64,000 nt of DNA from Aureococcus anophagefferens (taxonomy: Eukaryota > Sar > Pelagophyceae > Pelagomonadales > Pelagomonadaceae), in the NCBI RefSeq assembly GCF_000186865.1, contig NW_008705566.1:1667699-1731698 (forward strand). The letters are read 5' to 3'. How positions within the stretch are numbered: the first letter of the stretch is position 1; each line of letters begins with the position of its first letter. The translations under genes and the position numbers were made by a program. Below the pieces are notes generated by a model. It was not told where the DNA came from, did not search any database, and saw only the letters and a program-made list of their open reading frames with translations. This document shows positions 1 to 64,000 of the stretch, in pieces.

Positions 1-647
1 GCGGCGGCGAGTCGCCCGAGCCCGGCGCGGAGCCCAAGTTCTGCTCCTGCGGCGTCGCCTTCTGCAGCGACGCCGCGCTCGAAAAGCACCAAGCGGACAC
101 GGGCCACCGCGCGGCCGACGGCGCCGCGCCCGCGTCGCCCGCGGCGCTGCGGCGGCTCAAGGACGACCACGTCAAGGCGACGGAGCGCCGCGCGCGGCCG
201 GGCGAGACCTGCTCCATCTGCATGGAGCCGCTCCACGCCAAGGTCGAAGTCCAGGCCCTCCCGAACTGCGTCCACCTCTTCCACCCCAAGTGCGCCGCGC
301 GCTGGTTCAAGCGCGCGGCCGCGTGTCCGGTCTGCCGCGCGACGGTCGAGCCGCCGGCGCCGGAGCCCGAGCCCGAGCGCGTCTACCCGCGCGCGCCGGA
401 CATGCCGCCCCTGCGCCTCTACCCGGAGCCGGCGGAGCCCAGCGACCGCGACCTCATCGACGCGCAGGACGCGGCCTTCGACACGGCGCTCGCCGCGGAC
501 CGCGACGCCGCCGCCGCGGAAACGCCGGCGGACGACGCGGGGAGCGCCGCCGAAACGGCGGCGGCGGACGACGCGGGGAGCGCCGCCGCCGCGCCGCCGC
601 CGACGAAGGACGAGCTCCGCGAGCGCCGCCTCAAGTTCTTCGGGTGA
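1..647 (+). CDS. C2H2 + RING-H2 zinc-finger protein, 5' truncated by window edge
   Basis: Open from the window edge in the frame starting at base 3, so the N-terminus is missing. A C2H2-like finger lies first (about bases 42-110: CSC, then GVAF, L, H and H). A canonical RING-H2 follows (about bases 211-345): C-x2-C-x15-C-x-H-x2-H-x2-C-x10-C-x2-C, including CVHLFHPKC and CPVCR. RING-H2 domains usually recruit E2 enzymes, so an E3 ubiquitin ligase is likely; the substrate is unknown. The tail is acidic, Ala-rich and contains a short internal repeat around the motif DDAGSAAETAA. Stop is TGA at 645-647. Confidence 0.85.
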   Translation, partial: GGESPEPGAEPKFCSCGVAFCSDAALEKHQADTGHRAADGAAPASPAALRRLKDDHVKATERRARPGETCSICMEPLHAKVEVQALPNCVHLFHPKCAARWFKRAAACPVCRATVEPPAPEPEPERVYPRAPDMPPLRLYPEPAEPSDRDLIDAQDAAFDTALAADRDAAAAETPADDAGSAAETAAADDAGSAAAAPPPTKDELRERRLKFFG

Positions 648-723
648 CGATCTGGGTAAAGGAGATGGTCCTTGAAGTTCAAGTTGACCACTTCGGGGAG
701 AGCGGCGCTGGATGGCCTGAGTT

Positions 724-2403
724 TTGCGAGCATCTCGAGCGATGCGGAATCGTCGCGGACAACCGGACGTCGTCGCAGACAACGACGACGACGCCGAGGA
801 GGAACGCGCGCCAACAGCGTCCAACCTCGCGAACCCGCTGAGCGTCGCGGCGCACATCCTGGTCTTCTTCCTCGCCATCGGCGCGGGCCGCTACGCGCGC
901 CTGCGCGAGGCGTCGGCGCCGCCGCTCCTCGACGGCGAGGAGTTCGTGCAGGCGCTGCTGGAGACGCCGCAGCAGCTGCTGCTCGTGGCGACGCGGCTCC
1001 AGGTCGACCGGTTCCCGCGCGGGGACGCCGACGACGCGCGGCGGACGCTCGGCGGCGCGCTCGACGTCGACGAGGCGCTCGCGGCGTCGCCGACCCTCGC
1101 GGCGCTCTGGCGGTCGCGCGAAATGCCGGACGCGGGCGCGTTCCGCGACGGCGCGGCGGCGACCGCGCGGGCCGTCGTCGACGAGTATTTCGTGGACCTC
1201 GTCGCCAAGTCGGCCTTCGACGGCGCGACGGCGACGGCGGCCCTCGGCTACGCCGCCTGGCTCGGCCTGCCGCGCGCCTGCGCGGCGCTCGTGGCCCGCG
1301 GCGGCGACGTCGGCTTCGCGGGCGGCCTCGGGCGGTCGCCGCTGCACGTCGCGGCCGCCCGCGGCCACGGCGACGCGCTCGCGGCGCTGCTCAGGGCCGC
1401 GCGGCGCGCGGGCGCCGAGGGCCCGCGGCGCTGGCGCGACGCGTTGGGCCTGTCGCCCAAGGCGCTCGCGGCGAAGGCGGCGCGGGGGGACGGCGACTGC
1501 GCCGTCGACGTCGTCGACGTCGACCGCTTCCCGGGGAGCCTGGAGCCCTACGTGCTGCGGGGCGCGCCGGTCCTCGTGCGCGGCCTGGGCCGCAACTGGA
1601 CGGCGCGGCAACTCTGGGATCCGGCGGTCCTGGCGACACGCGACGACGTCGACGTCCAGCCGCACCCGATCCCGCACGGCGAGAGCTTCGGCGTCGCCGC
1701 GCCGCCCGCGCCGGCGACGCTCGGCGCCTACGTGCGGTCCTGGGCGCGGGACCCGCCGCCGTCCGCCGGCGGCCGCGCGGGGCCCGACGACGTCGCGGAC
1801 CTGCCGGCCTACGTCTTCGCCGCGGGCGCGGCCGCGGCGCCGCTCTTCGAGGGCGCGGACGCGCTCGGCGAGCTGCGGAAGCTTTTGGCGCCGAGCGCCG
1901 CCGTCGACGCGCTCCTCGACGGGCTGCCGGGGCGGCTCCACGGCGCCCACGGCGGCAGCGACCAGTTCTACTGCGGGCCCGCGGGAAGCGGCGCGCCGCT
2001 CCACTACCACGAGCACGCGGTCAACTTCCTGGCCCACGGGTCCAAGACCTGGTGGCTCCTCCCGCCGGCCGACGCGGTCTACTCCGTCGCCCACCCGGCG
2101 ACCTGGCGTGCGCCGCCCGCCGGCGCGCTGGCGTGCGTCCAGCGCGCGGGCGACGTGCTCTTCGCGCCCGCGAACTGGGCCCACGCGGTCCGCAACGACG
2201 AGCCGGCCGTCGGCGTTGCCGTCGAGTTCCCCGACGTCTTCATGATCCACCACATGAACGCCCACATGCTCGGCTACGACGTCGCGGGCGACCGCGGCGT
2301 CGGCGGCGACGACGACGATCGGGGCGACGGCGACGGCGACCAGCAGGGCGGCGGCGACGACGACCCGGGCGCCGCGCTCCTCGCGGAGATGATCCCCGCG
2401 TAA
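724..2403 (+). CDS. Ankyrin-JmjC (cupin_8-type) membrane-anchored oxygenase
   Basis: 559 residues. A single hydrophobic segment near residues 41-59 suggests a membrane anchor. Ankyrin-like repeats occupy about 168-235 (SPLHVAAARGHGDALAALL). A JmjC/cupin_8 domain follows (about 255-505). The iron-site region reads APLHYHEHAVNFL (His427-x-His429) and the distal ligand is probably His487 in NWAHAV; the GSKTWWLLPP strand is typical of the fold. The family binds Fe(II) and 2-oxoglutarate and hydroxylates proteins or RNA. The first-ligand motif is HxH rather than the common HxD/E, so activity is not certain. A second ATG at 742 is also possible. The C-terminus is a low-complexity Asp/Gly tail. A TTGAAGTTCAA palindrome lies at 672-682. 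Confidence 0.8.
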   Translation: MRASRAMRNRRGQPDVVADNDDDAEEERAPTASNLANPLSVAAHILVFFLAIGAGRYARLREASAPPLLDGEEFVQALLETPQQLLLVATRLQVDRFPRGDADDARRTLGGALDVDEALAASPTLAALWRSREMPDAGAFRDGAAATARAVVDEYFVDLVAKSAFDGATATAALGYAAWLGLPRACAALVARGGDVGFAGGLGRSPLHVAAARGHGDALAALLRAARRAGAEGPRRWRDALGLSPKALAAKAARGDGDCAVDVVDVDRFPGSLEPYVLRGAPVLVRGLGRNWTARQLWDPAVLATRDDVDVQPHPIPHGESFGVAAPPAPATLGAYVRSWARDPPPSAGGRAGPDDVADLPAYVFAAGAAAAPLFEGADALGELRKLLAPSAAVDALLDGLPGRLHGAHGGSDQFYCGPAGSGAPLHYHEHAVNFLAHGSKTWWLLPPADAVYSVAHPATWRAPPAGALACVQRAGDVLFAPANWAHAVRNDEPAVGVAVEFPDVFMIHHMNAHMLGYDVAGDRGVGGDDDDRGDGDGDQQGGGDDDPGAALLAEMIPA

Positions 2404-2642
2404 TGTTTTTTGTGATGGAACTTGACTCACTTTGGATCTGGGGCTGGGGCTGGCGGGTTGTCGGGAGTGAGCGCGCGCGCGATTCGCGACGCCCGGAGGC
2501 GCGCGCGCTTGTCAATGGGCGCCGCACCGAAAAAACGACACACGTGCAGTTAAGTGCAGGCAAAAAAAAGAACGCGCGATTCCGGTGTGTATGTACAACC
2601 AAGGTTGATCCAGGCAAAAAGAAAAAAAGCGACGTCGATGCG
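2404..2642. other. Intergenic segment with tRNA terminator
   Basis: No gene seen. It holds the 3' region of the JmjC gene and, read on the minus strand, a run of seven T at 2622-2628 just past the tRNA 3' end, which fits an RNA polymerase III terminator. A short motif (CAGGCAAAAA) occurs twice about 55 bp apart. Confidence 0.5.
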
Positions 2643-2715
2643 TTCCGATACCGGGACTCGAACCCGAGTCTCGAGCGTGAGAGGCTCATATGCTAACCGC
2701 CTACACCATATCGGA
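2643..2715 (-). tRNA. trnE-CUC: tRNA-Glu (CTC)
   Basis: 73 nt cloverleaf on the minus strand. The acceptor TCCGATA pairs perfectly with TATCGGA and is followed by discriminator A. The D arm is GTGT/GCAT, the anticodon stem TGAGC/GCTCG, and the loop CTCTCAC gives anticodon CTC (reads GAG, Glu). The T arm is CCGGG type with TTCGAGT. There is no intron and no encoded CCA. A T7 run downstream fits Pol III termination. In this GC-rich genome GAG is the main Glu codon. Confidence 0.96.
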
Positions 2716-2842
2716 AACTTTCGGTTGTTGATGAGAGGACCAGGATCGAGACAGCTTATCAATACGGGGCTGCCGATTTGGGCAGCTTAGCGAGCGTTTT
2801 GCCTTGAACTTTGCCGCAGAGCTCGAGCTCTCGCACAACACG

Positions 2843-3532
2843 ATGCCGCTCGCAAGAACACACAGGCTCCGAGCCGCCGTCGCAGCGCTCGTCGCCGCCA
2901 ACGTCGCCGCCTTCGGCGGCTTCCAGCTGCCCAAGATCGACAACCCCTTCGACAGCCGCCCCGGCGTCACCGTCGGGAAGCTGCAGGTCGCGCTGGCCAA
3001 CGAGGACATGCGCGCCACGAAGGTCGTCGCGCAGGCGGCGGCCAAGTTCGAGAGCGACCGGAGCCGGCGCGCGCTGCCCGACTTCGTCAACGACGTCGCG
3101 ACGCAGCTCTGCCGGCGCCGGGGCGACTGGCTCTACGCGTCGTGCGCCGGCGAGCGCTTCGACGGCGGCGCCGTCGAGCGCGACGACCACGAGGTGGCCT
3201 ACAACCGCCTGGTCAACGCCGAGGCGGCCAAGTTCGAGGTCGAGCGCATGCCGTCCCAGGGCGAGCTCGAGTCGACGGCGGCGGGCATGCGGGGCATGTG
3301 CGTCGTGTCGCTCGTCGTCGCCCTCGAGGGCGACCTCTTGGACGCGTTCACCGACGCCGCGAGGAGCGAGGCGAGCCTCAGCGACGCCCTCGCCGACGTC
3401 GCCGCCGCCTGCCTCGTGCGCGGCGGCGACGCCCTCTACAACGCCGAGGTGCTCTGGACGCCGTCCTCCGCGGACGAGGCGCTCTTCAAGGACGACGCGC
3501 TCCTCGACTTCCCCGAGCTCCTCCAGCTGTAA
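2843..3532 (+). CDS. Plastid-targeted DUF1517 family protein
   Basis: 229 residues from the ATG at 2843, chosen because a signal-peptide-like stretch follows at once (basic start, Ala/Val-rich core, then NVAAFGGF). That A-F step is the stramenopile plastid-import signature. The rest resembles DUF1517, a family found in cyanobacteria and plastids, most clearly at the C-terminus: VLWTPSSADEALFKDDALL then DFPEL. Molecular function is unknown. It is convergent with the plastid ABC1 kinase gene. Its last codons lie inside a 74-bp tandem duplication that repeats the stop codon downstream. Confidence 0.75.
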   Translation: MPLARTHRLRAAVAALVAANVAAFGGFQLPKIDNPFDSRPGVTVGKLQVALANEDMRATKVVAQAAAKFESDRSRRALPDFVNDVATQLCRRRGDWLYASCAGERFDGGAVERDDHEVAYNRLVNAEAAKFEVERMPSQGELESTAAGMRGMCVVSLVVALEGDLLDAFTDAARSEASLSDALADVAAACLVRGGDALYNAEVLWTPSSADEALFKDDALLDFPELLQL

Positions 3533-3676
3533 GGATGTCGGGTTAGAGCGAGCATAGAGGGGGCGGTCCTTGCGCTCTCGACTTCCCCGAGCTCCTCCAG
3601 CTGTAAGGATGTCGGGTTCGTGCGAGGATAGAGGGGGCGGTCCTTGCGCCCTCGACGTCCCCGAGCAGCTGCAACG
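3506..3676. repeat. 74-bp tandem duplication spanning a gene's 3' end
   Basis: Two 74-bp units (3506-3579 and 3580-3653) differ at about six positions. A third partial unit starts at 3654. Each full unit carries the last eight codons and stop of the DUF1517 gene (DFPELLQL-stop), so the second copy is a coding-like echo in the 3' region. The repeat ends close to the stop codon of the convergent ABC1 kinase gene. Confidence 0.95.
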
Positions 3677-3692
3677 CGGGGCGAGATCGAAG

Positions 3693-6248
3693 TTAGGCGA
3701 GGAGGAGGGGCCGGAGGCGGTCCCGCGCGCGGCCGCGGAGCCGGTCGAGCACGGACGACGCGGACGCGCGGAGCGCCGCGCGCTCGTGGTCGTCGAGCGC
3801 GCCGAGCGCCGCGAGGAGCGTGTCGTCGCCGTGCGCGCCGCTTCCGCCCAGCGCGCTCTCGAGGCCGTCGAGCAGCCCGTCGAAGCGGTCGTCGCCGGCG
3901 ACGGACGCGCCCGAGCCGAGCGCCTCGACGACGGCGCGCGCGGCCGGCGCGAGCTCCACGGGCGCCGACGCGGACCCGAGGAGCGCCGCGACGGTCGTCC
4001 GCGCGTCGTCGCCGAGGAGCTTCGCGTCCGCGTCCGTGAGGACGTTCGTGAGGTCGATGGCGTAGAGCTCGTCGTCGCGGCCGAGCGGCGGCGCGAGAGC
4101 GTCGAGGAGCTCGCGCGGCGTCGCGACCAGCAGCTTCGGGTCGCCGTTCTCGAGGAACGGCAGCGGCAGCGGCACGGCCGTCGCGTCCGGCAGGGCGCCG
4201 CTCAGCGCCTTGCCGACGAATGGCAGCCCGCGCACGGGCGCGGCCGCCGCGGCCGCCGCGCGGTCGAAGAGGCGCCGCGCGGCCTGGCGCCCGAGCACGT
4301 CCAGGACCACGACGGCCTCGTCCTCGACCAGATCCCGGAGCGCGCCGCCGCGCGCGCCCAGCACGTACTTGGCCAGGTCCTCGACCCGGGCGTCGTCGCC
4401 GACGGCGTCGAGGTCGATGGACCCGCCGGCGGCGACCGTGTCCGCGCCCGTCGCGTCCAACGCCGAAGTAACCAGCGACGCCAACCGCCGCGGGTTCAGG
4501 GACGCGCGGTGCTGCGCGTTCGAGCCCTGGCCCGCGTAGAGCGCCTCCCGCAGCGCCCCGCGGAGCGCCGGCCGGTCCGAGCTCAGCAATTTTCGGGACA
4601 CGAAGGGGTACGCGGCCTGGATCAAAGCGTAGTCCGGGTCGCCCAACAGCGCGATGCCCTCGAGCGTCACGATGGCCCGCCCCAGGAGCGCGAAGTAGGG
4701 CGGGATGGAGAAGGGCACGTCGTTGAGCACCGTCAGCGCGTCCTGGGTCATGGCCTGGAAGCCGCCGACGGCCTTGGTCAGGTCCGCGTCCGCGTCGATG
4801 CCGTAGGATTCCTTGACGCGGCGCTCGAACTGCTTCGCGCCGCCGCCGGCGATGTAGGGGCTCAGGGCCTTGTCCATGAGCGGGATCACCGTCGCGCGCT
4901 GCGTGTCCTTGGGCAGGACCTCGAGCGCGATGAAGTCGTCGACGAGCGCGGGAAAGTCCTTGTTCGCCAGGTGGATGATGGAGCTCACCATCGTGTCCTG
5001 GTCGTCGCGGCGCACGCGCGCGACGAGGCCAAAGTCCAGCAGCCCCAGGCGCCCGTCGTCCATGAGGAAGAGGTTCCCCGGGTGGGGGTCCGCGTGGAAC
5101 GTGCCGCTCTCGAGGAGCTGCACGAGGAACGCCTCCTGCGCGATGGGCGTCAGCGCCTTGATCGTCGCCGGCGTCGCCGTCGACAGCTTCGCGCCGTCGA
5201 TCCACTCCGTCACCGCGACGCGCGACGTGCACAGATGCTCCACGGCGTAGGGCACGTAGATGCCGTCGACGGCCGTGTCGTTCCGGTTCACCAAAACGTC
5301 GCGGATGCTCAGCTGGTTCTCGACCTCGCTCAGGAAGTCGAGCTCCGTGTAGAAGCCCACGGCCCACTCGTTCAGGAGCTCGACGTAGTTCGTCTTCTGC
5401 TGGGGCGCGAAGCGGTCCATGAGGCGCTGGTAGACCTCCGCGGCGCGGCGGAGCACGTACAAGTCCTTGGAGACCTGCTCCAAAATCTTCGGCCGCTGGA
5501 CCTTGACGGCGACGTCGGAGCCGTCCTCGGCGAGCGTCGCCTTGTAGACCTGGGCTAAAGACGCCGCGGCGACGGGCTCGTCGGAGATGGACGCGAAGAA
5601 GGAGCCGAGCGGCCCGCCGAGCTCCTTCTCGATCGTCTCGACGGCGAGCTCCGTCGGGAACTGGACGACGGAGTCCTGGAGCACGGCGAGCTCCTCCAAG
5701 GCCGCCGCCGGCAGCACGTCGGGCCGCACGCTCAAAGTCTGCGCGAGCTTGATGAACGTCGGGCCGAGCTTCTCGCAGATGACGCGCGCGTCTTTGGCCA
5801 GCGACGCGCCGTTCTCCTCCAGCGCGTCGACGCCGTTCTGCACGAGCAGCGTCGCCACCCGCAGGAGGAAGGGCACGCTCAGCCGCAGGAACTCGCCCCA
5901 GCGCTCCTGGAGCGCCGACCCCTGCGACCGCCAGTACGTCTCGATGAGGTCCTTGTCGTACGAGAGCGGTAGCCCCGTCTCGTCGTCGACCTTGCCGTCG
6001 CTCCGGAGCGCGACGTAGGACTTGCCGACGTCCGGCGCGTCGAGCTTCGACATGGACACGGCCTGGTTCACGGCCGCGGCGGCGACGGTCGCGGCGCTGA
6101 CGGCGGCGCCCATGCCGAGCTGGTCCGCGGCGTTTGATTGGGTCTTCGTCGGCGTCGAGCGGAGTTTCGTGGTCGTGGGCGGTTTCAAGATGGGGGCCTG
6201 GAACGCCGTTGCGACGGCCGCGGCGGCGAGGACCCGTAACATGCACAT
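3693..6248 (-). CDS. Plastid ABC1/UbiB-family atypical kinase (ABC1K)
   Basis: 851 residues from the ATG at 6248 (a second ATG at 6242 gives MLRVLAAAAVATAFQAP). The signal peptide plus ATAFQAP motif points to plastid import. UbiB hallmarks in order: LGPTFIKLAQTLSVRPD (KxGQ region), AAASLAQVYKA (Ala-rich loop), VAVKVQRP (catalytic Lys), ELDFLSEVENQ (ExD), FHADPHPGNLF and LLDFGL (DFG-like). In plastids these kinases influence prenylquinone metabolism in plastoglobules. The Gly of KxGQ is Ala here (about residues 167-170). A long C-terminal extension of about 300 residues is acidic and low complexity. Very long open frames antisense to this gene are GC-driven shadows. Confidence 0.9.
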   Translation of the reverse strand: MCMLRVLAAAAVATAFQAPILKPPTTTKLRSTPTKTQSNAADQLGMGAAVSAATVAAAAVNQAVSMSKLDAPDVGKSYVALRSDGKVDDETGLPLSYDKDLIETYWRSQGSALQERWGEFLRLSVPFLLRVATLLVQNGVDALEENGASLAKDARVICEKLGPTFIKLAQTLSVRPDVLPAAALEELAVLQDSVVQFPTELAVETIEKELGGPLGSFFASISDEPVAAASLAQVYKATLAEDGSDVAVKVQRPKILEQVSKDLYVLRRAAEVYQRLMDRFAPQQKTNYVELLNEWAVGFYTELDFLSEVENQLSIRDVLVNRNDTAVDGIYVPYAVEHLCTSRVAVTEWIDGAKLSTATPATIKALTPIAQEAFLVQLLESGTFHADPHPGNLFLMDDGRLGLLDFGLVARVRRDDQDTMVSSIIHLANKDFPALVDDFIALEVLPKDTQRATVIPLMDKALSPYIAGGGAKQFERRVKESYGIDADADLTKAVGGFQAMTQDALTVLNDVPFSIPPYFALLGRAIVTLEGIALLGDPDYALIQAAYPFVSRKLLSSDRPALRGALREALYAGQGSNAQHRASLNPRRLASLVTSALDATGADTVAAGGSIDLDAVGDDARVEDLAKYVLGARGGALRDLVEDEAVVVLDVLGRQAARRLFDRAAAAAAAPVRGLPFVGKALSGALPDATAVPLPLPFLENGDPKLLVATPRELLDALAPPLGRDDELYAIDLTNVLTDADAKLLGDDARTTVAALLGSASAPVELAPAARAVVEALGSGASVAGDDRFDGLLDGLESALGGSGAHGDDTLLAALGALDDHERAALRASASSVLDRLRGRARDRLRPLLLA

Positions 6249-6396
6249 TATCCTTTCGTCGCGTGCCAAGAGCTGTCACCTCGATGCGGTGGTCTCGGTG
6301 GTCGCGTGCACAGAGCTGCCACCTCGATGGATGTGAGCGTGGCACTGCATCGTTGCGGCTCCGTCGATTCGTTGAATCGCTCAGGACCGACTCAGC

Positions 6397-8454
6397 GTGG
6401 CTTTGGAGCGTCTTCCGCGCCACCACCAGCGCAAAACTAGTGCTTCAGACGTGCCAACGCTGCACAGCAGCACTGCAGTAGCAAGCGCTGCCAATTTTGC
6501 GCCGAAAAACTTGCAGCGCTCGCAAAACCGCTTTGCCAGCAGCCCAGCAAAGCCACCGCTGCAAGCCACCGCGAGACAAACCACGAAGCCGCACAAACTC
6601 CTCGTCGCGCTCATGGCGGTCGCCGCCGAGGGCGCATCACAGACACGAGTCTGCGCGCGGGAGCTGCGGCGCGCGTTCAGCCAGCCGCGGCGCGTCGACG
6701 ACGCCGCGTGCGTCGCGCTCGTGCGCCGCGCCGACGCCGCAGCGATCAACACGGGCAACGCCAACGGCAAGTCGCCGCTCATGTTCGCCGCGCAGTTCCG
6801 GCCGACGTCCGCCGTCGTCGAGGCGCTGCTCGCGGCCGGCGCGGACCGCGACGCGACGACGCGGCGGGGCCACACGGCGCTCGTCTTCGCCGCGGGGCGG
6901 GGCCGCGACGACACGGTGAAGGCGCTCCTCGCCGGCGGCGCGTCCGCGCGCGTGCGCACGGTCACGGGCGACACCGCGCGCGAGATGGGCGTCGGGCGCT
7001 TGGACCCGGCGACGGTCGCGCTGCTGGAACACGCGGAACAAGGCGGCGGCTGGGTCGACTTCCGCGACGTCGAGGACGCGAAGGATGCGCAGCGCGAGCA
7101 CGCGCGGCACTGCGCGTTCTGCCGCGCGAAGATGGGCCTGACGGCGGACGCGTTCGACCCGTCGGCGGCCGCGGAGGCGGCGCGGCGGCGCGAGGCGCTC
7201 GCGGTCGAGGCGGCGCGCGCGCGAAAAGAGTGCGCCGCCGCGGCGGACGCGGAGACCTTAGCGCGCGCGCTCGTCGCCGCCGCGTGCCGCGCCGTCGTCG
7301 CGTCGCGGCCGACGCCCGTGCGCGACGCGGCGGTGGCCGTCGTCGGACCCGCGCTCCGCGACGCCGCCGCGTCGCGGCCGGGCGTCGCGCTGCGCGCCTG
7401 CGGCGACGCCATGCTCGGGCGGGCGCTGCCGGGCAAGGACCGGCGGCCCGTGCGCCTCGTGCTCGAGGCGCTCCTCTCCGTCGACTTCGAATTGGGGGAC
7501 GTCGTGGCCTTCGCGCGCGACGACCCCAAGTCGCTCGCGACGGCCGTCGAGGTCGCGGCCGCGTGCCCCCGCGACGACGCCCTCGTCGGCGAGCTCCTGG
7601 AGCTCGCGCTCGCCTACGCGAAGCGGCGGTCCCACGCGGGGGAGATGCTCGGCGTCCACGGCGTGCTCCCGTTCCGCCACGCGAAGCGCGACGGCGGACC
7701 CGCGGTGGACCTCCTCGCGCGGCTCCACCGCTTCGCCGAAAACGCCGCGCCGTCGCGCGCGTCGTTCCTCGACGACCTCGCGGACCTCGCGGCGGCCCAG
7801 GGCGTCGCGCGGGCCTACCACGCCGCCGTCGGCACGGAGGCGCCGGCGACGGCCCTCCCGCCGCCGCCGCCGCCGCCGCCGGCGGCGTCGCTCCCGCCGC
7901 TGGAGCCGCGCGCGGCGCCGGCGATCTGGGTCGATGACGCCGCCGGCCTCGCGGCCGCGCTCCGGGCCCTCGACGGCGCCGCGCGGGTCGGCGTGGACAC
8001 GGAGTGGGGCGACGCGGGCGACGCGGACCCGCGCGCGCCGCCGGCGCTGGTCCAGCTCGCGACGGACGCGAACGTGTTCCTCGTCGACGTCACGGCGCTC
8101 CGGGCGGCGGCGCCCCGAGCCCTGGCGACGCTCGCGGCGAAGCTCCTGCTCGGCGACGACGGTCTGGTCGTAGTCGGCTTCGCGTTCGGGAGCGACGCGC
8201 CGCGGCTGGAGGCGCTCCTGGACGCCGCGGGGGCCAAGCGCGACGTCGTCGACCTCCAGCGCCTCGACGGCCGCCGCGCGCGGCTCCCGTCGCTGCGGGA
8301 CTGCTGCGCGACGTGGCTCCGCCGCCGGCTGGACAAGTCCGAGCAGTGCAGCGACTGGGACCGGCGGCCGCTGTCCGCGAGCCAGCTCGCCTACGCGGCC
8401 CTCGACGCCTCCGTGCTCCTGCCGCTCCACGACGCCATGGTGGCGGCGCGGTAA
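6397..8454 (+). CDS. Ankyrin-repeat protein with 3'-5' exonuclease (EXD/Mut7-like) domain
   Basis: Up to 685 residues. The ATG at 6613 (MAVAAEG) is a more likely start, since the first 72 residues look like untranslated sequence and would crowd the divergent kinase promoter. Ankyrin-like repeats (about 115-200: GKSPLMFAAQF, GHTALVFAAGRG) come first, then a Cys pair and an Ala-rich helical middle. After a polyproline linker, a DEDD-type 3'-5' exonuclease domain fills 510-685: VGVDTEWGD (Exo I), PALVQLAT, and SDWDRRPLSASQLAYAALDA (Exo III Tyr and Asp). This is the fold of EXD3/Mut-7 and WRN exonucleases, acting on RNA or DNA ends; the substrate is unknown. Confidence 0.8.
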   Translation: MALERLPRHHQRKTSASDVPTLHSSTAVASAANFAPKNLQRSQNRFASSPAKPPLQATARQTTKPHKLLVALMAVAAEGASQTRVCARELRRAFSQPRRVDDAACVALVRRADAAAINTGNANGKSPLMFAAQFRPTSAVVEALLAAGADRDATTRRGHTALVFAAGRGRDDTVKALLAGGASARVRTVTGDTAREMGVGRLDPATVALLEHAEQGGGWVDFRDVEDAKDAQREHARHCAFCRAKMGLTADAFDPSAAAEAARRREALAVEAARARKECAAAADAETLARALVAAACRAVVASRPTPVRDAAVAVVGPALRDAAASRPGVALRACGDAMLGRALPGKDRRPVRLVLEALLSVDFELGDVVAFARDDPKSLATAVEVAAACPRDDALVGELLELALAYAKRRSHAGEMLGVHGVLPFRHAKRDGGPAVDLLARLHRFAENAAPSRASFLDDLADLAAAQGVARAYHAAVGTEAPATALPPPPPPPPAASLPPLEPRAAPAIWVDDAAGLAAALRALDGAARVGVDTEWGDAGDADPRAPPALVQLATDANVFLVDVTALRAAAPRALATLAAKLLLGDDGLVVVGFAFGSDAPRLEALLDAAGAKRDVVDLQRLDGRRARLPSLRDCCATWLRRRLDKSEQCSDWDRRPLSASQLAYAALDASVLLPLHDAMVAAR

Positions 8455-8531
8455 TGGCGGCGGAAACCACTTTTTAGCTTGCGTTCTCGGGGGTTCGAAG
8501 GGGGGGGGGGGGTGCGCGCGCCTCGGGCGCG

Positions 8532-8603
8532 CCGCGAGGGGCGACCGGTCGCCGCCGGAGCCGGTAAAATTGGCTCCGGCGGGTCATTCGTCGCGCCTCG
8601 CGG
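8532..8603 (-). promoter_or_regulatory. SECIS element (selenocysteine insertion) in 3' UTR
   Basis: On the minus strand, starting 72 nt after the UGA that closes the methyltransferase frame. Basal helix: CCGCGAGG (8603-8596) pairs with CCTCGCGG (8539-8532), plus GCGAC/GTCGC. Core quartet: ATGA at 8587-8584 opposite CGA at 8551-8549. An 11-bp helix II pairs CCGCCGGAGCC (8582-8572) with GGCTCCGGCGG (8562-8552). The apical loop begins with AA at 8571-8570, 12 nt after ATGA. These spacings match the eukaryotic SECIS consensus (ATGA, AA, GA). Seen directly; folding was done by eye. Confidence 0.88.
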
Positions 8604-8675
8604 CGGGATCGAGCGCGGGCGTGGGTGTCGCGTGTCCGGTGGGTCGCGGCGCGGGGGTACGCGCCGCGGCTAGCC

Positions 8676-9932
8676 TCACGCGGCCGGCTTCGCGGACCCG
8701 CCGCCGCTCGGAGGCGGGCAGCAGGCCGCGGCCGGCGGCGCGGCGGCCGCGGCGGCCGCGGGCGGCGGGCAGCAGGCCGCGGCCGCGGGCGGCGGGCAGC
8801 AGCCGCCGGCGGACGCCGGCGGCGCCGGCGGCGCGCCGAGGCCGTACAGCACCGCGTCGCGGAAGCCGTGCGTCGACCGGGGCTTGGTGGCCGTGACGTA
8901 GGCGGACGTGACGTACTTCTCGGCGCCGCTGCCGGGGATCCAGCCCTTGACGATGTCGCGGCCGTTCTCTTTGACGGCGATCTTGACGTCGACGAAGCCC
9001 GCGGCGACGAGCATGGCCTCGATCTCGTCCTCGGCGGACGCGCCCGCGACTCAGCACGCGAACGCCTCCGCGGTCTTGAGCGCCTCCGGGATGTCCGACG
9101 TGCGGAGCACGTCGCTGATGGACACGCGGCCGCCGGGCGCCAGCACGCGGTTCATCTCGCGGTAGACCGCGGGCTTGTCCGGGCTCAGGTTGATGACGCA
9201 GTTGGAGATGACGCAGTCGACCGCGCCGTCGCCGACGGGCAAATGCTCGATCTCCCCGAGGCGGAAGGACACGACGTTGCCGTAGGGCGCCGCGGCGGCC
9301 CGCGCGCGCGAGAGCATCTCCGGCGTCATGTCGACGCCGATGACGCGGCCGGACGGGCCCACGAGCTTCGCGGCGGCGAAGCAGTCGACGCCCGCGCCCG
9401 AACCGAGGTCGACGACGACCTCGCCGGGCTTCAGGTTCGCCGCAATCAGGGGGTTGCCGCACCCTAGACCCAGGTCCGCGCCGGCCTCGAGCTCCACGCC
9501 GTCGTAGCCGAGCATGGCCTTCCGCTTCGCGACGTCGCCGACGTCGCCGGGGAGCACGGACGGCCCGCCGGACGCCGTCGCCGCGTAGGCGTCGCGCACG
9601 GCGGAGCGCACGGCGTCGTCGGTTTGGCGCGGCGGGGCCGTCGCGTTCACCGTGTTGGCGACGCGGTCGGGCGGCGCGCCGCCGACGACGGCGCCGCCGC
9701 GCGCGACGACGATCCACGGCAAAGCGGTCGCGCCCAGCTCGAGCGCGCAGTCCGCGCCGTCGTCCGTCGACGCGTCGACGGTGCCGACGCGCGCGACGCC
9801 CGCGGCCTGGGCCGCCGCGACGGCCTTGGCCGCGTCGCGGGCGCCGACGGCGAGGGCGACGGCGCTCAGGGCGCCGCTGCCGGCGAGCCAGGCGCGCACG
9901 GCGTCGGCATCTTCGAGCGCCGCCTCCGCCAT
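8676..9932 (-). CDS. Arsenite methyltransferase-like selenoprotein (Sec294, in-frame UGA)
   Basis: 418 codons with an in-frame UGA at 9053-9051 (codon 294), read as selenocysteine. Residues 1-100 resemble a thioredoxin fold without a CxxC. Residues 135-346 are a class I SAM methyltransferase of the ArsM/AS3MT type: GLGCGNPL (Cys158), DLGSGAGVD (SAM loop), VISNCVINL (Cys245), then [14 protein letters not shown], where the family has Cys (GECLGGAL in human AS3MT, Cys206), and [17 protein letters not shown]. Cys158, Cys245 and Sec294 therefore line up with the three As(III)-binding residues. The tail has three CCPPP motifs (Cys pairs at 378, 387, 404). Homology on both sides of the UGA and a SECIS downstream support recoding over a pseudogene. 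Confidence 0.88.
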
Positions 9933-10127
9933 GTCTTTTTCGCGGCGCCGCGGGGCGGCGGACGCGACGCGGCGAGGCGCGCGCGCTCCGACGACGGCGA
10001 CGACGGCGGCCAGTCAGCAAGCGAGGGTGAAGCCTCTCATGCTTGGCACCCCGCTGATGCGATGCAGCATTGACATTTGCATCTACATGATGCCGGACTT
10101 GCTGCCAAGCTGCCCCCGAAGCTGTCG

Positions 10128-10583
10128 ATGATGATCAAGCTGCTGGCCCTCGTCGCCGCGGCGGCCGCCGCGTCGGACCTGGACGTCGCGTGCTCCCACG
10201 AAACATTTTCGTTAAACATCTTCGACCTCTTCTTCGCCGGCGACCAGGCCCTCTGCGACCAGACCTGCGGCGCCTGCGGCCGGGTGTGCAACAAGGCCGA
10301 CGCCGACGGCACGCTTTTCTGGTGCGGCATGAGCCGCGGGATGAAGCGGACCCTCAACGCCGTCTCCCTGGAGGACGCGCCCGAGTCCATCGCTCTCGCC
10401 TGCGACGCCGTGTCCGGCGCGCGCGTCCGCTTCATGCTCTCCGCGAACGCGACGAACGACGACGTCACGGACGACGAGGAGTTCTGCTATGGGGGGTGCA
10501 CGAAGTGCGGCGCCCTCACCTGCGTGAGGACCGAGGGGGGGCCGAGCCCCACCGGCCTGGGCCACTGCGAGCCGCGCGCCTAG
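10128..10583 (+). CDS. Small secreted cysteine-rich protein
   Basis: 151 residues from the ATG at 10128 (or 10131, MIKLLALVAAAAAASDLDV), chosen because a clean signal peptide follows. The mature part is Cys-rich, with clusters CDQTCGACGRVC, CYGGCTKCGALTC and a single LGHC at the end, implying several disulfides or metal sites. No family was recognised. It is divergent from the selenoprotein gene, with about 195 bp between starts. Confidence 0.6.
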   Translation: MMIKLLALVAAAAAASDLDVACSHETFSLNIFDLFFAGDQALCDQTCGACGRVCNKADADGTLFWCGMSRGMKRTLNAVSLEDAPESIALACDAVSGARVRFMLSANATNDDVTDDEEFCYGGCTKCGALTCVRTEGGPSPTGLGHCEPRA

Positions 10584-10852
10584 GGCGCGCCGGCGCGTAA
10601 GGACGGGCTTTCCGGACGCGCGCTGGCGACGAACGCGCCGACAGACGTCGCTCGCGCGAAGTCGCGTGCGAAAGCGCGGGAGAGGCGGCGCTTTGGACCG
10701 CGTTTTGTTGGTTAATTTGTTGGTCAACGAGTTCAACTTGCAGTTCGTATCGAGACGGGCGCGACTCGCCGCACGAGCTGGTTCTCTTCCTTGAGAGACT
10801 CTCTACACACCCTGCTCTGCGCCACCTGCCTCAACCCCCTTCCACAACCGCG

Positions 10853-13800
10853 ATGAGCGAGGTCGACTTCGCGTCGTGCCAGCGCGCCTTCGACGCCGCG
10901 GCGACCCCGGCGGCCCAGACGGCCGCGGCGCGGCGCGCGGGCGCGCTCCTCGACGCCGCCGAGGGCGACATGTTCTCGAGCGCCGAGGAGGTGCGCGCGT
11001 CCCTGACGGCGGGCTGCTCGTCGGCGTTTTTAGCGGCCATCACGGCGGCGACGCCGCGGCTCGCGTCGTCGGCGGTGCGGGGCAAGCTCGAGGCGGGCGT
11101 CGCGTGGCCCGCGAAACTCGACGGCGACGGCCGCTGCGTCGCCGCGTTCGCGAAGAACTGCCGGGACGTCTGCGGCGACAAGGCCCTCCAGCGGGCCCTC
11201 GGGAGCTGCCTCGAGGACGACGCGCTCGCGTCGGGCGACGGCCGCGTCCGCGACGGCCGCGCGCTCGAGGACGCGTCCGTGCTCGGCCGCGCGCTCGCGA
11301 CGTCGACGATCCTCGACTTCGCCCACGTCGCCAAGGCCAAGCCCGACGGGCGGGCCGTGGACGCGCTCAAGGGCCGCGTGCCCGCGGCGGCCTACTTTTC
11401 CGAACTGCCGAACTTCCCGAAGACGCCGGCGGACGCGGCGAACAAGCAGGCCGCGTTCCTCCGCCAGCGGCTCCGGGAGACGCAGGACGGCGTCCACGCC
11501 CTCGTGAACAAGGCGCTGCGCGTCGACAAGGGCGCGAAGAAGGAGGGCGTCGTCGCCTGGCTCGCGCGGTCCGTCGCGCTCGGCGCGCCGCTCGCGGCGC
11601 CGCGGCTCAAGGAGCGCGGGCGCCACGCGCACCCCGCGGGCTGCTGCTCCGCGGGCCACGGGCTGAACCTGTGCGGGTTGGTCCTCCGCCTCGCGGCGCC
11701 CGTCGCCGACAAGGGCGACTTTAACCTCGTGGACTGGCGGTACGCGACGCGAGACGATCGCGTCGACTTCCGCGCCGACGCGAAGCTCGGCGCGCGGGTC
11801 GGGTCCCGCGACGACGACGACGACGACGATGAGGACGAGGACGACGACATGGACCCGGAGATGAAGCGCCAGCTCAGGGAGGCCATGGCCATGTCGCTCG
11901 GCAAGCTCTCGGCGCTCGGCTTCTTCCCGCCGGGCGAGGCGCACGGCTTCAAGTTCTCGACGGAGGCCTTCTTCCTCGCCGTCAAGGCCGTGGGCACCTT
12001 CTTCGTGCCCCTCTTCGACGAGTTCCACCTCCAGCAGCGCGCGCTCGCCGAGGGCCGCGGCGGCGACGACGTCGCGGCGTACCGGGCCCGGCTCCACGCG
12101 GAGGGCTGGGTCTGCCACCTCGAGGACCCGGTGCTGCTGGAGAACGCGGGCAAGGTCGCGTCCTTCGCGGCCAAGTGGCTGCTGCACCAGATGGCCGACG
12201 GCGACTTCGCGCCGGGCGACCCGCGCGCGGGGAGCGCGCCCAAGGAACGCATGGCCGCGCTGCCCGCGAATCTGGTGAAGAACGCCTGCGACGTCTGGTC
12301 CTGCCTCGCGCGCGCGTCGGACGGTCGCCGCGGGGCCGCGTGCTTCGGCGACCAGGACGCGGCGGCCGCGGCGCTCTTCTGCTGCGAGCTGATGCGGCGG
12401 CCCGATCTGGTCGCGTCGCCCGTCGTCCACGCGAAGCTCGTCGAGTTCCTCACGCAGCTCCTGCGCACGGCGCGGGGGCCCGCGTCGCGCAAGGCGGAGG
12501 CGAGCCTCTTCTTCGGGCCGGGCCGGGGCCTCGCGGGCGCGGTCATGGACAGCGAGCGAGTGCGCCGGGAGCTGCCGCCCGCGCTCGTGCACCTCTACGG
12601 CGAGGTCCACGCCGTCGTCGGCCTCGACGTCGACGCGGACCAGGCCTTCGACAAGTTCAACGTGCGCCACCGCGTCAACGCGCTCCTGTCCCAGTTCTGG
12701 CGCCACCCGCTGGGAGAGCCGCGCGCCGCGCTCGCGAGGCTCTTCGGCGACGCGGCCAAGGCGGCGACCTTCGCCGGCGCCTGCCTCGACACGATGGTCT
12801 ACTGCGGCGAGGACTCGCTCGACCGTCTGGCGGACGGCGTGCTGCGGGAGGTCGACGGGAAGCCGCCGCCGGAGGCGACGCCCGCGCGCGACTTCTACGA
12901 CTCGCAGCAGCGCGTCTGCCGCGGCTTCCTGCCCCAGGCGTGCTCGACGCTGGACGTGCTCCTGGAGTTCGTCGAGCAGGACGCGTCCGTGGCCAAAGCG
13001 CTCCTCGGCGCGCCCCCGGCGCTCCGCGTCGCCGTCGCGCACGCGCTCCGGCTGGTGGAGAGCTGCGGCACGGCCGACGGGTTGGCCAGGGTGCGGCCGA
13101 GCGAGCCCAAGGCCTGGGCCTTCGACGCCGACGCGCTGCTGGACTACGCCGCGCGGCTCCTCGAGGCCGCGCGCGCGGCGAACGGCGACGCGGCCTTCGC
13201 GGCGGCGCTGCGGCGGTCGCCCGACTACGACGGCGCCGCGCTCCGCGAGGCCGCGGCGAAGCCGTCCGGCGCCGCGCTCGCCCGGGTCGTCGCCGTCGCG
13301 CCCGCGGGCGACGACGCCGGCGTCGCCGACGCGGCGGCGGCCGTCGACGCCGCGCTCGCGGCGCTCCGCGGGTCCGCCGCGCCGGCGGCGGCAGACGCGG
13401 TCCGCGCGGCCGAGCGGGCCTACGCGGACGCGCTCGGCGACGCGACGGTCGAGGTCGTCGACGAGCTCGCGGACCACCACTTCCGGAGCAAGCCCGCGGG
13501 CACGCGCAACGCCAAGGCCCTGCAGAAGGAGCTGCGCCGGCTCAAGCGGGACCTCCCCGAGCCGCACCCCGACGGGTCCGTCTTCGTCCGCTTCGACGAG
13601 GGGCGCCTGGACCTGTGCCGCTGCGCCCTGACGGGGCCCGCGGACACGCCCTACTTCGGGGGGCTCTTCGTCTTCGACGTCTACTTCCCGCAGGACTACC
13701 CGGCGGTGCCGCCGCTCGTGCACCTGACGACGACGGGCAGCGGCACCGTGCGCTTCAACCCGAACTTGTACGCGGACGGCAAGGTCTGCCTGAGTCTATT

Positions 13801-14248
13801 GGGCACGTGGCACGCGGCGGACGCGTCGCAGAAGTGGAACGCGGACACGTCGACGCTGACGCAGGTGCTGCTGTCCATCGCGGGCCAGATCCTCGTCAAG
13901 GAGCCCTACTTCAACGAGCCGGCCTACGAGCGCGTCCGCGGCACGCCCGAGGGCGACGCGACGTCCGAGCGGGTCAACGGGGACCTGCGCAACAAGACGC
14001 GGACCTGCGCGGTCGTCGACCACCTCAAGCGGCCGCCCCGCGGCCTCGAGGAGGTCGCGCGCGAGCACCTCCGGCGCCTCCGGGGGCCCCTGCTCGACGC
14101 CGCGAAGCGCGACCTCGGGCCCGCGGCGTCGCGCGCGACGAAGCGCGCCGCGGGCGCGCTCGTGTCCCAGCTCGCGCTCGCCTTCGGCGCCGACGACGCG
14201 CCCGAGCCGCCGACGAAGCGGTCCCGCGGGTCCTCCGAGGAAGACTAA
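10853..14248 (+). CDS. UFD2 (E4) core domain fused to a C-terminal ubiquitin-conjugating E2 domain
   Basis: 1131 residues. The middle resembles the UFD2/UBE4 helical core: a region of HALVNKAL type, GLNLCGLVLRLAAPV, and FSTEAFFLAVKAV (compare FITECFFLT in UFD2). An acidic run precedes a UIM-like helix (DPEMKRQLREAMAMSL, about 333-350). UFD2 normally ends in a U-box. Here residues about 890-1070 are instead a UBC fold of the BIRC6/UBE2O type: TPYFGGLFVFDVYFPQDYP, FNPNLYADGKVCLSLLGTW with catalytic Cys979, then the KEPYFNEPAYE helix. The inferred role is ubiquitin-chain elongation with E2 and E4 functions in one chain. The C-terminus has a basic KRSR stretch. Confidence 0.85.
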   Translation: MSEVDFASCQRAFDAAATPAAQTAAARRAGALLDAAEGDMFSSAEEVRASLTAGCSSAFLAAITAATPRLASSAVRGKLEAGVAWPAKLDGDGRCVAAFAKNCRDVCGDKALQRALGSCLEDDALASGDGRVRDGRALEDASVLGRALATSTILDFAHVAKAKPDGRAVDALKGRVPAAAYFSELPNFPKTPADAANKQAAFLRQRLRETQDGVHALVNKALRVDKGAKKEGVVAWLARSVALGAPLAAPRLKERGRHAHPAGCCSAGHGLNLCGLVLRLAAPVADKGDFNLVDWRYATRDDRVDFRADAKLGARVGSRDDDDDDDEDEDDDMDPEMKRQLREAMAMSLGKLSALGFFPPGEAHGFKFSTEAFFLAVKAVGTFFVPLFDEFHLQQRALAEGRGGDDVAAYRARLHAEGWVCHLEDPVLLENAGKVASFAAKWLLHQMADGDFAPGDPRAGSAPKERMAALPANLVKNACDVWSCLARASDGRRGAACFGDQDAAAAALFCCELMRRPDLVASPVVHAKLVEFLTQLLRTARGPASRKAEASLFFGPGRGLAGAVMDSERVRRELPPALVHLYGEVHAVVGLDVDADQAFDKFNVRHRVNALLSQFWRHPLGEPRAALARLFGDAAKAATFAGACLDTMVYCGEDSLDRLADGVLREVDGKPPPEATPARDFYDSQQRVCRGFLPQACSTLDVLLEFVEQDASVAKALLGAPPALRVAVAHALRLVESCGTADGLARVRPSEPKAWAFDADALLDYAARLLEAARAANGDAAFAAALRRSPDYDGAALREAAAKPSGAALARVVAVAPAGDDAGVADAAAAVDAALAALRGSAAPAAADAVRAAERAYADALGDATVEVVDELADHHFRSKPAGTRNAKALQKELRRLKRDLPEPHPDGSVFVRFDEGRLDLCRCALTGPADTPYFGGLFVFDVYFPQDYPAVPPLVHLTTTGSGTVRFNPNLYADGKVCLSLLGTWHAADASQKWNADTSTLTQVLLSIAGQILVKEPYFNEPAYERVRGTPEGDATSERVNGDLRNKTRTCAVVDHLKRPPRGLEEVAREHLRRLRGPLLDAAKRDLGPAASRATKRAAGALVSQLALAFGADDAPEPPTKRSRGSSEED

Positions 14249-14292
14249 AGCGAGCTCCGAGGAAGCTTAGACCGTACGAGCTCCGAGGAAGA
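14233..14292. repeat. Three short copies of a gene-end sequence
   Basis: The sequence CTCCGAGGAAG, which ends the UFD2-E2 gene just before its TAA, recurs at 14255 and 14281 with spacings of 22 and 26 bp. Two of the copies keep a stop triplet right after the motif. It lies between two convergent genes. Confidence 0.8.
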
Positions 14293-14302
14293 CTGAGCGC
14301 AG

Positions 14303-15195
14303 TTATCTCGAGGCGCGCATGGGGTCCGTCGCCGGGTTCGCGTACTGGCGGATCGTGTGGCCGCCGTCGACGTCGAGCACGACGCCCGTGACGAAGGCCG
14401 CCGTGAGCAGGTAGTGGATGGCGTCGCCCATGTCCGACGGCGCGCCCGTCCGCTTGAGGGGCAGCGAGTCCGCGGTGTTCTCCAGCATCCTCGCTTTCCG
14501 GTCCGCGTCCAGGTGGTCGAAGCGCTCCGTGTCGCAGAAGCCCGGCGACAGGCAGTTGACGCGGAGCCGCGGGCCCAGGTCCAGCGCCAGGGACCGCGTG
14601 AGCCCCTCGAGGGCGCCGTTGACGCAGGCGAGCGGCGCGCTGTTGACGCCCGGCCGCCGGTTGAGCACGCCCGCGACGAAGCAGACGGCGCCGCCGTCCC
14701 GGAGCCGCGGCGCGACGTGCTTGGCCGCGTGGTACCTGTTCGGAACGAGATCGGGCGAGAGGGGGACGCGGACGCCGACGAGGCGTACGCGGTCCAGTAC
14801 TTGCTCTCGAAGAGGTCGCGCGTCGCCGCGACGTCGAGGTCCGCGACGGCGCCGTGCGGCGCGCGGCCCGCGGCGGACACGACGAGGCCCGCGTAGTCGC
14901 CGTCGTCGAGCGCCGCGGCGAAATCGGCGACGGCCGCCTCGTCGCGCGCGTCGAGCACCGCCGTCCGCACGCGCTCTTGGGACGCGTCGCAGTCGCGAAT
15001 CACTTCCTGTTGCGCGGCGGCGAGCTTGTCGCCGTCCCGCGACGCCAGCAGCACGCGCCCGCCGGCGCGGACGCAGGCCTTGGCCGCGGCCTTGCCCATG
15101 CCGCTCGAGCCGCCGATGATGACGCTGTCCGGCGCCATCGCTGTGGTTGTGGTGAGCAGGAGTAGCGGCGCCACGAGAGCGCGAAGCGGCGCCAT
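14303..15195 (-). CDS. Short-chain dehydrogenase/reductase (SDR), one 53-nt intron
   Basis: Exons 15195-14789 and 14735-14303 (279 residues); the intron 14788-14736 runs GTACGCC to GAACAG and restores SKYWTAYHAAKHVAP. The start at 15195 gives a hydrophobic leader (LVAPLLLLTTTTAMA). NAD(P) motif: GGSSGMGKAAA (28-38). The family signature NSAPLACVNGALEGLTRSLA then LRVNCLSPGF marks an SDR subgroup related to PRK07041-type proteins, in which the catalytic YxxxK is replaced (Asn at the Lys position). It ends DVDGGHTI. Substrate unknown. It is divergent from the PH/OmpA gene, with about 156 bp between starts. Confidence 0.82.
14736..14788 (-). other. 53-nt spliceosomal intron in SDR gene
   Basis: Phase-2 GT-AG intron. 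Removing it joins ACC-GC with G-TAC-CAC and continues the SDR homology; left in, both frames fail. The tetranucleotide GTAC is present at the intron's 5' end and at the start of exon 2, possibly the trace of an old insertion duplication. Confidence 0.8.
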
Positions 15196-15351
15196 GCGTG
15201 CAAGCTGAGGACGCTGTGCGGTGGCGCGTCGGAGCGCAGCACTGCACATGCTCTCGAAAGCGTGGGTTGAACTTCAACATAGAAGAAAAATAAAACGCTT
15301 CTTGCAAAAGCCTTCTCCGACCTCGCCCGGCCCGCGCCTGGCAAAGACACG

Positions 15352-17367
15352 ATGGGACCGCCGCCGACCCCGCCGCCGCCGCGGTCGCCGCAGAAGCCAA
15401 AGTGGGCCGGCGCCGTCCTGCTGCGCGGCAAGACCGCCTTCCACAAGGTCGTCTGGGTCAAGCGCTACGTCGTCGTGGACCGCGCCCTGGGCACGCTCAA
15501 GCTCTACAAGGGCGCCAAGGCGCCCGCCGCAGGCGCCAAGGCCCGGAGCGCGCTGCCCCTCAACTCCTGCGCGCTGAACCTCAACGCCCAGGGCCCGAAG
15601 AAGAGCGATGCCCTCACGCTCCTCGAGTTCGCCAGCCAGGAGCGGTTCACGCTGTCGGCGCCCGTCGGCCACGGCGGCCTCGCGGCGTTTCTCGCGGAGA
15701 CGATGGACGGCCTCCGGGGGCTCGCGACGCCGGGCACGCACGCGAAGCGCCGCACGTCCGAGGGCGAGCTCGAGCGCGAGTGCGCGGCGGCCGCCGCGGC
15801 GGGCGACGGCGAGGACTTGGCGCCGCGCGAGTCCGACGCGGTCGTCGACGACGACGACGAGCCCGACGAGCTCGGCGGCGTCGAGGAGTCCAAGGAGGCG
15901 CCGCCCGAGGAAGAACGACCGGCGAAGCCGCCGCCGCCGCCCATGCCACCGGCGAAGCCGCCGCCGCCGCCCGTGTCGCGCGGGAATTTGCTCGCGGAGC
16001 TGGAACGCGGCGCCGCGCTGAAGAAGGCGGAGGAGACGGACCGGCCGAACCCGCGCGCGTCGACGAACGACCTCCAGATGAGCGCCCTCAAGTCCGTGCT
16101 CAAGCATCTGAAGAAGCCCGGCGACGGCGACGGCGACGACGACGACATGGACGCGCGCGACTCGGACGCGCGCCGCGCGCAGGCGACGGACGTGAAGAAG
16201 ACGTGCGAGCCCTGCGGGGACTACCGCGTCGACGTCACGGCGGCGGCCTTCGGCACCTGCGTCTGCGGCTGGCCCAAGGCCAGCCACGGCGCCGCGGTCG
16301 CGTCGTCGGCGACGGGGGGGCGGGTCCGCGACGTGCTCGCGGCCTACGAGGACATGATGCGCGCCGCGGAGCGACGGGCGGCCGAGGAGGAGGAGCTGCT
16401 GCGGTCGCGGGACCCGTCGAAGATCGCCGCGGCCCTCGCGCGGAAGCGCGCGCAGACGGCCGCGCCTCGGGAGGGGCCGGCGCCGCCGACCTTTGCGAAC
16501 GTCGCCGGCGCGCGCGGCGAGCTCCGCGTGAAAATCGAAGCGCCGGGTTCGTTCCTCTACGCCGTCGCCCGGGACGGCGCGGCCCTGCCGGCGGATTTTG
16601 AGGACTGGACGAGCGGCCGCGACGAGGCGACGGTCGTGCTCGGCGACAAGGGCCGCTACCTCTTCGCGGCGATCGGCGACGACGGCGGCGGCGGCCGGTC
16701 GGACGTCGCGACGGCCTACTTCACGCTCGAGGACCCGGAGTTCCTCTTCCACGAAGCCCACGCGCATGAGCTCGCGGCGCTGGGGAAAAAGTACGCGAGC
16801 GGGTCCCTGGCCTGCGGCCTCTGCGGCGCGACCGTCGAGGACCCCGGCGACGGCGGCTGCGCGGGCTACCGGTCGCTCGTCGACGCGCCCTTCGCGCTCT
16901 GCCGCGCCTGCGCCTTTCCCGCGGGCGGCGAGCGGCCCGCGGTCACCGTCGCCGTCGACGTCGGCGCGCGGCGCCTCTGGCTCAGCGAGCCCGTGCGCTT
17001 CGTGGGCAACGACGTCGCGGTCGTCGACGAGAGCCTGCCCCTCGTCGCCATGCTCGCCGACGCCCTCGGGCGCCACGCGAGCATCGTTGCGCGCCTCGAG
17101 GGCCACGCGAACAGCAGGTGCGGCCTCGACTGCGACGGGTCGTCGGACTGCGCCAACGCCAAGTGCCGGAAGCTCTTCGGGTCCCGCGGCGGCGCCGTCG
17201 GCTTCTCCTACCGCCGCGCGAACGCCGTCGTCGAGCACCTCGTCGCCGCGGGCGTCGACGGCGCGAGCGTCAGCGCCGTGGGCCTCGCGGGCTCGCGGCG
17301 CATCGTCGACGACCCGGAGGCGGCCGACAACTACCGGAACCGGCGCGTCGAGATCCACTGCGCCTGA
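15352..17367 (+). CDS. PH domain protein with C-terminal OmpA-like domain
   Basis: 671 residues. After a proline-rich start, a PH-like domain (about 17-125) begins WAGAVLLRGKTAFHKVVWVKRY. A low-complexity linker carries two PPPPP runs. Two Cys clusters (CEPCGDY..CVCGW near 284-307 and CGLCGAT..CRAC near 486-520) flank a beta-rich segment. The last 145 residues match an OmpA/MotB fold: LEGHANS, FSYRRANAVVEHLVAAGV and NYRNRRVEI. In bacteria this fold binds peptidoglycan. Here it sits on a protein with no signal peptide and a lipid-binding-type domain, so its ligand is unknown. A 45-residue Cys-rich insertion lies between the GH and RRA parts. Confidence 0.8.
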   Translation: MGPPPTPPPPRSPQKPKWAGAVLLRGKTAFHKVVWVKRYVVVDRALGTLKLYKGAKAPAAGAKARSALPLNSCALNLNAQGPKKSDALTLLEFASQERFTLSAPVGHGGLAAFLAETMDGLRGLATPGTHAKRRTSEGELERECAAAAAAGDGEDLAPRESDAVVDDDDEPDELGGVEESKEAPPEEERPAKPPPPPMPPAKPPPPPVSRGNLLAELERGAALKKAEETDRPNPRASTNDLQMSALKSVLKHLKKPGDGDGDDDDMDARDSDARRAQATDVKKTCEPCGDYRVDVTAAAFGTCVCGWPKASHGAAVASSATGGRVRDVLAAYEDMMRAAERRAAEEEELLRSRDPSKIAAALARKRAQTAAPREGPAPPTFANVAGARGELRVKIEAPGSFLYAVARDGAALPADFEDWTSGRDEATVVLGDKGRYLFAAIGDDGGGGRSDVATAYFTLEDPEFLFHEAHAHELAALGKKYASGSLACGLCGATVEDPGDGGCAGYRSLVDAPFALCRACAFPAGGERPAVTVAVDVGARRLWLSEPVRFVGNDVAVVDESLPLVAMLADALGRHASIVARLEGHANSRCGLDCDGSSDCANAKCRKLFGSRGGAVGFSYRRANAVVEHLVAAGVDGASVSAVGLAGSRRIVDDPEAADNYRNRRVEIHCA

Positions 17368-18305
17368 CACACGCCGCCGGTCCTAGTCCGTAGAGCTTCC
17401 CGAGGCGCTCCAGCTTCGCGCGCCGGGGGAGGCCCGTGAGGTGGAGCGCGGCCGTTTGTGCGGTGGCGAAGTCCCGGGGTCCGTCGCGCGGCAGCGCGCG
17501 GTTGTACTTGGCGAAGACGACGCGGTCGAGGCGGACGTACTTGCCCGCGAGCGTCGCGTTCGTCGAGAGCCGCGCCCAGAGGAACTTCTGGTCGACGGCG
17601 GCCCGCGAACCGGCGTCGGGGGACGCCGCGAGCTCGGCCCTCCAGGCGACGCTCAGCGCGCCGAAGAACAGCGCGAGGCGCCGGCTCGGGCGGACCCAAA
17701 AGAACCTACCAAGAAGCATGACGGTGACGATTTTTCGTCGTTTTCCCACCCAAAAACTCTCGAAAATCGTCACGGCCACAGGACGCTGAAAAAAAGAACC
17801 CGATGTTCAACGTGTCGTCGACGACGTTGTCCATCGCCGCGAAGACTCGTCGCCGCCGGGCGACGGCCGGCAGCGCGGCGACGGGATCTCGCGCGAGGAA
17901 GACGTCCATCTCCGAGAAGAGGACGTCGAAGCGCCAGCGCAGGAGCTGGCCGACGACCTCGAACTTGGACAGGCCCGTGAGCGCCGGCAGCGCGTCGGCC
18001 GCGCGCGGCCGCGCCTCGGCCGACGCGTAGGACACGGCGCACGCGCCGGAGACGGCGTAGAGCCGCGGCAGCCCCGCGGACAGCGCGATGACGACCTGCT
18101 GGTCGTGGCCCCAGCGCGCGAGCGCCGCGGACCAGGCGGGCAGGAACCGCAGGTAGGTCGTGTCGGCGCTCGTGACGACGACGGGCGCCGCCCGCGCGTA
18201 GGCGCGGGCGCAGCGCTTCAGGTCCGCGTAGGCGGCGCCGTTGCTGACGATCACCGCGGGCGCCGTCGCGCACAGCCGCGCGGCGACGAGCAGGGCGCGC
18301 CGCAT
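17270..18305 (-). CDS. Nucleotide-diphospho-sugar transferase (GT77-like), split by an introner
   Basis: Exons 18305-17800 and 17705-17270 (313 residues). A short signal or anchor is followed by VVVTSADTTYLRFL, then FDVLFSEMDVFLARDP, the DxD-type motif of metal-dependent GT-A transferases of the GT77/Nucleotid_trans group, and DTLNIGFFWVRPSRRLALFF across the splice junction. A Golgi or secretory glycosyltransferase is likely. The 94-nt intron has features of a recent insertion. The predicted C-terminus overlaps the last 98 bases of the convergent PH/OmpA gene in antisense, so the true stop could differ. Confidence 0.75.
17706..17799 (-). mobile_element. Introner-type intron with hairpin (copy 3)
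   Basis: 94-nt intron on the minus strand. An 8-bp duplication, GTTCTTTT, lies at its 5' end and again at the start of exon 2; a T-run extends the first copy. The insert proper begins CAGCGTC and ends GGTAG, the same ends as two other introners in this window (47860 and 55184). Inside, plus-strand 17724-17737 (GTGACGATTTTTCG) is inverted at 17761-17773, forming a long hairpin. Splicing from the GT of the first duplication to the final AG restores the reading frame exactly. Confidence 0.8.
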
Positions 18306-18424
18306 CAGCTGTGTCTGCTAGAGTGCTTCGGCTGCTGGTAATCGCCGCTGCGCGAGCATTGCGCAGGCTCCCATAAGCCAGAGGCTGCCCGCAGCTCCAA
18401 TGTCAACATCAAACACACGAAAAT

Positions 18425-19498
18425 TTAGGCGTCTCGCAGGCCCTCGAGGCGCGCGAGGAGGAGCTCCCGCGCGAGCTCGAGGCGCGCGGCCGTGGAGCGC
18501 GTCGAGAAGGCGAAGAGGACGTCCTCGGCGCGCGCGGGCCCGTAGGGCGGCCGGAGCGCGCGCCAGGCCGCGAAGCTCACGGCCCGGAGCTCGTCGATCT
18601 CCTCGTTGACGGAGACGACGTCGCCGTAGGCGTCGAGCACGGGCGCGGCGGCGGCGCCCGCGAGCGTCGCGTCGTCGGCCGCGGCCGTCGCCGCGTCCGC
18701 CGCGTCCGCGAGCGGCCGGTCCAGGGCCAGGTCGATCTTGTCCACGGTCAGGCGCGCCCGGATGGCGTCGTGGAGGCGCCCGCAGTCGTCGGCGATGGGC
18801 CGCAGCGCGTGCACGAGGTGCACGGGGCTCGACTGGATCTCGTCGACCCACGCGTCCTCGAGGACGGCGCGCCCCCCGACGGCGGCGACGAGCGCGGAGC
18901 CGCCGGCGGAGGCGTCGTCGTCCCAGTAGGGCTCGGCCATCTCGTTGAGCACGTCGAGGCGCCGGATCGCGACGCGGCCGACGACTTCCAGCGTCGCGCT
19001 CTCGACGGCGAGGCCGACGCCGTCGTCCGTGCGCGCGCCGGTCGTCCGCAGCTTGCGCACGGCGCAGAGCGCCGCGACGCGGAAGCCCGACGACACCGCC
19101 CTGGCTTCGCTGAACGCGCGCCGGTACGCGACCTGCGCGTCCCTCCGCGTGCCCTCGTCGTGGACGCCCGTCGTGTACACGGCGCGCCGGCCGCCGCCGC
19201 CGGGCGCGAGCACGGGCTGCGTCTGCTCCGGCGCCGGCGCGGCGGACACGGCGGGCAGCATGGCGACGACGGCCGTGTGCTCGCCCATCATCGACTCCAT
19301 GGTCGCGGCCTGGAGCGCCGCGACCTGCGACGGCGTCGGCTGCCGCAGCGTGCGCCGGTCGCCGGGCATCCACGCGACTTCGCGGCCGACGTCCGCGATG
19401 AGCACGCGCAGGGAGCGCTCCGCCAAGGCATGGGTGGATGCAAGTTGGACGAAGAGGAGGAGCCAAGGACGCGCGCAATCCTTCACCGAGCGCGTCAT
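18425..19498 (-). CDS. Secreted or plastid protein, weak Lon N-terminal-domain resemblance
   Basis: 357 residues starting MTRSVKDCARPWLLLFVQ, a signal-peptide-like leader ending STHALA. The middle (AALCAVRKLRTTGARTDDG then LEVVGRVAIRRLDVLNE) has the strand pattern of the Lon substrate-binding domain found in stand-alone plastid proteins, followed by an Ala-rich helical half. No catalytic motif is visible. The Lon assignment is tentative. The coding region itself is supported by length, leader and composition. Confidence 0.5.
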   Translation of the reverse strand: MTRSVKDCARPWLLLFVQLASTHALAERSLRVLIADVGREVAWMPGDRRTLRQPTPSQVAALQAATMESMMGEHTAVVAMLPAVSAAPAPEQTQPVLAPGGGGRRAVYTTGVHDEGTRRDAQVAYRRAFSEARAVSSGFRVAALCAVRKLRTTGARTDDGVGLAVESATLEVVGRVAIRRLDVLNEMAEPYWDDDASAGGSALVAAVGGRAVLEDAWVDEIQSSPVHLVHALRPIADDCGRLHDAIRARLTVDKIDLALDRPLADAADAATAAADDATLAGAAAAPVLDAYGDVVSVNEEIDELRAVSFAAWRALRPPYGPARAEDVLFAFSTRSTAARLELARELLLARLEGLRDA

Positions 19499-19916
19499 GA
19501 CGCTCGATCACGAACTCGGCGGCGGCAACACCGCTGCACGTTGCAGATACGAAGCTAGCATTAACGCCGCTCCTCGGCGTGCAAGACCGACCTCATTGAA
19601 TCTCCGGCGGCTTCGCGCCTGGCTCGCGACGGATGATACTGCTTGCTCTTGCTTTTACGTGTTGTTAATGGCTCGCTGTATGTATTTGGTTCCGCTCTAG
19701 AGCTTCTCACTGATCAGGGCTGCTGTTCCATCGCTGGGTTATATCTCGATGGGCTCCGAGAACCGGGTCTAGGCGCACGTGCTGCCCACCGGGGCCGTCC
19801 TTCCGCCGGGATACAACTTACAAACAACACCGCGACCGCCGCCGCGACCGCCGGCGGCCGCCTCCGTCGCGCTCCCCGCCTGAGGGCGCCGTGAAACGGC
19901 GGCGAGAATTTCAAAG
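19499..19916. promoter_or_regulatory. Divergent intergenic region, 418 bp
   Basis: No gene seen. It lies between divergent starts and is less GC-rich than its flanks. TTATATCTCGATGGG near 19739 is the only TATA-like stretch found. Presumed promoters for both neighbours. Confidence 0.35.
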
Positions 19917-21170
19917 ATGCGGCGGACGAGCAATGCCTTCCGCAAGCTCTTCGGCATGCCCGTCATGAAGCTCGACAAGGAGGCGGGGAAGCTGAACAGC
20001 GGCCGCGTCGCGCCGGACACGACGCCCATGGAGGACCTGGACATGGTCGACGGCGTCGACGTCGAGGACGCGCTCAAGATCTTCGAGGTGCCGGCCCTCA
20101 AGGCCATCTCGGAGAACGACCGGCGCCAGATCCTCGTGCGGCTCCACCCCGTGGTCTTCGCCAAGGACGCGCCGCTCATCGAGCAGGGCACGCCCGCGAC
20201 GGACGCGTCGAAGCTCACCTTTTTAACGTCGGGCAAGATCTACGTCATGGTCGGCGAGCTCAAGGTCACGGAGCTCAAGGCCCCGCTCTACGTCGGCGAG
20301 GGCGGCGTCTTCACGGAGAAGGAGGCGTCCGCGTCCGTCCTCGCCTTCGAGGACTGCCGGGGCTACCAACTCGCGAAAGCCGACTGCAAGCAGCTCTACG
20401 CGTCCAACTGCCGCGCCGTCAAGCTCATCGAGCGCGACATGCTCATCCGCGCCCTCGAGCGCGAGATCCAGCGCTGCGAGCCGCGCATGTTCGGCGAGGT
20501 GCGCCACGAGGGCCTCTTCATGTCCGCGATCCTCGACGCGGCCGTGCGGACCTACAGCAGCGAGGCGCTCCAGTTCGTGCTCGCCGTCGAGGAGCTGAAG
20601 AAGCTCGTGTCGAACAAGGACAGCGACATGCTGTTGGCCATCCGGCCGACGATCCTCGAGGACGTCGAGCACCTCTACACGACGCACCTCCTCGAGGCCG
20701 CGCCGGAGAACGGCAACCTCGGCGTGTCCCTGGAGATCAACCTCGACGCGCCGAGCCGGAAGCGGCTCTACGAGGGCCGCGACGACATCATCGCCCGGGG
20801 CAAGGAGGAGCCCCTCGCGTACGCGGATTTCGCGTCGCTCTTCGACAAGGAATACAAGAAGAACGTCGGCGAGATCCGCCGCGGCACGATCCCGCGCTTC
20901 CTCAAGTCGCCCGAGTACGAGGAGTTCAAAACGGCCATGTACCCCCTCCCCGCCGACGACGCCAAGTACGAGCAGACCGCGTCCTACTCGAACTGGATCG
21001 TCAAGCAGAAGCTCCGGGGGTCCAAGAGCCTCGACACGCCCCCGGGCGCCGGCCGCATGGTCAAGACGAACGGCGCCGCGTCCAACGGCGACCTCGTCAA
21101 GCCCACGAACGGCGCCAACGGCTCCGTCGCGCCCGCCAACGGCGCCGGCGGCGCGCCCGTCGAGGCGTGA
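19917..21170 (+). CDS. Cyclic-nucleotide-binding domain + RGS domain protein
   Basis: 417 residues. Residues about 48-165 have the order of a cyclic nucleotide-binding domain: FEVPALKAISENDRRQ, VVFAKDAPLIEQGTP, LTSGKIYVMVGELKVT and LYVGEGGVF; the usual RxA phosphate-binding Arg is not obvious (EKEASASVLAFE). Residues about 200-340 match RGS: ALQFVLAVEELKKLVSN, EDVEHLYTTHLLEA, LYEGRDDII, YADFASLFDKEYKK and IPRFLKSPEYEEF. RGS domains speed GTP hydrolysis on G-alpha subunits. A link between second messenger and G-protein signalling is inferred. The C-terminus is a disordered Asn/Gly/Ala tail. Confidence 0.8.
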   Translation: MRRTSNAFRKLFGMPVMKLDKEAGKLNSGRVAPDTTPMEDLDMVDGVDVEDALKIFEVPALKAISENDRRQILVRLHPVVFAKDAPLIEQGTPATDASKLTFLTSGKIYVMVGELKVTELKAPLYVGEGGVFTEKEASASVLAFEDCRGYQLAKADCKQLYASNCRAVKLIERDMLIRALEREIQRCEPRMFGEVRHEGLFMSAILDAAVRTYSSEALQFVLAVEELKKLVSNKDSDMLLAIRPTILEDVEHLYTTHLLEAAPENGNLGVSLEINLDAPSRKRLYEGRDDIIARGKEEPLAYADFASLFDKEYKKNVGEIRRGTIPRFLKSPEYEEFKTAMYPLPADDAKYEQTASYSNWIVKQKLRGSKSLDTPPGAGRMVKTNGAASNGDLVKPTNGANGSVAPANGAGGAPVEA

Positions 21171-21330
21171 GGCCGACCCCCGGGGGAAGACGCCCCGCCC
21201 CCCACGTCCTAGAGACGCCTTGTCCCCGCGTCGCGTGTGTGCTAGCCCGGCGCCCCTCGCGGGGCGCCGGCGGGTCGTGTCATTAGGAAAAAAAGTTCGT
21301 CTCGTCCCCATGCGTCGGCCGGCGGTCAAC

Positions 21331-21693
21331 TCAGTCGTCGCCGAAGCGCTCGGAGGGCTTCGGCGGCGGCGGCGGGCGGAGGCCCGCGTGGTAGGCGCGG
21401 ATGATCTCCGAGGACTCGGGCGAGAAGCGCCGCGGCGCGAGGGGCGGGTGCCAGTCCATCGGCGGCGGCGCCGAGCCCCGCTCGCGCGGCTCGGCCTCGG
21501 CCTCGATGCGGCTCCAGTCCGCCGCCTCGTCCCAGGCGTCGACGAGCAGGCCCACGGCCTCGCGCAGCGGCACGGGCGCCGGCAGCACGCCGCCGTTCTC
21601 GAGGCCGAAGGCCGCGGCGATGGTGCCGTCGACGTCCAGCGTCCGCGGTCGCCTCGGCTTGTCGCCAAAGTTCCCGGACTGGGTCCACTCCAT
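21331..21693 (-). CDS. Small hypothetical protein
   Basis: 120 residues from the ATG at 21693 (an upstream in-frame ATG at 21825 would give 164). Features: PRRPRTLDVDGTIAAAFGLE, APVPLREAVGLLVDAWDEA, then a Pro-rich end with ESSEIIRAYHAGLRPPPPPK. No domain recognised and no signal peptide. Codon composition suits coding, but evidence is limited to the open frame. It lies between the 3' end of the RGS gene and the 3' end of the PhyH gene. Confidence 0.4.
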   Translation of the reverse strand: MEWTQSGNFGDKPRRPRTLDVDGTIAAAFGLENGGVLPAPVPLREAVGLLVDAWDEAADWSRIEAEAEPRERGSAPPPMDWHPPLAPRRFSPESSEIIRAYHAGLRPPPPPKPSERFGDD

Positions 21694-21910
21694 GTCTAGA
21701 GGGCCCGGCAGCAACGACGGCGCAGAGAGCGAGTGCACCGAGGGCTGTGCGCCTGCCGGCGGGACGGACGAGCTGTCTAGGAGCGAGCTGCAATCGGCTC
21801 GGCATCCAGATCGAAGCGTGCGCATGCCGCAACTTGAACCCGAGGCCGGCGCGCAACTCGTCGAGACGCGTCGACGTCGACGTCGCAGCATAGCGCTCAG
21901 TAACGGGACG

Positions 21911-22939
21911 TTACCGCGCGTCCCCCAGCCGCCTGTCCGCCGCCCGCCGCTCCGCGCCCGCGGCGGACCACACGCGCGGGAAGAACGCGTCGTGGACGAC
22001 GCCGTCGCCGAGGTCGTAGCGGCCGTAGATGTAGTCCGGCTTCGGCCGAAACCGAACGTCGTCGCGGACGTAGTGGAGCCCGAGCGCGCGCCGCGGCCGG
22101 TCGGGCGTACCGTTCTCGCCCGACCCGTGCCAGACGTCCTGGTGGTGGAAGACCGCGCTGCCGGCCGGCACGACGCAGCGCCGGACCTCGACGGCCTCGT
22201 CGACGCCCGCGGCGCGCGCCACGGCCCGCATGGGCGACTGGCCCCGGCCGTCGTGGAACGACGCCGCGGCGACGCCGGCGGCCCCGCCGTCGGCCCACGC
22301 GTGCGACCCGGGCGCGTACTCGACGACGCCCGTGGCCTCGTCGGCGTCGTCGAGCGCGATCCACACGGTGACGGAGTTGCGCTCCTCCGGGACGAAGTTC
22401 GCCGAGATGTAGGGCGCGTCGCGGTGGTGCGCGACGCCTTCCGCGCCGGGCGGCTTCCAGAGAACGTCGTCTTGCGCGAGGCGCGCGCCGCCCCAGCCCA
22501 TGAGCTCCGCGCAGCGCCGGCCGATAGTCTCGTCGAGCGCGACGCGCGCGACGGCGTCGCTGCTCTTCCAGGCGTTGACGATCTCCCGGAACGCCTCGGG
22601 CCGCGAGATGCCCTCGCGCCAGTGCCACTCGTCCGGGTAGATCTTCGTGTCGAACTCGCCTCGGAACAAGCCGTCGTAGGTCGCGCGCAGCGCCGCGCAC
22701 TCTTCTTCCGATAACACGTCGGGCTGCAGCACGAAGCCGTCGGCCTCGAAGGCGGCGCGCTGCGCCTCCGTCCACGCGGGGCCGCCGCGCTGGAGCGTTG
22801 TTTCCGAGCCGCCGCGGGCGCGCAGCGCGCGCGGCAGCGCGCGCGGCGGCGGACCTGGAAAGCCGCGCGCGCGCACGGCGTCAGGTCCGCCGCGCGCGCG
22901 CGCCGGCGCTGCGAAAATGATGAGTTTGAGGAGCTCCAT
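21911..22939 (-). CDS. Phytanoyl-CoA dioxygenase (PhyH) family protein
   Basis: 342 residues from the ATG at 22939, which gives a short hydrophobic leader (MELLKLIIFAAPA). Fe(II)/2-oxoglutarate dioxygenase of the PhyH family: FEADGFVLQPDVLSEEEC at the start of the domain; the facial triad is His172-x-Asp174 (HHRDAPYIS) and His271 (DVWHGSGEN), with Arg283/284 as candidate 2-oxoglutarate ligands. VTVWIALDDADEATG and EYAPGSH are typical strands. Substrate unknown; the family hydroxylates lipids and natural products. It shares a 70-bp divergent promoter with the LamG-glycosyltransferase gene. Confidence 0.88.
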   Translation of the reverse strand: MELLKLIIFAAPARARGGPDAVRARGFPGPPPRALPRALRARGGSETTLQRGGPAWTEAQRAAFEADGFVLQPDVLSEEECAALRATYDGLFRGEFDTKIYPDEWHWREGISRPEAFREIVNAWKSSDAVARVALDETIGRRCAELMGWGGARLAQDDVLWKPPGAEGVAHHRDAPYISANFVPEERNSVTVWIALDDADEATGVVEYAPGSHAWADGGAAGVAAASFHDGRGQSPMRAVARAAGVDEAVEVRRCVVPAGSAVFHHQDVWHGSGENGTPDRPRRALGLHYVRDDVRFRPKPDYIYGRYDLGDGVVHDAFFPRVWSAAGAERRAADRRLGDAR

Positions 22940-23009
22940 GCTGTGGCAATTGTGCCGGTTGACAAGTTCAAGTCGTCCAAAACACCACCACCGTCGGCGG
23001 CGCACCGAC
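22940..23009. promoter_or_regulatory. Compact bidirectional promoter (70 bp)
   Basis: Only 70 bp separate the divergent ATGs at 22939 (minus) and 23010 (plus). The stretch contains GTTGACAAGTTCAAG at 22958-22972, a variant of the TTGAA/TTCAA motif seen upstream of several other genes here. The regulatory role is inferred from position. Confidence 0.4.
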
Positions 23010-25382
23010 ATGGCGCTGCAGGCGCTGGCGTCGCGGCGGTCGCAGTACGTCGTCGGCGCGCTGTGCGCGCTGGTGCTGCTGCACCGGCTGGCGCGGGCGC
23101 CGGAGGTCCTCCGGGCGGACACGAGCATGCTGCCCTTCGGGGCAGCCTCGAACCTGACCGCGGAGTTGCGCGCGCTCGACGCGACGCTCGCGCTGCTCGA
23201 GCGGCGGCTCAGACCCGCCGCCGCGGCACCCGCCACCGCCGCGCCGCCGGCGCAGGCGCGGCCGCGGCGGGGAAGAGACCGCGCGGACATCGACGCGCGG
23301 CTTCGCGGCGTCGAGGCCGCGCTCGGCGAGGCCGGCGGCGGCGGCGGCGACGCGGCGGCCTTCCGGGGCCTCGACGCGCGGCTGCGGCGCGTCGAGGCGG
23401 CCGTCGCGGCGGGCGCCGCGGCGCGGGCCGCCGCGCCCGCGGCGGACGCGCCCGCGGCGGAAGCTCCGGCGGACGCGCCGGCGCCGCGGCCCGCGGCCCC
23501 TTCCAACGCGCCGCCGGCGCCCGCGCCGACGCAGGGCCCCGGCTACCGGGCGCGGCGGCTCGCCTTCAACGAGAGCCTGCCCCGCCTGCCCGCGCCCGTG
23601 TCGCCGGCCGCCTCCGGGCCGGCGACGCGCGGCGTGCTGTCCTTCAGCGGCATCCTCGAGGCGTCGCGTTACGTCGAGGGCGGCGCCCAGCTCGGCGAGT
23701 TCAGCGTGAGCCTGTTCCTGCGGTCGCGGGCCGGCTGCCTGCCCTACGGCTGGCACCCGCGGATCTACGCGTACGCCGACTACGACCGGGGCGGCCCCTG
23801 GCACGTCGGCGGCTGCTCGCTGCTCAACGCCGTCGTCGGCCGCACGGCGCCGGCGGCCTGGCGGCCCCTCTGGCGCAAGCGGCGCGCCTGCTGCCCCGCG
23901 GCGCCCGAGGACGAGCTCTTCGCGCCCGGCGGTTTAGGCGCGCGCGAGAAGGGCGAGCGGGCGCGCGTCAAGGACGTGCTCTGGAACGGGCCCCGCAGCG
24001 ACTGGGGCCTGAGCCTGAGCGAGACGACGGGCCGCCTCCTCTTCGGCGTCGGCCACCGCGACTACGTCTACCGGCCGCGGTCCGGCCGGCCCGTGCGCGA
24101 CGAGACCGTGGCGACGACGGGCCCGTCGCTCGTCGACGACGCCTGGCACTCCGTCGTCGCCGTGCGGCGGCGGCGCGCCGGCCCCGTCGCGGCCGGCGGC
24201 GGCGCCGTGCGCGACGGCGCGGCCTTCGACAAGTTCCAGGACAGCGAGCTCCTCGTCTACGTCGACGGCGCGCGCGCGGAGACCGCCGCGAACGCGACGG
24301 GCGGGCCCCTCGGCGCCGCGGCGACGGCGGCGGCGACGCGGGCGTTAGCACTGGCCGCCGGGGCGCCGGCGACGGACTACGGGCCGCCCCACGAGCTGTA
24401 CGACGCGACGCACCGCGTGCCGCTCGGCCAGCTCTTCCGCGGCTGCCTGAGCGACGTCCAGATCCACCGGCGCGCCTGGACGGCGCGCGACGTCGCCGCG
24501 TTCCACGCGAAGCGGCCCGCGGACGCGACGCCCTGCGAGCCGCCGCGGGCCCGGGGCATGCCCGAGGCCGACGCGGCGCCGCGGCGGCCGCGGCGCGCGG
24601 CGCCCATCCCCGTCTACTACCTCGCGCACACGGACGCTGGGTCCCTGGCCATGCGCGACGCCTTCGTCGCGTCCGTCAAGGACGCGCCGGGCGACCTCGA
24701 GCTCCGCGAGGTCCTCGCGGGCGACCTCGGCGCGAGCCAGAAGGAGCGCTACGGCCCCAAGGGCCAGCTCATCCACCGGGCGCTCACGGAGAACCCGGCG
24801 GGGACCCTGGTCGTCGTCGCCGACATCGACATCCGCTTCTTCCGCCCCCTGGCGCCCCTCTTGGAGGCCTACGCGGAGCGCCGGTCCGCGGACGCCGTGT
24901 TCCAGCGCGACGCGGACTGGTCCCTCGAGGCGAACCTGGGGCTCATGGCGCTGCGCTGCTCCGCCCGCGTCGACGCCTTCTTCGCCGAGACGGCGGCCAT
25001 GGCCGCGACCTACGGCGCCGGCGACAAGGCGACGATCAAGCGGCAGAACTCGGGCGTCAAGGGCGGCGACCAGCGCATCGTCAACGTCGCGCTGAAGAAC
25101 CCCGCGCGCGTGCCCGCGCTGCCGGCGATCTCCTGGGCGCTGCTGCCCCACGAGCTCACGACGCGCACCATCGACCTCCAGCGGGGCATGATGTACAAGC
25201 ACGAGGAGGCGACCTACGGCTACCACCTCAACGACTTCGGCGGCGCGGGCACGACGCCGGAGAAGGCGCGCGAGAACAAGATGGCCATGCTCGCCCAGGA
25301 GGAGGCGGCCTTCAAGGAGGAGACAAACAAGGCCCAGGCGCTGTTGATCAAGTACGCCCAGCACCCGCCGCCCTGGGACTAA
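23010..25382 (+). CDS. Type II membrane protein: LamG-like domain + nucleotide-sugar transferase
   Basis: 790 residues from the ATG at 23010, followed by a signal anchor (about 13-32: VVGALCALVLLHRLARAP). An Ala-rich stem leads to a LamG/concanavalin-like domain (about 205-505): FSVSLFLRSRAGC, DDAWHSVVAVRRRRAG, LLVYVDGARAET and FRGCLSDVQIHRRAWTARD. A GT-A-like transferase (about 530-790) begins PIPVYYLAHTDAGSLAMRDAF, has VVVADIDIRFFRPL (DxD-type metal site), EANLGLMALRCS and GGDQRIVNVAL. Golgi glycan synthesis with lectin-like substrate recognition is inferred. The divergent neighbour is the PhyH gene. Confidence 0.82.
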   Translation: MALQALASRRSQYVVGALCALVLLHRLARAPEVLRADTSMLPFGAASNLTAELRALDATLALLERRLRPAAAAPATAAPPAQARPRRGRDRADIDARLRGVEAALGEAGGGGGDAAAFRGLDARLRRVEAAVAAGAAARAAAPAADAPAAEAPADAPAPRPAAPSNAPPAPAPTQGPGYRARRLAFNESLPRLPAPVSPAASGPATRGVLSFSGILEASRYVEGGAQLGEFSVSLFLRSRAGCLPYGWHPRIYAYADYDRGGPWHVGGCSLLNAVVGRTAPAAWRPLWRKRRACCPAAPEDELFAPGGLGAREKGERARVKDVLWNGPRSDWGLSLSETTGRLLFGVGHRDYVYRPRSGRPVRDETVATTGPSLVDDAWHSVVAVRRRRAGPVAAGGGAVRDGAAFDKFQDSELLVYVDGARAETAANATGGPLGAAATAAATRALALAAGAPATDYGPPHELYDATHRVPLGQLFRGCLSDVQIHRRAWTARDVAAFHAKRPADATPCEPPRARGMPEADAAPRRPRRAAPIPVYYLAHTDAGSLAMRDAFVASVKDAPGDLELREVLAGDLGASQKERYGPKGQLIHRALTENPAGTLVVVADIDIRFFRPLAPLLEAYAERRSADAVFQRDADWSLEANLGLMALRCSARVDAFFAETAAMAATYGAGDKATIKRQNSGVKGGDQRIVNVALKNPARVPALPAISWALLPHELTTRTIDLQRGMMYKHEEATYGYHLNDFGGAGTTPEKARENKMAMLAQEEAAFKEETNKAQALLIKYAQHPPPWD

Positions 25383-25426
25383 TGTTTCGTTGAAGTGGTA
25401 TTTGAAGTTTTGAATGCGAGCAGCCG

Positions 25427-26401
25427 ATGGGAGCTGTGAAAAGCAAGGAGGACGCGCCGCCGGCGGCGAAGCGCGTGACGCGGTCCTACGCGCGGTGCGC
25501 GAGCTCGACCGCGAGCAGAGCGTTGGCTATCGACGGCGTCGGCTCGCTCGTGCTCGACGGCCTCGACGGCCGCTCGCTCTCGACGATAGGGGCTGTCTCC
25601 TCGCTGTTCCTGGCCGGGGCGCGGGACGAGACGCGGTGGAAGCGGGTCTACCGACAGCGGTACTCGCAGGATAATAATAATGCGAAAAATCCACTCGACA
25701 GTCTGGACGTGTCCTACAGGAGATTGTTCGCGCAGCGGCAAAGCCGCGAGCGAGACGTGCCAAACCCGCGTGACGCGTTGCGGCTGCGGGATCTGGTCTT
25801 CATGGTCGAAGTGTCGAATGTATGGGAAATCATCGCTACGGAGACGTTTGAATTGAAGGAGTGGCCTGACGAGGGCGTGATTTCCGTCGAGGACGTAGTA
25901 ATGAACGTCGGTTCGCAGCTTTACAGCGTCGGCGACCTCAAGGACTTGGGCGCACAGCAGCTGCCGTGCTACGACTACAAGTGGTCGGTCCTGCGGAAGT
26001 CGGACATGATGGTATGCTGCCTCGCGAGCGGCGGGTTGCCGCCCGTCCGACTTTCGCAGTTCGGTCCGCGATTCAACGAAGACGGCTGCCCTTCCGAAGA
26101 GGTCTCGGTGAGCTACCCCGTCTCAACGGTAACGTACGCCAGCCCGGTGCACGCCAACGGCGAAATGACCCCCCACGTGACTGTCAGCGCGAGGTTTTGT
26201 CGTAATGACACCCAGGCCTTCGAGGACGAGGCGGCGCTGGAAGAGGACGACTTCTACACGCTCGAAGACATCAGCATCGGGTTTGCGCTGCGCGAAGGAA
26301 ACTTAGCGACACAACCCTGGGAAGAGTGGCCATCAGCGCCCTTCTCCGAGGCGGCGTTCCTGAGCTGGCTCATGAACGAAAAAGCTAACGCATGGGTATA
26401 G
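25427..26401 (+). CDS. F-box-like hypothetical protein, lower GC than neighbours
   Basis: 324 residues starting MGAVKSKED. Residues about 36-75 (VLDGLDGRSLSTIGAVSS, then TRWKRVYRQRY) have the pattern of an F-box-like helix bundle ending in the usual Trp-Lys. The rest (DLVFMVEVSNVWEIIATE, DYKWSVLRKSDMMVCCL) looks like a beta-rich domain of a lineage-specific family and was not recognised. Base composition is clearly less GC-rich than adjacent genes. If the F-box reading is right it would be an SCF substrate receptor. Gly2 could be myristoylated, but that is weak. Confidence 0.6.
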   Translation: MGAVKSKEDAPPAAKRVTRSYARCASSTASRALAIDGVGSLVLDGLDGRSLSTIGAVSSLFLAGARDETRWKRVYRQRYSQDNNNAKNPLDSLDVSYRRLFAQRQSRERDVPNPRDALRLRDLVFMVEVSNVWEIIATETFELKEWPDEGVISVEDVVMNVGSQLYSVGDLKDLGAQQLPCYDYKWSVLRKSDMMVCCLASGGLPPVRLSQFGPRFNEDGCPSEEVSVSYPVSTVTYASPVHANGEMTPHVTVSARFCRNDTQAFEDEAALEEDDFYTLEDISIGFALREGNLATQPWEEWPSAPFSEAAFLSWLMNEKANAWV

Positions 26402-26565
26402 CTCCCGCCTGATCCTCAGTCGTAACCCGGAGCGCATCGTCGGCGCTGTCTGCCGGCGGCATCAATCGGTGTTGGAGGCCAACATCTGGCCAACTCGCCG
26501 CCGCGAGCTCGAGCGCCGCCGCGCGCACCGCCGCCGCCGGCCGTGCGACCGCCCGCCGAAGCGCC

Positions 26566-28512
26566 ATGGCGACGGTGGAGCCGCTGCTGAAGCCCTTCGA
26601 GACGAGCGCGCCGCCGGCGAGCTACGACGCGCTCGACGCGACGCTGCGCGCCTTCATGGCCAAGACCGTGCCCATCGAGTCCGACGGCGAGCTGCGGCGG
26701 CGCGAGCGCGTCATGGGCGAGCTGAAGCGGCTCTTCCAGGCCTGGGTGCGGAGCGTCTGCAAGGCCAAGGGCCTGAGCGACGAGCTCGCGTCGGAGGCCG
26801 GCGGCAAGCTCTACACGTCCGGGAGCTACCGGCTCCGCGTGCACGAGCCCGGCGCGGACATCGACAGCATCTGCGTCGCGCCGAACCACTGCACGCGCGA
26901 GGACTTCTTCGACACGCTCAAGGCCATGCTCCTGGAGCACCCCCAGGTCGAGAACTTGCGGAGCGTCGAGACGGCCGTCGTGCCGATCATGACCTTCGAC
27001 CTCGACGGCGTGAACATCGACCTGCTCTTCGCGCACCTGCCGCTGAACGCGATCCCGGCGTCGCTCGACATCGACGAGGACGCCGTGCTCCAGGGCGTCG
27101 ACGAGGCCACGGAGAAGAGCCTCAACGGCCCGCGCGTGACGAACCTCATCTACAAGCTCGTGTCGCACAACTACGAGTCCTTCCTCCAGGTCCTGCGCGT
27201 CGCGCGCGTCTGGGCGAAGCGCCGCGGCATCTACAGCAACAAGCTGGGCTACTTCGGGGGCATCAACTTCAACATCTTGGTGGCGCTCATCTGCCAGCTC
27301 TTCCCCAAGGCGACGCCGTCCTATTTGCTCTGCAAATTCTTCGCGATCTTCGCGAAGTGGGACTGGCCCGCGCCGGCGATCCTCTGCCGCCCGTTGGACC
27401 ACGGCTACGGCTTCGAGGTCTGGGGCCAGAACGCGGAGCAGCTCCGGGGCCGCATGGCCTACCACAACCTGCGGAACAACCTCATGCCCATCGTCACGCC
27501 CGCGTACCCGGCGATGAACTCCGCCGCGAACGTGAACCCCTGGTCCTTCGCGGTGCTGCGGGACGAGTTCGCGCGGGGCGCCGAGGTCTGCAAGCGCATC
27601 GTCGCCAGGCACGCGGAGCTCGCGGAGAACGGCGCCGTCGACCCGGACGTCGGCGGCCCGCTGTGGGACGAGCTCGTCGAGAAGACGGACTTCTTCGACA
27701 AGTACGACGCGTACCTCGCCGTCAACGTCCTGGGCGACGGCGAGAAGGAGGACTTCGACAACTTCAAGGGCTTCCTGAGCTCGCGGCTGCGGAAATTGGT
27801 GGAGAAGATGGGCCATTTGCCGTTGAAGATGATCCACCTCTTCCCGAAGGAGTACCCGGAGTCGACGGTGCCCCTCGCGAAGCACTCCTGCTGCTACTAC
27901 GTGGGTCTGCGCGAGGACGCGCAGCGCATGACGGGCGAGAGCCTCGTGCTCACGCACGTCTGGACCCAGTTCTGGCAGGACGACGTCGGCAAGTTCCGGG
28001 GCCTCGACGACGAGTTGGACGTCCGTTTGGAGCACCTGACCTTCGAGCAGCTGCCCGACGCCGTCTTCGGCGACGACGCGGACGCCGTCGCCGCCGCGCG
28101 CGCGACGGCGGTGGCGCGCCGCGAGGTCCGCCACGCGGACGAGGCCGCGCGCGCGGCCGCGGACGAGGCCGACGAGGGCGAGACGAACGCGGCGCTCAAG
28201 GCCCTCGACGAGGCCGCCAAGGCCGCCGGCGGCGCGAAGCGGCCCCGCGACGACGACGACGACGACGTCGACGACGACGTCGCGCACCTCGTCGACGTGA
28301 AGAAGGAGGAGTCCCCGCTCGACGCGACGGCGCCGGGCTGGGAGCCCAAGAAGCCCCGGACGATCCACGACGTCGGCGACGACCTCCCGCGCCTCGCCGC
28401 CGTCATCCCCGCCTGGCACCCGCTCGCGACCGTGTCCCGCATCCCCCGGACGACGCGCGTCGAGCTGAGCCTCTGCCCGCCCAAGAAGAAGCGCGAGCTC
28501 GCGGGGAAGTAA
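26566..28512 (+). CDS. PAP: Nuclear poly(A) polymerase
   Basis: 648 residues, normal length for the family. It adds poly(A) tails to cleaved pre-mRNA. Nucleotidyltransferase motif: YTSGSYRLRVHEPGADID (Gly86-Ser87; catalytic Asp98 and Asp100; third Asp near 151 in GVNIDLLFAHLPL). Then SLNGPRVTNLIYKLV, VLRVARVWAKRRGIYSN, LGYFGGINFNILVALICQLFP, the central domain WDWPAPAILCRP, MPIVTPAYPAMNSAANV, and an RNA-binding-type C-terminal domain from KYDAYLAV to the YYVGLREDAQRM segment. The tail carries KRPRDDDDDDVDDD, a probable nuclear localisation signal. The stop codon abuts the MITE-like element. Confidence 0.96.
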   Translation: MATVEPLLKPFETSAPPASYDALDATLRAFMAKTVPIESDGELRRRERVMGELKRLFQAWVRSVCKAKGLSDELASEAGGKLYTSGSYRLRVHEPGADIDSICVAPNHCTREDFFDTLKAMLLEHPQVENLRSVETAVVPIMTFDLDGVNIDLLFAHLPLNAIPASLDIDEDAVLQGVDEATEKSLNGPRVTNLIYKLVSHNYESFLQVLRVARVWAKRRGIYSNKLGYFGGINFNILVALICQLFPKATPSYLLCKFFAIFAKWDWPAPAILCRPLDHGYGFEVWGQNAEQLRGRMAYHNLRNNLMPIVTPAYPAMNSAANVNPWSFAVLRDEFARGAEVCKRIVARHAELAENGAVDPDVGGPLWDELVEKTDFFDKYDAYLAVNVLGDGEKEDFDNFKGFLSSRLRKLVEKMGHLPLKMIHLFPKEYPESTVPLAKHSCCYYVGLREDAQRMTGESLVLTHVWTQFWQDDVGKFRGLDDELDVRLEHLTFEQLPDAVFGDDADAVAAARATAVARREVRHADEAARAAADEADEGETNAALKALDEAAKAAGGAKRPRDDDDDDVDDDVAHLVDVKKEESPLDATAPGWEPKKPRTIHDVGDDLPRLAAVIPAWHPLATVSRIPRTTRVELSLCPPKKKRELAGK

Positions 28513-28981
28513 GCGCTAGCTAGGTTCCACTTTACTGCCGTAATTCGCCGGCGAGTGCGAGTTTGCTTGCTTTGCCGGAGTCGTCGCGAGTTTTTGCGTT
28601 TGCCGCAGCTCGATTTGCCGGCGCCGCTACTTGGGGAAACGGCGAGTTTCCGTGGTACATTGAAGTAAAGTTGTACCTCAACTTGAAGCAAACTACGATA
28701 AATTGGCTGCCAAGCCCCTCACACAACCAGCGCCGTCATCGCAGGAGGAACCGCGAAGCGCCGTAATATCCGCGCCAATAAAGCAGAGCTTATTTCGGTC
28801 ATTTCCGCGCGTCACGCGCGCCGCGTAGTACGCGGGACGCCACGGCTTGAAGGGCCTCTCGGCCGTCGCAAACCCCGCCCGCCGGCAAACTCGCCGGCGG
28901 CAAATCACCGGCAAAGTCAAACTCGAAAAACTCGCCCCTGGAGCGGCAAAGTTTTTACGGTAAAATGGAACCTAGAGCGCT
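28512..28981. mobile_element. MITE-like non-coding element with terminal inverted repeats
   Basis: About 470 bp of lower-GC, non-coding DNA filling the gap between two genes. The left end AGCGCTAGCTAGGTTCCAC (28512 on) matches the inverted right end AGCGCTCTAGGTTCCAT (28981 back), and similarity continues through TTTAC and CGTAA for about 30 bp. The interior repeats TTTGCCGG and CGAGTTT many times. No open frame looks like a transposase, so it would be non-autonomous. No perfect target-site duplication was found. The left end begins inside the TAA of the poly(A) polymerase gene. Confidence 0.65.
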
Positions 28982-29049
28982 AGGCGAAGCGACGCACCTC
29001 GGACCGGCCGCCGGCGGGCATTCGAGGCTACCGGAAGGCTAACAGATGC

Positions 29050-31350
29050 CTAGGCGAGGCGGAACGCGGTCGTCTTGGCGATGGTCGCGCGGCAGATGGG
29101 GCACGACTTCGACGTGGCCCGGATCGACGTCGCGCACGCGCTGCAGAGGCACGCGTGCGCGCAGGGCAGCAGGACCAGCGACCGCGGGCGGTCGCGGCAG
29201 ACGACGCAGGTCGTCGCCTCGTCGGCGGCCTCCATTTTCGCGCGCTTGTCGCGGTGCGCCGCGGCGTCCCCGCCGTCCGGCGTCGCGCCGGCCATCCAGC
29301 CCAGGCACCGCTCGAGGCTCGCGTTCGCGGCTTCGAGCTCGTAGACGCGCGCCTGGAGCGACGACGTCTCCGATTCGCGCAGCATCCGCGACTCGCGGCC
29401 CTCGCGCGCCGCGGCCGCGGACATCGACAGCTCGCGCTGCGCCTTGCTCGCCTCGGCCATCGCGATCTTCAGCGACACCTTCGCCTTCTCGACGGCGATC
29501 TGCGGTTTCACCTCGGGGTGGAACGCGAGGCTCGTGAGCGCGAACTTGGCGTGCTCCTTCGCTTTTTTCGCGTCCTCGTCGTCGGCGCCCCCCAGGGCCA
29601 GAGCGACGAGCGGTTCCAGAGCCCCCGCGGACGCGATCGCGTCCTTGGTCGCGAGGTCGACCAACGCCAGGTTCCGGAGGCAGCACGCCGCGTGGACGGC
29701 GGGCAGCCGGCCGCGCCGGAGCACGCCGACGAGCGCGTCCAAGCAGCCCGCCTCGACCATCTTGATCTTGTTGTCGCCGTGCAGCGACAGGTTCGCGAGC
29801 GCGCGGGACCCGTGGCCCATCGCGTCGGACGCCTGAGTCTCGCGGACGAGCGCGACGAGCGGAACGATCGCCGCCGACCCGATTTCGACGCGCGCGGCGG
29901 GCTTGTGCGCCGCGAGATTCCCGACGACGCCCGCTGCGGTTATCTTGATCACGAGGACGTCGTCGGTCAGCAGTTCGACGAGGGGCGAGACGGCCCCGGC
30001 GGCCAGGATCGGCGCCGCGTTCGACGGCTTCACCGAGAGCAGGAGCAGATCTCGCACGTTCTTTTTGCAGGAATCGTCGTCCTCGAGGTCGTCCTCCAAG
30101 TGGCTGACGAGGTCGTCGAAGACGGCGTCGGCGTCGAAGCTCTTGCCCGCGAGCGCGAACTTCCGCTGCCCCGCGACGTACTTCTCGATCGTGAGCCGCG
30201 GGGTCTCGCGGTCCGTCTCGGGGCAGCCCTGCGCCGAGATGAAGCTCCAGCGCTCCTCGCACTCCGACGCCGTCCGGATTTGATATGGGACAGGCGCTTC
30301 TTCGAGTCGAGACGCGACGTCCTCCCATTTGTTGGCGCCGAGCTCGAAGACGAGGCGCAACAGAGTCGTCTCCTCCTCGCGGGTCCACACGTGCGGAGGC
30401 ACGCGGTCCGGCGGAAGATTCGACACCTCGGTTGCGGGCCGGCGGGTCGCGGCGGGTGGCACGCGCGGCGGCGCGCCGGGCGACGAGGAGTCAACGTCGG
30501 CGCGGCCCGCGGCCTGGACGGCCGGCGGCACGGTAGTGCGCACGGGCGTGTGATGCCGCGGCTGCTCCCGGGCGCCGACCGCGCGCCGCGCGCGCTCGGC
30601 GCCCTGCGCGCCCGGATCGTTCCGGGGGAGCCAGCGATTCGCCGCGGGCAGGTGGATCCGGCTGTCCCGGGCGAGCGGGGACCGATATTGCCGGCGGGTC
30701 GCGGCGGGTGGCACGCGCGGCGGCGCGCCGGGCGACGCAAAGGCAGGTGGCACGCACGGCGGAACGCCGGGCGACGCAAAAGTCCGCAGGCTTGTCGCTG
30801 AGCTCGCACGAGGGGAGTCATCGTCGGCGCGGCCCGCGTCCTGGACGGCCGGCGGCGCGGTAGGGCGCACGGGCGTGTCCTCGAGGGCCGCGCGGGACGC
30901 GTCCTGGACGGCCGGCGGCGCGGTAGAGCGCACGTGGGGCGGGGACGTGAAGGTATCGCGCGCCCGGGCGATGAGGGCGTCCTGGACCTCCTCCGGCAGC
31001 TGCTGGCCCGCGTTCGCAATTCTTACCATCTGCTGATGGTAGCCCATGTCCTCCAACGCCCGCCCCAGCAGCTCCCGGGGCGGCACCTGCTCCGCGGCGA
31101 TGAGCTGGCCGAGCTGGAACAAGGCCGACGGCGCCTCCTGCGCCGCGTCGGAGGGGGCTTCATCGTCGGAGGACAACTCCGCCTCCATTCGACGGGCCAA
31201 CCCAAGCGCCGTAAGGCGATTGCCCGTGTCTCCGTTCGCCGCCGCCGGAGTCGTCGGACGATCCGCATTCGAATCAAGCGCAATACTCTCCTCTGATTCC
31301 TCGCCGACGCGGATCACGGCCGGGTCTCCGATAGGCGACGGCGCCGTCAT
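29050..31350 (-). CDS. SANT/Myb-like + armadillo-repeat + RING-HC protein (putative E3 ligase)
   Basis: 766 residues. The first 300 are disordered, with repeats around TAPPAVQDAGRA and ASPGAPPRVPPAATRR. A SANT/Myb-like module (about 318-366) reads WTREEETTLLRLVFELGANK then TASECEERWSFI. Armadillo repeats follow (GAVSPLVELLTDD, AAGVVGNLAAHK, GSRALANLSLHGDN, CLRNLALVDLATK). After a coiled coil (SSLQARVYELEAANASLE) comes a C3HC4 RING: CVVCRDRPRSLVLLPCAHAC, LCSACATSI and CPICRATI. E3 ubiquitin ligase is inferred; the SANT module hints at chromatin or nuclear targets. It is divergent from the 1424-residue gene, with 180 bp between starts. Confidence 0.85.
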   Translation of the reverse strand: MTAPSPIGDPAVIRVGEESEESIALDSNADRPTTPAAANGDTGNRLTALGLARRMEAELSSDDEAPSDAAQEAPSALFQLGQLIAAEQVPPRELLGRALEDMGYHQQMVRIANAGQQLPEEVQDALIARARDTFTSPPHVRSTAPPAVQDASRAALEDTPVRPTAPPAVQDAGRADDDSPRASSATSLRTFASPGVPPCVPPAFASPGAPPRVPPAATRRQYRSPLARDSRIHLPAANRWLPRNDPGAQGAERARRAVGAREQPRHHTPVRTTVPPAVQAAGRADVDSSSPGAPPRVPPAATRRPATEVSNLPPDRVPPHVWTREEETTLLRLVFELGANKWEDVASRLEEAPVPYQIRTASECEERWSFISAQGCPETDRETPRLTIEKYVAGQRKFALAGKSFDADAVFDDLVSHLEDDLEDDDSCKKNVRDLLLLSVKPSNAAPILAAGAVSPLVELLTDDVLVIKITAAGVVGNLAAHKPAARVEIGSAAIVPLVALVRETQASDAMGHGSRALANLSLHGDNKIKMVEAGCLDALVGVLRRGRLPAVHAACCLRNLALVDLATKDAIASAGALEPLVALALGGADDEDAKKAKEHAKFALTSLAFHPEVKPQIAVEKAKVSLKIAMAEASKAQRELSMSAAAAREGRESRMLRESETSSLQARVYELEAANASLERCLGWMAGATPDGGDAAAHRDKRAKMEAADEATTCVVCRDRPRSLVLLPCAHACLCSACATSIRATSKSCPICRATIAKTTAFRLA

Positions 31351-31530
31351 GAATCCAGATGGCGTTCTTCAAAGGGGGGGCGTCGGGACCGGTTCGTTGG
31401 GGCGCGGCTCGTCGCGCGCGACCTGCGAACTCGCAGGCGTGGAGACTCGCTCGAGGTGGAGTCGATGTTGCCCGGCAACATCTTGGCATAACGCTCTCCG
31501 TCACGCTGTTCCGGGCAGCATCTCTCGACG

Positions 31531-34500
31531 ATGCGCGTCGACGAGCTGCGCGCCATGCTCCAGCCGCCCTCGCCGATCAAGGTCGGCTGGGAGGCGAAGC
31601 CGCCGTCGCCGACGAAGACGCAGTCGATCAGAGCGAAGCTCAAGGCGGCGCAGCGGGCGCTGCGCGAGGAGCGGGCCACCCGCGACACGAAACGCCAGCA
31701 GCGCGCCGCCGCGGCCGACGCGCCGCGCGCGGACTCGGAGCTGAAGCAGGACATGGAGCGGTCCATGCGCGCGGCGCGGCGCGGCGCGCCGGCGCCCGGC
31801 GACGCGGCGGAGACCGTGAGCCTCTTCGTCGCGCTTCCGGACGGGACGACGTGCGCGCTCCGGGACCTGCCGACGTCCTTCACGGCCGACGACATCCGCC
31901 ACGCCCTGGAGCGGCTCTCGGCGCGCGACGGCGGGGAAACGACACATTACCCGGCGCACGCCGTGACCCTGGTCCACGGCTCCAAGGACTTCCGGCCGGG
32001 CGAGAGCGTCGCGTACCGGGGCGTGAGGGACGGCGCGACGCTCCACCTGCTCGTCCGCGCCCTCGGCGGCGAGGGCTTCGACGACGAAGCGCCCGAAGAA
32101 GAGGAGGACGAGGAGCCCTACGAGGACGTCGGCGAGGAGGCGGCCGTCGAGGAGGCGCCGGACCGGCGCCGGTTCCTAGATCTGAGCGACGCGGACATCG
32201 ACGGCTTCGAGCGGCGCCTCGCGACGGTGGGCGACGTGCGTGACGCGCGCAAGAAGCTGTCGCCCCACAAGTTCAAGCGCCGGGTCGCGCGGCGCCGCCG
32301 GCGCCGGCCGACGAGCCTCTCGGAGTGGGCGCTCGGCGCCGAGAAGTACGCGTGCCGCTGGCCCTACGCCAAGGGCGCGGTCTACTGCCTCGGCCTCTTC
32401 GAGGGCTACGACGGTGACCCGCGCGGCGGCCGCGGGAGCGACGTCCACGCCGGCGGCCGCAAGACCGTCGCGCGGTGGGCGCCCCGCGGCGACGACGAGC
32501 ACACCTACGCGTCGACGAAGCGGCCGACGGTCGTCGTCGACGTGCTGGACGTGACGGACGGCCGGGGCCCGGCCGTCGACATCGGCCCCGGCGCCAAGGT
32601 CGCCGTCGTCGAGGTCCGCGACGACGAGCAGCTCCACGACGACGACGACGTCCACTTCGTCGACGACGGCCACGACGTCCGCGACCGCGCGGGCGGCGGC
32701 GGCGCGGCGCGCGCCGAGGACGTCCGCGAGGCGCACAACGGCGCCAGCGGCGTGCCCCTGGGCCTGTCGTTCCGCGCGGCGAAGACCCTGCGCGCGCGGA
32801 ACGGCCGCGTGTTCCTACGAGTTCTCGTGACGAAGCTGCCGCGAGGCTACGACGCCGCGGACTGGGAGGTCATCGACGACGCGGCGCTGGACGCGCGGAG
32901 CCGCGCCGTCCAGGGCTCCGACTGGCGCGGCCGCATGTGGGGCGACGTGCCCCTGCGGTTGAAGGTCGCCATCCGGCGCGTCCCGAGGGTGCTGGCGGCC
33001 GTCGTCACGACCGTCACGTGCGACGCGGGCGGCGGCGCGCCGCGCACGCGCGAGAAGAAGATCGACGACGCGCGCCTGGAGCTCAAGGTCGCCACGGAGA
33101 CCAAGGCGCTCCACGTCGTGACGCCCGCGCAGGTCTTCGCCAACGGCACGGCGTCGTACGTGCTGCCGTCGTGCGACGCGGAGGTCGCGCTGACCGCGGC
33201 CCACGACCTCTACCGCGACGGCGGGTCCACGGCGCGCCACCGCGTCGGGCCGGAGCACTGGCCGCCGTCGGGGCCGCTGCGCGTGACGGCGGTCCTGGAG
33301 CCGCGGCAGACGACGCTGTCCGTCTGCGTCGAAGTCGCGCGGGGCCTGCCCGTCGACTTCCGCGACGCCGCGCGGGACCGCCTGAAGCGGAGCGACGCGA
33401 AGCACCTGAAGGTGTCCATCGGGTCCGTGGTCGTGCCGACGAAGCGCTTGAAGCTCGAAGAGGCGAACGTCGAGGACGAGCCCGACGCGACGGTGCTCGT
33501 CGGCCTCAAGCACGCGCCGCCGCCGGGGGCGACGGTGTCGTGGCGGCCCAGGGTGGCCCTGCCGGGCTACGCCTTCGCGGGGCCCGACGTCGTCGACGTC
33601 GTCGAGGGCGGCCACGCGCAGATCGTCCTCGTCGTCGTGCCCACGGACGTCGTCCTCGCGATCGACGTCGACGCGGCGGACGGCGGCGACCTCGGAAGCG
33701 GGCCCGAGGTCGTCGTGCGGGGCGCGACCCTGGGCCGGCGCACCGGCGCGTCGGAGCAGCCGCTGCTGGACCTGCTCGCGCGCGGCGACCCCGCGAAGCT
33801 CTTCGATTTGCTGCGCGGCGGCGTGCCCGTCGACGCGACGCTCTGCGACGGCAAGACCGAGGCCGGCGAGCGGACGACCTACGGCCCGCGCGACTGGCTG
33901 CCGACGGAGCCGGGCGCGGGCCGCGACGGCTTCTTCTCCGTGAAGCGGCGCCTCGCAGTCCGCGCGAAGGCGTTCGCGCGGACGCCGCTCCGACTCTTCC
34001 TCCACCCGACGGAGCTCGACGTCGACGTCGTCGACGAGGACGGCACACCACTCCCCGACGCGGACCTCCGCGTCGCCGGCGAGTCCTACGGCGGCCGCCG
34101 GGGCGTGATCCCGCTCGTGATCCCGAAGGCGCACGCGTCGCCCGAGACCTGGCCCTACGTCGCCCCCCTGGACGCGACCCTCGAGGGCTACATGACGATC
34201 ACCAAGCCGCAGATCTCCATCTTCCCCGGGCGGCGCGCCGCCGCGACGGTCGTGCTCCGGGAGGCGGCCTTCGCCGTCGACCTCTCCGTCGTCTCGAAGC
34301 GCGCGGAGCCCTGCTTCACGCTGTCCCTCGTCGCCGGCGCCGACGCGCCGGCGGCGGCGATCCAGAAGATCCTGGACGACGCGAAGGTCGACGTCGACGC
34401 GGCCCTCGCGGCCCGGGAGCCGTCGCCGGCCGCTCCCAGGAAGATGCGCGTGACGGCGGACGCGACGGCGGACGCGCCCGTGCCCTGGGACTGGCTCGGC

Positions 34501-35805
34501 GAGCAGCTCTGCGACGTCTTTTCCAAGCACACGGACCTCGTCGCGCGCGTCGACGTCGACGGCGGCGCCGACGGGTCGACCGCGCCGTTCGCGCCGCCGC
34601 GCGTGGCCATCGGGCCGCTCGACTTCGGCGCGCGCCGCGGCGCCCTGAGCTGCCTCGACGAGCTCGGCGCCGACGCGACGCTGGGCTGCTACCTCGAGGC
34701 GGCGGACCCGGAGCCCTGGGCCGTCGTCGCCCCGAACCGCGTCGACGCGGCGCACGACGGCGTCGCCGCGGGCGGCTTCGGCGCGGCGGCGACCTACGCG
34801 CTCTCCAAGGTGTCCTGCACGGGCGTCTCCGCCATCCGGGGCCACGTCGACGCCCGCGGCGAGACGTCCGAGGCCATGGCCGTCGCCCCGGACCTCAAGC
34901 CCGGCGCGACGTCCAAGGTCGAGCTCGAGTACGCGCCGACCGAGATCCTGGTCCGCGTCGTCGACGAGGCCACGAACAAGAACCTCGAACGGGCGACGGT
35001 GGCGCTGACCGTCGGCGCCGCGACCTACGAGCTCGGGGCGCTGCGGGGCCGCTTCGGCGTCGTGGTCCCGACAGGCGCGGCGGAGCTCGCGTTCTCCGCG
35101 GCCGCGACGCTCGACGGCTTCACGGTCCCGAAGCACAAGGAGACGACTTTTGTCGTCGCGCCGGGCGCCTGCGTGCCCGTGACGCTGCCCCTGCGGCCCG
35201 TCGACGCCGTCGACTTCGAGTTCGACGTGTCGTGCGTCGACGCGTCCGACTGGCCCAACGACCGCGATTTGGACGACGTCGCGCTCACGGTGGGCGCGCT
35301 CGCGCTGGGCGCGCGGCGCGGCCGCGTCCACGCGCTGGACCTGCTGTCGCCCCAGGAGGCGGCGGACGTTTTGGACGGCGCGGCGGGTGCGACCTGGGCC
35401 GTGGGGCCCGCGCGCGTCGACGCGAAGCGCGCGTCCGGCGACGTCGCGACGTACGCGTTGGTCCCCCGGCCCGTCGGCGCGCCGAGCCTCGCGCCGGCGC
35501 CGGGCGCGACGGTGCGGCTGAACGTCGAGTACCAGCCGACGGAAATCGTCGTCGAGGTGCGCTCCACGAAGTGGCGCGAGGGCGACGTGCACGCCGTCGA
35601 CCTCGTCGTCCGCGGAACCGTCGTCCGCTCGGAGACGACCCACGGCCACCGGAGCCGCCTCATCCTCGGCGTGCCCCTCCCGGACGGCGCCGACGAGGAG
35701 GTCGTCGTGCTGCGCGCCGACGGCGCCGCCGCCAGCGCCGCGGTCGAGCTCGGCAAGCGCACGCCGACGGTCGTCCTCGACCTCGACGCGGCGGCCGCGC
35801 GGTAA
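31531..35805 (+). CDS. Giant ubiquitin-like / beta-repeat protein of unknown function
   Basis: 1424 residues. A basic coiled N-terminus is followed by a ubiquitin-like segment (about 94-175: VSLFVALPDGTTCALRDLP, VTLVHGSKDF and GATLHLLVRAL). An acidic spacer leads to a 1200-residue beta-rich region with recurring strand pairs resembling carboxypeptidase-regulatory or PEGA-type sandwiches: KVELEYAPTEILVRVVDEA and RLNVEYQPTEIVVEVRSTK are the clearest repeats, together with DVDVVDEDGTPLPDADLRV. No catalytic motif, signal peptide or membrane segment was seen. A scaffold role is a guess. The gene is intronless with strong codon bias, so the open frame is secure. Confidence 0.75.
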   Translation: MRVDELRAMLQPPSPIKVGWEAKPPSPTKTQSIRAKLKAAQRALREERATRDTKRQQRAAAADAPRADSELKQDMERSMRAARRGAPAPGDAAETVSLFVALPDGTTCALRDLPTSFTADDIRHALERLSARDGGETTHYPAHAVTLVHGSKDFRPGESVAYRGVRDGATLHLLVRALGGEGFDDEAPEEEEDEEPYEDVGEEAAVEEAPDRRRFLDLSDADIDGFERRLATVGDVRDARKKLSPHKFKRRVARRRRRRPTSLSEWALGAEKYACRWPYAKGAVYCLGLFEGYDGDPRGGRGSDVHAGGRKTVARWAPRGDDEHTYASTKRPTVVVDVLDVTDGRGPAVDIGPGAKVAVVEVRDDEQLHDDDDVHFVDDGHDVRDRAGGGGAARAEDVREAHNGASGVPLGLSFRAAKTLRARNGRVFLRVLVTKLPRGYDAADWEVIDDAALDARSRAVQGSDWRGRMWGDVPLRLKVAIRRVPRVLAAVVTTVTCDAGGGAPRTREKKIDDARLELKVATETKALHVVTPAQVFANGTASYVLPSCDAEVALTAAHDLYRDGGSTARHRVGPEHWPPSGPLRVTAVLEPRQTTLSVCVEVARGLPVDFRDAARDRLKRSDAKHLKVSIGSVVVPTKRLKLEEANVEDEPDATVLVGLKHAPPPGATVSWRPRVALPGYAFAGPDVVDVVEGGHAQIVLVVVPTDVVLAIDVDAADGGDLGSGPEVVVRGATLGRRTGASEQPLLDLLARGDPAKLFDLLRGGVPVDATLCDGKTEAGERTTYGPRDWLPTEPGAGRDGFFSVKRRLAVRAKAFARTPLRLFLHPTELDVDVVDEDGTPLPDADLRVAGESYGGRRGVIPLVIPKAHASPETWPYVAPLDATLEGYMTITKPQISIFPGRRAAATVVLREAAFAVDLSVVSKRAEPCFTLSLVAGADAPAAAIQKILDDAKVDVDAALAAREPSPAAPRKMRVTADATADAPVPWDWLGEQLCDVFSKHTDLVARVDVDGGADGSTAPFAPPRVAIGPLDFGARRGALSCLDELGADATLGCYLEAADPEPWAVVAPNRVDAAHDGVAAGGFGAAATYALSKVSCTGVSAIRGHVDARGETSEAMAVAPDLKPGATSKVELEYAPTEILVRVVDEATNKNLERATVALTVGAATYELGALRGRFGVVVPTGAAELAFSAAATLDGFTVPKHKETTFVVAPGACVPVTLPLRPVDAVDFEFDVSCVDASDWPNDRDLDDVALTVGALALGARRGRVHALDLLSPQEAADVLDGAAGATWAVGPARVDAKRASGDVATYALVPRPVGAPSLAPAPGATVRLNVEYQPTEIVVEVRSTKWREGDVHAVDLVVRGTVVRSETTHGHRSRLILGVPLPDGADEEVVVLRADGAAASAAVELGKRTPTVVLDLDAAAAR

Positions 35806-35941
35806 GACTCGGGTCTCTTGCTGCGAATTACTGGAGACTCGTACGCTGCGGGTTGGTCGCGTTTCCAGGCTGAGGTGGTCGAATTCGGCCGAGCGTGGCG
35901 GGGAGGCGTGGATTCAGGGGTGCGCGCGTACGCCGAGGTCC

Positions 35942-37129
35942 TTAGCCGAACCGCGTGTACTGCCGCAGGCTCGCGCCTTCGAGGTACATGAGGTTGTGGT
36001 CGTCGGGCCGCCCGTGGAAGCGCCGCGTCCACAGCGACCGCGCCCACTCCACCACGGCCATTTTTTTGTCGACGCGCTGCGCCCACGGCAGCCTCCGTCT
36101 CTCCCGGTCGAACAACGTGTCCCAGGCGGCCGCGGCGGCGTCGAGCTCCGCGCGCGCGGGCGCGTCGGGGCAGCGGGCGAGCGCGACGAACTGGCCCGCG
36201 TGGACCCGGCGCTCCGCGAGCCAGCCCACGAAGGCGTCGTCCAGTTCGACGTCGGGGCCGACCTCGGGCATGAGGAACGTCTTCCCCGGGTCCGCGGGCC
36301 GCAGGCCCGCGGGGATCTGCTCCGTGACCGTCTCGAGGCCGTTGAACGACGTCCGCGTGCGCGGGAGCGGCTGGGGCCCGTAGTGCGCCGCGAGCGGCGG
36401 GAACCAGCGGCCGCCGTCCATGGTCGCGTAGAGCTCCGCGCGCGCGCTGAAGATGCCCGGCGGCCAGTCGTGGGCCACGGCCACGGAGTTGCCCCACGAG
36501 AGGAGCGCCGCGGGCTGGACGCCGCGGTCGTCCGCGCAGAGCGCCGACAGCACCTCGGCAGCGCGCTCGCCCGTGAACATGCGCGCGTAGCCCGCGGGCG
36601 CGTGGCGGCCCGTGTGCGCGTCGACGCGGATGGACGCGGAGTGCCGGCGGACGACGCGCCCGAAGGCCCGGAGCCGCGGCACGCACTCGTCGCGGAGCGC
36701 GGCGGACGCGCCGCGGAACTTGACCTGCACGACGCCGTCGGCGTCGGCCAGGGCCTCGAGCTGGCGCGACAGCGCGGCCTGCTCGAAGCCGTCGAGGCCC
36801 CCCAGCAGCCGGTCCAGGCGCGCCGGATCCGTCACGACGTCGCGCAGGCGCTTGCTCGCGGACGCGAAGCGGCAGAGCGCGCGCACGCCGCCGTCGTCGG
36901 GCGGGGTCGCGTCGCCATGGGCGTCGACGGCCGTCTCGTCCCAGGAGCCCCGCATGCCGCGCCGCGGGTCCACGACCGTGAAGGAGGCGACGAGCTCCAG
37001 CACGCCCGCGGGCAGCCGCCCGAGTAGATTTGGTTCGGACGAGGCCGCGTGCGTTTGTCGCGCACCGACGAGGGAGCCGAGGGCAGCCTTGAGCCGCCCG
37101 AGCACCGTTCCACCGTCGAACGAGGCCAT
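35942..37129 (-). CDS. F-box protein with OmpA-like C-terminal domain
   Basis: 395 residues from the ATG at 37129 (upstream in-frame ATGs at 37141 and 37177 are less likely). An F-box-like motif (LLGRLPAGVLELVASFTV then FASASKRLRDVVTDP) is near the N-terminus. From about residue 130 the order matches OmpA-like domains: VVQVKFRGASAALRDECVP, SIRVDAHTGRHAP (GHTD-like), FTGERAAEVLSALC (LSxxRAxxV) and FSARAELYATM at the end. A ~150-residue unrecognised C-terminus follows. F-box proteins usually feed targets to SCF ubiquitin ligases; the OmpA-like fold would be the target-binding part. This is inference. Confidence 0.7.
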   Translation of the reverse strand: MASFDGGTVLGRLKAALGSLVGARQTHAASSEPNLLGRLPAGVLELVASFTVVDPRRGMRGSWDETAVDAHGDATPPDDGGVRALCRFASASKRLRDVVTDPARLDRLLGGLDGFEQAALSRQLEALADADGVVQVKFRGASAALRDECVPRLRAFGRVVRRHSASIRVDAHTGRHAPAGYARMFTGERAAEVLSALCADDRGVQPAALLSWGNSVAVAHDWPPGIFSARAELYATMDGGRWFPPLAAHYGPQPLPRTRTSFNGLETVTEQIPAGLRPADPGKTFLMPEVGPDVELDDAFVGWLAERRVHAGQFVALARCPDAPARAELDAAAAAWDTLFDRERRRLPWAQRVDKKMAVVEWARSLWTRRFHGRPDDHNLMYLEGASLRQYTRFG

Positions 37130-37874
37130 GTAAGTCGCCATGCGTAATAAGAATCTGGTTGCAAACCACAGGGACATCCCACAATGGCATTGTCACCTGG
37201 GGGGGGTGTTGCTCCGCCACTGGCGTCGGCGGCACCCCTGCGTGCGGAGCGGGGTGGTACATCTTACGCAACGTAAATGGCCTACCCCAGCCGTCACACC
37301 GACGTCGCACCCAAAACCAAGGGGCGTATCCAACGCCATCGATGGTGACGCGCTTCGCTGGCACGGACTTGTACGCCGCGGCAGCCCCGCGGAGACGAGG
37401 CCCGCGCGGTGGAATTTGGTCGACGCCAGAACCACCTCCGATGGGGGCACCGACGGTCAGGCTTACGCCTAGGGGTCATGGAAGGCCACTCCGACCACCA
37501 GAGCGGGCTGCCGTGCGTCGGAAGCTTGGGCTCAGAGGTCTCCGCTCCCGGCCCGCGCGCCACGGCGTACGTGTTTGGTACTCAAGCCAGCGAAACGGCT
37601 AGCCATTCGTCCCAATCCGAGCGCTTGTTTTTGTCACGTATAGCCACCGGGCGTCCCTGGCCGCTAGCCAAAAACCGCACGTTCGGGCGTCCGACGCGTC
37701 GGCCATCGGACGCCGTCGCCGGAGCAAGACCCCCCATCATTGTCACCTCAAGCGAATCTGTCATTATGACACTGACTCAAGATCAGGGATCTTGCTGCCT
37801 TGCTTTGCTCGTTGCAGGGATCTTGCCGCCTCGCTTTGCTCGCTGCGCGCGCGCGCAGCGCGGCAGGCACAGCC
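37130..37874. other. 745-bp gene-free region with lower GC
   Basis: No convincing gene. Open frames occur on both strands, for example a minus-strand stretch from about 37364 that reads VTIDGVGYAPWFWVRRRC, but none continues or matches a family I recognise. It may hold an old gene or mobile-element fragment. The 11-mer CATTGTCACCT occurs near 37188 and 37738. The right end contains a 31-bp tandem repeat and presumably the promoter of the gene at 37875. Confidence 0.4.
37785..37846. repeat. 31-bp tandem repeat, two copies
   Basis: Copies at 37785-37815 and 37816-37846, each of the type AGGGATCTTGCYGCC followed by GCTTTGCTCGYTGC, about 28 of 31 positions identical. It lies 29 bp upstream of the chosen start codon at 37875. 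Confidence 0.9.
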
Positions 37875-38543
37875 ATGCTCCCGGCGACGCAGCGTCCGAA
37901 GGCGCCGAAGCGGTCGCTGGAGCTGTCGCCGCGGACGCGCCACGTCCTCATCTCCGTCTCGCTGCTGCTCTCCTTCAGCTTCCTGTTTCCCTTCGCCCTG
38001 TCGCAGACGCTGCAGGTGCACGGCATGAAGGAGGCCAAGGCCTACCGCTTCGCCTACGGCGTCTCGGGCCTGCTCTTCTGCTGCTTCGCCGTCGCCTGGC
38101 TCTACGCCTACGCCAGCGACACGGAGGAGTCGCGGCGCCGGCGCGACGCGGCGTTCTCGCGGCGCGCGCTCAAGAGTCAGACGTTCAAGTGCGTGTCGCC
38201 GCAAGTGCCCGGCGAGTTCGTCGTCTTCCCCGTGCGCGTGCGGAAGCGCGGCGTCGCGGCGTCGCGCGTCGTGTCCCTCGAGGCCGACGAGCTGCGGGTC
38301 GAGCTCGACACGCGCGCGCGCGACGCCGAGGGCAAGATCGACAGCGAGGGCAGCCTCCGGGCGCTCCTGGAGGCGGCGCTCCTGCCGCGCTTCGAGGCCG
38401 GCGCCGCGGAGATCGTCACCTTCCAGGGCGCGGACGGCGGGCCCACGGGCCTCGCGGGCGGCCTGGCCCTGAACCGCGCGGACTTCGACCTCGGCCGCAA
38501 GGTCGGCTGCTTTTTGATGGACGCGGCCCAGGGGCCGAGTTAG
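37875..38543 (+). CDS. Two-pass membrane protein of unknown function
   Basis: 222 residues from the ATG at 37875 (an in-frame ATG at 37800 lies within repeat DNA). A basic N-terminus (KAPKRSLELSPRTRH) precedes two hydrophobic segments: VLISVSLLLSFSFLFPFALS and VSGLLFCCFAVAWLYAYA. The soluble part contains FVVFPVRVRKRGV and LRALLEAALLPRFEAGAAE. No family recognised. By the positive-inside rule both termini may be cytosolic. Confidence 0.6.
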   Translation: MLPATQRPKAPKRSLELSPRTRHVLISVSLLLSFSFLFPFALSQTLQVHGMKEAKAYRFAYGVSGLLFCCFAVAWLYAYASDTEESRRRRDAAFSRRALKSQTFKCVSPQVPGEFVVFPVRVRKRGVAASRVVSLEADELRVELDTRARDAEGKIDSEGSLRALLEAALLPRFEAGAAEIVTFQGADGGPTGLAGGLALNRADFDLGRKVGCFLMDAAQGPS

Positions 38544-38679
38544 CGTAGAGCGTGCCTCTTTGAGCCTTTCCAACCTCTCGCCTTGGACGCATGAGTCTCT
38601 GCCTTACGCGGCGCGCGCGACGACGCCCGGGCGCGCGGAATTCCGCGGCCGCTTCAATAGCCGAGCGGCCATCATGCGT

Positions 38680-39069
38680 CTACTCGATGGTGATGACTTC
38701 GTCGGCCGGGGCGGGCTTCGTGGCCTTCTTCAATTTTTTGCTGGGGCGTTTCTCGCTCTCGTCGAGCAGCGCGGCGACGCCGGTCGGATCCGCGATCACT
38801 TTTTTAATGATCCGCGTGATCATGTCGCTCTGGATGGATTTTTCGCGCGCATGCTTGCTTTGTTCCGTGAGGACGCCCCACAGGCACTGGCGCAGTAGCG
38901 CTACATCCTTGCCAATCAAATGGCTGTCCTTCTCTTCCGCAGGCGCGCAGCACGCCGCCGCGCAGTCCGAGCAGAAGATCGTGCCGTCACCGCCGCCGCG
39001 ACCACATTCTTCGCATTCGAAGCTCTCGCCGCAGAGGGTCTCACCGCAGTCGCAATGATAGATGCCCAT
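38680..39069 (-). CDS. Small Cys-rich zinc-binding protein
   Basis: 129 residues. The N-terminal 45 residues hold many Cys in CxC and CxxC pairs (YHCDCGETLCGESFECEEC, FCSDCAAACC), consistent with a zinc-binding domain of B-box or ZZ style, though no exact family match. Then a helical segment (LLRQCLWGVLTEQSKH), a basic stretch (KRPSKKLKKATK) and a C-terminal DEVITIE resembling a SUMO-interacting motif. The basic stretch suggests a nuclear protein. Function unknown. Confidence 0.6.
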   Translation of the reverse strand: MGIYHCDCGETLCGESFECEECGRGGGDGTIFCSDCAAACCAPAEEKDSHLIGKDVALLRQCLWGVLTEQSKHAREKSIQSDMITRIIKKVIADPTGVAALLDESEKRPSKKLKKATKPAPADEVITIE

Positions 39070-39212
39070 TTTGAACTCAGAGGCAAGATCAGAAGGACAA
39101 GCGTCCTGCGGCCACGGCGGTGGCCGGCGGCGGTGCCGTGCGCGAGGCGTCGCGTGCACGCGTCGCCAGGCGTCGGCACCGGTCGCGCCGCGCCGCGGAG
39201 CATCGAGCACCC

Positions 39213-40667
39213 TTACCCCGCGAGGTAGTTGTGGCGGTAGGGGTCGCCCTTCTCGCAGGGCGGGAGCCGGTCGTCGTGGACGCCCGCGGCCGGCGCGGCG
39301 GGCGGTCGCCGCGCCGGAGCGGCGGCCGCGTCGAGCGCGGCGACCTGGGCCGCCGTGAAGGCCTCGAGCCATTTCATCGCGAGCGCGTGGCGCACGAGGC
39401 GCGCGGCCCGCGGCAGCACGCGCCGCTCGAGCGCGTGGTCCGTGGGCATGTCGCGGTGCACGTAGAAGTAGACGACGTCGCCGCGCGCCGCGAGGCCGTC
39501 GGCGGGGTAGTCGCGCACGCGGCCCGCGTCCTCGCAGCCGAGGTCGAGCAGGTGCGCCGGCGGGCCGAAGGTCACGCCGTCGCGCGTCGCCGCGGCGCCG
39601 AGGTAGCAGTCGCCGCGCTCGAAGATGGGGAACAGGCCCAGCGCCGTCGCGCCGCCGTCGACCGGGTTCGGCGATACCGCGACGAAGTAGACGCTCGCCG
39701 CCCTAACGCGGCAGGGCGACCAGCCCAGGAGCCGCAGGGGCTCGAAGGCGCCGAAGGGCCCCGCGGGGCTCGGTGCGAACGCGACCTGCGCCCAGCGTTT
39801 CGCGGTCCGCGAGTTGAGCCGCCCGTAGAGCGCGACGGCGTCGCCGACGCGCGCGGCGCTGAGCTTGCCGTCCCACTCGCAGCGCGTCGCCGAGCGCCGC
39901 AGCTCCATGCAGCCCGGGTGCGTGCCGTTGACGACGACGGTGCCGACGTCCGGGAACGCCGGCGCGGCCGCGTCGGCCGCGGCGAAGTGGAGCACGCCGT
40001 CGCCCGGCGTCCGCGACCGGCCGCCGTAGGCGTGGAGCGCGCCGCCGAGGGGCAGGAGCGCGAAGTTGTGCGCCGGCGCGGCGTTCGCGAGCGGGCCGTG
40101 CATACTCCCGCCCGCGGGCAGCGCGATCTCCGCCGCGGCGCCGGCGTCCACGGCCTCGAGGGCCGCACTGCCCGGCGGCCAGGCGACGAGCCGCTCGCGC
40201 GGCGACGCGTTGGGGAACGCGCCGTCGCGCGCGAAGAGGCGCACCGCGCCCGCGACGTCGAGCGCGCTGAAGAAGCGGAAGGCGAAGCCGCTGGGGAAGG
40301 ACGCGACGACGCGCGACGCGACGATGGCCCGCGACCGCCGCGTCCGCGCCTCGGGCAGGACCGCGCCGCGGAACGCGAAGCCGCAGACGTCCGCGCCGCC
40401 GGCGCGCGCGGCGCCGCCGCGGCCGCCGCGGCCCCAGGCCTCGCAGGCGGAGCCGTTGCGGACCACGACGGCGTCGCAGCGCGCGTCGCGGGCGCACCGC
40501 CGCTTGCAGTCGCCTGCCGGGTTCTGCAGCGGCGCCAGCCCGCGCAGCGGCGCCTCATCGTCGGTGCGGCAGTCGAAGAGCAAGTCGTACGCCTTGCGCT
40601 CGTCGTCGGCCGCGTCGCCGGCGGCGCGGAGTACGAGCGCGAGGAGGATGGTCGCGCATCGTCGCAT
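39213..40667 (-). CDS. Secreted beta-propeller (glycoside-hydrolase-like) protein
   Basis: 484 residues starting MRRCATILLALVLRAAGDA, a signal peptide. A Cys-rich PAN/apple-like start (CKRRCARDARCDAVVV, SACEAW, ADVCGF) is followed by a region with the rhythm of five-bladed propeller enzymes of the GH32/GH43 type: AHNFALLPLGGALHAYGG, KLSAARVGDAVALYGRLN, RWAQVAFAPSPAGPFGAFEP and YLGAAATRDGVTFGPPAHLL. Catalytic acids cannot be assigned by eye. Likely extracellular carbohydrate binding or hydrolysis; the substrate is not predictable. Confidence 0.6.
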   Translation of the reverse strand: MRRCATILLALVLRAAGDAADDERKAYDLLFDCRTDDEAPLRGLAPLQNPAGDCKRRCARDARCDAVVVRNGSACEAWGRGGRGGAARAGGADVCGFAFRGAVLPEARTRRSRAIVASRVVASFPSGFAFRFFSALDVAGAVRLFARDGAFPNASPRERLVAWPPGSAALEAVDAGAAAEIALPAGGSMHGPLANAAPAHNFALLPLGGALHAYGGRSRTPGDGVLHFAAADAAAPAFPDVGTVVVNGTHPGCMELRRSATRCEWDGKLSAARVGDAVALYGRLNSRTAKRWAQVAFAPSPAGPFGAFEPLRLLGWSPCRVRAASVYFVAVSPNPVDGGATALGLFPIFERGDCYLGAAATRDGVTFGPPAHLLDLGCEDAGRVRDYPADGLAARGDVVYFYVHRDMPTDHALERRVLPRAARLVRHALAMKWLEAFTAAQVAALDAAAAPARRPPAAPAAGVHDDRLPPCEKGDPYRHNYLAG

Positions 40668-40769
40668 TAGAAGCGGTGGGCATCAGGGGAGCTGCCCATA
40701 TGGATAGCACGCTGCAGCGTCTACCGTTGACGACAACATCGGCGAGGCATCCAAAATCGGCCCTTCGCG

Positions 40770-41723
40770 ATGGCGAGATTCGCGGTCCTTCTCGGCGTCG
40801 CCGCGGCGGCCCAGCCGCGGGAGTGGTCCGTCATCCTCGACGCGCCGAGCCGCTGGGCCAAGCCGCTGTCGCAGGCTTCCGTGTCGCGCGAGCTCGAACC
40901 AGTCTTCGTGACGGAGCGGCCCTGGCGCCTGCGGCTGCGCGTCCGGGACCTCGTCGAGCGCTACCGCGGCCGCGGCGCGGCGGAGATCCTCGAGCGGTCC
41001 GGCGTGACGCGCCTCGTCGTCATCGCCGCGGGCCTCGGCGACGACGTCGCCACGGCGCTCTGGAAGACCGCGCGCGCGGCGGACGCCTTCGGCAGGGCGG
41101 TCGTCGACCCGCGGACGACGCTCGTCATCGCGTCGCCGGACCGCGAGGCGGGCGCCCTGAGCGCGGCCTTCGGCGGCTTCGCGCGCGCGCTCGCCGACGC
41201 GTCGGCGCGGCCCACGGTCGTCGTCGAGCCGCCGGCGGCGGCGCCGGCCGGCGCCGCGGCGCTCGCGGTGATCGACGCGCGGCCCGCGGCGTCGCCGCCG
41301 CCGTCGCCGGCCCTGCTCCTCGCCGCCAACGGCGCCGTCGTCGCCGTGCTCCTGCTCCTCAACTACGCGCTCGCGCGCGCCAAGGCGTCGCGCAAGGAGG
41401 CGCGGCGCCTCGCGGCGGATCTCGCGGAGGCCAAGGCGCGCGCGGCCGCCGCGGAGAAGAAGGTCAACGACTACCCGACGGCCCGGCCGATCAACCCGGC
41501 CGTCCTCGAGCGCAAGCGGCGCTCCGACGGCGTGATCACCGTCTCCATCTCCGCGGACGAGGCCGCGGACTCGGGCGACGAGAGCGCGAGCGACTTCGCG
41601 GACGACACGGACGACGACGCCGACCCGGGCGAGGCCGCGGCGCGGGCCTTCCGCGCGGCGCGCGCCGCGAGCCGCGCCGCGGGCTTCGACGACTCCGGCA
41701 CGGACGACGAGTCCGCGGAGTAG
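40770..41723 (+). CDS. Secretory single-pass membrane protein, unknown function
   Basis: 317 residues. A signal peptide (MARFAVLLGVAAAAQ) precedes a lumenal domain of about 170 residues (WSVILDAPSRW, VTERPWRLRLRVRDLVERY, TRLVVIAAGLGDD). A membrane segment (about 188-205: ALLLAANGAVVAVLLLLNYA) is followed by a basic coiled coil (KASRKEARRLAADLAEAKAR) and an acidic, Ser-rich cytosolic tail (DSGDESASDFADDTDDD). This layout suggests a type I membrane protein of the ER or endomembrane system. No family recognised. It is divergent from the propeller gene, with 102 bp between starts. Confidence 0.6.
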   Translation: MARFAVLLGVAAAAQPREWSVILDAPSRWAKPLSQASVSRELEPVFVTERPWRLRLRVRDLVERYRGRGAAEILERSGVTRLVVIAAGLGDDVATALWKTARAADAFGRAVVDPRTTLVIASPDREAGALSAAFGGFARALADASARPTVVVEPPAAAPAGAAALAVIDARPAASPPPSPALLLAANGAVVAVLLLLNYALARAKASRKEARRLAADLAEAKARAAAAEKKVNDYPTARPINPAVLERKRRSDGVITVSISADEAADSGDESASDFADDTDDDADPGEAAARAFRAARAASRAAGFDDSGTDDESAE

Positions 41724-41796
41724 GCCGCCCGCCCCCCCCTCCCCCCCTGTCCTGTTGTTGTTTAGCTGCGTTTCTACGAGTCCGCGACTTAGCTCG

Positions 41797-42486
41797 CTAC
41801 CTGCTCGCCAGCTTCTTGTCGAGGAGGCCCTTGAGCGCGCGGAGCCGGAAGTTCTGGAGCATCTCGTTCCGCGGGCCGGGCGACCCGAACGGCAGCCACG
41901 CCATGCCGACGTTGAGCAGCGGCGCGAGCGGCACCGACGTCGGGAAGAAGCCCGTCGCGTAGAAGCTGGCCTTGGCGCGGCAGCCGGCGCCGCTCCCCTC
42001 GAGCGCGACGTCGAAGCTGTCGAGCCACTCGCTCTTGGTCCAGGTCAGGACGTGCAGGCCGCCGGCGTCGGCGCGCGCGATCTTGAACTCGGGGATGAAG
42101 AGCTTGGCGCGCCGTTCGGGCGTGAGCTCCTCGAGCACGGAGACCAGCGCCGCGGACACGGCCTCCGGCGACGAACCGGCGAAGTCCCAGGTTTCGGTCT
42201 TGGAATTGATGCCGACGAACTGGCCGATCCAATGGCCGGGGGCGATGACGTCCTGCACCGGTCCTTGCAGGCTCGAGAGAAACGAGGGGTCGGCGCGCGC
42301 GGCGCCGGGCAGCGCCAGCGTCAGAAGCGCCGGCGCGCCGGCGAGCAGCGCGCGGCGCGACGGGTTGCCGGGTCGCGGCTGCAAGCAGCGGCAGCAGCGC
42401 GTCTGCAGCAGCGCGACGAGCGCGACGCGCACGGCGAACGACGACCGTGCATTTCGACGCGATGACGCAGCATCGCACAAGGCCAT
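41797..42486 (-). CDS. Putative thylakoid-lumen protein
   Basis: 229 residues. The N-terminus looks multipartite: a hydrophobic leader (FAVRVALVALLQ), a basic Ser/Arg stretch, then a twin-Arg type second signal (SRRALLAGAPALLTLALPG, ARA) typical of proteins sent to the thylakoid lumen. The mature part includes APGHWIGQFVGINSKTETW, EELTPERRAKLFIPEFKI and LHVLTWTKSEWLDSF. No named family recognised. Plastid location is inferred from the presequence. It is divergent from the EGF gene, with 67 bp between starts. Confidence 0.6.
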   Translation of the reverse strand: MALCDAASSRRNARSSFAVRVALVALLQTRCCRCLQPRPGNPSRRALLAGAPALLTLALPGAARADPSFLSSLQGPVQDVIAPGHWIGQFVGINSKTETWDFAGSSPEAVSAALVSVLEELTPERRAKLFIPEFKIARADAGGLHVLTWTKSEWLDSFDVALEGSGAGCRAKASFYATGFFPTSVPLAPLLNVGMAWLPFGSPGPRNEMLQNFRLRALKGLLDKKLASR

Positions 42487-42553
42487 CGATGCGTATCGTC
42501 GACCTGTAGTTGCAGTTCAACATTGAACCGTGCGCCTCCAGCGGACAACAAAC

Positions 42554-43849
42554 ATGGGCCGGGCCTGGGCAGCCCTGCTCCTGCTCCTGCCGGTGACGCG
42601 CTGCGCGGACTTCTCGGACACGCACCTCTACGTGACGCCGTCGAACACGCAGGAGGCCGTGGAGATCCAGCTCGACTTCCGCATCACGCGGCGCCTCAAC
42701 GGCAGCGACGTCGTCTACGTGCAGCTGCCCAAGTTCACCATCGGCGGCGGCGGCAAGACGCCGGGCGAGAACGTGCCCCGCGGCGAGCTCATCCTGTCGC
42801 CGTCGGTCTACTTCGAGGGCCAGTGGGACGAGGGCGCCTTCGACTCGACGGCCGACCCGTTCCGGAACACGACGCTGTCGCTCTACGTGCGCGAGGAGGT
42901 GCGCATCCCGCCGAACACGGTCGTCAACCTGCGCCTCTACAAGTCGAACGACATCCGCGTCTACTGCGGCTTCGACGACGTCGAGGACACGGACGACGAC
43001 GAGTTCTTCATCTGGACGAACTCGTCGGCGTCGAAGGACGGCCGCTTCTCCATCGAGAAGAGCGACCGCGTGGGCAACGGCTGCAGCGCCATGTCGGACT
43101 GCGCGGGCAAGGGGTCCTGCGACTTCTGCAAGGAGCGCTGCATGTGCTACACGGGCCACGGGTCCGGCGACAGCTACCGGCAGGTGAGCTCGATCGACTG
43201 CAGCCTGCTCGAGTGCCCCGTGGGCCCCGCGTGGGGCGCGATCCCGAAGAGCGCCATCGACGGCGGCCACGACGAGTTGGTCATGTGCTCCAACGCCGGC
43301 GAGTGCCTCATGGAGCAGGGCGAGTGCGAGTGCTTCGACGGCTTCACGGGCGAGGCGTGCCAGCGCCGCGTCTGCGCGAACTTCGGCGCCGAGTGCGGCG
43401 ACCACGGCCAGTGCCTGACCATGCACCAGCTCGCCATGCGCGACGACGCCTTCCCGCTCACGGGCAACGCGAGCGCGACCTACGGGGCCGGCGTGTCGGG
43501 CGCGAACAAGACGTGGGACTTCGAGACGATGCAGGGCTGCCTCTGCGACAGCGACTGGGCCGTCGGCCTCGGCGACGGCGAGACGCAGGTCGCCGAGTAC
43601 TTCGGCGCCGACTGCTCGCGGCGCCGCTGCCCCAGCGGCCGGGACCCGTCGTCCAAGGCCGACGGGACGGACTGCTCGAACGTGACGACGCCCGAGGGCT
43701 ACGGCGTCGGCTCGAAGCACAACAAGTGCCACTACGAGTGCAGCGGCCGGGGCAACTGCGACTACGGCCGGGGCACCTGCTCCTGCTTCGCCGGCTACGC
43801 CGGCGCGGCCTGCGACCGCCTCATCGGCAACGCGGCCGTCGTCGGCTAG
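42554..43849 (+). CDS. Secreted EGF-like repeat protein
   Basis: 431 residues from the ATG at 42554, giving signal peptide MGRAWAALLLLLPVTRCA. A beta-rich N-terminal domain (VEIQLDFRITRRLNGSDVV, LYVREEVRIPPNTVVNLRL) precedes tenascin-type EGF modules: CSAMSDCAGKGSCDFC..CMC, CSNAGECLMEQGECECFDG and CHYECSGRGNCDYGRGTCSC, each ending in F.GY/F.G..C. Such proteins are common in stramenopiles and act at the cell surface or in extracellular matrix. There is no transmembrane segment at the C-terminus. The motif GTTGCAGTTCAACATTGAAC lies 26-45 bp upstream. Confidence 0.85.
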   Translation: MGRAWAALLLLLPVTRCADFSDTHLYVTPSNTQEAVEIQLDFRITRRLNGSDVVYVQLPKFTIGGGGKTPGENVPRGELILSPSVYFEGQWDEGAFDSTADPFRNTTLSLYVREEVRIPPNTVVNLRLYKSNDIRVYCGFDDVEDTDDDEFFIWTNSSASKDGRFSIEKSDRVGNGCSAMSDCAGKGSCDFCKERCMCYTGHGSGDSYRQVSSIDCSLLECPVGPAWGAIPKSAIDGGHDELVMCSNAGECLMEQGECECFDGFTGEACQRRVCANFGAECGDHGQCLTMHQLAMRDDAFPLTGNASATYGAGVSGANKTWDFETMQGCLCDSDWAVGLGDGETQVAEYFGADCSRRRCPSGRDPSSKADGTDCSNVTTPEGYGVGSKHNKCHYECSGRGNCDYGRGTCSCFAGYAGAACDRLIGNAAVVG

Positions 43850-43934
43850 TAAGGGCGCCGTCGGACTTACTCCGGAGGGCGCGCGGGGTGATGCGGGGGG
43901 CGGGGCTCTAGCAACGGGGAGAGGGACCGCGCGC

Positions 43935-45065
43935 TCACAACATGCACGTCGCGGGGACCTGGAGGACCTCGGAGAGCCAGACGGGCTCGACGGCGCACTG
44001 CTCGAAGAGCCGGGGCCGCGCGCCGAGCGAGTCCGCCGCGCGATCCGCGGGCTTGACCTTGAGGTACATCGTCTGCGACGACGTCTTCAGCTGGGCGACG
44101 AGCTCGAGCTGGGGCGAGTAGAAGCGCTTCTGGATGGCGACCTCCGCGACGGCGATCCACTCCTGGCCCGCGCGGGGGAAGACGAAGCGCTCGAGCACGT
44201 AGCGGCTCCGGTCGTTGTGGACCTTGGTGAACTCGCAGTGTCTCGACAGGAGGGCCCAGACGCCGGACCAGTACTTGGACCCGCTGTGGCGCGTCCAGGA
44301 GTGGACGTCCGCGCGCTCGCAGTAGACGTGGCGCATCGAGTAGTGGTTCGCGGCGAATTTCACGAGCTTCGGCGGGCACGCGATGTGGTCACGCGGCTGG
44401 TAGAGCGACCGCTCCATGCGCTCGGCGACGCGGCAGAGCGCCGTCAGCTCCGTGACGCGGCTCGGCGGGTAGCGCAGCGTCTCGCTGATCTTGAGGCGCC
44501 GGCCGTGCTCGTACGCGACGCCCTCGGCGCCCATCGTGCTCAGCCGGTACAGGGCCCAGAACATGGCCCGGGCCGACGTCGACACGTCCCGCAGCGTCGC
44601 CTCGAGCTCCGCCAGGTCCGCCTTCTCGAGGCGCCGCTTCAGCGCCTTCCAGCGCACGAGCTCGGGCCGCGCGCGGACGCGCGCGAGCGCGCAGCACCCG
44701 CCGAGCGCCGCGACGTCCGTGACGTCGCTCCACTCCATGACGATGCGCGCGCAGAAGTCGTACTCGAGCAGGCGGCTCCGCCCGGCCTGCGGGGAGAAGG
44801 GGCGGGTCTGGGGGGAGAACCGCGCGCGCGCGCTCGCGGAAACGGGGCCGGCGTCGAGGGCGCCGGCGCGCGCGGTCCCGTACATGGCCGCGAGGCGCTT
44901 CGGGGACTCGAAGGACGAGTCGAAGGCCTTGGCCTTCTTCTTCGTCTCCGTCGTCCGCCAGAGCTGCCGGATCCGCTTGTCGGCGCCGCACTCGATGAGC
45001 ATCGTTCGATCCACGTGCTCCAGCGTCCGCAGGGCCTGCTCGATGTGCGACGGGATGCCCGCCAT
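43935..45065 (-). CDS. Hypothetical protein with possible F-box-like segment
   Basis: 376 residues. Residues about 103-146 (VTDVAALGGCCALARVRARP, then LVRWKALKRRLEK) follow the spacing of an F-box-like motif ending in a Trp. The C-terminal half (HIACPPKLVKFAANHYSM, WSGVWALLSRHCEF, IAVAEVAIQKRFYSP) seems to be a folded domain that I do not recognise. No leader peptide or membrane segment. The convergent neighbour is the EGF gene. Confidence 0.55.
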   Translation of the reverse strand: MAGIPSHIEQALRTLEHVDRTMLIECGADKRIRQLWRTTETKKKAKAFDSSFESPKRLAAMYGTARAGALDAGPVSASARARFSPQTRPFSPQAGRSRLLEYDFCARIVMEWSDVTDVAALGGCCALARVRARPELVRWKALKRRLEKADLAELEATLRDVSTSARAMFWALYRLSTMGAEGVAYEHGRRLKISETLRYPPSRVTELTALCRVAERMERSLYQPRDHIACPPKLVKFAANHYSMRHVYCERADVHSWTRHSGSKYWSGVWALLSRHCEFTKVHNDRSRYVLERFVFPRAGQEWIAVAEVAIQKRFYSPQLELVAQLKTSSQTMYLKVKPADRAADSLGARPRLFEQCAVEPVWLSEVLQVPATCML

Positions 45066-45481
45066 CGCCGGCGATCACGGGCACGGCCGCCTCGTCGCCC
45101 CGCGCGAAACCCCGGTCCCTCTTCCCGGCCCGAAACGAGACACGAGAGGCCGCGGAGACGACGTCTCTCGTCGCAGAGCGCCGATGCTCTCCCGACCTCA
45201 CGCTGGCCGCTGTGAGAAACTTGCCAGGGATGGTCCCGGGATCGTCACAAGGGCATGCCGCATGACGATGAAATCCGACCGAGCACCGCGACGAGATCGC
45301 CGCTACTGGGCGCGCCGGGGCGTCCAGCGTCCCTCTAGAGAAGGGCAAATCGTCGGGCGTGACTCGGAGCAGCGCCGCCGGCGAGCTGCCGAGTCGAATG
45401 CTCGCGGCGCAAACACGCCGCTTTTTTAAGTCCGGCATTCCCGGCTACGCCTCCGCTAGAAACAGATATCCGGCCACCGCT
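45066..45481. other. 416-bp intergenic region
   Basis: No gene seen. It lies between the stop of the fibrillin gene and the start of the hypothetical gene, both on the minus strand. A short inverted repeat (ACGAGAG .. CTCTCGT, near 45139-45171) could form a hairpin. GAAATCCGACC near 45268 matches 11 bases of the introner interior, too little to call a copy. Confidence 0.35.
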
Positions 45482-46150
45482 TTAGGTATCAACGACCCGT
45501 TCAAACACGCGGAGCGCGTCGCCGGCGCGGGCTATTCGGAGCGCGTCGTCGAGGAACGTCGTCTCGAAGAGGCCGGCCTCGCCCGCGGCGGAGCGCGGCA
45601 TCGGCAACGAGAAAATCGTCTGGACGTCCTCGCCGGGCCGCGATCCGTCGACGACGACGCCGTCGAGCTCGAGGTCGATCGTCAGCGGCTCCCGCGCCGA
45701 CACGACCGCGGCCGCGTGGCGGAGCCGCAGCGAGCTGCTCGTGCCCGGCGCGAGGAGCGTCCACGCCGAGAGCAGCCCCGCGTTCGGCCGACCGATGGTG
45801 ATCACGTTGTCGCACCTTACCTCGTCGCCCTCCCGCGACCAGTCCTGATACACGTTCGCGCTGCCGAGCGCGGGCTGGTCGCGCATCGTCTGCAGCAGGT
45901 CGGCGCCGCCGCGCGTCGTCGCGACGAGCTCCCAGCGTCCGCAGAGCAAGTCCGCGTCGCGCGGCCACTCGGGCGGCCGTTGGCCGGCAGCCTCGACCGC
46001 CCGCGCGCGCGACTCGAGTCGGCGCGCGCGCACAGCCGAGTTGATGAAGATCGGTCCAGCCTTGGCGTACGCGACGAGGCCCTCGCGCGCGCGGCTCACG
46101 TCCATTGCTGCTGTTGTTGCGAGCGCACAAAGCAGCGGGACGAGCCTCAT
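45482..46150 (-). CDS. Plastid lipid-associated protein / fibrillin family (PAP_fibrillin)
   Basis: 222 residues. A short signal-like start (MRLVPLLCALATTAAMD) is followed by the fibrillin pattern: LCGRWELVATTRGGADLL near the start of the barrel, VYQDWSREGDEVRCDNVI, and the signature end ETTFLDDALRIARAGDALRV. Fibrillins are lipocalin-like proteins of plastoglobules and thylakoids that affect prenylquinone and lipid storage. Plastid targeting is less clear than for the second fibrillin at 50258. The two are divergent relatives, not recent duplicates. Confidence 0.75.
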   Translation of the reverse strand: MRLVPLLCALATTAAMDVSRAREGLVAYAKAGPIFINSAVRARRLESRARAVEAAGQRPPEWPRDADLLCGRWELVATTRGGADLLQTMRDQPALGSANVYQDWSREGDEVRCDNVITIGRPNAGLLSAWTLLAPGTSSSLRLRHAAAVVSAREPLTIDLELDGVVVDGSRPGEDVQTIFSLPMPRSAAGEAGLFETTFLDDALRIARAGDALRVFERVVDT

Positions 46151-46339
46151 TGTGGCGTCTTGCCTGGTCTTGCGGATGCAAGCGGGCAGCGGTCGTCGTC
46201 GTCGACGCTCGGGCTGCCTCAGAGTCGCTGCAACCTGGAGTCAACAACCATTCAACACGGAAAGTTGCCGAGGTCGAGGTCGACTTGACAACGCTGCTGG
46301 TGTGTTTTACCCCCCAGCACGCCTCGCGTGCCCCTCCGC

Positions 46340-47015
46340 TTACGCCCGCAGCCCGCGATCGGCGATGAAGCGGACGATCCTCGCGGCGACGTCGCCGTCG
46401 TAGGACGGGCTCTCGAGCTCGTAGTGGCCGACGCCCTCGAAGACCTCGAGCTCCGCGGCGTCGGGCGCGCGGCGGATCCAGCTCTTCAGCTGCGGCACGC
46501 TCGTGTGCTCGTCCTTGGAGCCGTGGAGGAAGAGCTTCGGCTTCGGCGAGGAAAAGTAAGGCCCGAAATGGCCGCGCCAGAGGACCGAGCAGAGGTAGCC
46601 GCACGTGTAGCCCATCTGCACGGTCCCGACCACAACGTCCTCGGACAGGGACGCCGTCCCGGCGAAGGGCGCCGCGCCCGAGGTGCCGAGGAGCACGACG
46701 TTGCGACCGCCGGCGCCCGCGTAGCGGCACGCGGCGCGGACGTCCTTGACCTCGTCCCAGCCCGTCCACGTCGCGGCGCCCGACGACCGGCCCGCGCCGC
46801 GCGTGTCGACGCAGAGCACGCGCAGGCGCCCGCGGACGACGAGCTCCCGCGCGAGGCCGTCCATCATGCCGCTCGAGCCGCCGAACTTCGTGTGCGGATG
46901 CGACAGCACGACGACGGGCAGCGCCGCGTCCTCGTCGCCGGCGTACCAGCGCGCCGCGAGCGTCTCGCCGTCGGACTCGATCGTCGCGCACGAAGGCGAC
47001 GGCGGACGCGTCCAT
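46340..47015 (-). CDS. Alpha/beta hydrolase, start uncertain
   Basis: The fold is clear: LPVVVLSHPHTKFGGSSG, RLRVLCVDTRGAGRSSG, NVVLLGTSGAAPFAGT (nucleophile elbow G-T-S-G-A, the last Gly replaced), PKLFLHGSKDEHTSVPQL (acid) and FEGVGHYEL (His). The substrate is unknown. The open frame runs on to an ATG at 47167, but that is 5 bp from the divergent start at 47173 and in AT-rich DNA. An ATG at 47015 is more natural but is one base out of frame with the domain, so a missing base or small intron near 46980 may exist. Confidence 0.65.
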
Positions 47016-47172
47016 GGCTCAGCAGAGGCTGCTGCCCATAATACAGCTAGTCTAGCTGGTTTGGGCAGCTTTGCTATTGGTAGGTTGATATATGTCGAAA
47101 TTTCCTTCCTCTTTGTTTGGTTGGCCCATTTTGCGGCGATCGAGAAGTTTCGGCTCTGTCCAAACACACAGC

Positions 47173-48440
47173 ATGCAGCTCCTCGTCGCGCTCTGCCTCG
47201 CCTACGCCAATGCGGCCTACGTGCCCAGCCCGAGCAAGGGCTGCTCCGGCAAGGCCGCGGAGCTGCCCGTGACCGCCGGCGCCGAGCCCCAGCAGCAGAC
47301 CATCACCATCCAGGACGCCTCCCAGAGCCAGGGCAGCATCGACCGCACCTACTACCTCCAGCTGCCCAAGGACTACAACGACTCGCAGCCGGCCATGCTC
47401 ATCACGGACCTCCACGGCTACTACGACACGGCCGAGGGCCAGATCGGCGAGAACCGCCTCGCGGAGTACCTCCGGACCGCGGGCGTCAACGCGGTCTTCG
47501 TCGCGCCCGAGGGCTCCAACGACGGCGGCGCGTCCGAGTCCTGGAACGTCGACGGCAACGGCCTGAACACGGCGGCGGGCCCGCTCGGCGACATCTGCGA
47601 GACGGACCGCTCGTTCTGGAGCAAGTACAAGTGCTACGACAGCTGCACCGCGGGCGACAACGGCTGCGACGCGGCCAAGGGCTGCAACAGCGCGTCCTGC
47701 ATGGACGACAAGGGCTTCCTCACGCAGCTCCTGGACCACCTCCAGGACACCTACTGCCTCGACGTCCGCCACAACCACTACACGTCCATCTCCACGGGGT
47801 CGCTCATGGTCATGTCTCTGGTGAAGGCCATCCCCGACCGCGTCGCGTCCATGGTGCCCGTCGCCGGCAGCGTCGAGCGACAGGAGTGTTTTTTCGCGTG
47901 AATTTCCCCTGAAGATGTGAAGAAATCCGACCCCGGTAGGTCGCCGGGTCCCACTTTTTGGGCTTCAACAAGAACCCGGAGACGAAGTCGCCCGTGGCCT
48001 ACATGGATATCCACGGCGTCCAGGACAACACGGTCCCCGCGAACGTGACGAACGGCTTCCACCCGAAGAAGCAGCGCGCCAAGGGCCACTGCGACGAGGA
48101 CGCGTCGGGCTACTGCGCCGGGCCCGACGGCTCGGCCGTGTCCAACGACGGCTTCTTCTACACCCCCGTGCCCAACATCACGCTGACGTGGGCCGAGAAC
48201 AACGACTGCGACTTCTCGGGCAACGCGCCCTACGCGACGTCCTTCGACGGCGCGGACGCCAAGTGGCAGTTCTCCTGCAGCGCGCCCCACGGGTCCTGCG
48301 GCGGCGCCGACGTCGTCCAGTGCACGGGCGCCTGGGACCACACGTGGGCCTTCTGCCCCTACAACGAGTACCCGTGCGCGAACACGGACTACGCGCAGCT
48401 CGCGGTCGAGTTCATGGCCGCGCACCCGAAGCTCGCCTAG
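47173..48440 (+). CDS. Secreted CE1/PHB-depolymerase-like esterase, one introner
   Basis: Exons 47173-47859 and 47940-48440 (395 residues). Signal peptide MQLLVALCLAYANAAYV. An esterase fold of the LpqC/polyhydroxybutyrate depolymerase kind: PAMLITDLHGYYDTAEGQ, FVAPEGSNDGG, HYTSISTGSLMVMSLV (nucleophile region; the first Gly of GxSxG is Ser), YMDIHGVQDNTVP (acid) and GAWDHTWAFCP (His). Cys-rich loops fit an extracellular protein. Splicing out the 80-nt insert gives MVP-VAGSHFLGF and restores the frame. Confidence 0.82.
47860..47939 (+). mobile_element. Introner-type intron (copy 1)
   Basis: 80-nt intron. The 8-bp sequence GTCGCCGG stands at its 5' end (47860) and again as the first bases of exon 2 (47940), a target-site duplication. 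The insert begins CAGCGTCGAGCGAC, contains a T-run and GTGAAGAAATCCGACC, and ends GGTAG. It is nearly identical to the introner at 55184. Splicing from the GT of the first duplication to the terminal AG removes exactly the insert plus one duplication copy. Confidence 0.9.
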
Positions 48441-48441
48441 G

Positions 48442-48595
48442 CATACCCCGGACGACGACCCGGGCCTCCTCGCCACGACGAGCCCCGCGCCGACCACATC
48501 TTTTTTTGACATACCCCCGACGCCGACCCGGGCCTCCTCGCCACGACGAGCCCCGCGCGGACGTCCGCCCCCCGGGCCTCCCCGACGAGCCCCGC
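48442..48595. repeat. 68-bp imperfect tandem repeat after a stop codon
   Basis: Unit CATACCCC followed by GACCCGGGCCTCCTCGCC and ACGACGAGCCCCGCGC occurs at 48442 and at 48510. A partial third copy (CGGGCCTCCCCGACGAGCCC) follows near 48575. It lies just past the stop of the esterase gene, between two convergent genes. Confidence 0.85.
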
Positions 48596-48612
48596 CCTGA
48601 ATATAAAAATCC

Positions 48613-49371
48613 CTAGCACTTCCCGCACCAGAAGCCGTGGCGCGCGGCGTCCTGGGCGCGGTGCTCCGGGCAGCAGTAGGTCACGTTGCGGCACGTCGCG
48701 CACTCGAACGTCTGCTTGCCGTCCGCGGTGTGCGCGGGGTTGCTGCAGACCGCGCAGTGGACGCGCGTGTTGAAGGGCAGGGGCTCCGGCGCGAGGCCGC
48801 CGTCGCCGGCGCGGAAGCCGTCGGGCGTCTCCGTCGCCGGCGAGACGTCCGCGCCGGCGAGGCGCTCCAGCAGGACCGCCGCGGCGCCCGCGGCCGCGCC
48901 GTCGCCGCGCGCCGCGAGCGCCTCCAGGGCGGCGACGGCGCGCGGCAGCGCCTTCAGGGCGTCGGCGGCGCGCCGCGCCGTCGCGTTCCACTCGTCCTCG
49001 TCGTCCCAGGACGGGTCGGCCTCCGTGATCGCGAGCAGGAACGTGAGCGCGTCGACGTCCCCCGCGCCCGCGTCCGCGGCCGCGACGTCGAGGAGCGTGC
49101 GGCCGTCGGACCGCTTCGCGCCGTACTCGGCGTGCGTGCCCGCGGCGTCGTCGAGCACCTCCTCGAGCACCGTCACCTCGCCGAAGATGATGCTGCAGAC
49201 CGCGCGGCTCGCGAGCACGCGCTTGAGGCTCGAGCCGTGGGCCAAAGCGTGGAGCGCCTCCGGGATGGAGACCTGCGGGATAGTCGCTTTCGTCCTGCGC
49301 CTCCACAGCGTCACGGCGACCGTCGCGGCGATGCTGAGCGCCGCGGCGACGCCGTAGAGGCGGGCGGACAT
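48613..49371 (-). CDS. Membrane-anchored MYND zinc-finger protein
   Basis: 252 residues from the ATG at 49371, which puts a membrane segment (YGVAAALSIAATVAVTLW) at the N-terminus. The middle is Ala-rich with ankyrin-like character (DGRTLLDVAAADAGAGD). The last 45 residues are a MYND finger: CAVCSNPAH, FECATCRNVTYCCPEHRAQD, ARHGFWCGKC, with the spacing C-x2-C ... C-x2-C-x4-YC-x3-H ... H-x3-C. MYND domains bind proline-rich peptides. An endomembrane or mitochondrial adaptor is possible. Confidence 0.8.
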   Translation of the reverse strand: MSARLYGVAAALSIAATVAVTLWRRRTKATIPQVSIPEALHALAHGSSLKRVLASRAVCSIIFGEVTVLEEVLDDAAGTHAEYGAKRSDGRTLLDVAAADAGAGDVDALTFLLAITEADPSWDDEDEWNATARRAADALKALPRAVAALEALAARGDGAAAGAAAVLLERLAGADVSPATETPDGFRAGDGGLAPEPLPFNTRVHCAVCSNPAHTADGKQTFECATCRNVTYCCPEHRAQDAARHGFWCGKC

Positions 49372-49605
49372 GCTGCCAACCGCTGGACTGATCTCCGTCT
49401 GCTGTGGAGGAATCGCCGACTTCAGCATCCGCTTCACCTGGCGAACTTGCAACTCCTCTCACGCGTCTGGCCGGCCTGGGCCGCTTTTGGCGGCGTCTGC
49501 GCGGCCACCAGATCCAGTCGTCGCCGTCGCCGCCGTCGACAAAACTGAAACCACCGGATCTCGTGATCGCGTCGTCGGCGGCCTCCCCGTAAACAGTCCA
49601 GCAAC

Positions 49606-50244
49606 ATGGCCGGCCGCGGGCGCGGCCGCGGGCGCGGCGGCCGCGGCCCGGCGGGCGAGCTCCTGCGCGACATGGGCGAGGACCTGGGCCTCGCGTCCAT
49701 CCACCCCGACGGCGGCGAGGACGACGGCTGGCCGCCCCTGAGCCTGCCGACGGCGCGGCCCATCAGCGACGCGGAGCGCGAGCAGATCGGCGTCTTCCGG
49801 CGGCTCACGCGGCGCGCGCGGGGCTCCGTGGGCTTCCGGCTCCTCAAAAAGGCCGCGCTCGCGTCGACGGGCCTCTCGGACGACGGCCCGCCGGCGGCCG
49901 CGGGCGCGCCCGTCGAAGTCCAGGACCTCGTCGAGTCGCTCGCGTTGCCGCGGTCGTCGCTGAAGCACTGCATCCCCGAGGAGCTGCTCCGCGCGCCGCG
50001 CGAGCGGCCGCGCCCCGCCGACGACGCCCCGCGCCCGGCGAAGCGGCCGCGCGCGGCCAGCGACGTCGCCGCGCTCGCGGAGCGCCTCGTGACGTCCGAG
50101 GAGAAGGAGGAGGGCAAGGACGACGACGAGGAGGCCGCCGTCGAGGAGGACGTCGAGGAGGACGAGCCCGACGACTACATGCGCGACTACTACGACGAGG
50201 ACAACGACGCGCTCGAGGGCGACGACAACGAGCCCGTGTTTTAA
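49606..50244 (+). CDS. RNA polymerase III subunit RPC7/RPC31-like
   Basis: 212 residues. Pol III subunit RPC7 (POLR3G; yeast Rpc31) is recognised from its layout: a Gly/Arg start (MAGRGRGRGRGGRG), LPTARPISDAEREQIGVFRR, VQDLVESLALPRSSLKHCIP, a basic patch (AKRPRA), and the highly acidic end DEPDDYMRDYYDEDNDALEG then DDNEPVF, typical of the family. It would act in the subcomplex that helps Pol III recognise promoters such as that of the tRNA gene here. The match is by pattern, so moderate confidence. Confidence 0.7.
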   Translation: MAGRGRGRGRGGRGPAGELLRDMGEDLGLASIHPDGGEDDGWPPLSLPTARPISDAEREQIGVFRRLTRRARGSVGFRLLKKAALASTGLSDDGPPAAAGAPVEVQDLVESLALPRSSLKHCIPEELLRAPRERPRPADDAPRPAKRPRAASDVAALAERLVTSEEKEEGKDDDEEAAVEEDVEEDEPDDYMRDYYDEDNDALEGDDNEPVF

Positions 50245-50257
50245 TTCGCAGAGACCC

Positions 50258-50998
50258 TTACACCTTCGACGTGCCGTCGCGCACGAGCACGAAGATGTTG
50301 CCCTTGTCGCCGCGGGAGATGCGCAGCTCCGGGTCGAGGTACGTCGTCTCGAGGACGCCGCGCGCGGATTTCGGCGCGGGGATCTTCAGCCAACCGATGC
50401 CGAAGCGCTTGAACTGGACGTCGACCGTGCGGCCGTCGCCCCGGGGCTCGAGCGTCGCCTTGACGGAGTTGCGCAGGAGGCCGCCGAGGACCCACTCCTC
50501 GTTGTACGCCGCGAGCGTGGCCGCGTTCACGTGCTGCAGGATGCGGGGCCGCGGCCGGAAGAGGCGCATGCGGTTCGTGCCGAGGATGGAGTCCGACGTC
50601 GTGTAGATGAGGCGCCAGCGCGCGTTGAGGTCCGGCGAGGCCAGCGGCTCCGGCGTCGGGTTGCTCGCCTCGAGCGCCTCGACGTGCGACAGCACGACGC
50701 CGCGGCGCTTCAGGTCGCGGCCCATGTCCGCCTCCTCGCACTCCTGGACGAGGCGCCCGCGCGGGTTGCCCGTGTCGCGGAGGCCGCCCTCGACGACGAG
50801 GCACCCCAGGCCCTCGCGCTGGGCCCGGAACTTGGGGTCGCCGGCGAGCACGTCGCAGAGCTCGTCGTCCGGCAGCGCGACGGCGTCGCCGACGACTTCG
50901 TCGGTGGCGGCGCGCAACCGGACGGCGCGGCGCGGCGACGGCGCGTGCCACGCCGAGCCGACCGTGGCGAGAGCTACCAGGATCGCGCAACGAGCCAT
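50258..50998 (-). CDS. Plastid fibrillin (PAP_fibrillin family)
   Basis: 246 residues from the ATG at 50998. The presequence MARCAILVALATVGSAWHAP has a signal peptide ending at an A-W step, the stramenopile plastid motif. The fibrillin domain is clear: DLNARWRLIYTTSDSILGTN, VNAATLAAYNEEWVLGG, RTVDVQFKRFGIGWLKIPAP and the C-terminal signature LETTYLDPELRISRGDKGN, IFVLVRD. These proteins stabilise plastoglobules and thylakoid membranes. Only 13 bp separate its stop from that of the convergent RPC7-like gene. Confidence 0.88.
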   Translation of the reverse strand: MARCAILVALATVGSAWHAPSPRRAVRLRAATDEVVGDAVALPDDELCDVLAGDPKFRAQREGLGCLVVEGGLRDTGNPRGRLVQECEEADMGRDLKRRGVVLSHVEALEASNPTPEPLASPDLNARWRLIYTTSDSILGTNRMRLFRPRPRILQHVNAATLAAYNEEWVLGGLLRNSVKATLEPRGDGRTVDVQFKRFGIGWLKIPAPKSARGVLETTYLDPELRISRGDKGNIFVLVRDGTSKV

Positions 50999-51140
50999 TG
51001 CTGACTCGGAGATGGCTCGGGTTTGTTGATGTTGACGCTGAGTTGACGCCAACTTACTTGCCAACTTGTGCCCCGCCAGCGGCGGCTGCGCGCGGAAGGT
51101 AGGAAAGAAAACAGGCAGACTTCGAATTAGGCGCGCGCGC

Positions 51141-53254
51141 TCACTGGACGTCGAGCGCGGAGAAGAGCACCGCGGGCCGTTTCGACTTGGGCAGCTTCGA
51201 GTTGAACATGAGGGAGTCCGTGCCGCCGTTGAGCTCGAGGTCCATCCAGAGGGCCTCGTCGAGCTTCTTCCGCGGCGAGATGGTGATGCCGCAGAACGAG
51301 GCGATGGACCCGCTCGGCGACTTGACGCGCGGCTTCCGCGAGATGGGGCTCGGCGCGTTCGGCGCCTTGATGGGCGCGAGCACCTTGCGCGCGCCGGCCC
51401 GCGGGTCGCCGTCCTCGGGGCTCGACGGCCGCGACCGCCGCTCCCCGGGGCTCGACGGCCGCGACCGCTTCTTGCGGCCCGCGCTGCTCGGCTTCTTGGG
51501 GACCCTGCCCGGTGGCTTCGCGGGCGCGTCCTTGATGAGGCGCGCGCCGAAGCTCGAGAGCCGCTCCTCGGCGGCGCGCTTCTCGCGGCGGCGCTGCGCG
51601 TAGACCCGGCCGTAGGCCTGGATGACGAGCGCGGCGCGCTTCCGGCGGAGCGCGTGCCACAGGTCCGCGGCCTTGAAGAGGTCGAGCGCCGTGTACATGG
51701 CCAGGTCCGGGTCGACGAGGCGCTTGAAGCGCGGCGCGACGAGCGCCCGGTCGACGGCCTGGGAGATGCGCGCCTTGACGGCGTCGGACTGGCGGAGCGC
51801 CGGCGGCATGGCCTGCCAGAGCGCCGCGCGCATCTTCGCCGCGGGCACGGGCGCGGCGTCGCCGTCGACGCCCGCGAGGAGCTCGTTCGCCTCGCGCTCC
51901 GTGTAGAGCGCGGCGAGCACCTTCAGGACGTACTCGTGGAAGAGGCGGCCGTTGAAGGTGTCGACGCCGATACCGACCATCTCCGCGAAGACCGCGATGC
52001 GCGGCGACAGCGGGAGCCCCTCGGCGTCCGTCTCCCTCAACAGCGCGTCGACGGAGTTGAGGAAGATCTTCAGGTACGCGAGGGCGCGCTCCGTCGAGCC
52101 GCTCATGCCCTTGAAGTAGCGCAGGCAGAACGCGTCGAAGCGCAGCGCCTGGTCGCCGGCCTTGGTCATGGACCGCGCGTTCGCGGCGAGCATGTGGATC
52201 TGCTTCGCGTAAATTTTCCCGACGATGCCGTTCGTCTTGTTCGCCGTCAGCAGGATGGAGATGTTGCGCCGGCGGTACTGCGCCTGGATGCGCGTCGCCA
52301 TGCGGTTGTCCTTGCGCGTGAGCCAGTGGCGCTGGATGAAGACCGCGGCGCCGAAGCGCTTCGTCAGGTCCTGGCCCTCGCCGCGGCGCCGCCGCGCCTC
52401 CGCGCGCGCGCGCTCGTCGCCGCCGACGGCGAAGTACTCGTCGAAGGTCACGCGCTCCTTGTCGCGCCAGTAGAGCGTGCCGTCGAAGCGGCTCAGCGTC
52501 GTCGCCAGGATGAGCCGCTCGATGAGCGCGACGTACTCGGGCACCTCCGCCGTCTCCGTCCAGATGTCGCAGAGCTCCACATGGAGTGCACGAACTGCTC
52601 GTAGAGCAGGAACTGTTTCGCGCCGGCGTCGCTGCTCCAGTCGGCCTCGGCGGCGCGCTCGGCGTTGCCCGGGTCCGCGTGGACGACGCGGTTGAAGCGG
52701 CCGATCATCTCCTTGTACGCGCCCTTGCGGAGCTGGATGCCGTCGTGCGACACGAGGGCCCAGAGCGTCTTGCAGGGCTTCTGGAACTGGGGCGCGCCCT
52801 CGATCTTCAGGCGCTTGGCCATGGTCGCCTCGTCGTAGTGGCTCAGGTCGCCCTGCTTCTCCAGCGGGATGGCCTCGTCGCCGTACTTGTAGTCGCGGAC
52901 GACGCCGCTGATCATGAGGCTCTCGGCCTCGTCGCGCTTCGACTTGACGAAGGACGTGAAGACGCGGGACCGCGCGCCGCGGGCCTTCTGCGCGAGGCGC
53001 CCGACGAAGGAGAAGACGGGCAGCTTCGGCGTCTCCGGGAGGCTCGCCGGCGTCGTGGGCGTGGCGCGCGAGTCGAGCGTGCGGACGCTCGCGAGGCGGA
53101 AGCTCGACTCGACGCCGTCGAGCTCCTCGAAGAAGCCGCTGCGCTGCTTGCTGAGCCGCTCGTAGAGCATGGGCGACAGCTTCTGGTATGGCACACCCAT
53201 CTCGCGGAGCATCTCGGCGTAGTCGTCCTCCGTGTTGATCTGCTTCGTGGACAT
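51141..53254 (-). CDS. IQ-motif protein of unknown function, apparent frameshift
   Basis: About 704 residues if one base is supplied. The N-terminal part starts at 53254 (MSTKQINTEDDYAEMLREMG) and runs in one frame to YEQFVHSMW near 52577; homologous-looking sequence then continues one frame over as ELCDIWTETAEVPEYV. A missing G in a GG/GGG run explains this exactly. IQ motifs (FIQRHWLTRKDNRMATRIQA and ALVIQAYGRVYAQRRREKR) suggest calmodulin binding. The C-terminal tail is basic and Ser/Pro-rich with a twofold repeat RSRPSSPG/RSRPSSPE. No catalytic domain recognised; a cytoskeletal or flagellar role is possible. Confidence 0.7.
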
Positions 53255-53479
53255 GGCGGCGGTGGTGTGTGTCGCGAGGGAAGGCTCGAGGTTGCTGGGT
53301 GAGTCCGCGAGGGTGGCGGACTTGCTGGTGTTCGCGTCTGGAACTGTGCGATTGCTTTGGTTCTGGGGCTCTCCATTGGGAAAGCGCGGATTGCGTCGAA
53401 ATGGGCGGCCCGGGAAATCCTGGAAACTCTCCTTGTGAGTGCAACAACCGCTATTCAACTTAGCGATTACACGTGCACG
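53255..53479. promoter_or_regulatory. Divergent promoter region (225 bp)
   Basis: It lies between the divergent starts at 53254 and 53480 and is AT-richer than the flanks. ATTCAACTTAGCG near 53454 is a half-match to the TTGAA/TTCAA motif seen upstream of other genes. Confidence 0.35.
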
Positions 53480-55765
53480 ATGGCCGCCTCTCGCCACATT
53501 CCGATGGGCAGCCTCGCCCTCTTCGCACTCCTACGAGCCACACATGCCTGCACGACCATCGTCGCCAAGCTCGGCGGCACGACGTTCACGACGCACACGG
53601 CGGACTGCCCGGACTGCGATTTTCGGCTGGCGAAGATCAAGCGCCGCGTGCTGCCCAGCAGCGGCACGGAGGAGGTCATGATGTACCGGCGCCAGTACCC
53701 GCGGGAGGTCAGCGCGCGCGCGAAGACCTGGGACGTGGCCCAGTTGCGCGGTCCCACGGCGGCGCACGTCGCGTTCTGGTCCTCGGACGACTTCCAAAGA
53801 GCGCAGCGCGCGGGAAACGTAGCGGTGGAGGACATCGACGCCATCGCGGAGGAGGTCGGCGGCCTCGTCGGCGGCGCCACGAGCCTGAGCTACTACGAGG
53901 CGCTCTTCGCCATCGCCAACGAGGCCGGCGTCACCGTCGGCGAGAGCACGTGCTACGCGGCGCTGTCCGCGGCGCCCGCGGATCCGGCGCGCGACGCGGC
54001 CGCGGGCTTTACGGGCGCGATCTACGACATCGCGGCGCTGAGCCGCGTGGCGCTGGAGCGCTGCGCGACGGCGCGCTGCGCCGTGCGGCTCATGGGGCTG
54101 CTCGCGGAGGCGGGCGGCTACTACGCGGCGGGCATGGCGGGCTCCGAGGGCGGCGAGGGCCTGTCCGTGGCCGACGGCGACGAGGGCTGGATGTTCCACA
54201 TCTTGCCGGCGAACACGACGGACGGGAAGCGCGCGAGCGCCGTCTGGGCCGCGATGCGCGTGCGGGACGGCGAGGCCGTCGTCTGCGCGAACGCGTTCGT
54301 CATCCGCGGCGTGCCCGCGGCCGACGGGTTCGGCGCCGACGGACGAGACTACCTCGTGTCGACCAACATGGTCGACGCGGCGACGCACCACGATTTACAC
54401 ATCACGTACACGTCCGACGGCGAGCTCGACTTTTACGCGACGTACGGCGGCGGGTCCGACCCCTACAACCTGAAGCGCCAGTGGCGCATCTACGACCGCC
54501 TCGCGCCGTCGCTCGAGCTTCAGCCCGACGACGCCGTCATGGCGGCGCTCCACGACCGCGCGCGGCGGGAGCGCGTGCCCTTTGCGAAGACGGACGCGGA
54601 GCTCGGCGACACGGGCGAGTTCCCCGCGGGCGTCTGGCCCGACCTGCCCAAGGCCTACCGGGACCGCGTCCAGGGCGCCTACTATCCGGTCGCCGTGGCC
54701 ATCGAGACCGTGGCGACGCCGACGGACGCCGAAACGTTGATCGACGCGGCGAACGTCGTCGCGTCGCTCATGCGCGAGATCTACGCGGGGACGAAATTCG
54801 ACGCGTCGCTCGACCTCCGGGGCGGCGCCTTCGGCGACCCCGAGGAGCTGCCCGGCGCGCCGCGGCGCGTGTCCATCCAGCGCACGTCCTTCTGGCACGT
54901 CGGCCAGTCGTCGCTGCTCCTCGACCGCCGCCGGTCGACGGTGCTCCGCTACGGCCAGTACTCGCCCCACGTCGGGCCCTTCGTGCCGCTCCTCGTCGCC
55001 GGCGACGCGGAGCCGCCCGTGGAATTGACGTCGGGCAGCCTCTTCGAGGCGCCGGCGGCCTTTGGGGACGCCGCGGGCGCGCCGCGGTCCCTCTTCTGGG
55101 CCGCGGCGCTCTTGGGCGGCTGGAGCCGCCAGTTCTTCCGCGTCGCGCAGCCCGAGGTCGCCGCGCGGCGCGACGCCGTCGAGGCGGCGAACAGCGTCGA
55201 GCGACGGGAGTGTTTTTTTTGCGTGAATTTCGCCTGAACATGTGAAGAAATCCGACCTCGTCGCACTCGGTAGGCGGCGAACGACGCGGCGCTGCTCGCC
55301 GCGCTGCGCGCGGGCGACGGCTCCGATGAGGCCTTCGCGAAATTTAACGGCGCCGCGGCCGCGCGCGCGACGTCGGAAACTTTGGCCGCGTTCGCCGCCT
55401 TCGTCGTCAAGTACCGCGACGGCTACGTCGTCACGGACCGCTGCGGCGCCGTCGACGACGTCACGGCCAAGTGCGACGCCTGCCCCGAGGACAACCCGAG
55501 CTCGTCCTACGACATCTCGACGAAGAGCATGACGTACCTCGACTGGTGGAAGGCCGCGGTGAACCCGCCGGCGCCGTTCCCGCCGGCGCTCGTCGCCGAG
55601 GCGCCCGCGGCGACGTCGTCGGGGCTCCTGGCGCACGCGGCGACCTTCTCCCTCGGCGCGGCGCTCGCGGCGGCCCTGGTGACGCTCCGCGGCGCGCGGC
55701 CCCCGCGGAGCGGCGCCGCCGCCGCCGCGGGCTACGGCGCCGCGCCGGCCGACGACGCGCTCTGA
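53480..55765 (+). CDS. Secreted C69-family dipeptidase (PepD-like) with C-terminal membrane anchor, one introner
   Basis: Exons 53480-55183 and 55274-55765 (731 residues). The signal peptide ends LLRATHA, exactly before Cys24, which starts CTTIVAKLGGTTFTTHTADC. C69 peptidases are N-terminal nucleophile enzymes that use such an exposed Cys. Further family features are RQYPREV, EVGGLVGGATSLSYYEALFA, NEAGVTVGESTCYA, GDEGWMFHILPAN and a C-terminal membrane segment (HAATFSLGAALAAALVTL). It probably cleaves dipeptides in an acidic or surface compartment. Splicing the 90-nt insert joins AVE to AANDAALLAAL. Confidence 0.85.
55184..55273 (+). mobile_element. Introner-type intron (copy 2), possible GC donor
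   Basis: 90-nt intron, nearly identical over its first 60 bases to the introner at 47860, with about 10 extra bases before the end. The 8-bp duplication GCGGCGAA occurs at 55184-55191 and 55274-55281. Insert ends: CAGCGTC and GGTAG. Exact removal requires a GC donor at 55184. A GT donor inside the insert at 55196 also keeps frame and would add four residues (AANS). Confidence 0.9.
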
Positions 55766-55816
55766 TGCCTCGTTTCTTATTATTATTATGGGTGCTTCAC
55801 TATGATGCCTCGTTTC
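55763..55816. repeat. Duplicated 14-mer after a stop codon
   Basis: TGATGCCTCGTTTC occurs at 55763-55776, overlapping the stop of the dipeptidase gene, and again at 55803-55816. A TTATTATTATTAT run lies between. This is the same kind of gene-end duplication as at 3506 and 14233. Confidence 0.85.
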
Positions 55817-55842
55817 ATTCCTCGGCCCGACGGCCCCGGGCT

Positions 55843-56454
55843 CTAGCTCGCCGCGGGCTCGCCGAGCTTGGACGCGTCGATGGACACGGTCGCCGTGAGG
55901 TTGATGCTCTCCTGGAGCATCGGGACCGGGTCGAGGGCGACGGAGAAGCTGAGGTCGCTGAAGCAGAAGGCCGCCGCGTGCTCGAAGCCGACGACGGTGT
56001 GCACGACGAGCGCCTCGAGGTGCTTGACGAAGCCCAGCAGCGCCTCCTCGAGCTCCGCGACGACCTCGGCGCAGAACTTGCCCGGCGCGCGGCCCTTCGC
56101 CGGCGGCGCCGACGGGTGGTCCGCGAGGCTCTTCCAGGTCGGCATGCGCTTCCCGAGGCTCAGCGGGGTCCTTCCGGCGCTCACGTCGCTGCCGAAGAGC
56201 GTAAAATCCACGCTCACGCCGACGGCGTCGGCGAGGCCGAGCGCGCCGACGGCCGCGCCGAAGTCGTCCATGAACGCGTTGATCGTCTTCTGGCACACGT
56301 GCAACTCGTGCTTCTCCGCGAGAGCCAGCCCTTTGACGGTGGTGGCCATGGCCGCGGCGTGCGCTTCGGCGTCCTTGGCCTCCGCCTTGGCTTTGCTGGC
56401 GTACCGCTCCGCATCCGCCTCGAATGCGGTCTTGGACGACGCGCCGGCGCCCAT
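55843..56454 (-). CDS. Myristoylation-type protein of unknown function
   Basis: 203 residues beginning MGAGASSK, a good N-myristoylation signal (Gly2, small residue at 6). A helical Ala/Lys stretch (AERYASKAKAEAKDAEAHA) is followed by a domain with ELHVCQKTINAFMDDFGAAV, VGVSVDFTLFGSDV and VAELEEALLGFVKHLEAL, and a beta-rich end LSFSVALDPVPMLQESINLT. The alternation suggests a lipid-binding or tubular-lipid-like fold, but no family was recognised. It is divergent from the CXXC gene. Confidence 0.6.
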   Translation of the reverse strand: MGAGASSKTAFEADAERYASKAKAEAKDAEAHAAAMATTVKGLALAEKHELHVCQKTINAFMDDFGAAVGALGLADAVGVSVDFTLFGSDVSAGRTPLSLGKRMPTWKSLADHPSAPPAKGRAPGKFCAEVVAELEEALLGFVKHLEALVVHTVVGFEHAAAFCFSDLSFSVALDPVPMLQESINLTATVSIDASKLGEPAAS

Positions 56455-56635
56455 GCTCGATGGGCTGCGCTGAGAGCTCGAGAGCCCGAAGCACCATCGA
56501 TGCACCAGGGGAAGCGCAGACTTTGGCGAAACGTTACCGTCGTGCCTCAGGCATGGAGGGGGTCGTGGCAACGCGTTCACCTTCATGTGACCGCCGTTGC
56601 ACGCCACACGCCGGAGCGTAAAGCAACAAACCAAG

Positions 56636-58900
56636 ATGGCGTCGCTCCGCGCTTTGATCCTCTCGCAGGACAGCGACGACGAGGCGCCCGCGCCCGCCCC
56701 GGCGCCGGCGCCGGCGCCGCGCAAGTCGTCGGCGCGCAAGGCGCCGCGGCGCGCCAGCGGCGGCGGCGGCGACGACCCCTCCGAGAAGCCGAGCCGCGCG
56801 CGCGTGGACCAGCACTCCCTCGCCAAGGGCGTCGCGGCGACCTTCGGCCACGGCGCCGTCAAGGCGTCGGAGTGCGGCCGCGACCCGTGCCTCGGCTGGC
56901 GCTTCGTCGGCTCGAAGCGGACCTTCCCGTCGCACGGCCTGCCGGCGCGGCCCGCGCGGCGCCTCGAGGACCAGCGGGGCATCCTGCTCGACATCCTGCG
57001 GCGCGCGGCGGCGCGGACCGACGCGGACGCGCTGCGCGCGGCCGCGTGCGCGCTGCGCGTCGCGCGGGGCTACGACGCCGAGGTCGCGCGGCTCGTCGTC
57101 GCCGTCGCCCGGCGCGACGCGGCGCTCCGGCCGCCGCTGCGGGCCTGGCTCGCGGGCGTCGTGCGCTGGACGAAGGCCGCCGTGCCCGGCGACAAGGCGG
57201 GCGGCTCCAAGTACCTGCGGATCTACGCCGCGCCCGCGCCCGAGGACCGCGCCGAGGCGCTCGACCTCTACTTCAAGCTCACGGGCGCCCGGGGCGAGGA
57301 CCTGCGCCAGGCGGCGGAGACGCTCCTCGAGTTCGAGAAGGCCGGCGGCCGCGACCGCGTCGCCGCGCGCGCGGCCAAGGTGCGGCGCGCGTACTGCCAC
57401 GCAAGGCTCGCCGCGGTGCTCCTGCTCCCCGCGCGCGCCCACGCGGACGTCGTGGACCTCGACGACGACGCGTCCGTCGACGACGTCCTGCTGCCGCTGG
57501 ACCGCGCGGTCGTGTCGTCCGCCGGGCGCGCGCGCGAGTCGCTGGCGACCGCGCGTACGCTCTGCGTCGAGCTGCTCCGCATGAACGTCCGCGAGGGCGA
57601 GGACGAGCAGACCTGGCGCCGCCAGGCCGCCCTGGCGGCGGCGCTCCTCGCGCGCGCCGCCGCGGCGCTCGGCGACGACCCGCGGTCGCCGGCGCGGAAC
57701 CCGGCGGTCGGCCTCGACGACGGCCACCTCTTCACCGGGCAGCGCGCGCTGCTGGGGTTGCGGCGCGGCGCGGGCGACGCCCGCGACGTCGCGGCCTGGC
57801 TCGCCGTCGACGGCGGCGCCGCGGGGCGCCTCGGGGCCGGCGACGTCGAACACGCGGAGGCGTGTCTCGCGGCGGAGGCGAGTCGCGGCGGCGCCGCGGA
57901 CCGCTGCTACTTCGCCGCGGCCGCGGTGGACCTGGCCCTCTGCCGCGCCGGCGGCCGCGTCGGCGCCGCGGAGTGGGCGCTCCTCGGCGGCGCCGTGGGC
58001 GTCGCGCTCGGCCCGGGCGACGGCGGCGTCTTCGTGCCCCGGAGCGAGCGCGCGACCGCGCGCCGCGCGGTCTTTCCCGCGGGAAGCCCCCGCGCGGACG
58101 CCTGGACGTCCGTCTTCTTCGACCTGCGGGCCAGCGAGCCGGACCTGGCGTCCCTCGCGAACCGGGCCCTCGTCGCGGCGCTGCTGGGCACGCCGCGGTC
58201 CCGCGACTTCGCGGCGCGCGCCGTCGCCGCGGTCCGCGCGCCGCGCGCCGTCGTCCAGCCCGCGAGCGACGACCTGCCGCGCGAGCGGCGGCCCCGGCCG
58301 GGCAGCCGCGCCGAGATGGACGCGCTCCTGGCGGTGCTCGCCGACCGGCGCGCCGTCGCGGCGCCGTCGCTCCGGGACCCGCGCGTGACGGAGCCCGCGG
58401 ACGTCGCGCGAGCCCTCCTCGACCTCGACGCGGCGCCCGCGGCGCCGGCGCGCGCGCCCAAGCGCGCCCGGGCCTGCGGCTCCTGCGAGGCCTGCCTCTC
58501 GACGGACGCGGACGACTGCGGGTCGTGCATGCACTGCCGGTCGAAGGCGCACAACGGCCGCTACGCGGCGCGGCGCTGCGCGCGCCGCGTCTGCCTCGCG
58601 ATCCGCGACCGCGCGAACGCGAAGCGGCGCAAGTTCCGCGTCCCGGACGCCGCGCACCCGCCGCCGCCGCCGCCGCCGCGCGAGCCGGACCTCGTCTGCT
58701 CGCCCGCGCGGTCGCGGTCGCGGTCCGTCGACTCGGACGACGACGACGCCGCCGCGAGCCCCGCGCCGCCGCGGCCGCGCGCGAGCCCGCCCGCGCCGCG
58801 GCCGCGCGCGAGCCCGCCCGCGCCGCGGCCGCCGAGCCCCGCTCGCGACGTGTCGCGCCAGGCGCACCGCGCGAGGAAGCAGGCCAAGCAGCGGCAGTAA
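56636..58900 (+). CDS. CXXC zinc-finger (CpG-binding type) nuclear protein
   Basis: 754 residues from the ATG at 56636 (MASLRALILSQDSDDEAP). Basic, Pro/Ala-rich start; then a large helical body (about 60-590) that I do not recognise. Residues about 613-655 are a zf-CXXC domain: ACGSCEACLSTDADDCGSC, MHCRSKAHNGRYA and CARRVC, with the paired CGxCxxC / CGxCxxC spacing of CpG-binding domains in MLL, DNMT1 and CFP1. The Ser/Pro-rich tail has a repeated PRASPPAPRP unit. Binding to unmethylated CpG and a chromatin role are inferred; no methyltransferase or SET domain is present. Confidence 0.75.
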   Translation: MASLRALILSQDSDDEAPAPAPAPAPAPRKSSARKAPRRASGGGGDDPSEKPSRARVDQHSLAKGVAATFGHGAVKASECGRDPCLGWRFVGSKRTFPSHGLPARPARRLEDQRGILLDILRRAAARTDADALRAAACALRVARGYDAEVARLVVAVARRDAALRPPLRAWLAGVVRWTKAAVPGDKAGGSKYLRIYAAPAPEDRAEALDLYFKLTGARGEDLRQAAETLLEFEKAGGRDRVAARAAKVRRAYCHARLAAVLLLPARAHADVVDLDDDASVDDVLLPLDRAVVSSAGRARESLATARTLCVELLRMNVREGEDEQTWRRQAALAAALLARAAAALGDDPRSPARNPAVGLDDGHLFTGQRALLGLRRGAGDARDVAAWLAVDGGAAGRLGAGDVEHAEACLAAEASRGGAADRCYFAAAAVDLALCRAGGRVGAAEWALLGGAVGVALGPGDGGVFVPRSERATARRAVFPAGSPRADAWTSVFFDLRASEPDLASLANRALVAALLGTPRSRDFAARAVAAVRAPRAVVQPASDDLPRERRPRPGSRAEMDALLAVLADRRAVAAPSLRDPRVTEPADVARALLDLDAAPAAPARAPKRARACGSCEACLSTDADDCGSCMHCRSKAHNGRYAARRCARRVCLAIRDRANAKRRKFRVPDAAHPPPPPPPREPDLVCSPARSRSRSVDSDDDDAAASPAPPRPRASPPAPRPRASPPAPRPPSPARDVSRQAHRARKQAKQRQ

Positions 58901-58964
58901 TTTAGAGAGCCCCCGGCCGCGCGTCGGAGGCGGCGCGGTCCCCCTCGGTCCCCCGGCGGCGGCC

Positions 58965-60044
58965 TCAGGGCGGCGACGTGGACTTGGAGAGGTCGAGCTT
59001 CGTCGCGTCGCGCATGACGATGTGCTCGATGCGGACGGCGCCGATGAGGGCCTCGGGGAGCTCCGCGGGCGCGCCGCCCTGGAGGAGGAAGGCGAGGTCG
59101 GCGATGACGACGGACGCGCGGTCGATCGCGAGGCCGATGGTGTACTGGGCGATGCGGCTCGACGCGATGTTGCAGTCGACCTCGAAGTAGTCGCCGTCGG
59201 GCGGCGCGAAGTAGAACTGCTGGATCTTGTTCCCCAGCAGCGTCGGCACCTCGCCGACGGCGCGCTTCACGACGAACGGCGCGTTGACGCACCTGGGGAT
59301 GAGCTTGAACGTGTTGTTGCGCCACTTGTGCAGCTTGTCGTTCGTCGCGAACTGGCCGCCGCCCTCGCCGCCGGGCGACGTGATGGGCTCGAAGAAGCGC
59401 TTCGCGACGTGGCCGAAGGGCGTGTCCGCGCCGAAGATCGCGTCGCGGTCCGGCAGGCCCAGGTACATGCAGAACGACTTGTAGGGCGGCCCGGGCACCT
59501 GGAGCTGGACGATCATCGTGTAGGGCCGCTTGCCCTCCACGAGCAGCCCGCTCTCGGCCCAGAGCGCGGCCATGCGGTCCTTGAGGTGCCGCGCCATGTG
59601 CGGCTGCGGCTCGTCGATGTCGAACAGGTCGCAGTCGAGCAGGTGGAAGAGCGCGGGGCCGCAGGGCACCTTGACCTTGTCCATGAGGTAGCTCGGGCCC
59701 CGCACCTTGAACCCGTAGGGGTCCGGCTCGCTCCAGTAGGCGCCGTCGCGCAGCAGCAGCCGCTTCGACTTCGGATCGCGGAACGCCTGGCCCGCGGCGC
59801 CGCTCAGGTCCGTCGGCAAAATGGAGCCGCGCTCGCTCGGCGCGTCGCCGCCGGCCTCCTCCTCGGGCTCGTCGAGCGTCGACCGTCGCCGGCTCAAAGT
59901 CCGCTGCGGGCCCTCGGGCAGCTCCTCGCTCTCGCGGCCGTACGGCTCGGGCGCCGGCGACGCGTCCGCGCGGCTCGCGGCCTTGGGGCTCGGCCAGGCG
60001 ACGACGTAGACCCGGCCCGTCAGCACGGCCCAGGTCAGCAGCAC
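58965..60044 (-). CDS. EDR2 C-terminal / DUF1336 domain protein
   Basis: 359 residues. After a disordered N-terminus, residues about 105-345 match DUF1336 (EDR2_C): YGFKVRGPSYLMDKVKVPCG, LFHLLDCDLFDIDEP, MIVQLQVPGPPYKSFCMYLG, FKLIPRCVNAPFVVKRAVGE, TLLGNKIQQFYFAPPDGDYF, EVDCNIASSRIAQYTIG and VVIADLAFLLQG. In plants this domain accompanies START and PH domains in EDR2, a lipid-associated regulator; here it stands alone. The N-terminal hydrophobic stretch (LLTWAVLTGRVYVVAWP) may be an anchor. The true start could lie in an unseen upstream exon. Confidence 0.88.
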   Translation of the reverse strand: MLLTWAVLTGRVYVVAWPSPKAASRADASPAPEPYGRESEELPEGPQRTLSRRRSTLDEPEEEAGGDAPSERGSILPTDLSGAAGQAFRDPKSKRLLLRDGAYWSEPDPYGFKVRGPSYLMDKVKVPCGPALFHLLDCDLFDIDEPQPHMARHLKDRMAALWAESGLLVEGKRPYTMIVQLQVPGPPYKSFCMYLGLPDRDAIFGADTPFGHVAKRFFEPITSPGGEGGGQFATNDKLHKWRNNTFKLIPRCVNAPFVVKRAVGEVPTLLGNKIQQFYFAPPDGDYFEVDCNIASSRIAQYTIGLAIDRASVVIADLAFLLQGGAPAELPEALIGAVRIEHIVMRDATKLDLSKSTSPP

Positions 60045-60425
60045 CTAAGAAGCGGACATGAGTTCCTTCCGACCGTCGCGCGCGCGCGCGCGGCCGCCAC
60101 GCACCACGAGCACGGCGGTGGCGCACTGGCCCTGCTGCGTCGATGCGATGGAGATGGCGCCGTCGAGCGCCGCGGCGTCGAGTCGGATCATAATAATCCG
60201 CTTATCGCCGCGGGCCTGGCCCACGACAAGTCGACGTGCGGCTCGCACCAATCGAGGCGACGCGCCGATGGAGACTGTCGAAAATCTGTGGCAGCCGAGT
60301 GTGCGGCCGATGAGGCAGCATGCGTTGCCGCTAACATCAGCCCGCACGCCAGCGCCTCGCTCTTGCCTCGCCAGAATTCGAGGTCGAGGCAAGTGTCGAG
60401 GCAGGATAAGAGCCACCCGCGCGCA
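60045..60425. other. 381-bp intergenic region
   Basis: No convincing gene. It lies between the stop of the sulfotransferase gene and the start of the DUF1336 gene, both on the minus strand, so it should contain the latter's promoter. A 123-residue minus-strand open frame fills it but has no recognisable features. A short repeat CGAGGCAAGTGTCGAGGCAGG is present near 60384. Confidence 0.4.
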
Positions 60426-62204
60426 TTATGATCCCAGCGACTCCACCCCGTCGAGCCGCGCCTCGTCCTCCCCCGTGTCCGCGTTGCGCTCGACGACCGC
60501 TTTGACGGCCATGGGCGTGAGACTCCACGGCGCCCACCGGTCCGTCACGCGCGGCGACGCGGGGTCGTAGTGCGCGTGGGGCTCGAGGAGCGAGTAGCCG
60601 AGCGCCGACGTCCGGGCGTCGAGCGCGACGAGGCGCGCCCAGCCCGCCGGGTCGCCGGTCCTCGCGCCGCCGGCGTCGAGGAAGTCGCGGAACGCGCGGA
60701 GCCGCGCGAGGCCGGACGCGTCGGAGAGGAACTTGATGCCCTCGGTGGCGTTGTGGAGGTTGAGCCGCCGGGACCGCCGGCACGCGGCGAAGGGCGCGCA
60801 GGCCGCGGCGAGGCGGCCGTCGCCCGGCGGTAGGTCCGGCATCGCGAAGCGGACGATGCGCTCGCACGGGCACGTGAGCGACAGCCGCTCGTAGCGGACG
60901 ACGCCGACGCGGGCCGGCGCCTCGTCCCAGGCCTCGAGGTCCCCGGCGAGGACCTCGTGGATGCGCGCCCAGTCCTCGACGGCCGCGAGCTGCTCCGCGA
61001 GCGCGCCGCCGCCCGCGGCCTCGCACTCGCTGGCGTTGCCCCGCCGCGGCGCGCGCGTCCGATTCGCGACGACTCGCCCCGGCGGCGCGCGACTCCGCGG
61101 CGCGCCGCCGAAGAGGCGCCGCCAACTCGGTGGTCGAGCGAACCTCGTCGTCGTCGGGCGGCGCTCGCGGCGGCGCTGCTCTTTGTAGGCGGCCATGCGC
61201 GCCTTGTGCGCCGCGACCTCGCAGGCCTTGACCGCGGTCTTGTGCGCCTCCGCCGCCTCGGCGCCCTTGTGGGTCAGCGGCGACTTGACCGTGACGAGGA
61301 AGCGCACGCGCCTCGCGGGCCGGAAGACCGCGTCGAGCCAGCGAATTTTCATGATGTTCGCGGGAGACTTCTCCACGAGGTAGGCGCGGGCCATGTCCCA
61401 GTAGAGCGACCACATGCGCCAGAGGGTCACGAGCGCCGCGTCCGCGTCGACCGCGTCGGCTTCCGTGAGGTGGTTCGACAGGTTGCCCGGCCTGTAGACG
61501 TCGGCGACGACGGGCGACACGAAGCGCTGGCCCTCGAGCTTCAGCAGCCACTGGCCCTCGACGTTCGTGTGGACGCAGCGCGTCGTCTCCGCGCACCTAT
61601 CCATGCCCTCCGCGAGGCCCGCCTGCGCGACGAGCGTCCGCAGGAGCGACGTGCCGCTGTTCGGCGAGCCCGCGACGAAGATCATCGAGTGCCGCGCGAC
61701 CTCCGCCTTGACGGCCGTCGCGTTCGCCCGCCACCAGCGATCGACGTCGACGGCCGGCGGCGGCGCGACGGTCCCGCGGGCCTCGTAGGGCGCGCCCGCC
61801 TTCCCGGCGCATTCCCGCCGCTTCCAGCATTTGTGCGTGCGCGTGTGGCACTTCAAGCCGTCCTCCTTGCAAAAGTACCCGACGTAGCCTTTCGGCGGCT
61901 CGCCGCGCGGCCATACTCGTTCCGACGGGCCCGCGGATCGCGCCGCCGCGGTCGACGTCCGACTTTTCAAGCGGTCCCGGGCAGCGCGCGCTCGCTTGCG
62001 ACCCTCGCCGTCCGGGGTCCGGCGACTCCGAGCCGACAATGAACTGGGCGGGCCGCAGCTCGCCGCCAGCCAGCACTTCTTCGTGCGCGTGGAGCACTTG
62101 AGGCCGCCCTCTTTGCATACATAGCCTCGTTCGGGCTCCCCGCGAGGCAGATCCTGCGAGCCGGCCCGCCAGATCAACGCGAGCAAAATAGGCCGCATCG
62201 TCAT
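60426..62204 (-). CDS. Secretory sulfotransferase with duplicated N-terminal Cys motif
   Basis: 592 residues. Signal peptide MTMRPILLALIWRAGS. Two Cys-rich repeats follow: RGEPERGYVCKEGGLKCSTR (then TKKCW) near 21-45 and RGEPPKGYVGYFCKEDGLKC (then HTRTHKCW) near 101-128. The sulfotransferase domain has the PAPS-binding loop IFVAGSPNSGTSLLRTL, and EKSPANIMKIRWLDAVF with RFLVTVKSP (3' phosphosulfate loop). A basic insertion (about 320-380) interrupts the domain. It would transfer sulfate from PAPS to glycans or proteins in the Golgi. The Cys repeats may bind the substrate. Confidence 0.8.
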   Translation of the reverse strand: MTMRPILLALIWRAGSQDLPRGEPERGYVCKEGGLKCSTRTKKCWLAASCGPPSSLSARSRRTPDGEGRKRARAARDRLKSRTSTAAARSAGPSERVWPRGEPPKGYVGYFCKEDGLKCHTRTHKCWKRRECAGKAGAPYEARGTVAPPPAVDVDRWWRANATAVKAEVARHSMIFVAGSPNSGTSLLRTLVAQAGLAEGMDRCAETTRCVHTNVEGQWLLKLEGQRFVSPVVADVYRPGNLSNHLTEADAVDADAALVTLWRMWSLYWDMARAYLVEKSPANIMKIRWLDAVFRPARRVRFLVTVKSPLTHKGAEAAEAHKTAVKACEVAAHKARMAAYKEQRRRERRPTTTRFARPPSWRRLFGGAPRSRAPPGRVVANRTRAPRRGNASECEAAGGGALAEQLAAVEDWARIHEVLAGDLEAWDEAPARVGVVRYERLSLTCPCERIVRFAMPDLPPGDGRLAAACAPFAACRRSRRLNLHNATEGIKFLSDASGLARLRAFRDFLDAGGARTGDPAGWARLVALDARTSALGYSLLEPHAHYDPASPRVTDRWAPWSLTPMAVKAVVERNADTGEDEARLDGVESLGS

Positions 62205-62337
62205 CCCCAGCGATGCATGCTAGCTGCTACGATGCTGCCCATAAGCGCCACATTGAAGTACAACATCGCCGAACGCTCAACTGCGAACGCTGCGGATCGA
62301 GCGGGCTGCGATTCGTCGACGGGGCAGCCTTCTCACT

Positions 62338-63285
62338 ATGGCGACTCCGACGGCGCGCGCGACGGCGTTCTATGCCGCCTTCCTGTCGTCCTGGTTCGGC
62401 GGGTCGTTCATCACGGCGGCGCTCATCCTCTGCCCCGTCTGGGGCTGGTTCAGGGACCCGAAGCCGTTCCTCGCGTGCTGGCTTTTGTACGGCGCCTACC
62501 GCCTGGTCTTCCCCATCACGGAGTCGGAGGCCTTCAAGAAGCGGTGCAGCTTCGCGAGCCGGGAATACTTCGACACGTTCGAGATGGTCTACGACGGCGT
62601 CGCGCAGGCCGAGCTCGCCGGCAGCGAGAGGCGGCTCTTCGGCTTCCACCCGCACGGCATCCTCTTATGCGGCTGGACGATGGCCATCGCGGACGAGCGC
62701 ACGCACGCGTGGCGGGCGGCCTGGCTCGCGACGAAGTGGGTGACGATCATGCCCCTCGTGAGCGAGTGGATGGTGAAGCTGGGCGTCCAGGCCGTCCAGA
62801 GCGACAATTTCAAGCGGCTCGTGAAGTCGGGCAAGAACGTGTGCATGGCCATCGGCGGCTTCGAGGAGGCGACCTACTTCGAGCACGGCAAGTACAAGGT
62901 CTTCCTAAAGGGCCGCGGCGGCTTCGTCAAGTACTGCCTCAAGCACGGCTACCGCATCCACCCCGTCTTCACGTTCGGCGAGGAGCGGACGTTCCGCAGC
63001 GTCAACGCGGGCCTCCGCTGGCGCCTGCTCCTGAACAAGATCTCGCTGCCCGGCGTCGTCTTTTTAGGCCGCTGGCTCTGGTGCCCCTTCATGCCCATCC
63101 CCGACGCGCGGCTCACGACGGTCGTCGGCGCGGCGCTGGACGGCATGCCCCAGATCGACGAGCCGACGCGCGCGGACGTGGCCAAATGGGCCCGGGCCTA
63201 CGAGGACGCGCTCCGGGACCTCTTCGAGCGGCACCGGGGCGCCTACGCCGCCGACGGGGACGAGGCCACGCTCGAGGTGCTCTAG
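62338..63285 (+). CDS. Diacylglycerol acyltransferase type 2 (DGAT2) family
   Basis: 315 residues. Acyl-CoA:diacylglycerol acyltransferase type 2, making triacylglycerol at the ER. An N-terminal membrane hairpin (AAFLSSWFGGSFITAALILC and FLACWLLYGAYRLVF) is followed by the active-site motif LFGFHPHGILLCG (HPHG), VCMAIGGFEEATYFEHG (GGxxE), VFLKGRGGFVKYCLKHGYRI and PVFTFGEERTF. The length and motif order are normal for the family. The stop codon shares the palindrome CTAG with the stop of the convergent gene. Confidence 0.93.
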   Translation: MATPTARATAFYAAFLSSWFGGSFITAALILCPVWGWFRDPKPFLACWLLYGAYRLVFPITESEAFKKRCSFASREYFDTFEMVYDGVAQAELAGSERRLFGFHPHGILLCGWTMAIADERTHAWRAAWLATKWVTIMPLVSEWMVKLGVQAVQSDNFKRLVKSGKNVCMAIGGFEEATYFEHGKYKVFLKGRGGFVKYCLKHGYRIHPVFTFGEERTFRSVNAGLRWRLLLNKISLPGVVFLGRWLWCPFMPIPDARLTTVVGAALDGMPQIDEPTRADVAKWARAYEDALRDLFERHRGAYAADGDEATLEVL

Positions 63286-64000
63286 GACGTCCTTAAGCCC
63301 GCGCCGATCGCGCGCGTGAGCGCCGCGACGTGGCGGAGCTGCTCCGCGGGGGCCGCGTCGAGTGCGCCGCCGTCGGACGGCCGCGCCGACGACTCGTCGG
63401 GCGGGACGACGACGCCCCACAGCGTCCGCGTGTCCATGTCCGGGTCGCCGCGGGGCGGCAGCTTCGCCATGCGCCGGAGCGCGGCGACGTCCGCCTCCTC
63501 GGGCGTCATCGTCGTGTGGCGCTTCTCGATGGCCACAAAGTCCTCGAGCCACTCGATGGCGCGGTTCCGAGGCATGACGAAGACGTCGCAGGCCGGCAGG
63601 TTCGCGCCGCACCCCTCCGTCGGCGCGCGGCCGACCTCGCCCCTACTGTGGAGGAACTCGGCCATGTCCTCGAGCGCGAGCCGGTCGCGCGCGCCCCGCG
63701 CCGTCAGCTCGACGACGGGCGGGATGGGCGCCGCCGTGCGCCGCGTGCGCTGGATCTGCACACGGTCGCTCGAGAAGCGGAGCGCGAGGGGCATCCACGG
63801 CCGCCACGACGCCTCGGGGCAGCGGACCTCGACGCCGCGCGCGACGAGCCGGAGCGTCTGCTCGTTGGGCGCGCCGGCGTGGGGCACGGCGAGCTCCAAG
63901 GTCTCGCACACGGAGACGACGACGGCGCCGCCCGCGCCGCCCGCGGCGTGCGCGACGTGGCAGTGGTGCAGCACCGCGAGCGTCTCCGACAGCGTCGCGC
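63282..64000 (-). CDS. Hypothetical protein, 5' end beyond window
   Basis: Open to the window edge in the frame ...SETLAVLHHCHVAHAAGG. At least 239 codons. Features: VVVSVCETLELAVPHAGAP, RLALEDMAEFLHSRGEVG, ACDVFVMPRNRAIEWLEDFV, AIEKRHTTMTPEEADVAALR, TLWGVVVPPDES. No domain recognised. The stop TAG overlaps that of the DGAT2 gene tail-to-tail within CTAG. Confidence 0.6.
   Translation of the reverse strand, partial: ATLSETLAVLHHCHVAHAAGGAGGAVVVSVCETLELAVPHAGAPNEQTLRLVARGVEVRCPEASWRPWMPLALRFSSDRVQIQRTRRTAAPIPPVVELTARGARDRLALEDMAEFLHSRGEVGRAPTEGCGANLPACDVFVMPRNRAIEWLEDFVAIEKRHTTMTPEEADVAALRRMAKLPPRGDPDMDTRTLWGVVVPPDESSARPSDGGALDAAPAEQLRHVAALTRAIGAGLRTS

Follow-up and report, generated by a model that had tools for sequence, protein, structure and literature searches.

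ArsM enzymes are known to hold As(III) at three ligand positions and to methylate it with a methyl group from S-adenosylmethionine (SAM). Selenocysteine (Sec)-containing members of the family are on record: Zhang and Gladyshev 2008 (PMC2398784), in the parts of the paper covered here, count arsenite S-adenosylmethyltransferase (PRK11873, arsM) with Sec among the selenoprotein families, give 8 Sec sequences in GOS and 245 Cys homologs for it, and place Sec arsM in prokaryotes and in eukaryotes, the latter mostly aquatic (e.g., green algae). A Sec methyltransferase has been described from Ostreococcus tauri, O. lucimarinus, and Thalassiosira, the last one termed SAM-dependent (Lobanov 2007; PMC2375036), and MT appears among the abbreviations of an algal paper (Jiang 2020; PMC7539508); the string "arsen" does not occur in the main text of either. 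By passage search, Zhang 2005 (PMC1088965) names arsenate reductase without mention of arsenite, and Zhang 2006 (PMC1794560) gives no match to methyltransferase or arsen. The first-pass annotation of the locus presented here had stated that methyltransferase-type selenoproteins are reported from algae, which the covered parts of the two algal papers bear out. It had left undecided whether a Sec substitution in the active site had been described: the family with Sec was listed in 2008, and the exact position is not given in the covered parts of that paper. NCBI also curates three families of ArsM-like double selenoproteins, ArsM_AhpD_UU (NF041537), ArsM_DUF2284_UU (NF041536), and MTase_UXPK_star (NF047649).

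The window, that is, the whole stretch of 64,000 nucleotides that was analysed, carries an ArsM gene that is predicted to encode Sec. Its parts are:

8676..9932, minus strand: putative Sec-containing ArsM gene, 418 residues with UGA read at codon 294
9051..9053, minus strand: in-frame UGA, codon 294, at the human AS3MT Cys206 position by alignment
8678-8676, minus strand: stop TGA of the ArsM gene, from the frame translation
8973..9467, minus strand: SAM-dependent methyltransferase core, residues 156-320 (PF13847, 1.7e-31; PDB ArsM matches)
9633..9932, minus strand: N-terminal ~100 residues, possibly thioredoxin-like without CxxC (weak; 6ckp thioredoxin, E 0.11)
8679..8846, minus strand: Pro/Ala tail with three Cys-Cys pairs, from the sequence (pLDDT <50 over most of it)

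The frame starts at ATG 9932 on the minus strand and, as had been claimed for it, is broken only by TGA 9053-9051, its 418 codons holding no other internal stop. The further claim that family sequence resumes right after the UGA also holds, the match to the NCBIfam arsenite methyltransferase NF008823 (PRK11873) running over residues 104-353 and across codon 294. With the UGA read as Cys, this match scores 265 bits against a cut-off of 263, and with the stop unread the same gene scores 259.7 bits, below that cut-off; a score so barely over the line counts against the explanation that we prefer. By sequence, its nearest relatives of solved structure are CrArsM (5evj), CmArsM (4fr0 and others), and human AS3MT (8xt7), while identity to bacterial ArsM reaches 64% over ~180 residues among the matches listed. 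An AF2 model built from 26 sequences has a confident core, with pLDDT of 85-98 in blocks across residues 171-350, and poorly predicted ends, and its seven best solved matches in Foldseek are all ArsM structures, with CrArsM and CmArsM on top; because the ends of the model are disordered, TM-scores over the whole of it are only ~0.4. The N-terminal ~100 residues have no match in Pfam and are predicted, at low confidence, to alternate between helix and strand.

No strong ArsM other than the window gene turned up among the candidates scored in the 49-Mb assembly (49/49 in one scan and 27/43 in another), a second ArsM-like gene discussed below apart; the window gene scores 259.7 bits and the next candidate 113. 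The organism's arsenic methylation may, therefore, depend on its selenium supply.

Four residues of the product need to be located before the arsenic site can be discussed:

9459..9461, minus strand: Cys158, human Cys61 equivalent by alignment; Cys in 82/84 relatives
9198..9200, minus strand: Cys245, human Cys156 equivalent by alignment; Cys in 84/84 relatives
9051..9053, minus strand: codon 294 (UGA, as above); Cys in 84/84 relatives kept
9054..9056, minus strand: Cys293, adjoining codon 294 and a possible selenenylsulfide partner (from row counts)

The relatives counted are the closest ones, namely the best 80 of at least 548 genome-contig loci plus 4 viral-contig loci, rather than a full census. 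In the alignments to human AS3MT (8xt7), CrArsM, and CmArsM, the GECL Cys stands opposite codon 294, the SNC Cys opposite Cys245, and the GCG Cys opposite Cys158. Given the chain offset, we take these three to be human AS3MT Cys206, Cys156, and Cys61, respectively. The first-pass annotation had matched the same residues in this way and had proposed alignment with ArsM/AS3MT structures as a check; the alignment to these three confirms the match and puts the UGA on the conserved Cys. All three As(III)-ligand positions are filled by Cys or, on our reading, Sec (C158, C245, U294).

A stop codon inside a conserved frame should immediately raise the question of whether it is simply a stop. The gene could carry a nonsense mutation or be truncated and decaying; its ordinary stop is also UGA, and a single base change turns a Cys codon (TGC or TGT) into TGA. 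We consider this highly improbable, since 124 codons follow the UGA without another stop and continue the family sequence, a SECIS-type hairpin is in place, and a UGA stands at the same column in the second ArsM-like gene of the genome and in 14 distinct bacterial rows with the triad Cys, Cys, Sec (hereafter C/C/U). Across a 208-row alignment (3 rows of which are not alignable as ArsM; L136-L138, for which there was no match, are in none of the alignments), an in-frame TGA occupies column 294 in 40 rows, or 35 once 5 duplicates are removed, and the only other in-frame TGA within columns 150-320 lies in an insertion of that second gene; nonsense mutations arising at random would not cluster in a single column like this. 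An intron that removes the UGA was considered and rejected: the alignments are ungapped through the UGA and its neighbouring residues, which leaves no room for one. More generally, a codon that is truly Cys and has been obscured by an assembly error, an intron, or an RNA edit is scarcely credible; a single genome assembly is the source, but a SECIS-type hairpin would not accompany an error.

The hairpin lies in the 3' untranslated region (UTR):

8529..8606, minus strand: SECIS-type hairpin, 3' UTR (z -6.7; strict pattern match)

It consists of ATGAC (8587-8583), an 11-bp helix, a 9-nt apical loop starting with AA, CGA (8551-8549), and a basal helix; its ATGA begins 88 nt downstream of the stop codon, and the z-score is relative to dinucleotide shuffles of 8500-8620. 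Searching with a loose SECIS pattern gave 3 matches in the window where 3.03 are expected by chance, and it was replaced for this reason by a strict pattern with controls, which requires at least 8 bp directly after [AG]TGAC, then CGA, on either strand and anywhere in the locus. Using at least 10 bp, the strict pattern occurs once in the window against an expectation of 0.025 per 64 kb (200 Markov sequences, both strands). With at least 8 bp, it is present in 8/10 loci of the genome that have an in-frame TGA (7/9 when the window's own locus is set aside) and in 1/23 of those that do not (L107); this count leaves out L002 (a TGA, no match), L100 (same gene as L103), and L009 (a tRNA), as well as a fourth TGA-bearing MsrA match for which there was no locus. 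No Rfam SECIS family gave a match in the window at the gathering threshold, in 8400-8720 at E up to 10, or in L002; this counts against the element, as does the chance-level outcome of the loose pattern.

The genome also appears equipped to read such an element. Its tRNA-Sec scores 73.9 bits against a cut-off of 47 and is called by ARAGORN as well, and a SepSecS gene was found. The window itself has a tRNA gene:

2642-2715, minus strand: tRNA-Glu (CTC), ordinary

In-frame TGAs recur in other selenoprotein-type families of the genome, in 3/8 GPX, 3/5 Rdx, and 4/15 MsrA matches. The same hairpin design follows the next in-frame stop in two GPX (L097, L099), two Rdx (L105, L106), and three MsrA loci (L114-L116, of which L114 needs one mismatch); it is also present in the GPX locus L103, a gene of more than one exon. 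One TGA-bearing Rdx locus, L104, gave no SECIS-type element. Conversely, the Rdx-family locus L107 (G000:C65) has a SECIS-like hairpin nearby and no in-frame TGA in the matched stretch, and its Sec codon may lie in another exon. As a separate observation, L097, L114, and L115 share the word TAACGAC, located no more than ~20 nt past the SECIS core; it may be a 3'-end signal.

A stem right after the UGA was sought in the window gene and none was significant (z +1.3), which fits decoding through the 3' UTR. Three features that one looks for in a eukaryotic selenoprotein are found here: an in-frame UGA aligned to the Cys of homologs, a 3'-UTR SECIS recognized by structure and pattern, though without an Rfam match, and Sec machinery as judged on tRNA-Sec and SepSecS. 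The earlier proposal that Sec replaces the Cys206 equivalent is supported by the aligned UGA, the SECIS-type element, tRNA-Sec, and SepSecS together, and the reading of UGA-294 as a predicted selenocysteine is strongly supported.

Sec at this column is not confined to the window. The second ArsM-like gene of the same genome (L002:1531-2335; G000:C33) has two in-frame TGAs, the second of them at the Cys206 column, with Gly at columns 158 and 245; ~20 nt past its stop lies a hairpin that carries AUGGC in place of the AUGAC or GUGAC of the genome's SECIS elements. Neither this second gene, the bacterial Sec forms, nor the 3'-UTR hairpin of the window gene figures in the first-pass annotation of the locus. 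For the bacterial Sec loci, the best 30 were read from each of three scans, along with 16 further places. Of 297 genomes from a single bacterial phylum, 107 match NF041537 at the E-value used, two of them over the cut-off. Among the loci read, 19 bacterial rows form a Gly/Sec class: column 294 is Sec, and the Cys156 and Cys61 equivalents are replaced by Gly and by Val or Ile, respectively. The C/C/U class comprises the window gene and at least 14 distinct bacterial rows, 5 duplicates having been removed. A short stem can be drawn after the UGA in most bacterial C/C/U genes, mostly weak when folded as single sequences (z -3.7 to 0.0); in a joint fold that left out L182 and L238, it is kept in 12/14 aligned rows, with 3/11 pairs changed on both sides. 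Two C/C/U ArsMs, L182 and L238 (the latter from the phylum of G009), stand apart from the main bacterial Sec clade and are possibly further independent Sec origins. Elsewhere in the family, a Cys-type ArsM of Syntrophomonas (L036 / L129; G009:C2:142953-143648) has an in-frame TGA within its N-terminal motif, SSTGCUAPDTGCCG, possibly a different Sec site in ArsM. That two ArsM branches, and both bacteria and an alga, have Sec at one and the same column points to a chemical advantage at this ligand.

At the N terminus, the window gene departs from most of its relatives. A Cys-Cys motif within 60 residues before the core Cys is present in 139/151 Cys rows and in 14/14 bacterial C/C/U rows, and it is absent from the window gene as well as from all 20 Gly/Sec rows. 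We do not take this pair as family-defining, because 12/151 Cys rows lack it too; its loss nevertheless makes reduced or altered activity of the window enzyme possible. It also bears on the substrate. A Sec enzyme with the ArsM fold might act on something other than arsenite, such as selenium or tellurium oxyanions or another thiophile; besides the missing N-terminal motif, one can point out that the related Gly/Sec branch, L002 included, lacks the Cys156 equivalent, and that the nearest curated families carry "arsenite methyltransferase" as a name, as far as was covered here. We regard another substrate as rather unlikely, given that the three As-ligand positions are all retained, as Cys, Cys, and Sec, and that identity to 25 aligned ArsM relatives is 52-62%.

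What we propose instead, and hold to be very likely, is an ArsM in which UGA-294 is read as Sec under the 3'-UTR hairpin and As(III) is bound on Cys158, Cys245, and Sec294. The product would be a bacterial-type As(III) SAM methyltransferase, and its host a eukaryote that is probably an alga. Directed by the hairpin, the eukaryotic machinery of the cell itself would decode UGA-294 as Sec, with readthrough expected in vivo. Cys158, Cys245, and the Sec294 selenolate would then hold trivalent arsenic as the presumed substrate, a methyl group would move from SAM to the arsenic, and thioredoxin or glutathione would reset the oxidised Cys/Sec. The roles given here to the selenolate, Cys293, and the Cys-Cys tail are ones that we infer.

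A more elaborate version would see a rebuilt redox relay in the Cys293-Sec294 pair, the fused thioredoxin-like domain, and the three-fold Cys-Cys tail. Together these would bind As(III) and form and reset a selenenylsulfide, standing in for the lost N-terminal Cys pair so that less outside reductant would be needed. Cys at column 293 is uncommon (2/15 distinct C/C/U rows, the window and L182, and 7/151 Cys rows). We judge such a relay to be distinctly improbable; if true, the enzyme would be a self-contained selenium-dependent arsenic methyltransferase.

How the alga came by its Sec is a harder matter. It may have received an ArsM that already bore Sec from bacteria and exchanged the bacterial SECIS for a 3'-UTR one, with no Cys-to-Sec change of its own. 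In support of this, a 98-row tree joins the window gene to 9/10 of the bacterial C/C/U rows then known (99/85), the tenth, L182, being placed elsewhere; columns 293-294 had been removed from it, and half of the Cys rows L012-L095 (42/84 kept) and eight junk or duplicate loci had been dropped. A 93-row tree likewise puts the window gene with 12 bacterial Sec rows and one Cys row (93/73), and the AU test does not reject a Sec clade (p 0.42). A 161-row tree, on the other hand, places the window gene among alphaproteobacterial-type Cys ArsMs (SH-aLRT 94, 8-row set), a position that the AU test also leaves unrejected (p 0.40). Both the 161- and the 93-row trees were built without same-gene duplicates, non-ArsM rows, Gly-245 rows, L002, L132, L133, L139, and L183-L185; from the 93-row tree, roughly half of the remaining Cys rows and two long singletons, L182 and L238, were dropped as well.

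Trees from the three row sets thus disagree, and the AU tests reject neither origin. Profile scores speak against inheritance of a bacterial Sec, as the window gene scores 264.6 bits with a profile of 12 bacterial Sec rows, under 60/60 profiles made from 12 random Cys rows (mean 278.2). It has 3/18 of the diagnostic residues of the Sec clade, and 1/8 of those of the alphaproteobacterial set. The lack of a significant stem after its UGA, noted above, argues in the same direction. Taking these together, we consider inheritance of a bacterial Sec possible but doubtful, and lean slightly toward an independent Cys-to-Sec change after the transfer of a bacterial ArsM. The gene offers a case for how a selenoprotein gene passes from bacterial to eukaryotic Sec decoding, and, if our reading is right, selenium here sits right at the arsenic site of an enzyme that detoxifies arsenic.

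Set against the known systems, the window gene shares its fold and its three As-ligand positions with CrArsM, CmArsM, and human AS3MT (5evj, 4fr0/4fs8, 8xt7); these have Cys where it has the predicted Sec, and it is closer to bacterial ArsM. It falls far below the cut-offs of all three curated double-selenoprotein families; against NF041537 it reaches 141.5 bits where 510 are required, and the match ends at profile position 229/345. The NF041537-matched loci that were read as Sec forms have an ArsM-like domain with Sec at the same column, but differ from the window gene in having Gly for Cys156 and Val or Ile for Cys61. The arsM of PMC2398784 is of the same family as the window gene, as far as the covered parts of that paper allow a comparison; these parts give neither a residue position for ArsM nor a link to the As-binding triad, and assign GOS selenoproteins common to both domains to bacteria. 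As for the algal MT selenoprotein (Lobanov 2007; Jiang 2020), in the covered parts of those papers the likeness is that of a methyltransferase with Sec, and the C/C/U type and the L002 type are not distinguishable there. The novelty is smaller than first hoped, since the Sec ArsM family and algal MT selenoproteins were already on record, and since bacterial ArsMs and the second gene of the alga have Sec or UGA at the same column. To these systems, and with no claim of priority, the present analysis adds the residue-level assignment, the SECIS, the status of sole strong ArsM among the candidates scored, and the loss of the N-terminal Cys pair.
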